Below, one piece after another: positions 1 to 25,412 of a DNA stretch of 25,412 nt. The notes under the pieces are model-generated. The model was not told where the DNA came from and did not search any database. It saw only the letters and a program-made list of their open reading frames with translations. The position numbers were made by a program, and so were the translations under genes. This DNA comes from a virus. The stretch is from IMG/VR virus record IMGVR_UViG_3300030103_001836, positions 1 to 25,412 of that record; one strand, 5' to 3'. Every line of letters starts with the position of its first letter. Positions within the stretch are counted from its first letter, which is position 1.

Positions 1-2280
1 CTTGCTTATACTAGTAATAGAAATGCTATTTATGGTTCATCAACAGGAAGTAAGGCTTTCACATCTCTATCTTTTTCTGCTGATGAACAAAATTTAGATT
101 TAAGAACAAGAAACACTAGTGCAACAGACATTATTGATTTGATAGGTAATGCTGTTCAACGCGATTCTTCTGCATGGTATCACATTATGTCTGTGTATGA
201 CCTTACAAATTCAACGAGGGCTGACCGCGCACAAATTTATGTTAATGGTGTTAGGGTAGATAGTTTTTCTGTTAACACAACACCAAATAATACAACAACA
301 ACCTATAATACTGGTGATTTTTTAACAGATATGCAAATTGGCAGAACTAATACTAATGCTTCAAATATGTTTTATGCTGATTTTATTCTTGCTGAATACC
401 AAAGAATAGATGGTCAAGCACTATCACCGACTTCTTTTGGCGAAACTAAGTCAGGTGTTTGGATACCTAAAGAGTATACAGGTTCTTATGGTAATCATGG
501 GTTTCATTTAGATTTTGCAGACACATCAGATATAGGTAAAGATGTAAGTGGAAATGGAAATGACTTTACCCCGAATAATTTATCAGCACATGATGTAGTA
601 CCTGACAGCCCAACCAATAGTTACTGTATTTATAATAATGCTGACCCACATGAATCAACATTATCTGAAGGTAATTTGAAAGTTGTTACGCCCACCTCAA
701 GTTCACTTCAGTACGGAGTGGTTAGAGGAACTCATGCTATGACTTCTGGTAAATGGTATTGGGAAGTTTATATGCAAGCAATAAGTGGTTCTGGTGCAAA
801 TAATCAATTTATGGTTGGTATTACAAATGACCAAAATGATTTCCAGAATTTTTTAGGGGGTGACGCAACAGATTTTTCATATTTTGGTTTTGACGGAAAA
901 AAATATAATGGTAGTACAAGTGCTACTTATGGCGATACTTTTACTACAGGAGATATAGTTAGTGTTGCTTATGATGCTGATAATGGCGATTTATTTTTCT
1001 ATAAAAATGGAACTATTCAAAACTCTGGTACTGCCGCTTATACTGGTATATCTGGTACTTTTTTTCCTGCAAAATCAGATGGCAATCAAGCTGTAACTGT
1101 TACGATGGTAACAAACTTTGGACAAGATGGTACTTTTCTTGGTCAAGTAACCGCAGGAAATAACTCAGATGGTAATGGTCATGGTAATTTTAAGTATGCA
1201 GTACCTTCTGGATATCTTGCACTAAATACAGCCAACCTTCCAGAACCAACAATCACACCGCTAGACGATGATATTCCAGAGGATTATTTCGAAGCAAACC
1301 TTTGGACAGGAAATGGCTCAAGTCAAAGTATATCCAGTTATGAATTTGCACCAGATTGGGTCTGGATAAAAGAAAGAAACAGCACATCGAGTCATATGGT
1401 TTATGACACGATACGTGGTACTGATGTTTTTATACAAACTAATTCTACCGTAGCAGATACTTCTAGTACGGTTAATTTAACAAGTTTTGATAGTAACGGC
1501 TTTAGTCTTGGAAGTGGTGGTTCAACAAACGAGAACAATAAAACTTATGTAGGTTGGGCATGGCTTGCAGGAGGTTCAGCATCTAGCAACACTGAAGGAA
1601 GCGTGAACAGTTCAGTATCTGTAAATAGCGAAGCAGGATTTAGTATCGTAAATTTTACAAGTCCTTCTTCTGGTAATTTTACAGCAGGACATGGACTTGG
1701 TGTTACACCAGACGTAATTTTTCAGAAAGAAACAGGGTCAACTGGAAGTTGGCACACTTGGCACGGTTCAGTTTGTAGCACAACAGGTCATTTTCTGAAA
1801 TTAGAAACTACAGCGGCATTAGGAAATGTCAGTAGTGTATGGGGTGCTAATGTTCCTAATTCTACTACTTTTGGATTAGGTGTAGGAGTTAGCGTAGACG
1901 CAAACAATACTCAAATTGCCTATTGTTTTGCAGAAGTTGAAGGCTACAGCAAGTTTGGCAGTTATACAGGCAACGGAAGTAGTGATGGTCCGTATGTTCA
2001 CACAGGATTTAGACCTTCTTGGATTATGATTAAACCATCTTCTCATACTGGACATTGGAGACTAATGGACACGAAGAGAGAGGTGGTAAATGATGGTGAA
2101 AGTTCACAACTTTTTCCAAATTTATCAAACGCTGAATCAACAGGTACAAGCACAGATAAAGATATATTATCAAATGGTTTTAAAATTAGAACTAATACAT
2201 CATCTATGAATACAAACAACGGTACATACATCTTTATGGCATTTGCAGAAATGCCAAGTAAATATGCGAATGCAAGATAG
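1..2280 (+). CDS. Tail fibre / receptor-binding protein, 5' truncated
   Basis: The frame is open from the first base, so the gene starts outside the window; 759 residues are visible. The N-terminal part (about residues 40-190) resembles a LamG/concanavalin-like jelly roll, with a WYHIMSVYD strand and an IYVNGVRVD strand. About residues 249-376 look like a SPRY domain, starting GKWYWEVYM and including DLFFYKNG. The C-terminal half has at least two related beta repeats, each opening with a TGNGSSQS/TGNGSSDG motif and followed by a PDWVWIKERN or PSWIMIKPS strand, ending near YVGWAW or YIFMAFAEMP. Such architectures are common in adhesive fibres of marine phages (family knowledge). Base composition and codon choice are clearly more AT-rich than the genes downstream, suggesting module exchange. 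The adhesin role is inferred from domains and neighbours. Confidence 0.75.
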   Translation, partial: LAYTSNRNAIYGSSTGSKAFTSLSFSADEQNLDLRTRNTSATDIIDLIGNAVQRDSSAWYHIMSVYDLTNSTRADRAQIYVNGVRVDSFSVNTTPNNTTTTYNTGDFLTDMQIGRTNTNASNMFYADFILAEYQRIDGQALSPTSFGETKSGVWIPKEYTGSYGNHGFHLDFADTSDIGKDVSGNGNDFTPNNLSAHDVVPDSPTNSYCIYNNADPHESTLSEGNLKVVTPTSSSLQYGVVRGTHAMTSGKWYWEVYMQAISGSGANNQFMVGITNDQNDFQNFLGGDATDFSYFGFDGKKYNGSTSATYGDTFTTGDIVSVAYDADNGDLFFYKNGTIQNSGTAAYTGISGTFFPAKSDGNQAVTVTMVTNFGQDGTFLGQVTAGNNSDGNGHGNFKYAVPSGYLALNTANLPEPTITPLDDDIPEDYFEANLWTGNGSSQSISSYEFAPDWVWIKERNSTSSHMVYDTIRGTDVFIQTNSTVADTSSTVNLTSFDSNGFSLGSGGSTNENNKTYVGWAWLAGGSASSNTEGSVNSSVSVNSEAGFSIVNFTSPSSGNFTAGHGLGVTPDVIFQKETGSTGSWHTWHGSVCSTTGHFLKLETTAALGNVSSVWGANVPNSTTFGLGVGVSVDANNTQIAYCFAEVEGYSKFGSYTGNGSSDGPYVHTGFRPSWIMIKPSSHTGHWRLMDTKREVVNDGESSQLFPNLSNAESTGTSTDKDILSNGFKIRTNTSSMNTNNGTYIFMAFAEMPSKYANAR

Positions 2281-2290
2281 GAGATAAACA

Positions 2291-2773
2291 ATGCCTTGGA
2301 AATTAGGTACAAAAACAATTAATTCGGGGAGAAGTTGGACAGATGCCAATGGTAATCAATATCCAAGTAATTGGTTAACACTTACTACCGATGCAGAAAA
2401 GAAGGCTGTAGGTTTAACGTGGGAAGCTGAACCAAAATCGTTTGACAACAGGTTCTATTGGTCAGCTGATGTTGCAAAAGATGTAGCAGACTTAAAAACA
2501 GTTTGGACAGCTAAGACAAAGGCAACAGCAGGAACGCTATTAGCACCTACTGATTGGTATATAGTACGCAAGGCAGAGGATGCTACAACAACTATTCCGA
2601 CAGATGTAGCAACCTATCGTGCGGCTGTACGTACAGCTTCTGGCAAGATTGAGACAGCAATAACAAATGCGGCTGACCATGCGGCTTTTGTAGCTTTGTG
2701 GGATGAGCCAGTAGACAGTGATGGCAACCCTACAGGCAACGCACCTATCAACGATTTTCCAGAGGAGATATAG
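2291..2773 (+). CDS. Tail-fibre-associated / fibre assembly-like protein
   Basis: This 160-residue soluble protein starts 10 nt after the fibre stop with a good Shine-Dalgarno (AGGAG at the fibre stop). The N-terminus has the pattern SGRSWTDANGNQYPSNW, often seen in small phage tail proteins. The middle contains the segment LLAPTDWYIVRKAE followed by IPTDVATYRAAVRTA, which recurs in phage tail-fibre assembly chaperones and DUF4376-like proteins, where residues around a DW..R motif are conserved. Its place directly behind a fibre gene supports a role in fibre folding or attachment, or as a tip protein. No catalytic motif or membrane segment is visible. The functional label is an inference; the coding call is firm. 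Confidence 0.65.
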   Translation: MPWKLGTKTINSGRSWTDANGNQYPSNWLTLTTDAEKKAVGLTWEAEPKSFDNRFYWSADVAKDVADLKTVWTAKTKATAGTLLAPTDWYIVRKAEDATTTIPTDVATYRAAVRTASGKIETAITNAADHAAFVALWDEPVDSDGNPTGNAPINDFPEEI

Positions 2774-2774
2774 G

Positions 2775-3326
2775 TTGCGACAAAATTGGCAAATGTGGAC
2801 AAGCGGTGTATCGCCAGAGACATTAGACCATATAACGAAACAAGCAGGAGCTGTTCAATTCCAAGACGCTAAAATATTTTCTGACGCAAAAAAAAATAAC
2901 AGAATAAGACGGTCACAAATTAAATGGCTAACGCATAATCAAACGATAAGAAACATCTTGTGGGAATACGTTCAAGAAGCAAATAGGAATGCCTTTGGGT
3001 TCGATGTGACTAACGTAGGAGACATTCAATATACTGAATATAATGCTACAGATGAGGGTCATTACGATTGGCACCATGACATACACTGGAGCCAAGACAA
3101 GGCATATGACAGAAAGCTATCTATCACTGTGCAATTAACAGATGGTTCTGGGTATGAGGGCGGTGATTTTCAATTTGGTGAAGTTGCTAATCCTGATACT
3201 GCTGCATCAAAAAAGTTAGGTACTGTTCTAATATTCCCTTCTTATTTGCAACATAAAGTCTCGCCTGTAACGAAAGGCAAACGAGTGAGTTTAGTTGGTT
3301 GGTTTGAAGGACCACGCTGGAAGTAA
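2775..3326 (+). CDS. 2-oxoglutarate/Fe(II)-dependent oxygenase (PKHD-type)
   Basis: The protein is 183 residues with a TTG start at 2775. A strong AGAGGAG at 2761-2767, eight bases upstream, decides this start over an in-frame ATG inside the preceding gene. The iron triad is visible as H100-x-D102 in YDWHHDIHW and H160 in YLQHKVSP; R170 in GKRVSLVGW fits the 2-oxoglutarate-binding arginine. Strand motifs LSITVQL and GGDFQF are typical of the double-stranded beta-helix fold. Similar enzymes sit beside tail-fibre genes in many marine phages, where substrates are mostly unknown; hydroxylation of a virion or host protein is one possibility. The length is normal for the small phage members. Oxygenase identity is strong, substrate unknown. 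Confidence 0.88.
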   Translation: MRQNWQMWTSGVSPETLDHITKQAGAVQFQDAKIFSDAKKNNRIRRSQIKWLTHNQTIRNILWEYVQEANRNAFGFDVTNVGDIQYTEYNATDEGHYDWHHDIHWSQDKAYDRKLSITVQLTDGSGYEGGDFQFGEVANPDTAASKKLGTVLIFPSYLQHKVSPVTKGKRVSLVGWFEGPRWK

Positions 3327-3343
3327 TAAATCAAAGGTAAATC

Positions 3344-3511
3344 ATGAAAAAATCTGTGAACGATGTTCAGCATCAGCTGGACACGCATGAAGCGGTGTGC
3401 GCGGAGCGCTGGAAAGAAACGATCTTACGCATTAAACGTATCGAAGCAATCATGATCGGTACAGCTGGTGCAGTCATACTATTGCTAATAACGATACTGG
3501 TATCTGGCTAA
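3344..3511 (+). CDS. Small membrane protein of the lysis cassette (55 aa)
   Basis: ATG at 3344 follows AAAGGT upstream, and the TAA stop overlaps the next ATG by one base (TAATG), showing translational coupling. The first 34 residues are charged and probably helical (KSVNDVQHQLDTHEAVCAERW), and residues about 35-54 form one hydrophobic membrane segment (AIMIGTAGAVILLLITILVS). The layout, a soluble helix followed by a C-terminal anchor, is like XhlA-type haemolysin/holin accessory proteins, and the HEAVCAERW segment recurs in small phage proteins near lysis genes. The exact role is not shown; holin accessory is my best guess from position. Confidence 0.7.
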   Translation: MKKSVNDVQHQLDTHEAVCAERWKETILRIKRIEAIMIGTAGAVILLLITILVSG

Positions 3512-3990
3512 TGGTAGACCCAGTAAGTGCTATCGCTATAGCCGGTAGTGCATTTAACGCTTTAAAAAAAGGGGTATCGATAGGCAGAGATATTGAGTCC
3601 ATGGGTAAAGACTTGTCACGTTGGATGTCGGCTGTATCCGATATTGACAGGGCGCATCACGAAGCGAAGCACCCACCTATATTCAAGAAGCTATTTTCTG
3701 GTGCCTCTGTTGAGCAAGAGGCTATCGAGTTATTCACGCAAAAAAAACAATTAGAAAATCAAAGAGATGAACTTAGAAAATTGATATCAGCAATGTGTGG
3801 TCCAAATGCTTGGCAAGAATTGTTGCGGATGGAAGCAGACATACGAAAACAGCGCAAAGAAACATTATATGCGCAGAGAGAAGCAAGAAGACACTTTGTT
3901 GAGATTGTTAGCATCATGTTTCTTGTAATAACGATTGTTGGATTTTTCATTTTTATTTTATTTCTCTGGCAGAACAGAGGTTCAGCATGA
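3511..3990 (+). CDS. Conserved marine-phage protein with C-terminal membrane anchor
   Basis: The protein has 159 residues. It has a small-residue N-terminal stretch (VSAIAIAGSAFNALKKG), a long charged helical middle with heptad-like spacing (residues about 65-128, rich in E, K, R and Q), and one strong transmembrane segment at about 131-153 (EIVSIMFLVITIVGFFIFILFL). It is translationally coupled at both ends: TAATG with the previous gene and a 4-base overlap with the next. Proteins of this shape are widespread in marine myo- and podoviruses and lack an assigned function. The location in the holin/endolysin block suggests a lysis or membrane role, for example holin regulation or a spanin-like function, but there is no lipobox. 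Confidence 0.75.
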   Translation: MVDPVSAIAIAGSAFNALKKGVSIGRDIESMGKDLSRWMSAVSDIDRAHHEAKHPPIFKKLFSGASVEQEAIELFTQKKQLENQRDELRKLISAMCGPNAWQELLRMEADIRKQRKETLYAQREARRHFVEIVSIMFLVITIVGFFIFILFLWQNRGSA

Positions 3991-4286
3991 CAAGAAAAAA
4001 TCCGCATGATTTGGATGGTGACGGCATCGTTACCAAAGAAGAATTAGAAACAGAAGAGCAGATTATACGGCTAGAGAATAGTAACCGTATGGCAGACCAG
4101 CAGCGACTAATCTGTTGGGTTAGCTCACTGTCGAGCATAGTGCTTATCTGCATAAGCATGTCACCGATCATACCAGACAGCAGGATAGAAATGGTTACAG
4201 CGCTGCTGAGTACATACGTAGTAGCGAACTTAGGCATCGTTGCTACATTTATGACAACAAGTGCCTGGGCATCTAGGAGTAAATAA
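3987..4286 (+). CDS. EF-hand-containing small membrane protein
   Basis: This 99-residue protein begins with a canonical 12-residue EF-hand loop at residues 8-19: D8, D10, D12, G13, V15 and E19 occupy positions 1, 3, 5, 6, 8 and 12. A charged helix follows (residues 20-40), then two membrane segments at about 41-64 (WVSSLSSIVLICISM) and 69-94 (MVTALLSTYVVANLGIVATF). It overlaps both neighbours: the preceding gene by 4 bases and the holin start by 1 base. Related EF-hand plus two-TM proteins occur in marine phage lysis regions (family knowledge). A calcium-sensitive holin or antiholin is an attractive but unproven idea; only a single EF loop is present, whereas EF-hands usually work in pairs. 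Confidence 0.72.
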   Translation: MTRKNPHDLDGDGIVTKEELETEEQIIRLENSNRMADQQRLICWVSSLSSIVLICISMSPIIPDSRIEMVTALLSTYVVANLGIVATFMTTSAWASRSK

Positions 4287-4681
4287 TGTTGCAAGCAATC
4301 ATTGGCGGTGTGACACCGCTGTTAGATAAATTTATTGAAGATAAAGATCAGAAAAATGCATTAGCCCATGAAATCGCCACACTCGCAGAAAAACAAGCCC
4401 ACGAAGCAGCCCTCGCTCAAGTCGGAGTCAATAAGCAAGAAGCCCAACACAGATCAATTTTTGTTGCTGGATGGCGTCCCTTTGTCGGATGGGTCTGTGG
4501 GGTGGCGCTTGCGTACCACTTTGTCTTTGCTCCGCTTATTCTTTTCGCAGCTGCGATTGCTGGTGTTGAAATACCAGAATTACCTAGTTTCGATATGGAA
4601 ACATTAACCACAGTTCTGCTTGGAATGCTTGGGCTAGGTGGTTTGCGCAGTTTTGAAAAGGCAAAAGGATTGACCAAATGA
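4286..4681 (+). CDS. Holin, 3-TM GTA-type
   Basis: This 131-residue protein resembles the family named 'holin of 3TMs, for gene-transfer release'. It has an N-terminal amphipathic region (LQAIIGGVTPLLDKFIEDKDQK), a helical charged segment to about residue 55, then the family-typical sequence RSIFVAGWRPFVGWVCG. This leads into hydrophobic segments at about 61-77, 78-93 and 103-120 (TVLLGMLGLGGLRSFEK). The gene sits immediately before the endolysin, with a 4-base ATGA overlap, which is the usual holin-endolysin order. It should permeabilise the inner membrane to release the endolysin at the end of infection. Confidence 0.85.
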   Translation: MLQAIIGGVTPLLDKFIEDKDQKNALAHEIATLAEKQAHEAALAQVGVNKQEAQHRSIFVAGWRPFVGWVCGVALAYHFVFAPLILFAAAIAGVEIPELPSFDMETLTTVLLGMLGLGGLRSFEKAKGLTK

Positions 4682-5196
4682 ATACAAATTTTGAACAGTG
4701 CTTTGCCTGGCTTATGGAGCATGAAGGAGGCTTTGTAGATCACCCAGATGACCCAGGTGGCGTAACCAATTTAGGTGTGACACAGCGCGTCTATGAAGCC
4801 TACTGCATAGAACAGGATTTTGTTGCTAAAGATATGCGTGACCTCACAGAAGAAGATGTGCTGCCAATTTATAAAAGAAATTACTGGGATAGGGTCATGG
4901 GTGACAAACTCCCAGGCGGTATCGATTGGTCAGTGTTTGATTGGGCAGTCAATAGCGGAACAGGCAGAGCTGCACGCATGTTGCAGAAGCACGCTGGGGT
5001 TACAGCTGATGGCGTTATAGGGCAGCAGACACTCAAAGCAGTGTATCACCTAGACCCCAAAGAAACAGTAGAACGGTTGTGTATGCGGCGGCAGGCGTTC
5101 TACGAGCGACTAAAAACTTTCGAGACTTTTGGTCGAGGTTGGACACGCCGTAATAACGAAACCAGGGAGCAGGCGCTTAGCCTGATTACAACATGA
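4678..5196 (+). CDS. Endolysin, GH108 lysozyme with peptidoglycan-binding domain
   Basis: This 172-residue enzyme cleaves the peptidoglycan glycan strand. The glycoside hydrolase family 108 signature is clear: W11-L-M-E-H-E16-G-G, where E16 of EGG is the predicted catalytic acid, followed by DDPGGVTNLGVTQ. Residues about 58-100 (EEDVLPIYKRNYWDRV, FDWAVNSG) complete the GH108 core. Residues about 101-168 match a PG_binding_3-type region (GVTADGVIGQQTL, and RRQAFYERL...RGWTRRN). No signal peptide is seen, fitting release through the upstream holin. The start overlaps the holin stop (ATGA). Confidence 0.93.
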   Translation: MNTNFEQCFAWLMEHEGGFVDHPDDPGGVTNLGVTQRVYEAYCIEQDFVAKDMRDLTEEDVLPIYKRNYWDRVMGDKLPGGIDWSVFDWAVNSGTGRAARMLQKHAGVTADGVIGQQTLKAVYHLDPKETVERLCMRRQAFYERLKTFETFGRGWTRRNNETREQALSLITT

Positions 5197-5327
5197 GCTT
5201 ATATGAAAATATGAACAAACGGAAAAAAGCTGGCACTAGTAGGTCAAAGAAAAATACAACCATAGATAGTAAGACCTACAACATGATGAAGCGCAAGAAA
5301 GGCGGCTTCAAACCGAAAGATAAATAG
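5193..5327 (+). CDS. Tiny basic phage protein (44 aa, SLY...KRKKAGTSRSKK type)
   Basis: ATG at 5193 overlaps the endolysin stop (ATGA). The product is 44 residues and very rich in lysine and arginine: MSLYENMNKRKKAGTSRSKK is followed by a TYNMMKRKKGGFK tail. Peptides with the same SLY-N-x-N-K-R-K-K-AG-T-SRSK pattern recur in many marine podoviruses and T7-like phages (recognised pattern). The function is unknown; the charge suggests binding to nucleic acid, possibly in the virion. It is the first of three short basic genes in a row. Confidence 0.75.
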   Translation: MSLYENMNKRKKAGTSRSKKNTTIDSKTYNMMKRKKGGFKPKDK

Positions 5328-5329
5328 CT

Positions 5330-5521
5330 ATGAGCCGTCCACCTGAGAAGACAGGAACAAGTGGCAGGCGCGTCTCTTTTGCAGCTCGTTTTGCCGGCAT
5401 GCGCGGTCCGATGAGAGACAGTAAAGGACGCAAGACTCCGAAAGCTGAAGCATTATCAGATTGGGGTTTTGGCAGCGTAGCAGCTGCACGTAAGTTTGCT
5501 AACCGTCACAAGAAAAGTTAG
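5330..5521 (+). CDS. Small basic protein, DUF6321-like
   Basis: This 63-residue protein starts two bases after the preceding stop. The sequence segments RVSFAARFAGMRGPMRDSKG and ALSDWGFGSVAAARKFAN match what I recall of DUF6321, a short phage family with a conserved FAARFAGMxGPMxDSKG core and a KWGFGS end. The protein is strongly basic, without membrane segments. Function is unknown. It travels with other small basic genes at the end of the lysis/structural block, so a virion role is possible. Confidence 0.75.
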   Translation: MSRPPEKTGTSGRRVSFAARFAGMRGPMRDSKGRKTPKAEALSDWGFGSVAAARKFANRHKKS

Positions 5522-5531
5522 GAGTAAAGGT

Positions 5532-5690
5532 ATGCAGAAACTAGGTAATAAAGAATTTGACAAGCTCCAGGGGATGGCAACAGCACGCAAGCAAGCATCA
5601 CGCAATACCACACCTATGACAAAAATGAAGAAGAAACAAAAGATAGGTGCAATGGGTGAGGGCAAGCCTAGAATGATGGGATCGTACTGA
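5532..5690 (+). CDS. Small basic protein of unknown function (52 aa)
   Basis: ATG at 5532 is preceded by AGGAG at 5520-5524, giving a good spacing of 7 bases and a better start than the GTG-like options upstream. The product is 52 residues: lysine- and methionine-rich, ending in KMKKKQKIGAMGEGKPRMMG. It is the last gene before the attachment site region. Nothing catalytic is visible. The family is not recognised; grouping with the two preceding tiny basic genes suggests a shared role, maybe in binding packaged DNA. Confidence 0.65.
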   Translation: MQKLGNKEFDKLQGMATARKQASRNTTPMTKMKKKQKIGAMGEGKPRMMGSY

Positions 5691-5719
5691 AATCTGGGGA
5701 CACTAAATTGCAGATCGCT

Positions 5720-5736
5720 GTGTTCATTTTGTGTTC
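5720..5736 (+). repeat. Paired GTGTTC arm-type repeat, left of the core
   Basis: GTGTTCATTTT is followed directly by GTGTTCATTAT; the two GTGTTC units start at 5720 and 5731, exactly 11 bases apart, so they lie on the same face of the helix. The same pair recurs on the other side of the attachment core. This is the arrangement expected for arm-type integrase binding sites. Confidence 0.6.
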
Positions 5737-5820
5737 ATTATTCAGGTGACTTTCAGTGTCGATAGGAGTAGTTTGGTGACGTACAAACTTAGGAAATATG
5801 TCGATGTGTGTCGTTCAAAT

Positions 5821-5840
5821 ACCGTCAAAAACCGTTAAAA
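5821..5840 (+). repeat. Tandem 10-bp repeat beside the att core
   Basis: ACCGTCAAAA is followed immediately by ACCGTTAAAA, differing at one base, and ends 7 bases before the tRNA-matching segment. It may be a binding site for an accessory protein or excisionase; no function is shown. Confidence 0.4.
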
Positions 5841-5847
5841 TGCCAGA

Positions 5848-5892
5848 CTGTCACGCCAGAGGCCGCGAGTTCGAGTCTCGTCACTCCCGCCA
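5848..5892 (+). other. attP: attP core: 3' half of a tRNA-Asp(GTC) gene
   Basis: The segment reads as the 3' half of a tRNA. It begins with the anticodon loop CTGTCAC (anticodon GTC), then the 3' anticodon-stem strand GCCAG, variable loop AGGCC, T-arm GCGAG-TTCGAGT-CTCGT (all five pairs form, one a G-U), acceptor strand CACTCCC, discriminator G and CCA. The bases upstream (CCAGA) do not pair with GCCAG, and no 5' half with an acceptor GGGAGTG is present. So this is not a functional tRNA but the copy a tRNA-targeting phage carries to restore the gene after integration. The anticodon loop is a usual crossover position for tyrosine integrases. Confidence 0.88.
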
Positions 5893-5908
5893 CTAAATAA
5901 ATAAATAA

Positions 5909-5921
5909 AATCAATAGTTTA
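5909..5921 (+). promoter_or_regulatory. Candidate IHF binding site in attP
   Basis: AATCAATAGTTTA matches the IHF consensus WATCAANNNNTTR at all fixed positions. It lies between the tRNA-derived core and the right arm repeats, where a bend would bring integrase arm and core sites together. This is a match by eye; short AT-rich matches can occur by chance. Confidence 0.5.
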
Positions 5922-5925
5922 ATAC

Positions 5926-5957
5926 ACCTCGGACAGCAATGTTCGGGGTCTTTTTTT
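5926..5957 (+). terminator. Rho-independent terminator after attP core
   Basis: A 9-bp stem ACCTCGGAC / GTTCGGGGT (two G-T pairs) with a six-base loop is followed by C and seven T residues. It would end rightward transcription from the lysis genes before it enters the integrase unit. It could also come from the bacterial tRNA terminator if identity with the host extends beyond CCA. Confidence 0.8.
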
Positions 5958-5974
5958 GTGCCAAAAACACGTTT

Positions 5975-5991
5975 GTGTTCGTTTTGTGTTC
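5975..5991 (+). repeat. Paired GTGTTC arm-type repeat, right of the core
   Basis: Two GTGTTC units start at 5975 and 5986, again 11 bases apart and separated by GTTTT. The pair has the same orientation as the pair at 5720-5736, and the two pairs flank the tRNA-derived core. Best read as integrase arm sites; the third copy near the terminase gene weakens an exclusive att role. Confidence 0.6.
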
Positions 5992-6009
5992 ATTTTGACT
6001 TGAGTAAAT

Positions 6010-6024
6010 TGACATATTATGTCA
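6010..6024. promoter_or_regulatory. Palindromic operator in front of the integrase operon
   Basis: TGACATATTATGTCA is a perfect inverted repeat (TGACAT, ATT, ATGTCA). It differs at one base from the TGACATATTTTGTCA in the repressor/Cro intergenic region. It includes a TTGACA (6009-6014) that could be a -35 box for the gene at 6072, so binding would probably block or modulate the integrase promoter. Confidence 0.65.
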
Positions 6025-6071
6025 TATTTGATTCGTAAGTTATCAATTACAAACAATCTATGGAGTCAATT

Positions 6072-6326
6072 ATGTATATTACAGGGCAGCGCATCTACTA
6101 CACTGGTGACATGGCAAATAGGTCAGGGTGGGGTACGGTAACACATGTACGTCCATGTCAGTTTTACCAACTTAATTATACACTCGAAATGATGGACGGT
6201 AGAATATTCAGTCTTACACCGTTTGAGATCACAGACAGTTTCAACGGTCAATCTACTTTTCGTTTTGTAACTAAAGAAAGTTATGACGAGTATCGTTCAG
6301 CTGCGATGGAGCAGTACCATGTCTAA
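6072..6326 (+). CDS. Small protein of unknown function upstream of integrase
   Basis: ATG at 6072 is chosen because GGAG at 6062-6065 is well placed; the in-frame ATG at 6060 lies upstream of this site. The product is 84 residues with a likely beta-rich fold: RIYYTGDMANRSGWGTVTHV, then YTLEMMDGRIFSLTPFEI. The TGDMAN.SG.G pattern is reminiscent of short plasmid and phage proteins of unknown function. It overlaps the integrase start by 8 bases and would be co-transcribed with it under the operator at 6010-6024. It could act in recombination directionality, but it lacks the winged-helix look of known excisionases. Function unknown. Confidence 0.7.
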   Translation: MYITGQRIYYTGDMANRSGWGTVTHVRPCQFYQLNYTLEMMDGRIFSLTPFEITDSFNGQSTFRFVTKESYDEYRSAAMEQYHV

Positions 6327-7470
6327 GCAACTAAAAGTATTCAAGCATAGAAATTATTGGGTGATAGATGCAAGACGTTTAGGTATGCATCAGAAGTTTG
6401 GTAATTATAAGACAGAAAGCGCAGCAAAAAAAGCAGCTGCTGAGCTTCTAGTAAAAGCAGACTTAGGTATTACAGAAAACACAACTTCTATCAAATTAGC
6501 TGACGCTGCTGCAAAAAAATATTTTGCACAATTACAACTCAAAGTTGATGCCGGCAAGATTGGCAAAGAACATTACAAAGATGCAGTTCGCTGTGTAAAA
6601 TATGTTTTAGACATCAAAATAAATAATATGCGTTTTGGGTCTTTACAGCTGCAAAAAATTGTGCAGCCAAAAAATGCAGAGCTGTTAGTCAACACATTTA
6701 GCATTGCTATTGAGAAGGGTAGCAACAGCAAATCACGCGCCGCTGCACGTTTAAAGATGGCAAAAGCATTTTTAAATTTTTGTCAGCTGCAAGGGTACAT
6801 CACAAACAATTTTTTAGACAAAGTAACACTAGGTCAAAGTTACGAATTATCTAGCCGCACAGATCGCGTAAAGAATTTTAGCAGTCAGACTATGCGTGAT
6901 GTGCTTGAAGTCGGTCTAAAAGGTGAAGCAGATAACTGGCGCGTCATGTTTCTTGTTGCTATGTACACCGGCATGCGCCAGGGCGAGATACGCGCATTGA
7001 CATGGGCAGATATCGACTTTGATGCAGGCGAGGTAGATATTAATAAAGCAGTAAAGCGTGACGGTGGTCATGTTATAGGCACAACAAAAACTAAGCGCGG
7101 TAATCGTGTTGCTGTGCTACCAGCTGACGCTATCCAAGAGCTGCGTAAGCTTCGTCTGAGTTCACGGTTTAGTGCTGATACAGATATCATTTTTGCAACT
7201 AACACTGGGCAGCCCAAGCAGCCTAAAACAATCCGCGAGCTAATGTATCGTATCCAAGAACGTACAGGCATCGATATTATCTGGAGTGACCTACGCCATT
7301 ACTTTGCCAGCCACATGATTACCCAGCTAGGCACAGACTGGGCAGAGATAGCTGCAAGTATGGGTCATACAAACAGCAACTTTACATATCAACAGTACGG
7401 ACACAGCATCCGTAACGCTGAGAAACAAAACCAGAAAAAAGCAGCTGCTGCTGCAATGTTAGGGGTGTAA
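6319..7470 (+). CDS. int: Tyrosine-family integrase
   Basis: The integrase has 383 residues from ATG 6319, supported by GGAG at 6308-6311. An N-terminal arm-binding-like domain covers about residues 1-60, a core-binding SAM-like domain about 60-175, and the catalytic domain about 190-370. Catalytic residues: R220 in YTGMRQGEIRALTW, a beta-hairpin lysine near K257/K259 (TTKTKRGNR), R326 in SDLRHYFASH, H350 in MGHTNSN, and the nucleophile Y360 in YQQYGH. The usual histidine of the HxxR box is replaced by S323, seen in some active recombinases. It should recombine attP with the host tRNA-Asp gene. It follows the attP region, as is normal for this class. Confidence 0.95.
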   Translation: MSKQLKVFKHRNYWVIDARRLGMHQKFGNYKTESAAKKAAAELLVKADLGITENTTSIKLADAAAKKYFAQLQLKVDAGKIGKEHYKDAVRCVKYVLDIKINNMRFGSLQLQKIVQPKNAELLVNTFSIAIEKGSNSKSRAAARLKMAKAFLNFCQLQGYITNNFLDKVTLGQSYELSSRTDRVKNFSSQTMRDVLEVGLKGEADNWRVMFLVAMYTGMRQGEIRALTWADIDFDAGEVDINKAVKRDGGHVIGTTKTKRGNRVAVLPADAIQELRKLRLSSRFSADTDIIFATNTGQPKQPKTIRELMYRIQERTGIDIIWSDLRHYFASHMITQLGTDWAEIAASMGHTNSNFTYQQYGHSIRNAEKQNQKKAAAAAMLGV

Positions 7471-7471
7471 C

Positions 7472-7885
7472 ATGGAGCCGCGTCTAATAGAAAAGTATAG
7501 AGTTGGTGGTGACATAAAAACACTGGGTGCGCATGAGACACGCTGGCAATTTGGTAACCATGAAATCCGTGTCCGGGTGCGCCGGGGTAACTGGCAATAT
7601 CACATGAACGCTGGTGCAAGAGTAACAGCAGAATATGATCCTGGTTTAAAAAGGTTTCCAGAATGGCTAGATGTACGCTGCCCAACTATAACAGATGACC
7701 AGCTGCCGAATGTTGTGGAATGGATGCGCTGTATACTGAAAGAAGACGCAGACACTAGATCATTTGATGTAAGTAACAAACGCTATCTGCCGCGCAAAAA
7801 AGAGTTCAGAGGGTCTAGTAGCAGATATAATATTATAACTAGAGAAATAGGTCAGCCGCAGCGTGTACAGTCATGGACTGATTAG
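7472..7885 (+). CDS. Hypothetical protein downstream of integrase
   Basis: This 137-residue protein starts one base after the integrase stop, with AGGGG about six bases upstream, so it is in the same transcript. It is basic with several tryptophans and has a probable beta segment (WQFGNHEIRVRVRRGNWQYHM). No membrane segment, HTH or catalytic motif is evident. I do not recognise the family. Its stop overlaps, tail to tail, the end of the leftward HTH gene by 4 bases. Confidence 0.65.
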   Translation: MEPRLIEKYRVGGDIKTLGAHETRWQFGNHEIRVRVRRGNWQYHMNAGARVTAEYDPGLKRFPEWLDVRCPTITDDQLPNVVEWMRCILKEDADTRSFDVSNKRYLPRKKEFRGSSSRYNIITREIGQPQRVQSWTD

Positions 7886-8109
7886 TTACCCAAGCTAAGA
7901 CCTTTTGAACCTACAGCAACGCCCGGAGCTTTTGTCTTCGGGCTTGTTATATTCTCAATATCTTCACGCCTAAAATAAATATAACGTCCATCTCTTATGG
8001 GTTCTATATTGTTACTGTCAGCAAAACGCATTGCCCGTTTTCGTGCTGTTTCAGTTGTCTGACCAAATAATAATTCTGCTGCTTGTTTTGTATTTATTAA
8101 TAATGACAT
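7882..8109 (-). CDS. Excisionase-like HTH DNA-binding protein
   Basis: This 75-residue protein reads leftward. Residues 5-55 form a MerR/excisionase-type winged helix-turn-helix: NTKQAAELLFGQ, ETARKRAMRFADSN, then the wing-like IRDGRYIYFRREDIENI. This is the HTH_17/Xis layout. AGGT lies about eight bases upstream of ATG and overlaps the stop region of the preceding gene. It is the last gene of the leftward recombination operon and converges on the integrase operon, so it would be expressed during lytic growth or induction. That fits a recombination directionality factor, although transcriptional regulation is an alternative. Confidence 0.75.
   Translation of the reverse strand: MSLLINTKQAAELLFGQTTETARKRAMRFADSNNIEPIRDGRYIYFRREDIENITSPKTKAPGVAVGSKGLSLGN
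7921..7950 (+). terminator. Possible terminator of the integrase operon
   Basis: GCCCGGAG / CTTCGGGC forms an 8-bp stem (one G-T pair) with loop CTTTTGT, 35 bases after the end of the integrase operon. The following TTGTTAT is a weak U-tract. It lies inside the 3' end of the convergent HTH gene. Confidence 0.45.
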
Positions 8110-8115
8110 AATATT

Positions 8116-8472
8116 TTACCTAAATGACCGTCTTGGTGTTGCTGTTGTTTCTGCGCTTGCTGGCTGAGTTTCATAACTGTCCGGACGTTCAACCTGAGAA
8201 TGCTCGTTACTGCCGCTGTACGAGCCTGTATCAGCCTCGTTTTTTTCATCCGGTGGAAATAATTTTGCATTGCCCATTTTCTCCCAATCCTCGTTCTTTT
8301 TTCTTTGAGAAAATGCAATGGACGGTGATTGTCCTGTCTTATCCCAATAGTTCGTAAGTAAGCTGGCTAGTTCGTCATCTACGTTGAGATATAAGGCTAC
8401 TCCAACCTGGGCTGTGCCTGGCGCTGGGAATGCTACTTTTACATTTGAATTTTTATAATCAGGCGCTGCCAT
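8116..8472 (-). CDS. Unknown protein of the recombination operon (118 aa)
   Basis: Leftward, 118 residues. The start overlaps the annealing-protein gene by 14 bases and has GAGG about nine bases upstream of ATG, so translation is coupled. The first 55 residues look folded (VKVAFPAPGTAQVGVALYLNVDDELASLLTNYWD). The last 50 are hydrophilic, acidic to polar and probably disordered (DEKNEADTGSYSGSNEHSQ). The position after nuclease and annealing protein, and the disordered acidic/polar tail, recall SSB-like proteins, but I see no clear OB-fold signature or acidic phenylalanine-ending tail (it ends RRSFR). Function unresolved. Confidence 0.7.
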   Translation of the reverse strand: MAAPDYKNSNVKVAFPAPGTAQVGVALYLNVDDELASLLTNYWDKTGQSPSIAFSQRKKNEDWEKMGNAKLFPPDEKNEADTGSYSGSNEHSQVERPDSYETQPASAETTATPRRSFR

Positions 8473-9037
8473 TTTTTAATTCCTCTTCTTTTTCTTCATA
8501 TGCTATTACTATTTTTGTCCATTCGTCCGGGTCTTGCTTTTCGAGCGCGTCCATTTGACTTGTTGATTTATCAAACCAAGCTGCCAGCTGGACTTGTGAT
8601 TTACATGCTGTAATTGAACCATGCGCTGCTATGACAAAATCTGTCATGTCCTGTTGTGTGTCGATTGCTACCTCTACCTCGAAGGCGCTAGCCATTTCGC
8701 CGCCATGTAATCCGAACATACCCAGACATCTGCCAGCTGCGGATGTTTCCGCATTTTCAAGAGCGCTGGTTTTATTTATGTTGGTGGTTCCGCGAAACTC
8801 TTCGGCGTGTCCAGTTGCCAGCACATTGCCAGCAGTATCTTTTATGACAGAGCGCACGACTATGCGTTTGCCGTCATCTATAAGTATCTCATTTTGGATG
8901 CTGTATTTAGTGCCAAAATGTTTGCGAAATATCTCAATGCGCATTGGCACTGTGCTATATTTTTTGTTGTGGATGCTCAGACCACCATCTTTGTTAAGTT
9001 GTTTTAATTCTGCGAGAGCAGACTGCATATCATCCAT
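8459..9037 (-). CDS. Single-strand annealing recombinase (ERF/Rad52-like)
   Basis: Leftward, 192 residues. The start at 9037 (MDDMQSALAELK) is preferred over an upstream in-frame start because AGAGG lies seven bases upstream and the TGATG junction couples it to the small membrane gene. The core KYSTVPMRIEIFRKHFG, then IVVRSVIKDTAGNVLATGHAEEFRG, and NKTSALENAETSAAGRCLG (about residues 88-106) with FGLHGGE is typical of phage annealing proteins of the ERF/Rad52-like group in marine phages. The C-terminal helical part (from about 150) is more variable. It would anneal complementary strands resected by the nuclease encoded two genes upstream, giving a RecE/RecT-like pair. Confidence 0.82.
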   Translation of the reverse strand: MDDMQSALAELKQLNKDGGLSIHNKKYSTVPMRIEIFRKHFGTKYSIQNEILIDDGKRIVVRSVIKDTAGNVLATGHAEEFRGTTNINKTSALENAETSAAGRCLGMFGLHGGEMASAFEVEVAIDTQQDMTDFVIAAHGSITACKSQVQLAAWFDKSTSQMDALEKQDPDEWTKIVIAYEEKEEELKNGSA

Positions 9038-9210
9038 CAATAAACCTCTGTCGTTAGTGTGATTAAAATAAAAAATAGCAACACAGCTATTAAAAACGCA
9101 GCCATCATGCCAGCTAAGATTCCTACCAAAACTAAAAAGCTGCGCAGTGTTGTGTATCGCCTGCGCCGGCGAGGTGTAGCAGCTTGTATGTGCATACTCA
9201 GTTTGCTCAT
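9037..9210 (-). CDS. Small membrane protein between nuclease and annealing protein
   Basis: A 57-residue leftward gene. Its ATG (9210) overlaps the nuclease stop as TAATG and its TGA overlaps the annealing-protein start as TGATG, so it fits exactly between the two genes. The sequence has a basic N-terminus (residues 13-18, PRRRRR) followed by about 33 hydrophobic residues (about 21-53: SFLVLVGILAGMMAAFLIAV then LLFFILITL), long enough for one long or two short membrane helices. The positive-inside rule puts the N-terminus in the cytoplasm. Family not recognised. A membrane protein in a recombination operon is unexpected; it could be a superinfection or lysis-timing factor, or a membrane anchor. 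Confidence 0.72.
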   Translation of the reverse strand: MSKLSMHIQAATPRRRRRYTTLRSFLVLVGILAGMMAAFLIAVLLFFILITLTTEVY

Positions 9211-10130
9211 TATGCGAATCCAAATAGTTGTTTTGCTTCGAACAATGCTTCCGGGCTTATGTTCCAGGCATACATGTGACTGAAGTCGGGTTCTATAAGG
9301 GCGAACAGCTGTTCTTTTGTTTCAGCTGTCTTCAATAAATTTTCACGGATTTTGCAGCGTGCTGTAATAGCTTGTGCGCGTATGTGCATCGCTTCGTCTT
9401 GCAGCTGCTCACAATTATCTTCTGTGTGTACATTTGTTTTTGTGGCGCTGGTCTGCACAATGCATTGTGATAAGCGATTCGTTATGACCCAATACCCGGT
9501 AACCTGACACAGATGGCTGTGTGTTGGGTTTGTTGGCACGCTGCCGGCACGTTTGCCAGACTTGGTATCAGCAACACTAGACCATACCGTTTTTAATTCC
9601 ACACGCTTGCTATAGTCTGGTTTGCCATTAAAGCGCAGCTGTAAACCTCGCCAGTCTGCTAGTATGTCTGCCTCACCAGTAAGTCTATTCAATCCCAATG
9701 CTGCTTGCGCTTCGTTTAACCCTTCTAATGCGTTTTTAAAGACGCTGTGCAGCTCCTCTGCACAAATCTCTGCTTGTGCTGCATCTTTTTCTGCCTGCCA
9801 GTTGAGGGGCTTGTAATCGCGGAATGCAGCTGCACCGTGTTCCATTGCTTCTTCTTGGCTCTTATTTTCAAGAATCACCATGTCGCACATTTCTTGAACA
9901 GTGCGCCCGGCCAGCATTTTGGCATTGGTTTCTGCGTATTTATTGATTGTTTTGAATGCTTGCGATTTATCGCCAGCTGCTTCGCCTTTTACAACTTGCC
10001 AGGCTGCATTTAATGCAGGGCGTACATGCACTTTTTCGAAAAACTTTTTACAAATAGGAACTGATTCTGGGTTGCTGTGATGTGACCAGTTATATCTCTT
10101 TGCAAAGTGTGGTGTTTCTTGAAATGCCAT
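9210..10130 (-). CDS. RecB/Cas4-like PD-(D/E)XK exonuclease
   Basis: Leftward, 306 residues. The PD-(D/E)XK core is visible: G152-E-A-D region, P171-D172 in FNGKPDYSK, E178-x-K180 in VELKTVW, then a Q209...Y213 motif (CQVTGYW) typical of RecB/Cas4/YqaJ-type nucleases. The segment MEHGAAAFRDYKP (about 96-108) fits the conserved helix preceding the core. It probably degrades duplex DNA ends to expose single strands for the annealing protein made from the same operon. The start at 10130 lies just downstream of a good promoter-like sequence and a hairpin in the leader. Confidence 0.85.
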   Translation of the reverse strand: MAFQETPHFAKRYNWSHHSNPESVPICKKFFEKVHVRPALNAAWQVVKGEAAGDKSQAFKTINKYAETNAKMLAGRTVQEMCDMVILENKSQEEAMEHGAAAFRDYKPLNWQAEKDAAQAEICAEELHSVFKNALEGLNEAQAALGLNRLTGEADILADWRGLQLRFNGKPDYSKRVELKTVWSSVADTKSGKRAGSVPTNPTHSHLCQVTGYWVITNRLSQCIVQTSATKTNVHTEDNCEQLQDEAMHIRAQAITARCKIRENLLKTAETKEQLFALIEPDFSHMYAWNISPEALFEAKQLFGFA

Positions 10131-10137
10131 AGCGGTT

Positions 10138-10155
10138 GTCCGTAAGTTTTCGGAC
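10138..10155 (-). promoter_or_regulatory. Leader hairpin/inverted repeat before the nuclease gene
   Basis: GTCCG and CGGAC are separated by 8 bases (TAAGTTTT), ending eight bases upstream of the nuclease start. It could be an operator or an mRNA hairpin near the ribosome binding site. The stem is only 5 bp. Confidence 0.35.
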
Positions 10156-10156
10156 G

Positions 10157-10186
10157 AGTATGCATTTCAAATGATTTATGTGTCAA
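10157..10186 (-). promoter_or_regulatory. Predicted promoter of the leftward recombination operon
   Basis: On the minus strand, TTGACA (10186-10181, a perfect -35) is followed after 18 bases by CATACT (10162-10157, 4 of 6 to TATAAT). It directs transcription into the nuclease gene about 27 bases on. The TTGACA also resembles one half-site of the palindromic operators elsewhere, but there is no symmetric partner. Confidence 0.55.
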
Positions 10187-10230
10187 TAGAAAACTACAAA
10201 TGACGTAATTAGAATTGCATATTATATCAA

Positions 10231-10980
10231 TTATGCTTCATATGGAACTATTTCTAAGTCACGTAGGTCAGGTCTGAAAATGCTGCCTAGCACTGGACAT
10301 GCCCATTTTAGCTCGACACCAGTTTGTGTTTGTACATTGCCAAAACCCAGTGTTTTTGGAACATGCACTGTGTAGCGATTAAATTCTGGTTCTGGATATA
10401 AATAACCCCATAAATGCAATTCATCAGAAGTCATACAATAACATAAATTTTGAAAACAATTTTTATCCACGCCTTTATTGTAATAGTCTACATTGATAAT
10501 ATCTAGCTTGCTGGGCGTCCACCACGGCGTTTGTGGAAATCCTGTTTTTGCATATTCTTCTGCTGTAAAATCATACATAAATACGCCTATCTGCCTGGAG
10601 TATAAAGTACGCAAATAAACCATGTCACATTTAGTGACTTCAGTATTAGACATTTGCAGGCACAAACCGTACTCATATTTTCTGACTAATTGCGGATTAG
10701 TTGGGCAATAATTTGATATACTCCATTTGCCAATGATAGGATGTGGGTCTAATGGATATAATATTTCTGCGCTTCGGCAGCCTAGTATTTGTGCATATTC
10801 ATCCGCATCTTTACGTGTTAGGTGGATTTTGCCACTGCAATGTCGCGATAGCGTTTCTGGCGCTATACCTTTACGCCTGGCTACCTCTTTTTTCTCCATG
10901 CCAGTTTGTCTAATTTTCTTTGACAAATTGTTATACAATGTATCCATAATACTATCTTTGTCATGATTCGCATGTCGCAT
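10231..10980 (-). CDS. Phage repressor, XRE-type HTH with non-LexA C-terminus
   Basis: Leftward, 249 residues. ATG at 10980 is chosen because a strong GGGGAGGAA lies eight bases upstream. About residues 13-75 form an XRE/Cro-CI helix-turn-helix: NNLSKKIRQTGMEKKEVARR, then KGIAPETLSRHCSGKIHLTR. The rest (about 80-249) has no S24/LexA peptidase signature (no Ala-Gly cleavage site with Ser/Lys pair). It is rich in aromatic residues and cysteines (PWWTPSKLDIINVDYYN). It is divergent from a Cro-like gene across palindromic operators, the standard repressor position. Loss of the peptidase domain implies inactivation by an antirepressor or ligand rather than RecA-stimulated cleavage (inference). Confidence 0.82.
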   Translation of the reverse strand: MRHANHDKDSIMDTLYNNLSKKIRQTGMEKKEVARRKGIAPETLSRHCSGKIHLTRKDADEYAQILGCRSAEILYPLDPHPIIGKWSISNYCPTNPQLVRKYEYGLCLQMSNTEVTKCDMVYLRTLYSRQIGVFMYDFTAEEYAKTGFPQTPWWTPSKLDIINVDYYNKGVDKNCFQNLCYCMTSDELHLWGYLYPEPEFNRYTVHVPKTLGFGNVQTQTGVELKWACPVLGSIFRPDLRDLEIVPYEA

Positions 10981-11056
10981 TATAAATTCCTCCCCATAAC
11001 CATTCAAATATTTTGTTTATCAAGTCATGTATCGTCACGCGCCGACACAGACAGAC

Positions 11057-11073
11057 ATAATGAGTAACATTAT
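11057..11073. promoter_or_regulatory. Second inverted repeat in the repressor/Cro region
   Basis: ATAATG-AGTAA-CATTAT is a perfect inverted repeat with a 5-base centre, abutting the TTTGACA palindrome. It may be a second operator, for a different protein or a weaker site. Confidence 0.5.
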
Positions 11074-11091
11074 TTGACATATTTTGTCAAA
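11073..11091. promoter_or_regulatory. Main operator and divergent promoters, repressor/Cro
   Basis: TTTGACATATTTTGTCAAA is a perfect inverted repeat (7-bp arms, 5-base centre). It supplies a TTGACA -35 box on both strands: rightward toward the Cro-like gene (weak -10 TAATTT at 17 bases), and leftward toward the repressor. The core recurs, one base different, at 6010-6024. Confidence 0.7.
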
Positions 11092-11110
11092 ATAATTAAT
11101 TTCTGATGTT

Positions 11111-11302
11111 ATGACACTTAATCAATTCAGAATACAAAAGGGTCTCACCTACCATGCGTTGGCGCAACTTCTGGACGTAAAACACGCAACAGTAGTTAAG
11201 CGTTGGTGTGACCATTCTGTGTTGCCAAGCAAGGATAAAATGCAAGTTATCAAGTTAGCTACTATGGGTTCGGTTATGCCGAATGACTTTTACAATGAGT
11301 GA
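11111..11302 (+). CDS. Cro-like small HTH regulator
   Basis: A 63-residue protein, first gene of the rightward early operon and divergent from the repressor. Residues about 3-35 fit a helix-turn-helix: NQFRIQKGLTYHALAQLLDV, then KHATVVKRWCDHSVLPSKDK with a recognition-helix-like VKRW. No strong Shine-Dalgarno is seen, so translation may be weak or leaderless. Its size and position match Cro. The stop overlaps the start of the VRR-NUC gene by 8 bases. Confidence 0.78.
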   Translation: MTLNQFRIQKGLTYHALAQLLDVKHATVVKRWCDHSVLPSKDKMQVIKLATMGSVMPNDFYNE

Positions 11303-11711
11303 AGATGAGTTCCAAAAACTAATAGCTAAATGGCTGGATGCTGCGTTGCCAGAAAAAAGTCTATGGCACCATTCTCCTAATGAGGGTAAGCGGCACGTTG
11401 CCTATACCAAAAGATTAATAGACCTGGGCATGAAGCCAGGGTTTCCGGATATAGAGATATTCGTACACCAAGAGTTTTGGTGGGATGGGATTGCTTCACC
11501 AATTTTTGTAGAGGTAAAAGCGCCCAATAAAGGCAGGCTCACAGACAAACAAAAGCAAGTGCAAGACCAGCTGCTCGAACTTGGCTGCGCTGTAGCAACG
11601 GTTGATAAACTATCACAGCTTAAATATTTTTTAGGCAATTTGATAGAGCTGCGTTCAAACCCAAAAACCAGTATGCAAGAAAAGTATGCCAATCAATTAG
11701 GTGCGCTATGA
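11295..11711 (+). CDS. VRR-NUC domain nuclease
   Basis: From ATG 11295 (a second in-frame ATG lies at 11283), 138 residues. The VRR-NUC PD-(D/E)XK core is complete: LIDLGMKPGFPD with P51-D52, FVEVKAP with E73-x-K75, and Q86 in TDKQKQVQ; the HHSPNEGKR motif at 25-33 is also typical. Stand-alone VRR-NUC proteins in phages act as structure-specific nucleases and are related to the Fan1 nuclease domain; some resolve Holliday junctions or replication intermediates. It overlaps the Cro-like gene and the next gene (ATGA). Confidence 0.9.
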   Translation: MSEDEFQKLIAKWLDAALPEKSLWHHSPNEGKRHVAYTKRLIDLGMKPGFPDIEIFVHQEFWWDGIASPIFVEVKAPNKGRLTDKQKQVQDQLLELGCAVATVDKLSQLKYFLGNLIELRSNPKTSMQEKYANQLGAL

Positions 11712-11911
11712 TTTGCCCTCATTGCGATGTTGACGGTAAGCATTTTGTCGATAGTACAAGAGAAACACGCAATAGAATAATTCGCAAACGTAAATGCAAA
11801 TTTTGTGAGGGGCGTTTTGAGACTATTGAGCTAGTGAAAAAACCAACAGACGTAATGTCTGACCGCATGCTAGAGCGATTAATCTACGAGGGGGTTATCA
11901 TACATGACTAA
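11708..11911 (+). CDS. Stand-alone NrdR-like zinc ribbon protein
   Basis: A 67-residue protein coupled by an ATGA overlap to the nuclease gene. C3-P-H-C6 and C30-K-F-C33 form a zinc ribbon, with VDSTRE.....IIRKRKCKFCEGRFETIE matching the DNA-binding N-terminal domain of NrdR. The ATP-cone regulatory domain that follows in bacterial NrdR is absent; the C-terminus is a short helix (SDRMLERLIYEG). It could bind NrdR boxes and alter ribonucleotide reductase expression of the host, or be a phage-specific DNA-binding factor. No effector domain is visible. Confidence 0.8.
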   Translation: MICPHCDVDGKHFVDSTRETRNRIIRKRKCKFCEGRFETIELVKKPTDVMSDRMLERLIYEGVIIHD

Positions 11912-12431
11912 CCGCCGGCATAAAGATGATTACTATCCAACACCTCCGGAAGCTGTAGAAGCGCTGCTAGCTGTAGAGCAGTTTAATGCACGCGTTTGGG
12001 AGCCAGCGTGTGGAGCAGGGCATATCTCGAAAGTATTACGCAAGCATGATCATAAAGTAATTAGCACCGATCTTAATGATTTCGGGTTCGGTGAAACTGG
12101 TATTGATTTTTTGTTTGAGAATAACAAGCGAGCTGAGACCATTATAACGAATCCACCTTATAAACTGGCGAATCAGTTCGTCCGGCACGCGATTAATATC
12201 GGTATCAAAAAGCATGCCTGGTTATTGCGGCTAGCCTTTTTAGAAGGACAAGGACGCTACGAGATGCTGTACAAAAGCAATCCGCCAGCAACGGTGCATG
12301 TATTTACAAAACGATTAACTATTTGGCGCGGCGATGAAGATCGCGCCTGGTATGGCAGCAGCGGTAAAACGCCGTATGCCTGGTTTGTTTGGGATTCTAG
12401 TGCAACAGATACAAAGGTGACATGGTTATGA
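11904..12431 (+). CDS. DNA adenine methyltransferase-like protein
   Basis: 175 residues, overlapping the zinc ribbon gene by 8 bases. SAM-binding motif I is WEPACGAGHI (residues 32-41), with D56 at the end of the next strand (ISTDLND). The catalytic motif IV is N83-P-P-Y86 in IITNPPYK, typical of N6-adenine (or N4-cytosine) methylation. YPTPPEAV near the N-terminus is common in short phage methyltransferases. There is no obvious separate target-recognition domain, as in other small phage enzymes of this length. No partner restriction enzyme is seen; the adjacent VRR-NUC is not a typical one. Protection of phage DNA or marking of its replication origin is plausible. Confidence 0.85.
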   Translation: MTNRRHKDDYYPTPPEAVEALLAVEQFNARVWEPACGAGHISKVLRKHDHKVISTDLNDFGFGETGIDFLFENNKRAETIITNPPYKLANQFVRHAINIGIKKHAWLLRLAFLEGQGRYEMLYKSNPPATVHVFTKRLTIWRGDEDRAWYGSSGKTPYAWFVWDSSATDTKVTWL

Positions 12432-12616
12432 CTATTGAAGAAGCTACACAAGAATATTACGCGTTAATCTCCACTGGCATGGGTTTGCCGGCTATTGTGA
12501 AAGCGCTAAACATACCGCCAATGTTTGTCAGTAGGAACTATTCCTGTGGCGGTATTTACACCGAACCATATGTTATCGAACAGATTGATAAATTATTAAG
12601 TGGGTTGACAGATTGA
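12428..12616 (+). CDS. Small hypothetical protein (62 aa)
   Basis: ATG at 12428 is favoured over ATG at 12422 because AGGTG at 12415-12419 then has an eight-base spacing. The product (62 residues) has a possible HTH-like stretch (GLPAIVKALNIPPMFVSRNY) between two helices. It overlaps the methyltransferase stop by 4 bases and the next gene's TTG start by 4 bases. Family not recognised; a small DNA-binding protein is possible. Confidence 0.65.
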   Translation: MTIEEATQEYYALISTGMGLPAIVKALNIPPMFVSRNYSCGGIYTEPYVIEQIDKLLSGLTD

Positions 12617-12978
12617 ACAAAGACGATAAAATCGCTGAAGCAAGCGCAGGGGAGCTAGATCTAGCTCTAGATCAAGCTAAGCTATATATAGCTTCTTATA
12701 TAGCTAATGAAAGAGTTATAGATAATACTAGAGCTATAACTAGCCTGCTCACCAAGCAACGCAAAAGCAGTAACTATGCTTATAATCGTGCAATTCAAAG
12801 AAAAGAAATAGACGAACACAGCTGGCGGTTAGACCGTATACTCAAAAAGCTCAGACAGACATATTCCGCAGATAATTACAAAGAAGTATTACGAGCTACA
12901 GCTGGTTGCAGTAGGCAAGAGAGATGGCTGTTTATTAGAAAGATGGAGCGTGTTTTTGGATATAGCCAGCATAGATGA
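12613..12978 (+). CDS. Hypothetical helical protein carrying a palindrome cluster
   Basis: 121 residues from a TTG at 12613 that overlaps the previous stop (TTGA); no in-frame ATG lies near this end, so the TTG start is moderately sure. The protein is charged and mostly helical (residues 1-110), with a basic middle (LTKQRKSSNYAYNRAIQRKE). No known motif was recognised. The DNA encoding residues about 14-43 contains three perfect inverted repeats, so sequence here may serve a DNA function as well as coding. The 3' end overlaps the DUF6362 gene by 23 bases. Confidence 0.62.
   Translation: MNKDDKIAEASAGELDLALDQAKLYIASYIANERVIDNTRAITSLLTKQRKSSNYAYNRAIQRKEIDEHSWRLDRILKKLRQTYSADNYKEVLRATAGCSRQERWLFIRKMERVFGYSQHR
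12652..12741. repeat. Cluster of perfect palindromes, candidate origin
   Basis: Three perfect inverted repeats lie within 90 bases of coding sequence: GAGCTAGATCTAGCTC (12652-12667), AAGCTATATATAGCTT (12679-12694), and AGTTATAG...CTATAACT (12714-12721 with 12734-12741). All share AGCTA/TATAG words and the segment is AT-rich. This suggests an origin, a protein-binding array or a packaging signal; none is proven. Confidence 0.5.
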
Positions 12979-13339
12979 GCTGTTTAAAGAAGCAGCTGAG
13001 ACAGAGCGCCGTTTACCGCCAGCTGTACGCCGTGCTAAAATGGCTACATGGGTAGACTATCCGCTCGATTGGCATGGCTATGGTTGGACACAACAAGGCG
13101 AGACAATACTCAAGCCTACTAGCCAACAAATAGATAGATTTGATTATGCGCTTGAGCTGGGTTGTCGTATGGGTCAGGACGATAGAAAGCTAGTGTGGGC
13201 TGTATGCCATAGTGCTGCATTTAAAAGCCGTGGAGCTGCATGGACTAAGTTAGCCAAAATATTAGGGCTGAATGACCCTAGACGCGTTAAACAGGCTTAT
13301 AAAGACGCATTGTATCGGTTATATTATCAATTAAATTGA
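12956..13339 (+). CDS. DUF6362-family protein
   Basis: From TTG 12956, chosen because GGAG at 12945-12948 has a seven-base spacing (a GTG at 12950 is too close), 127 residues. The sequence ERRLPPAVRRAKMATWVDYP, a middle IDRFDYALELGCRMGQDDRKLVWAVC, and SRGAAWTKLAKILGLNDPRRVKQAYKDALYRL agree with my recollection of DUF6362, a phage family with an HTH-like C-terminal half. Such proteins often lie just before terminase genes and may be transcription factors for late genes (inference). It is the last gene before the strong terminator at 13457. Confidence 0.75.
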   Translation: MDIASIDELFKEAAETERRLPPAVRRAKMATWVDYPLDWHGYGWTQQGETILKPTSQQIDRFDYALELGCRMGQDDRKLVWAVCHSAAFKSRGAAWTKLAKILGLNDPRRVKQAYKDALYRLYYQLN

Positions 13340-13456
13340 TTTTTTTTGCATTAAGGGTTGGCGAATGCCGTCAGTTGGTGTAGGATTTTTCTAAGATAAG
13401 GCATATAGTGTTTTACGCGCATTTGTCCTTCCATCTTTGTTAGGTAATGATAACTC

Positions 13457-13493
13457 ACCAGCTATATTTGAAACAGATATAGCTGGTTTTTTT
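13457..13493 (+). terminator. Strong terminator between early and late genes
   Basis: A perfect 11-bp stem ACCAGCTATAT / ATATAGCTGGT with a 9-base loop is followed by a run of T ending at 13493. It closes the early rightward operon. Late transcription must start beyond it or be antiterminated. Confidence 0.88.
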
Positions 13494-13505
13494 ATGGAAA
13501 TTATC

Positions 13506-13646
13506 ATGTTTAAAAAACTATTACAGACATTCTTGCCATTTTGGTTCGGGACAAAAACACCAAGTCTTATAGAGACAGTCACTTTTCCAGCTAAATATGA
13601 CGCGCCAAAGAAACGCGGTAGACCTAAAAAGGCAGCTAATGGCTAA
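13506..13646 (+). CDS. AT-hook-like small protein (46 aa)
   Basis: ATG at 13506 has GGAA at 13496-13499 upstream; another in-frame ATG at 13494 abuts the terminator T-run. The 46-residue product has a hydrophobic N-terminal helix (FKKLLQTFLPFWFG) and a basic tail KKRGRPKKA that matches the AT-hook core (RGRP) which binds the minor groove of AT-rich DNA. It overlaps the terminase small subunit gene by 8 bases. It may help terminase DNA recognition, but that is speculative. Confidence 0.55.
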   Translation: MFKKLLQTFLPFWFGTKTPSLIETVTFPAKYDAPKKRGRPKKAANG

Positions 13647-14043
13647 ACGTATTACAAAAACAATGATGCAAGATATCGCTAACCGGCTAGCTGTAGGCGA
13701 GACATTGGTACAGATATGCAAGGACCCAGACATGCCAGCTTATCGGACTATCACGACAGCTGTTAATCGTGATGAGGAGCTGTATGAGATATATAGGCGA
13801 GGTCGTGTTATGCAAGCTGAATATTACAGTGACCATATTGTTGACCTGGCTACTGAGGAGCTTCCGCCATCGCTTGATGCAAAGGTATTGAATGCTGAGA
13901 TGCAGCGCAGGAAGTTGGAGATTGAAACATTGAAGTGGACGTTTGCACGTAACCAACCGTTCGGTATTCGTGACAAGAAAGAAGAAGCAGTCAATCACGG
14001 TAACATCACTATTAGCTGGGAAGGTCAGGTCCATGCTAACTAG
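13639..14043 (+). CDS. terS: Terminase small subunit
   Basis: 134 residues from ATG 13639 with AAAGG upstream. The N-terminal half is a helix-turn-helix type region: MMQDIANRLAVGETLVQICK, DPDMPAYRTITTAVNRDEEL, YEIYRRGRVMQAEYYSDHIVD. The C-terminal MQRRKLEIETLKWTFARNQP then FGIRDK is typical of small terminases of the HTH group, where RRKLEIETLKW precedes the P-x-x-YG/FG ending. It should recognise the packaging site and recruit the large subunit encoded about 0.7 kb downstream. Confidence 0.82.
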   Translation: MAKRITKTMMQDIANRLAVGETLVQICKDPDMPAYRTITTAVNRDEELYEIYRRGRVMQAEYYSDHIVDLATEELPPSLDAKVLNAEMQRRKLEIETLKWTFARNQPFGIRDKKEEAVNHGNITISWEGQVHAN

Positions 14044-14058
14044 GAAAGCGAGATTGTA

Positions 14059-14208
14059 ATGGCACTCACATCAAGACAAAAAAGCACGTTGAAAAAACAT
14101 AGCAAACATCACACTCAAAAGCATATGAATGCAATGAAAGCCGATATGTCAAAAGGTTTAAGTTTTTTAGCTGCACATAAAAAAGCTATGAAAAAGGTAG
14201 GTAAGTAA
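14059..14208 (+). CDS. Small basic phage protein (49 aa)
   Basis: ATG 14059, 49 residues, strongly basic with histidine clusters: ALTSRQKSTLKKHSKHHTQK then HMNAMKADMSKGLSFLAAHK and KAMKKVGK. The pattern K-KHSKHHTxKHM and the HKKAMKKVGK ending are familiar from small proteins of marine podoviruses located between terminase genes. Function unknown. The TAA overlaps the next ATG (TAATG), showing coupling. Confidence 0.75.
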   Translation: MALTSRQKSTLKKHSKHHTQKHMNAMKADMSKGLSFLAAHKKAMKKVGK

Positions 14209-14330
14209 TGCCAGGTAAAAAGTATAGCAAGAAGCAAATGGCTATGGCTGCATTAGCTGAGCCACGCAATAAAATTACTGGAGCAGACTTGAAGAAGCTG
14301 CGAGACAAGAAGAAGAATAGCAAGGGATAG
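14208..14330 (+). CDS. Small basic phage protein (40 aa)
   Basis: ATG 14208 overlaps the previous stop. The 40-residue product MPGKKYSKKQMAMAALAEPR plus NKITGADLKKLRDKKKNS is a recognisable marine podovirus peptide type (PGKKYSKKQMAIA...RNKITGADF). Very basic, no membrane segment. Unknown function; a DNA-associated virion component is possible. Confidence 0.75.
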   Translation: MPGKKYSKKQMAMAALAEPRNKITGADLKKLRDKKKNSKG

Positions 14331-14564
14331 ATATATATAAAACGTCCTGCCTGTTGCCTAGCTACGCGCGTGAGTCATACCCGGCGAGCGCTAGATTTTT
14401 AGTCTAGCAGTCGTTTGTTCTGCAACCTAGACCCTGCCTTGTTTTTTATGCTGCAATAATATTGTTGTGTTCGTTTTGTGTTCGTTTTTGTTGCTGCGAT
14501 TTACCTGACAGGCACCCCTACCACCCCCAGAAAGTGGGCGCCGATCCTATACGTATATTATACC
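14331..14564. other. Non-coding region before the large terminase block
   Basis: This 234-base gap contains a long-range GTTGC/GCAAC pair (14353-14357 with 14422-14426), a hairpin GCTAGA-TTTTTAG-TCTAGC (14390-14408) and a third GTGTTC pair (14467-14483). A promoter-like AT-rich TATACGTATATTATA lies near 14550. It could hold the late promoter or the packaging signal. No gene was found. Confidence 0.5.
14467..14483 (+). repeat. Third paired GTGTTC repeat
   Basis: Two GTGTTC units start at 14467 and 14478, 11 bases apart with GTTTT between, exactly like the pair at 5975-5991 and in the same orientation. With the following GTTTT/ATTTT the two 22-base stretches differ at one position. It lies about 8.5 kb from attP. 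Confidence 0.6.
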
Positions 14565-14759
14565 ATGCCAACAGTCTCTAACACTCGCACACTGCGTTAC
14601 ATTCCACACAGCGCAATCGAACAATACCAGCGAACAGGCTGGATAGCGTTGCATCGCATGCATGGTCATCACGGCGAGTATTCGACATTGATGGAAAAGA
14701 AAAATGAACATAGTAATACCGTACCACCCCAGGGCGTTACAGGCAGAATTACATCGTAG
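14565..14759 (+). CDS. Small conserved phage protein upstream of terminase
   Basis: ATG 14565 gives 64 residues (a GTG further upstream would lie inside the GTGTTC repeat). The core YIPHSAIEQYQRTGWIALHR followed by MHGHHGEYSTLMEKK recurs as a short protein immediately before large terminases in phages of alphaproteobacteria (recognised pattern: GW......HHG.YS.LM). It overlaps the terminase start by 56 bases in another frame. No Shine-Dalgarno is clear. Function unknown. Confidence 0.65.
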   Translation: MPTVSNTRTLRYIPHSAIEQYQRTGWIALHRMHGHHGEYSTLMEKKNEHSNTVPPQGVTGRITS

Positions 14760-15978
14760 TTTAGACGAGCATAGATGGGGCGTGATTGTATGCCATAGAC
14801 GTATGGGTAAGACAGTCATGGCGATCAATCATTTACTGCGTGCAGCGATTATGTGCGCTAACAAGAACCCTAGATACGCGTATTTAGCGCCTACATATCG
14901 CCAGGCAAAAGCAGTTGCATGGGATTATCTCAAGCAGTTTGCTGGTGGTATACCAGAAGTAAAGTTTCATGAGACTGAGCTGCGCTGTGATTTGCCTAAT
15001 GGGGCTAGGATAAATTTACTAGGGGCTGAGAACCCGGATAGTTTGAGAGGGATTTATTTAGACGGCTGCTTTATGGATGAAGTAGCTGACATGCCTGAGA
15101 GTGTATTTCCAGAAGTGATAAGACCGGCGCTATCTGATAGAAAGGGTTGGTGTTTTTTCGTAGGAACACCAAAGGGGCAGAATGCATTTTATGAGATGTA
15201 TGAGCAGGCTGTTATTAGCAGTGATTGGTATACGGCGGTACATCGAGCCAGTGAGACTGATATATTAGATGGCGGTGAGTTAGCTAGCGCTATGGAGACC
15301 ATGACAGCTGACCAGTATGCGCAGGAATATGAGTGCAGCTGGGTTGCTAATGTGCCAGGTGCTATTTTTGGTAAGGAGTGTCATGCGGCATTAGAAGAGG
15401 GGCGCATAGGCAGGGTTCCGTATGATAGAGGGTATAAGGTCGATACATTTTGGGACCTTGGTGTTGGCGATAGCACAGCTATTTGGTTTGTGCAAAGTAT
15501 CGGCAGGGCAGTGCATGTCATTGATTGTTATGAGTCCAGAGGTGAAGGGCTGCCGCATTATTGTAAGATACTTAATGCAAAAGAATATTTATATGGGGTG
15601 CATTACGCGCCACACGATATTGAAGTCAGAGAACTAGGCACTGGCAAAAGTAGGCGAGAAATAGCCTGGGATTTAGGATTGAATTTTAGGGTAGTACCAA
15701 AGCTGCCATTAGAGGACGGAATACATGCTGCGCAAATGGTTTTTGGTCGTTGTTGGTTTGATGCAGAAAAATGCAAATCGGGTTTGGACGCGTTGCGTCA
15801 ATATCATCGAGGGTATAACGAAAAAAATAGAGCCTTTCGTAATACGCCTGTACACGATTGGTCAAGCCACTTTGCAGATGCTTTTCGATATATGTCGATT
15901 GGATTACGAGAAACTAGGGCGCTGGGTAAACCGCCGCAAGCGCTAGCGGATATGGATTATAATCCATTTGCAGCATGA
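14704..15978 (+). CDS. terL: Terminase large subunit
   Basis: 424 residues; the packaging motor and nuclease. Walker A is HRRMGKT (31-37), Walker B IYLDGCFMDE with D125-E126, and the coupling motif is GTPKGQN (154-160). The nuclease domain shows D251 in FWDLGVGDSTA, D305 in YAPHDIE and D392 in HFADAFRY, the usual three acidic positions of the RNase H-like fold. No frame disruption. The stop overlaps the acetyltransferase start (ATGA). Confidence 0.95.
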   Translation: MNIVIPYHPRALQAELHRSLDEHRWGVIVCHRRMGKTVMAINHLLRAAIMCANKNPRYAYLAPTYRQAKAVAWDYLKQFAGGIPEVKFHETELRCDLPNGARINLLGAENPDSLRGIYLDGCFMDEVADMPESVFPEVIRPALSDRKGWCFFVGTPKGQNAFYEMYEQAVISSDWYTAVHRASETDILDGGELASAMETMTADQYAQEYECSWVANVPGAIFGKECHAALEEGRIGRVPYDRGYKVDTFWDLGVGDSTAIWFVQSIGRAVHVIDCYESRGEGLPHYCKILNAKEYLYGVHYAPHDIEVRELGTGKSRREIAWDLGLNFRVVPKLPLEDGIHAAQMVFGRCWFDAEKCKSGLDALRQYHRGYNEKNRAFRNTPVHDWSSHFADAFRYMSIGLRETRALGKPPQALADMDYNPFAA

Positions 15979-16439
15979 TTGAATTGCGCATAGCAGACCA
16001 TAGCGACATTGATGCTATTTTGGAAATAATCGAAGAAGGTAACCAAGAATCACGGTTTGCCGGTGAGTATGATAGCTGGACAGCACGACATTATCTAAAG
16101 CATTTTTTAGACATACCGGACGCTGATATTTGCCTTGCTGAGCTAGATGGTGAGCTGCTAGGCGGTGTAATGATGTGTGCCAGCTGGGAATGGTGCAAGC
16201 AGCCGCTAGGGTATGTGGTTAAGTTTTGGGTACGTAAAGCAGGCAGGCGTACCCAGGCAGCACGTTTTTTGATGAAATTTATAGATGATTTTGCAGCAGA
16301 ATATAAGTGCAGCGCTGTGTATGCGACAGCAACAGCGGAGCTAGATGCACGCGAACAAAAATTATTTGAGAATCTGTTTCATAAAAATGGATTTGCAGAT
16401 GTCGGGGCAACATTAAAAAAAGGGTATAGTCATGGGTAA
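15975..16439 (+). CDS. GNAT-family N-acetyltransferase
   Basis: 154 residues, coupled to terminase by ATGA. GNAT features: N-terminal IRIADHSD-like strand (LRIADHSDIDAILEIIEEGN), core strand ICLAELDGELLGGVMM, then YVVKFWVRKAGRRTQAARFL in the place of the acetyl-CoA-binding V-x-x-x-x-R-x-x-G segment, and a C-terminal strand ending FHKNGFADVG. The canonical Q/R-x-x-G-x-G/A loop is degenerate here (RKAGRRTQAA). GNAT genes at this place between terminase and portal are common in marine podoviruses; the substrate is unknown. Confidence 0.82.
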   Translation: MIELRIADHSDIDAILEIIEEGNQESRFAGEYDSWTARHYLKHFLDIPDADICLAELDGELLGGVMMCASWEWCKQPLGYVVKFWVRKAGRRTQAARFLMKFIDDFAAEYKCSAVYATATAELDAREQKLFENLFHKNGFADVGATLKKGYSHG

Positions 16440-16653
16440 GTTTAATCCACCATCACCGCCGCCACCGCCGCCACCTCCACCTCCGGCACCACCAATACAG
16501 CCGGCATCGACTAAGGCAACTGAATTTACACGCACGCAGCAGGCACAGAAAAAAGGTCAGGCAGCTGCTGTGGTTACTGGTGGACAAGGTTTATTAACAG
16601 AAGCGCCAACACAAAAGCCTCGTTTACTTGGGCAGAATAAGATGAAAAGCTAA
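16432..16653 (+). CDS. Proline-rich small phage protein
   Basis: 73 residues. Residues 7-21 are almost pure proline after a serine (ten consecutive prolines), then a polar linker and the conserved-looking GGQGLLTEAPTQKPRLLGQN. Short proteins with an N-terminal proline tract and an LLG ending lie between terminase and portal in many podoviruses. The proline run should stall ribosomes without EF-P. It may be a minor virion or connector-associated protein. Overlaps the acetyltransferase by 8 bases and the portal start by 1 base. Confidence 0.75.
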   Translation: MGKFNPPSPPPPPPPPPPAPPIQPASTKATEFTRTQQAQKKGQAAAVVTGGQGLLTEAPTQKPRLLGQNKMKS

Positions 16654-18305
16654 TGGCAGAGACAGATAAACGCGCTGCTGCATTGATGAAACGATTTGCA
16701 TCACTGCAAAACCAGCGTCAAAATTGGGAATCACACTGGCAAGAAGTAGCCGACTATATCGTGCCGCGTAAGGCGGACATAACCAAAAAGCGCACATCCG
16801 GTGATAAACGTACCGAATTGATATTTGATGGCACGGCTATACATGCAGCCGAACTCATGGCATCGAGCCTGCATGGTATGCTAACCAATGCAAGCACGCC
16901 TTGGTTTGCTTTACGTTTTGGTGATGATAATTTTGAAACAGACGATATGGCAAAGGAATGGCTGCTAAGCGTAACAGATGTAATGTACCAAGAGCTGCAC
17001 CGCTCGAACCTACACGAAGCAATCCATGAGCTATATAGTGACTTGGTGACATTTGGCACCGCTGTTATGTTCATCGACAAGGATGAGAATGACACGCTGC
17101 GTTTTTCTACCCGGCATATTGCAGAATGCTACTTAGCAGAGGATGAGTTTGGCAGGGTTGATACGGTTTATCGTGAATTTCGTATGTCAGCACGCGCCGC
17201 TGTGCGACAGTTTGGGGAAGAGAACGTCAGCAAGCGCATTGCCAAGACAGCAGAACAAAACCCTTATGACCATGTAAAAATTCTGCATCTAGTAACGCCG
17301 CGCACAGAGCGTATTGTAGAGCGCCTGGATGCCATCAATAAGCCTATAGCAAGTATTTATATCGACCCGGAAGACAAAATCATCTTATCGGAGTCTGGGT
17401 TTGATGAAATGCCGTATGTGGTGCCGCGTTTTCTTAAAGCAAGTTTTGAGCATGGCTATGGGCGCAGCCCGGCAATGACGGCGCTAGCAGATACCAAAAT
17501 GCTTAATAAGATGTCTGAGACAGTGATACGTGCAGCACAGCTGCAAATCCATCCGCCGCTCATGGTCCCAGATGATGGCTTCATAAGTCCAGTGCGTACT
17601 ATACCAGGCGGTCTCAATTTTTACCGGGCTGGCACTAGAGACAGAATAGAACCGCTGAATATCGGCAGTAATAATCCGCTGGGTAACGACATGCTGGAGC
17701 AGCGCCGGACACAGATACGTGCAGCATTCTATGTAGACCAGCTGATACTAGGCAATGCACCTGGCATGACCGCCACTGAAGTCATTCAACGGACAGAAGA
17801 AAAGATGCGCCTGCTAGCGCCAGCGGTAGGCAGACTGCAAGCAGAGCTGCTCAGTCCATTGATAGACCGGGTTTATAATATATTGGCACGTAAAAAAGCA
17901 TATGCACCGGCACCAGAGTTTATGCAGAATAATCAAATAGACATCGAATATGTTAGCCCACTGGCAAAAGCGCAGCGGTCTGGCGATGTACAGTCTGCTA
18001 TGCAGTTATTTCAGTTCCTTGCACCGCTTATGCAGATTGATCCAAGTGTGGTTGATTATATCGATCTGGATGGGCTGGCATCGCATATTATTAAGGTCAC
18101 TAACGTGCCGGCTACGGTAGTTAGAGGTCAAAACGAAGTTGCGCAGTTGAGAGCGCAGCGACAGCAACAAATGCAACAGCAACAGCAAATGGAGCAACAA
18201 GCAATGGCAGCTGAAGCAGCTGGTAGTGCGGCACCAGCTCTTAGGGCTGTCGAGGATACATCACCAGAAACACAAGCCGCGTTAACTCAGGCATTAGGTT
18301 TATGA
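16653..18305 (+). CDS. Portal protein (head-tail connector)
   Basis: 550 residues, normal for the podovirus 'head-to-tail connecting protein' family. N-terminal RFASLQNQRQNWESHWQEVADYIVPRKAD and LMASSLHGMLTNASTPWFALRF are diagnostic. Later signature segments are YGRSPAMTALADTKMLNKM (about 268-287) and ERRTQIRAAFY-like (RRTQIRAAFYVDQL). The glutamine-rich C-terminus (QRQQQMQQQQQMEQQ, about 505-520) is low-complexity. Twelve copies should form the ring through which DNA enters. Confidence 0.95.
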   Translation: MAETDKRAAALMKRFASLQNQRQNWESHWQEVADYIVPRKADITKKRTSGDKRTELIFDGTAIHAAELMASSLHGMLTNASTPWFALRFGDDNFETDDMAKEWLLSVTDVMYQELHRSNLHEAIHELYSDLVTFGTAVMFIDKDENDTLRFSTRHIAECYLAEDEFGRVDTVYREFRMSARAAVRQFGEENVSKRIAKTAEQNPYDHVKILHLVTPRTERIVERLDAINKPIASIYIDPEDKIILSESGFDEMPYVVPRFLKASFEHGYGRSPAMTALADTKMLNKMSETVIRAAQLQIHPPLMVPDDGFISPVRTIPGGLNFYRAGTRDRIEPLNIGSNNPLGNDMLEQRRTQIRAAFYVDQLILGNAPGMTATEVIQRTEEKMRLLAPAVGRLQAELLSPLIDRVYNILARKKAYAPAPEFMQNNQIDIEYVSPLAKAQRSGDVQSAMQLFQFLAPLMQIDPSVVDYIDLDGLASHIIKVTNVPATVVRGQNEVAQLRAQRQQQMQQQQQMEQQAMAAEAAGSAAPALRAVEDTSPETQAALTQALGL

Positions 18306-18535
18306 CACCAGAAGAACTGAAAACAGCATATCAACAAACATTTTCGAACAAACAAGGAGACATTGTTTTAAACGACTTAGCACAACGCTGTCATTTTTTC
18401 ACAACTACGTGGAGTGAGAAAACAGACGAGCTAGCCTACAAAGAGGGTCAGCGCAGCGTACTTTTATTTATTAACAATATGGTGAAGGACGTACCGGCAC
18501 CAGAACAACAAATAGCAACAACAGAAGAGGAATAA
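18302..18535 (+). CDS. Bbp19-like small phage protein
   Basis: 77 residues, overlapping the portal stop (ATGA). The pattern TFSNKQGDIVLNDLAQRCHF, then AYKEGQRSVLLFINN matches the short Bbp19-type family: F-x-x-x-x-G-x-x-VL-x-DL, followed by Y-x-EG-x-R. The family lies between portal and scaffold genes in podoviruses. The role is not known. It is followed 3 bases later by the scaffold gene. Confidence 0.8.
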   Translation: MTPEELKTAYQQTFSNKQGDIVLNDLAQRCHFFTTTWSEKTDELAYKEGQRSVLLFINNMVKDVPAPEQQIATTEEE

Positions 18536-18538
18536 ATT

Positions 18539-19369
18539 ATGTCTGAAGATCAGGTAGCGGAAGCTCCGGTAGATGCCGGGCAGGCACCGTCTGAAGCGGT
18601 AACAGCATTTAATTTCAGAGACCACATCGATGAATCAATAAGAGATGACCCAAGCCTAGCCACATATAAAGATTTAAATGGCATGGCAAAGTCACTCATT
18701 AATGCGCAAAAAATGATAGGCGCAGATAAAATTTCAATACCAGGTGCGCATAGTACCGATGAGGAAAAAGAACAAGTTTACATTAAGCTAGGTAGACCAG
18801 ACGATGCTGCTGGCTATGAGCTGCAAACCAACGATATTATGCAAGAAACTGATATTGAATGGTTGCAAGATGTAGCACTAGAGATTGGATTAAATAAAAC
18901 ACAAGCAACAACGCTGCTCGATAAATATACGGATTTAATTTCTACTGTAAATGAAACAAGCCAAGAAGATTTGCAAGCGCTAAGCACACAGCGATTTGCA
19001 GATTTATCTAAAGAGCTAGGCGGCGATAATGTTGCAACGGAAAAGCTAACAGCAGCAGATGAGGTGGTGAATCAGTTTGCTGGTGAAACAGCAGAAGATG
19101 TAAAAGACATTGTGTTGCAAGATGGCACAGTATTAGGTGACCATCCATTATTCTGTAAGATGATGATCAACACAGCGGATTTTCTAGCAGAAAAACTAGG
19201 TGAGGATAAGTTTACTGGGCGTGATAATGAAATCGGTATGAACATACAAGACATACACGATGAGATTTCAAAACGTACTGCGCCTGGCATGCCGTATTGG
19301 GAAAAACATCACCCAGACCATAATCGAGAAATACAACGCGTTTTAGAGTTGCGTGGTATGATCGAATAG
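18539..19369 (+). CDS. Capsid scaffold protein
   Basis: 276 residues, acidic and helical, between portal and capsid as in T7-like phages. N-terminal disordered acidic/Ala region (SEDQVAEAPVDAGQAPSEAV), then SLATYKDLNGMAKSLINAQKMIG and YIKLGRPDDAAGYEL, which is the typical scaffold-family segment (KLGRPEx..GYEL). The C-terminus ends HHPDHNREIQRVLEL. It should guide procapsid assembly and then leave or be degraded. No protease domain is seen. Confidence 0.85.
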   Translation: MSEDQVAEAPVDAGQAPSEAVTAFNFRDHIDESIRDDPSLATYKDLNGMAKSLINAQKMIGADKISIPGAHSTDEEKEQVYIKLGRPDDAAGYELQTNDIMQETDIEWLQDVALEIGLNKTQATTLLDKYTDLISTVNETSQEDLQALSTQRFADLSKELGGDNVATEKLTAADEVVNQFAGETAEDVKDIVLQDGTVLGDHPLFCKMMINTADFLAEKLGEDKFTGRDNEIGMNIQDIHDEISKRTAPGMPYWEKHHPDHNREIQRVLELRGMIE

Positions 19370-19446
19370 AATCTGTGGATAAGCATATTGCCCCACAGCG
19401 CACGCATTTGAGTAATGCCGATTAGCTGACGTAATCAGCAGCATGG

Positions 19447-19463
19447 TCTTGTTTTTAACAAGA
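19447..19463. other. Hairpin in the scaffold-capsid gap
   Basis: TCTTGTT-TTT-AACAAGA is a perfect 7-bp inverted repeat with a three-base loop, 48 bases before the capsid ATG. There is no T-run after it, so it is not an intrinsic terminator. It could be an RNA processing site, or stabilise the 5' end of the abundant capsid mRNA. The gap 19370-19510 has no other clear signal. Confidence 0.45.
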
Positions 19464-19510
19464 TAGCCAAGCGCAACACAATAATCTTAAACTTAAATAA
19501 GGAGAACGTG

Positions 19511-20371
19511 ATGTCGTTTGAAATCACAACCGCCTTTGTTAATCAGTTTTCGTCTAATGTCCAAATGCTATCACAGCAGCAGGGCAGTCTGTTGCGTAAT
19601 GCAGTTGATTCGGAAACAATTAACGGTGAAAAGGCATTTTTCGATCAAATAGGCTCTGTCGCTGCAAGCGAGAGAGGTGATCGGCATACGGACACACCCA
19701 TTATGGATGTGCCACATGCAAGACGTATGGTCACTATGAAAGACTATCATCATAATAGTTTAATAGATGACCAAGATAAGCTGCGATTATTAATAGATCC
19801 AACTAGCTCCTATGCAAAGGCAGCAGCCAATGCAATGGGTCGCAAGATGGATGATGTTATTATATCAGCATTATTGGGAACTTCCCTTACTGGTAAGACA
19901 GGAAGCACATCTGTTACATTGCCATCAGCACAAAAAATTGCACATGGGTCAGCTGGTTTGACTATTGCGAAACTTGTTGCAGCAAAGCAAAAACTCGATG
20001 AGCAATCCGTTGATCCATCCATACGGCGTTATATTGCTGTGTCACCAAAACAGATATCTGATTTGTTGAATAACACAACAGTAACAAGTGCAGACTTCAA
20101 TACGGTCCGTAGCTTGGCTACCGGCTCTTTATCATCATTTGTTGGCTTCGATTTCATTGTAAGTAATCGTCTGACTACTGATACCGATGGTAATCGTCAG
20201 GTTATTGCTTGGGCTGAAGATGGCTGCATGATGGCAATCGGTAAGGACGTAACAGCTCGCATTGATGAGCGTCCTGATAAATCATACGCAACGCAAGTAT
20301 ACTACTGCGCTTCTTTCGGGGCTACCCGGATGGAAGAAGTCAAAGTAGTTGAAATTGCATGTACAGAATAG
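19511..20371 (+). CDS. Major capsid protein
   Basis: 286 residues from ATG 19511, supported by AAGGAG at 19499-19504 (a GTG at 19508 is too close to it). The protein has the features of the podovirus capsid family near scaffold genes: SFEITTAFVNQFSSNVQMLS, QQGSLLRNAV, and an N-terminal MKDYHHNSLIDDQDKLR; then AMGRKMDDVIISALLG and DFIVSNRL, and the DKSYATQVYYCASFGATRM ending typical of HK97-like capsids of this group. The length is slightly short relative to T7 (about 345) but fits this family. A terminator after the next gene should favour high expression. Confidence 0.9.
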   Translation: MSFEITTAFVNQFSSNVQMLSQQQGSLLRNAVDSETINGEKAFFDQIGSVAASERGDRHTDTPIMDVPHARRMVTMKDYHHNSLIDDQDKLRLLIDPTSSYAKAAANAMGRKMDDVIISALLGTSLTGKTGSTSVTLPSAQKIAHGSAGLTIAKLVAAKQKLDEQSVDPSIRRYIAVSPKQISDLLNNTTVTSADFNTVRSLATGSLSSFVGFDFIVSNRLTTDTDGNRQVIAWAEDGCMMAIGKDVTARIDERPDKSYATQVYYCASFGATRMEEVKVVEIACTE

Positions 20372-20385
20372 AAGGAGACTAAATA

Positions 20386-20847
20386 ATGGCTACAGTTTAT
20401 TCAGTACAACGCACTAACTCGCGTGCTAATCCTGTTGTTAAAAACAAACCAAACGAAATGTCCGGCAGAGTACGTGTTGCACATGGTGTGTATGAAGCAA
20501 GCTCACTTGCATCTGGTGATGTGATTGAAATGTTTCTACTACCAGACGGCGCACGATTGCTTGAGGGTTCATTAGCGCATGATGCGTTAGGTGGATCAAC
20601 AACATTATCTGTTGGTTTTGGTGCGCATAACAACGCAGCTGGCACAGCTGTAAGTGCGTCAGCCGCTGCCTACAAAGCAGCTGCTGCATCTACATCCGCA
20701 CAAAAAGTTGATATTATGGCAACCCTAGCATTAGGGTCCGGCACAGAAATCGATGCTGATGCAGATGGACAACCACTTACTGTCACGATGGGCGGTGCTG
20801 CTGGCACTGGTACTATCGAGGTAACAGTTAAGTACGTTCTTGACTAA
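20386..20847 (+). CDS. Head decoration / minor structural protein
   Basis: 153 residues with GGAG upstream at good spacing. Beta-rich and alanine/glycine-rich: RVRVAHGVYEASSLASGDVIEMF, LPDGARLLEGSLAHDALGGS, and EIDADADGQPLTVTMGGAAGTG. Proteins of this type follow the capsid gene in marine podoviruses and are found as head structural components. It ends 6 bases before a strong terminator, so it belongs to the capsid unit. A capsid decoration role is inferred. Confidence 0.72.
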   Translation: MATVYSVQRTNSRANPVVKNKPNEMSGRVRVAHGVYEASSLASGDVIEMFLLPDGARLLEGSLAHDALGGSTTLSVGFGAHNNAAGTAVSASAAAYKAAAASTSAQKVDIMATLALGSGTEIDADADGQPLTVTMGGAAGTGTIEVTVKYVLD

Positions 20848-20853
20848 ATAGCA

Positions 20854-20881
20854 GGGCAGCTCCGGCTGCCCTTCTTTTTTT
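20854..20881 (+). terminator. Terminator after capsid/decoration genes
   Basis: GGGCAGC-TCCG-GCTGCCC is a 7-bp GC-rich stem with a four-base loop, followed by TTCTTTTTTT. It separates the head genes from the tail genes, which probably lowers tail gene expression by partial readthrough. Confidence 0.92.
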
Positions 20882-20892
20882 ATGGAGTAATT

Positions 20893-21483
20893 ATGACAGC
20901 AGCAGTTGACCTAGCTAATAGTGCCTTAAACACGCTGGGCGCTACCAATATTACCGCACTTACAGATGATACAAAGACAGCGCGTATTGTAAATCAGCGC
21001 TATCCGTTTGTTCGTGATGCAGTATTTCGAGCGCATCCATGGAATTGTTTAATTAGCCGTGTTGCATTAACAGCAGATTCTGCAACGCCTGTTTTTGGGT
21101 ATACAAAGCAATTTAGTTTGCCGAACGATCCATTTTGTTTGCGTGTTTTGCGCCTAGAAGAAATGGACACAGTGTATCGCATCGAAGGACGCAAACTGCT
21201 CATCAATGCAGATAGCGTCAAAATTGCGTATGTAGGTCGGGTCTTAGATGTAAACCAGTATGACACATTATTGATGGAAACAATCGTGGCACGCCTAGCA
21301 GCAGAGGTATGTTTTAATCTTACAAACAGTAATACATTAACTAGCCAGATGAACCAGTTGTATGAGCAAAAATTGTCTGAGGCACGGTTTGTTGATGCTA
21401 CAGAGGGAACACCACAAAATTTAGTAAACCAAGACTTCCGCACATTTAACGAATCTGATTTGTTTATTGCAAGTAGGTTTTAA
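20893..21483 (+). CDS. Tail tubular protein A-like (gatekeeper)
   Basis: 196 residues with GGAG at 20883-20886 just after the terminator T-run. The opening MTAAVDLANSALNTLGATNITALTDDTKTAR and RYPFVRDAVFRAHPWNCLISR are diagnostic of the T7 gp11 / P22 gp4-like head-tail adaptor group. TPVFGYTKQFSLPNDPFCLRV and the helical C-terminus (ETIVARLAAEVCFNL) follow. It sits between portal and nozzle in the short tail. One-base overlap with the nozzle gene. Confidence 0.9.
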   Translation: MTAAVDLANSALNTLGATNITALTDDTKTARIVNQRYPFVRDAVFRAHPWNCLISRVALTADSATPVFGYTKQFSLPNDPFCLRVLRLEEMDTVYRIEGRKLLINADSVKIAYVGRVLDVNQYDTLLMETIVARLAAEVCFNLTNSNTLTSQMNQLYEQKLSEARFVDATEGTPQNLVNQDFRTFNESDLFIASRF

Positions 21484-24431
21484 TGGCTAAGATTACGGCA
21501 GCTAAACAGAACTTTACTGCTGGAGAGCTATCTCCTCGCCTTTTTGGGCGTACTGACCTGGGTCGGTATGACAATGGCGCTAGTACTATAGTAAACTTTC
21601 TAATACAGCCACACGGCGGTCTAACGCGCCGTCCAGGCACGCGGTTTATTAGAGAAACAAAAGACAGTACAAAAACAAGCAGACTGATACCGTTTCAGTT
21701 CAATGTTGAGCAAGCCTATATTCTTGAGTTTAGTGAGTATTGTTTCCGCATCTACAAAGATGGCGGTATTATTGTCGATGGCTCATCGAACCCCATTGAG
21801 GTAGTACACCCATATGCTGAAGCGCAGCTAAGTGGTATTAAGTTTGCGCAAACCGCTGACGTTATGTATTTGGTGCATCCAGAATTTGCCCCAAATAAAA
21901 TTACGCGCACAGCTCACACTGCTTGGACTATTGAAGAAGTAAACCTTAAACGCGGTGCAATGGGTGATACTAATTTAACAGACACAACAATTACAGCTAG
22001 TGCTAGAACTGGCACAGTCACCCTCACAGCTACCGGCGATATATTTACACAAAGCGATGTAGGTCGATTAGTAAAAGTGCATGAGGGTTTTGCAAAAATA
22101 TCTGAAGTGCATACGGAGATGGTTATCAGCTCTGCGAGTGGCACGTTTGCTGAAGGCAATACAATTACTGGTGGCACAAGTTCTAAAACAGCTGTGTGTG
22201 TTGTAGATGTACAAACAAACACGCAAACTTTTACTGGCAATACTAATAATTCTAATATTGGGACAACTGGTATAAGTGTTGCTATTACAAGCACTGCAAG
22301 CAGTTATACAAATTTAGGATCACGCAGCAACAACCAGACAAACACGTTTCCAGCTGGTACAACGCATGTAAGTACAACTGCATCGTCACCAGGTGTAACA
22401 TTTACAAGTTCAAGTGGTTCGCAATTTAATAGCAGTTTTAATAGCAGCTATGGCAAATATTCTGCTAACTGGATTGTTGGTGGTGCTGGTTATGTTTATA
22501 CTGACGGTAATTCTGGCACGACACTTACATTTTTCCGCTTTAATCCAACAACAAGCAATCTGACATTCACAAATACAACTGGGTCTAGCATTACAGTAAC
22601 TATTAATGGCTCTAGCCAGACAATATCAGCTGGTGGCACATATGTGCTTACTGGGCAAAGCACAAGTAACTGGTCACTTACATTTGACTTTCCTACTACC
22701 AGTAAACTGTTTTTGAAAACAGTAAGCGGTTTATTTACAATAGGCGAGTCTATCACTAATGGCAGCGGTGCTAGCGCAACTATAGATAGTGTAAACTATA
22801 GTAATAGTCCGACTAGCGTGAGCGCCGTAGTACAAGAGCTAGCAAACGGCGAGGTAGAGTTAGCGCCATTTTATCAATCAGACACAATCAGTTTTCATGA
22901 AGGTGACCCCGATAGCACTGGCTTAGAGCATAATGACCGCATACAAGATACTGCCGGTAATTTTGTTGTCGAAGGTTTTAAGGTTGGACAACTAATAAAA
23001 GTAACAGGTTCGACAAGTAATAACTTTACCGGACTGCTAATTGTTGATGTGACAGATAATGTCATAACACTGGCGCCAGCGGAAGACTTGGTTACAGAAG
23101 CTGCCGCAGCTGGACATACAATTCAAGGAGAGTTAAACGCTGATAATAATTGGCAGCTAGGTGCGTTTTCTCAAACAACTGGCTTCCCACGAACTGTTGC
23201 ATTTTATGAGCAGCGGCTTGTGTTTGGCGGCACTCTTACGCAGCCACAAACAGTATTTTTTAGCCAATCGGGTGATTTTGAAAACTTTGAGCGTGGTACG
23301 GATGCAGACGATGGATTGGTCTACACGATTGGCTCTAACGAAGTAAATGTCATACGATACTTGGCGAGTAGCCGGCAGCTTTTGATAGGTACTAGTGGCG
23401 GCGAGTTTGTTGTGCGTGCATCTGGTTTCGATGAACCATTGAATCCAACAAATACGCAAATCAAACGTCAAACAGTGTATGGCGCAGCTGATGTGCAACC
23501 ATTACAAATTGGACAAGCTGTGCTGTTTCTACAGCGTGCTGAACGTAAGTTACGTGAGCTAGTATTTAGCAGCGATGCGGATAGTTACGTAGCACCTGAT
23601 ATGACGATACTAGCAGAGCATGTTACAGAAACTGGCATAAAAGAAATGGCGTATCAGCAAGAGCCAGATTCTGTTGCCTGGTGTGTTCTGAATAATGGCC
23701 TACTAGCATGCATGACGTATCGCAGAGAAGAGCAAGTAGTTGCATGGCATCGTCATGGTTTGGGCGGTACAGCTGTAGCAGTAGAGTCAGTTGCAACGAT
23801 ACCAGGCACGCAAGAAGACGAAGTGTACTTTATTGTAAAACGCACGATAAATGGCGCTACAAAACGTTATGTAGAATATTTAAGAAACTTTGATTTCGGT
23901 AATGACGTTAAGGATAGTTTTTTTGTCGATAGTGGTCTTACATACTCTGGCAGCGCTGCCAACACAATATCCGGTCTTGCTCACCTTGAGGGTCAAACGG
24001 TTTCTATCTTGGCTGACGGTTCTACCCATGCGCAAAAAACGGTATCCAGCGGTGCTGTCTCGCTAGATGTAAGTGCGTCTAAAGTACATGTAGGACTGCC
24101 ATTTACAAGCAGTATAAAAACTCTGCGTGTAGATGAGGGTAGTCGGCTAGGATCAGCACAAGGTAAACTTAAACGCATATCTGAAATCACTGTGCTACTG
24201 GACCGTTCTGTTGGTTTAAAAGTAGGCACAACAGATAGCGATCTACAAGAAGTAAGTTTTATTGATATAGGCTCGACTTTATCCACACCTATCCCATTAT
24301 TCACAGGGCAAAAAACAATCGAGTTTCAAGGTGGTTATGATATTGATGCGCAAATACTAATTAAACAAGACCAACCCCTGCCAATGAGTTTATTGGCGAT
24401 ATTCCAAACCTTAACAGTAAATGATGTGTAA
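21483..24431 (+). CDS. Tail tubular protein B-like nozzle with large Ser/Thr insertion
   Basis: 982 residues. The N-terminus AAKQNFTAGELSPRLFGRTD, YDNGASTIVNFLIQPHGG and RRPGTRFI is diagnostic of the nozzle family. From about residue 567 the family core resumes strongly (FPRTVAFYEQRLVFGG, FSQSGDFENF, YLASSRQLLIGTSGGEFVV). Between, at about residues 210-450, is a Ser/Thr/Gly/Asn-rich beta region with SSSGSQFNSSFNSSYGKYSA and TVTINGSSQTISAGGTYVL, which looks like an inserted surface domain. The gene has no frame breaks. It should form the hexameric nozzle of the short tail. Confidence 0.9.
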   Translation: MAKITAAKQNFTAGELSPRLFGRTDLGRYDNGASTIVNFLIQPHGGLTRRPGTRFIRETKDSTKTSRLIPFQFNVEQAYILEFSEYCFRIYKDGGIIVDGSSNPIEVVHPYAEAQLSGIKFAQTADVMYLVHPEFAPNKITRTAHTAWTIEEVNLKRGAMGDTNLTDTTITASARTGTVTLTATGDIFTQSDVGRLVKVHEGFAKISEVHTEMVISSASGTFAEGNTITGGTSSKTAVCVVDVQTNTQTFTGNTNNSNIGTTGISVAITSTASSYTNLGSRSNNQTNTFPAGTTHVSTTASSPGVTFTSSSGSQFNSSFNSSYGKYSANWIVGGAGYVYTDGNSGTTLTFFRFNPTTSNLTFTNTTGSSITVTINGSSQTISAGGTYVLTGQSTSNWSLTFDFPTTSKLFLKTVSGLFTIGESITNGSGASATIDSVNYSNSPTSVSAVVQELANGEVELAPFYQSDTISFHEGDPDSTGLEHNDRIQDTAGNFVVEGFKVGQLIKVTGSTSNNFTGLLIVDVTDNVITLAPAEDLVTEAAAAGHTIQGELNADNNWQLGAFSQTTGFPRTVAFYEQRLVFGGTLTQPQTVFFSQSGDFENFERGTDADDGLVYTIGSNEVNVIRYLASSRQLLIGTSGGEFVVRASGFDEPLNPTNTQIKRQTVYGAADVQPLQIGQAVLFLQRAERKLRELVFSSDADSYVAPDMTILAEHVTETGIKEMAYQQEPDSVAWCVLNNGLLACMTYRREEQVVAWHRHGLGGTAVAVESVATIPGTQEDEVYFIVKRTINGATKRYVEYLRNFDFGNDVKDSFFVDSGLTYSGSAANTISGLAHLEGQTVSILADGSTHAQKTVSSGAVSLDVSASKVHVGLPFTSSIKTLRVDEGSRLGSAQGKLKRISEITVLLDRSVGLKVGTTDSDLQEVSFIDIGSTLSTPIPLFTGQKTIEFQGGYDIDAQILIKQDQPLPMSLLAIFQTLTVNDV

Positions 24432-24433
24432 CT

Positions 24434-24919
24434 ATGTGGCAATTTTTTGCAGGAGCCGGTGTATCACTGCTAGCTGGCAACGCAGCAGCTAACGCAGCAA
24501 GCGCAGCTGGGCGATATAACAAACAAATAGCAGACCGCAACAAACAACTGCTAGACAGACAAGCAGAACAAGCTGTGTTCCGTGCTGGTCAAGAGGTGGT
24601 GCGGTTTCGTGAAAACTTTTATGATTTGCAGGCAGCAAGCGCAGCAGCATTGCGTTTCAATGGTGTTGTTGCATCCAGTGGCACAGCGTTGGATGTACTG
24701 CTAGATAATGCAATGCAAGCAGATGCACAGATTGCAGCTATACAATATAACGGTGTTGCAGAAGCGCGTGACCTCCGACAAGAGGGCATCAACCAGCAGT
24801 TGCAAGGCAACATTGCACAGCTCGAAGCAAATGCCCAGGCTTCTGCAATCAGAGCAAGCACAGCTACATCGTTATTCAAAGGCAGCATATCAGCCTATGA
24901 TGCAGGAATGTTTGTTTAA
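24434..24919 (+). CDS. Internal virion protein (gp14-like)
   Basis: 161 residues starting 2 bases after the nozzle gene. The N-terminus is a hydrophobic/alanine-rich segment (WQFFAGAGVSLLAGNAAANA), followed by long helices: RYNKQIADRNKQLLDRQAEQ, FRENFYDLQAASAAALRFNG. VVASSGTALDVLLDNAMQADAQ completes a shape typical of T7 gp14-like internal proteins, which are ejected first and insert into the outer membrane. Stop overlaps the next ATG (TAATG). Confidence 0.82.
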   Translation: MWQFFAGAGVSLLAGNAAANAASAAGRYNKQIADRNKQLLDRQAEQAVFRAGQEVVRFRENFYDLQAASAAALRFNGVVASSGTALDVLLDNAMQADAQIAAIQYNGVAEARDLRQEGINQQLQGNIAQLEANAQASAIRASTATSLFKGSISAYDAGMFV

Positions 24920-25412
24920 TGAGAGTGCCAAGTTATAAACAAGAAACAGGGCGTACCAGTAAAGGCACTGGACGAATGCTTACTGCACAACTCAATCCTA
25001 GAGCAATGGCAGCACCTATGCTTGCTGTGCAAGATGCAGGCAATGCGCTTATGGCTTATGGTGTTGAAAAATACAAAATACAAGTTGATACGCAGATCAA
25101 CCAGGCAACTAATTATTTATTATCAGAGCTGCAAACACTATCAGACGAAGCAATTTTTTCTGTTGGTGATCCTATTGTTGCGGAAGATAAAGCGAAAAAG
25201 AAAATGGAGCAGCTAGTTGTAGATGTAAATAACGGTGCAAAGTTTCCAGGCACAGAACCATTACTTACGAACAAAACAGCTAAAAACCAGTTCACAGCTT
25301 CTAGTTTTCAATTATTAAATAAACAAATACGCCAGCTTACAAAAGACAATTTTGCTAACATACAAAACCAACGTGTAAAAAATTTAGATTTTTTTACTGA
25401 ACGGTCATTTGA
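24919..25412 (+). CDS. Internal virion protein, 3' truncated by window end
   Basis: The frame opens with ATG at 24919 (TAATG overlap with the previous gene) and stays open to the last base; 164 complete codons are visible. It begins MRVPSYKQETGRTSKGTGRM and LTAQLNPRAMAAPMLAVQDA, then long helical, lysine- and glutamine-rich segments. Its position after a gp14-like gene and the N-terminal pattern fit the next internal virion/core protein (gp15-like). No transglycosylase motif falls inside the visible part; one may lie beyond it. Confidence 0.75.
   Translation, partial: MRVPSYKQETGRTSKGTGRMLTAQLNPRAMAAPMLAVQDAGNALMAYGVEKYKIQVDTQINQATNYLLSELQTLSDEAIFSVGDPIVAEDKAKKKMEQLVVDVNNGAKFPGTEPLLTNKTAKNQFTASSFQLLNKQIRQLTKDNFANIQNQRVKNLDFFTERSF

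Follow-up and report, generated by a model that had tools for sequence, protein, structure and literature searches.

Why does a phage genome carry the 3' half of a tRNA-Asp gene next to an integrase gene, and which protein reads the short repeats placed on both sides of this half-gene and, a third time, between the terminase genes? We analysed this locus in its whole stretch of viral DNA (hereafter the window), which is 25,412 bases long. A sequence-only reading of the window had taken the segment for the attP through which a temperate podovirus targets a host tRNA-Asp gene; it had overlooked the repeats around the segment and the third pair at the terminase genes. The locus contains the following elements.

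5719..5739, + strand: left arm pair, TGTGTTCATTTTGTGTTCATT
5848..5892, + strand: attP core, tRNA-Asp(GTC) 3' half, anticodon loop through CCA, CTGTCACGCCAGAGGCCGCGAGTTCGAGTCTCGTCACTCCCGCCA
5926..5957, + strand: terminator-like hairpin followed by a T run, in the interval between core and right arm
5974..5994, + strand: right arm pair, TGTGTTCGTTTTGTGTTCATT
6319..7470, + strand: lambda-type tyrosine integrase, 383 aa (PF00589, E 8.7e-23)

We first consider the match between the core and bacterial tRNA genes. Using one genome per species (84,980 species genomes), we found the 45-mer at 5848-5892 exactly in 7 places, all of them within intact tRNA-Asp(GTC) genes as identified by ARAGORN. This search had been suggested with the sequence-only reading, whose claim of a tRNA-Asp(GTC) 3' half devoid of its 5' half is confirmed by these seven host genes. 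The identity with the host tRNA sets in at the first anticodon-loop base (5848) and runs to the CCA end (5892). The bases immediately 5' of the core are TGCCAGA, where the host has the 5' stem GCTGGC, i.e. the 5' half of the tRNA is absent, and we detected no whole tRNA in the window with either ARAGORN or Rfam. The segment had also been described as folding into the anticodon loop, T-arm, acceptor strand and CCA; what it has of the anticodon arm is the loop plus the 3' stem strand, and no more.

The integrase gene that was reported beside the segment starts 426 bases after it and, as previously stated, there are phage genes on either side. Hence, the joint is an attP. The idea of an excised or circular phage is supported in that these phage genes speak for a phage that is not integrated, whereas a circle is not supported by the record, which is classed as a linear viral contig and has ends that do not overlap. 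The attP recurs, flanks included, in three other IMG/VR records. We also looked for prophages or host contigs with the core as attL or attR, another suggestion of the earlier reading. Searches of 18 genomes from the order of OCS116 and of 385 Alphaproteobacteria, both run without a positive control, found neither such sites nor an integrated copy.

The integrase is a clear member of its family: the catalytic domain scores 81.4 bits for a curated PF00589 cut-off of 27.1, and R220, R326 and Y357 are invariant in our alignment of relatives (A1). In the HxxR box (residues 322-327, IWSDLRH), the window has a Ser in place of the first His, and the relatives of the A1 alignment have a Gly. This His is a secondary active-site feature and is known to vary. 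In the structural model (mean pLDDT 77.9, pTM 0.51, with residues around 338-365 poorly modelled), the N-terminal domain consists of three strands and a helix, and a structure search matched the model to full-length lambda Int (PDB 1z1b, 1z1g, 5j0n).

The arm pairs are tandem 7-mers, TGTGTTC, with an 11-bp period, and are found on both sides of the core. The left and right pairs agree at 20 of 21 bases, while the maximum in 60 shuffles was 15. We then gathered 74 loci from relatives of the integrase. Arms were readable in 48 records, the window included (i.e. about 47 related ones), and in these the same 7-mer is present on the left, at about -105 to -135, and on the right, at about +113 to +126, counted from the start of the core. 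The motif varies from phage to phage; the layout is constant. The readable cores among these relatives are 3' halves of tRNA-Asp(GTC), tRNA-Glu(TTC) and, twice, tRNA-Trp(CCA), the tRNA types being assigned by eye from the anticodon, and all begin at the same tRNA position as in the window, the anticodon loop. The loop itself, CTGTCAC (5848-5854), is the probable 7-bp overlap, judging from where the cores start. Hairpins resembling the one at 5926-5957 were seen by eye in three relatives (L067, L139 and L189). In two cases, L067/L164 and L168/L169, integrases with a single arm motif and very similar N-terminal domains go with two different targets, tRNA-Asp and tRNA-Glu. This implies that arm and core specificities are separable and can be exchanged independently. 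The tandem 7-mers are placed around the core in the manner of integrase arm sites.

Taken together, the exact match to host tRNA genes, the adjacent integrase, the flanking arms and the roughly 47 records built alike provide good support for the proposal that 5848-5892 is the attP with which a temperate podovirus targets tRNA-Asp(GTC). We assign this podovirus to the HTVC010P type from its terminase large subunit (TerL), portal, capsid and head-tail connector, with identities to HTVC010P-type pelagiphages of about 56-58% for TerL and about 57-60% for the portal. The phage also encodes a GH108 endolysin. The remaining elements of the window used below are these.

3313..11873, no strand: module of 8.6 kb (lysis, attP, int, repressor), 98.6% identical in a different podovirus backbone
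7882..8109, - strand: small HTH protein, weak excisionase candidate (HTH_17 below cut-off, E 0.0055)
10231..11007, - strand: Cro/C1-type repressor candidate, lysogeny control
13597..14043, + strand: terS, terminase small subunit (phrog_1482, E 2.9e-22)
14466..14483, + strand: third arm pair, TGTGTTCGTTTTGTGTTC, noncoding, in the terS-terL interval
14513..14528, + strand: C-rich box, conserved, on the downstream side of the third pair
14548..14557, + strand: conserved AT-rich element with a central CGTA, palindrome TATACGTATA, promoter- or cos-like
14704..15978, + strand: terL, terminase large subunit of HTVC010P type

The attP region is part of a module shared with a different podovirus backbone. 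Three records, G001 (35.7 kb), L009 and L010, match the window from 3313 to at most 12028 at 98.5-99.7% identity and have a different backbone beyond 3313; the joint is sharp and falls where the 2OG-Fe oxygenase gene ends. G001 has a portal whose nearest relative is that of pelagiphage Hodr. The finding of this joint in three records makes an assembly error unlikely. Of the 2OG-Fe oxygenase gene of the window, all three have kept no more than the final 14-15 bases, a remnant which suggests that the module was transferred from a window-like donor. Marine phages that combine near-identical with divergent regions have been described (PMC3861242). An exact scan of other viral contigs found none with the window's own sequence across 3313. 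Hence, a single assembly stands behind the left part of the window; its right part is supported by two further contigs (L028 and L029). The 2OG-Fe(II) oxygenase gene (window 2718-3326; L024 10617-11180) lies beside the tail genes, and G001 has a diverged copy of its own at another place.

Which bacteria does this phage infect? The seven genomes carrying the exact core include five of OCS116/PS1/Rhodobiaceae type, all single-cell or metagenome genomes with a common tRNA-Val/tRNA-Asp neighbourhood, and two Hyphomicrobiales. Among the 385 Alphaproteobacteria, only the OCS116 centre genome has the exact core, and 91 others have it with 1-3 mismatches; in the order of the OCS116 genome, it is exact in 5 of 18 genomes. 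We compared tetranucleotide composition using small parts of four host genomes. The window is closer to a Methyloligella-like genome, which is a Hyphomicrobiales candidate (correlation 0.56-0.60), than to OCS116 (0.39-0.41), and in the same comparison the backbone of G001 has its best fit with OCS116 (0.70). Host prediction from the core, as proposed by the earlier reading, does work, but it narrows the host only to a few clades, because two Hyphomicrobiales share the core and composition favours one of them. At the level of clades, the core points to OCS116/PS1-type Alphaproteobacteria or to the two Hyphomicrobiales.

We now turn to the third pair. It is located 8.6 kb from the attP and is the sole further tandem pair of the window's motif in the window. 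We assembled the HTVC010P-type phages for which both the arm motif and the region upstream of terL were on hand. All 10 have a pair of their own arm motif upstream of terL, for a total of 8 different motifs, and none has a foreign motif there (0/10); in this set the motif of L097 was taken from a single arm, and L044 and L167 are closely related. In L045, the units of the right arm differ from those of its own third pair by one mismatch per unit. Phages with the motif CAGTCCA have unrelated TerL and portal proteins, yet they carry the pair directly behind terS, in reversed orientation. The pair is absent from HTVC010P, which has no annotated integrase, and from HTVC203P, and six relatives with another type of integrase have no such pair. 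We thus rejected the possibility that every integrase-bearing relative has a third pair. In three of these six (L086, L092 and L101), the readable repeats of the int side are absent upstream of terL. The int loci of L092 and L101 (L228 and L229) show tandem TTTGGATAACA repeats beside int, and none of this kind at terL. In the hybrid G001, which has the same int module, we did not see the third pair; this record is incomplete and stops short of the place where the pair is expected if the shared module runs on.

The surroundings of the third pair are also conserved. The distance from the pair is 44-48 bases to the C-rich box and 84-86 to CGTA in most phages, and about 57 and 95, respectively, in a second group, i.e. 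about one helical turn longer for both elements. A contig from another sample that is 98.9% identical to the window (L028) begins exactly at window position 14548, at the palindrome TATACGTATA. Such a start may be a hint of a genome end (cos). In HTVC010P, terminal repeats are absent.

What reads the motif? Partial Mantel tests show that the distance between motifs correlates with that between integrase N-terminal domains when the catalytic domain is controlled for (r 0.34, 0/2000 permutations), and not with that between catalytic domains when the N-terminal domain is controlled for (r 0.05, 425/2000 permutations), some effects of shared descent being left in these r values by the permutations. 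Integrases that differ mainly in the N-terminal domain carry different motifs. In contrast, phages whose TerS share 96-100% identity can have different motifs, e.g. TGTACAC and TGTTAAC at a TerS identity of 100% (L040 and L042), which rules out TerS as the reader. By these comparisons, the motif tracks the N-terminal domain of the integrase and not TerS. The third pair with the phage's own motif, the covariation with the N-terminal domain and the lack of the pair in phages without this type of integrase lead us to infer that the integrase binds the terminase locus. We regard it as probable, from sequence comparison, that attP, arms and third pair are all sites of the integrase.

Some of these observations could be explained differently. 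The pairs might be operators of the phage repressor, or of another regulator of int and the late genes, and would flank the core simply because int is regulated from that place. The third pair is indeed close to a promoter-like element, the window encodes a Cro/C1-type repressor candidate, and there are known prophages in which integrase-fold and other regulators use scattered operators. However, a motif scan found no pair in the repressor/cro intergenic region (11008-11110), pairs occur on both sides of every core at a nearly constant distance, and the motif changes with the integrase N-terminal domain. We thus consider this explanation unlikely. The presence of three copies of one sequence in a single genome may instead suggest that the third pair is a functionless relic of an old duplication of attP. 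This is very unlikely, given that the copy has changed in step with the arms across at least 8 motifs while its flanks were otherwise conserved, and that a pair recurs at terS in another backbone. The location in the terS-terL interval, next to a palindrome-like element that is conserved, is also what one would expect of a cos or pac packaging site read by TerS and unrelated to the integrase; this is highly improbable when nearly or fully identical TerS accompany different motifs and when the motif of the third pair is that of the attP arms of the same phage. Finally, that the record is an assembly artefact fusing the attL and attR of a prophage, which the lack of a known integrated form with two joints to compare might allow, is extremely improbable, as three other records show the same joint and flanks with host DNA on neither side.

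We thus favour integrase sites at all three places, with the following scheme. The integrase would recombine the attP core with the anticodon loop of the host tRNA-Asp(GTC) gene, the presumed crossover point. The 3' half carried by the phage would then rebuild the host tRNA after integration, and the phage-borne hairpin at 5926-5957 would end the transcript of the rebuilt gene. The N-terminal domain of the integrase would read the tandem 7-mers on both sides, as suggested by the layout and by the way motif and domain vary together. This integrase probably also binds the third pair, which is held in a fixed helical phase with the promoter- or cos-like element. The likeliest conjecture is that, from there, it would make late transcription or packaging start depend on the integration state. 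We give even chances to such control being a second role of the integrase across a large clade of temperate marine podoviruses.

Binding of the integrase to the third pair, if real, would tie the enzyme that integrates or excises directly to the packaging genes, and thereby link lysis and lysogeny. The attP itself helps to connect uncultured phages of ocean bacteria with their hosts, and the pairs of motif and N-terminal domain from 29 distinct integrases are a natural data set on the evolution of arm-binding specificity.

Among the closest analogies is that with lambda Int and its attP, where a tyrosine integrase with an N-terminal domain of three strands and a helix goes with direct-repeat arms on both sides of the core. 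The arm sites of lambda lie within about 240 bp of attP. Unlike lambda, the window has an extra pair 8.6 kb away at terS-terL, and its core is half a tRNA. Pairs of attP and tRNA have been used to predict the hosts of marine phages, including genomes related to HTVC010P, some of which were linked to SAR11 (Mizuno et al. 2013, PMC3861242); the target here is, in contrast, a tRNA-Asp of OCS116/PS1 or Hyphomicrobiales type. The main text of that study mentions neither arm sites nor sites at the terminase locus, and we found no precedent in open papers for integrase sites at terminase genes. HTVC010P-type pelagiphages have related TerL and portal proteins, while HTVC010P itself lacks both an annotated integrase and the arm pair at terL. 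Judging from the titles of their entries, MrpR (PDB 8a0a) and SroF (9rd5, 9rgl) use the tyrosine-recombinase fold in prophage gene control. Their fold matches to our protein are weak, and the candidate regulator in the window differs from them in being the integrase itself, encoded beside its own attP and with a conserved active-site tyrosine region.

Follow-up and report, generated by a model that had tools for sequence, protein, structure and literature searches.

The recombination operon and its surroundings

On the minus strand of the window, by which we mean the whole 25,412-base virus record analysed here, a gene of 57 codons (9037..9210) lies between an exonuclease-like gene of the PD-(D/E)XK type (9210..10130) and an annealase-like gene of the phrog_11717 type (8459..9037). 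Upstream of the exonuclease gene, on the same strand, is a repressor-like HTH regulator (10231..11007) that matches PF13443 above the cut-off (E 7.7e-7) as well as repressor PHROGs (best E 1.5e-5). The annealase gene is followed, again on the minus strand, by a conserved gene (8116..8472) that is present in most sufficiently long records and is called SSB-like by position only, with no significant family match in the libraries searched (Pfam and PHROG among them), and by a small HTH gene conserved in relatives (7882..8109), for which the label excisionase-like reflects position and a weak match (HTH_17, E 0.0055, below the cut-off; excisionase PHROG, E 0.14 only). A tyrosine integrase gene (6283..7470, plus strand; PF00589, E 9.4e-23) is convergent with the operon. 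The lysis cassette occupies 4286-5196 and comprises a GTA_holin_3TM holin gene (4286..4681, plus strand; PF11351, E 2.3e-20) and an adjoining GH108 endolysin gene (4678-5196). Directly before the holin gene is a 99-aa ORF (3987-4286) with hydrophobic segments and a weak EF-hand-like match below the cut-off. No tRNA gene was found in the window.

The names exonuclease and annealase are likely rather than proven, since they derive from weak fold matches, from phrog_11717 membership and from an mgM101-like resemblance. Residues D172, E178 and K180 of the exonuclease, whose pattern we take to be that of PD-(D/E)XK enzymes, are invariant in 13 aligned sequences. Its AlphaFold2 model (pLDDT 80) gave as best Foldseek matches in the PDB SSO0001 (presumably a Cas4), LHK-Exo, MGME1, lambda exonuclease and RecE, all of them weak (E 2.5e-3 to 0.23, none at or below 0.001), and the protein has no Pfam match. 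The annealase belongs to phrog_11717 (E 1.1e-21), a PHROG family with no assigned function, and resembles by tblastn a gene annotated as mgM101-like (E 5e-18). Sequence searches of solved structures in the PDB returned nothing significant for either protein.

A promoter-like site, TTGACA-18-CATACT (10186-10157, minus strand), precedes the exonuclease ATG, although promoter matches in the region were not above the number in shuffled sequence (10 versus 8.6). The window leader (10131-10157) contains a short palindrome only, GTCCG-N8-CGGAC (10138-10155, minus strand), with no SD or T run. Relatives such as L036, L061 and L106 have a hairpin just before the exonuclease ATG, and in many relatives an SD-like GAGG lies in the 3' arm of the hairpin and a T run behind it. 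Leaders folded with z < -2 in 47 of 63 window-type, 3 of 20 lytic-type and 2 of 8 HTVC028P-type cases, compared with 6 of 120 control leaders, which were evaluated under a slightly laxer shuffle than the phage leaders. Of 53 leaders with loosely defined SD-like bases, 47 have these bases paired, and 23/62 leaders were terminator-like, versus 3/283. The leader hairpin could be a switch for the operon of overlapping genes as a whole. In a MAFFT alignment of 16 leaders, RNAalifold detected no common pairs, a result that we attribute to misaligned arms. By eye, a TGACA-N4-TGTCA-like, operator-like palindrome is also visible in L024, L141, L017 and others, positioned over a -35-like TTGACA approximately 40-60 nt upstream of the exonuclease ATG.

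The small membrane-protein gene and its conservation

The first-pass annotation had placed the 57-codon gene exactly between the exonuclease and annealase genes by means of TAATG and TGATG junctions, and both can be read in the sequence: the exonuclease stop codon (9212-9210) shares a base with the small-ORF ATG (9210-9208), as does the small-ORF stop codon (9039-9037) with the annealase ATG (9037-9035). Because the genes overlap, the small ORF is probably translated together with the exonuclease. The annealase frame is also open across the small ORF in the window, as part of a 254-aa ORF starting with TTG. We rejected the corresponding N-terminally extended annealase, as the small ORF is conserved in relatives and is in many of them separated from the annealase gene by other genes.

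The arginine-rich segment and subsequent hydrophobic stretch from which a membrane protein had been proposed are likewise present, the former as five consecutive arginines. By hydropathy and AlphaFold2, the product is predicted to be a single-pass inner-membrane protein. Its 19-residue Kyte-Doolittle maximum is 2.93 (the protein is identical in L002), which corresponds to one membrane segment, and the model has a long helix at residues 13-56 (mean pLDDT 82) preceded by a short helix at residues 2-11 (pLDDT ~65). According to the positive-inside rule, charge bias is linked to membrane topology. As charge is higher on the N side than on the C side in 51 of the 53 distinct proteins of our first survey (median +4 versus 0; 22 later loci are outside both this count and the selection counts below), an N-in topology is predicted. 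The small protein has no significant match in Pfam, PHROG, NCBIfam (searched with the window's protein only) or PADLOC; the best sub-significant values were those of DUF3413 in Pfam (E 0.0016, for 4 of 27 members, the window's not among them) and 0.048 in PHROG. For the terms searched, no prior report of such a gene was found among the titles listed from the open-licence PMC literature.

The small ORF is a real, conserved gene and not a chance reading frame. Exonuclease searches, together with HTVC028P, gave 103 distinct records, in 3 of which the exonuclease is cut off while 2 end too soon. In 97 of the 98 assessable records, many of which are near-duplicates, the homologous exonuclease gene is followed by an ATG-started ORF of 35-90 aa with a 19-residue mean hydropathy of at least 1.6, so that the conserved small ORF for which a search of relatives had been suggested is indeed there. 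The offset from the exonuclease stop is -1 in 84 records, +2 in 6 and +4 to +20 in 6 others; in one (L021) the ORF lies at +193, behind an extra ORF, and L072 is the sole record with no small membrane ORF after its exonuclease. After de-duplication, a membrane ORF follows 46 of 48 exonuclease stops; for the stops of other long ORFs the count is 10 of 379. L072 and L021 are the two records whose first post-exonuclease ORF has no membrane helix. The extra ORF of L021 (2668-2865) encodes 65 aa, and an ATGA overlap joins it to the exonuclease gene on one side and to the small membrane ORF on the other.

Purifying selection, proposed earlier as a check on the gene, was found in relatives: pN/pS, pooled within length classes over pairs with at least 50% amino acid identity, was 0.09-0.34. 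This selection is shown on the relatives rather than on the window copy, because the latter is identical to that of its near-identical relative L003 (zero nucleotide differences in the small ORF). In the window's own clade, eight sequences share an HIxxATP motif with H7, I8, A11, T12 and P13 unchanged in all of them; once all window-type clades are included (27 sequences), not one column is invariant. In three of six clades, including the two largest, selection constrains the N-terminal part more tightly than the membrane part (pN/pS of 0.22, 0.20 and 0.05 versus 0.43, 0.42 and 0.59, respectively); in the other three it does not.

Gene neighbours, integrase and lifestyle

The neighbours of the small ORF were profiled in 106 records, namely the 103 above, the window, L173 and L175. 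The small ORF is accompanied by an ERF-type annealase in 43 of these (ERF was confirmed by Pfam in four examples), by the window's type in 42 and by a third type, which has no family match, in 2; in 13 records with the small ORF there is no annealase in reach. In the second slot there is a phrog_13625-type gene, or one that looks winged-helix-like by eye, or no gene. When the small protein was used as query, in the form of clade alignments because an all-clade alignment was too diverse to scan with, 43 of 43 loci found also held the exonuclease, although 41 of these were already known through the exonuclease and L173 and L175 were the only new records. The search with clade alignment A5 yielded 2 real matches among 28 pattern matches, from two near-identical records. 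Since annealase types swap while the exonuclease is constant, it is the exonuclease that the small ORF accompanies, not the annealase, and the operon can be regarded as a mosaic in which the exonuclease and membrane-protein genes stay and the annealase is exchanged. An obligate partnership with the annealase is rejected on the same grounds.

At the level of sequence, the tie to the exonuclease is looser. The exonucleases of L004 and L008 are 95% identical and their small proteins 31%, while those of L175 and L031 are 34% identical and their small proteins 74%; judged from such pairs, small-protein and exonuclease sequences are exchanged independently. Overall, small-protein distances correlate with exonuclease distances (rho 0.63). 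Given the exonuclease, partial correlations are -0.07 to 0.13 for the annealases, SSB-like genes and HTH genes, and 0.32 and 0.46 for the second-slot genes. The operon of L003 differs from window positions 7882-10130 at 23 of 2,249 bases, with 18 of the differences lying beyond the annealase gene, while its portal is only 28% identical to the window's; this combination of a near-identical operon and a divergent portal suggests that the recombination operon moves between phage backbones.

We take the window's virus to be a temperate, marine, podovirus-like phage that is related, judged by its portal, to HTVC010P-type pelagiphages. The portal is 56-58% identical to those of eight of ten named relatives and 49% identical to that of HTVC028P; the portals of C72C1 and HTVC106P gave no match to it. 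PMC10504331 places HTVC028P and HTVC024P among the HTVC010P-type phages, and PMC11094077, on the Sargasso Sea, describes many phages of this type, such as PNP1, as encoding an integrase. A host could not be assigned from scans of genome contigs with exonuclease alignments, in which 16 and 35 pattern matches included no confirmed relative.

Within the phage collection, the exonucleases of the window and HTVC028P match those of Pelagibacter phages plus C72C1. The slot behind the exonuclease was inspected in 11 of the 19 matching records: HTVC028P, HTVC106P, C72C1 and eight others, Skadi-1 being the only one of nine Skadi phages among them. HTVC028P carries a small membrane ORF (gp08), and C72C1 and HTVC106P have no membrane ORF in the slot. 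In seven of the eight further isolates the nuclease gene overlaps the next gene directly, and Skadi-1 has a 62-aa non-membrane ORF in the slot. We found a tyrosine integrase in 20 of 23 window-type records (including L072, which has no small ORF) and in HTVC028P, and in none of the ten named relatives that do not have the small membrane ORF.

A wider sampling gave a similar picture. Among HTVC028P-type loci the slot holds a membrane ORF in 27 of 27 tested (29 were found; L311 and L315 are cut and were left out), and among 78 assessable lytic-type loci, drawn from the best 80 of 331 relatives with 2 not assessable, there are no genuine membrane ORFs in the slot. L261 and L264 are counted as misses in the lytic-type set because the ORFs in question begin 263 nt further down, within the annealase ORF. 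An integrase is present in 5 of 7 HTVC028P-type versus 0 of 10 lytic-type records checked, where "lytic" signifies that no integrase was found and nothing more. The exceptions run both ways: L039, L173 and L175 (~32 kb) keep the small ORF with no tyrosine or serine integrase match, and L072 has an integrase and no small ORF. Beyond the HTH gene, L039, L173 and L175 have what appear, by eye and from ORF reading only, to be lysis-type ORFs.

Fisher's exact test on the table of integrase against ORF (20/3/1/10) gives 2e-5, a value that overstates the association because the exonuclease tree permits a single gain or loss to account for it (branch support 81/71). The presence of the small ORF follows the integrase, although not in every record, and a single change in evolution may account for this. 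A short gene that matches no family library searched separates integrase-bearing from integrase-less related phages.

These observations alter the proposal that the small protein is a membrane partner of the exonuclease/annealase pair. As stated, the proposal is not supported. The small ORF is retained when its annealase neighbour changes family, its sequence and that of the exonuclease are exchanged separately, lytic-type relatives manage without it although they have an annealase and an exonuclease of this kind, and its presence tracks the integrase, albeit with exceptions. The small ORF may still have a role with the exonuclease, which it adjoins throughout.

Candidate functions

We tentatively favour the explanation that the small ORF encodes a temperate-specific inner-membrane effector in the exo-xis slot, which would bias the establishment of lysogeny or the exit from it. 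Under this mechanism, the activity would reside in the basic N-terminal peptide, predicted to be cytoplasmic, while the helix near the C-terminus would anchor it in the inner membrane, where the protein would act soon after infection or induction; its effect would resemble that of the lambda exo-xis ORFs, and its partner is more likely to be a membrane or membrane-bound factor of the host than the annealase. What the data establish is the gene, its predicted architecture, its conservation and overlap, and its company with the integrase; an early role at the membrane in tuning lysogeny is our inference. The case for it draws on the conserved place of the ORF, the charge bias, the tighter constraint on the N-terminal part in three clades, the company of the integrase and the second type of protein in the HTVC028P slot. 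It is weakened by the integrase exceptions, by the possibility of a single gain or loss, by the three clades with no such constraint and by the non-hydrophobic lambda and P22 counterparts.

The strongest outside support for such an effector is positional. In lambda, an ORF of ~60 codons (orf60a) in the same slot is tied through an ATGA overlap to the 3' end of exo, and the early operon runs on to xis and int; the window's small ORF also follows the exonuclease gene in a phage with an integrase, the xis call here resting on position and a weak HTH match. Deletion of orf60a or orf61 is described in PMC6213356 and PMC8614690 as impairing the lysis-lysogeny decision and induction, and the latter models Orf60a as a small β-sheet DNA-binding domain. 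Unlike the window's protein, the products of the lambda exo-xis ORFs are not hydrophobic (19-residue maxima of 0.54-1.02), and the orf60a and orf63 families, DUF1317 and DUF1382, are absent from its Pfam matches.

Similar partial likenesses were seen elsewhere. P22 Arf, needed for full recombination activity according to PMC9836394, is a 47-aa product whose ORF lies immediately upstream of erf and overlaps it, but with a net charge of -11 and a hydropathy of 0.21 it differs from the basic, hydrophobic window protein. CIII and Kil of lambda and P22 are tiny early proteins from the recombination operons of temperate phages, but have no membrane span by hydropathy (0.23-0.77). A like architecture is seen in gp08 of the integrase-bearing HTVC028P, annotated as a hypothetical protein, which occupies the same slot and has a basic N-terminus and a C-terminal membrane helix (hydropathy 2.5); hhalign nevertheless detected no relation between its clade and the window family (probability 2%, from short profiles with little power). 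Because neither the lambda ORFs nor P22 Arf are hydrophobic, membrane anchoring is the new element, and the small ORF may be an uncharacterised relative in kind of the small accessory ORFs in temperate-phage recombination operons.

The main rival is a membrane tether, in which the basic peptide would bind DNA or the exonuclease and keep end-processing of the phage genome at the inner membrane, which would help circularization ahead of integration. Temperate phages need circular DNA, a need that this role would suit, and the constant place beside the exonuclease, the correlation of exonuclease distances with those of the small protein (to which annealases, SSB-like and HTH genes add little) and the retention of architecture while sequence varies all point the same way. 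Against it are the nearly identical exonucleases with very different small proteins and the converse pair, the partial correlations retained by the second-slot genes, and the lytic-type relatives that use the same kind of exonuclease with no small protein. A tether would thus explain the place after the exonuclease better than a lysogeny effector does, and the decoupling of the sequences worse; we consider it possible, if on balance unlikely.

Allele-like swapping at a fixed site, the occupation of one slot by types with no detectable homology, the predicted membrane location and the company of an integrase would also be expected of a protein that serves the temperate members in superinfection exclusion or immunity and acts on incoming DNA at the membrane. 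The gene nonetheless appears to sit with the exonuclease behind a promoter-like site rather than in a recognisable prophage-expressed module, and its product matches no known family, so that an exclusion role seems improbable to us. More improbable still is an inhibitor of a host nuclease or defence system, comparable in function to Gam, Abc2 or gp5.9: a place in the recombination operon is shared with lambda gam and P22 abc2, but P22 Abc1 and Abc2 are not hydrophobic (0.63 and -0.05), lytic-type relatives would need such a protein equally, and there was no PADLOC and no significant PHROG match.

Two further candidates were rejected and strike us as scarcely credible. A holin or pinholin would be small and hydrophobic as this protein is, but the small ORF comes after the exonuclease in all records bearing it, and the holin and endolysin genes stand together in a separate lysis cassette. 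A spacer with no protein function, serving to keep exonuclease and annealase translation coupled, would account for the tight stop-start overlaps, but not for purifying selection in relatives, the conserved motif, retention in changed gene orders where other genes part the small ORF from the annealase, or absence where the nuclease and the next gene overlap directly.

For the favoured lysogeny effector, a broader version can be envisaged in which the post-exonuclease position is reserved for a lysogeny factor anchored in the membrane and is left empty in strictly lytic lineages. We regard this as doubtful; if true, the slot would be filled by small basic membrane proteins with no detectable homology, whose alleles are swapped under near-identical exonucleases, and it would represent a membrane-based lysogeny control or a genome-circularization station of abundant ocean viruses with no lambda or P22 counterpart. 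The cultured pair of HTVC028P and Pelagibacter HTCC1062 makes the small gene a concrete target for tests.

Two other short ORFs of the window have distinctive compositions. One of 73 aa (16432-16653), just before the portal gene, starts with a run of ten prolines. The other, of 67 aa (11708-11911), has four cysteines arranged as CPHC and CKFC pairs, which presumably recall the zinc ribbon of NrdR.
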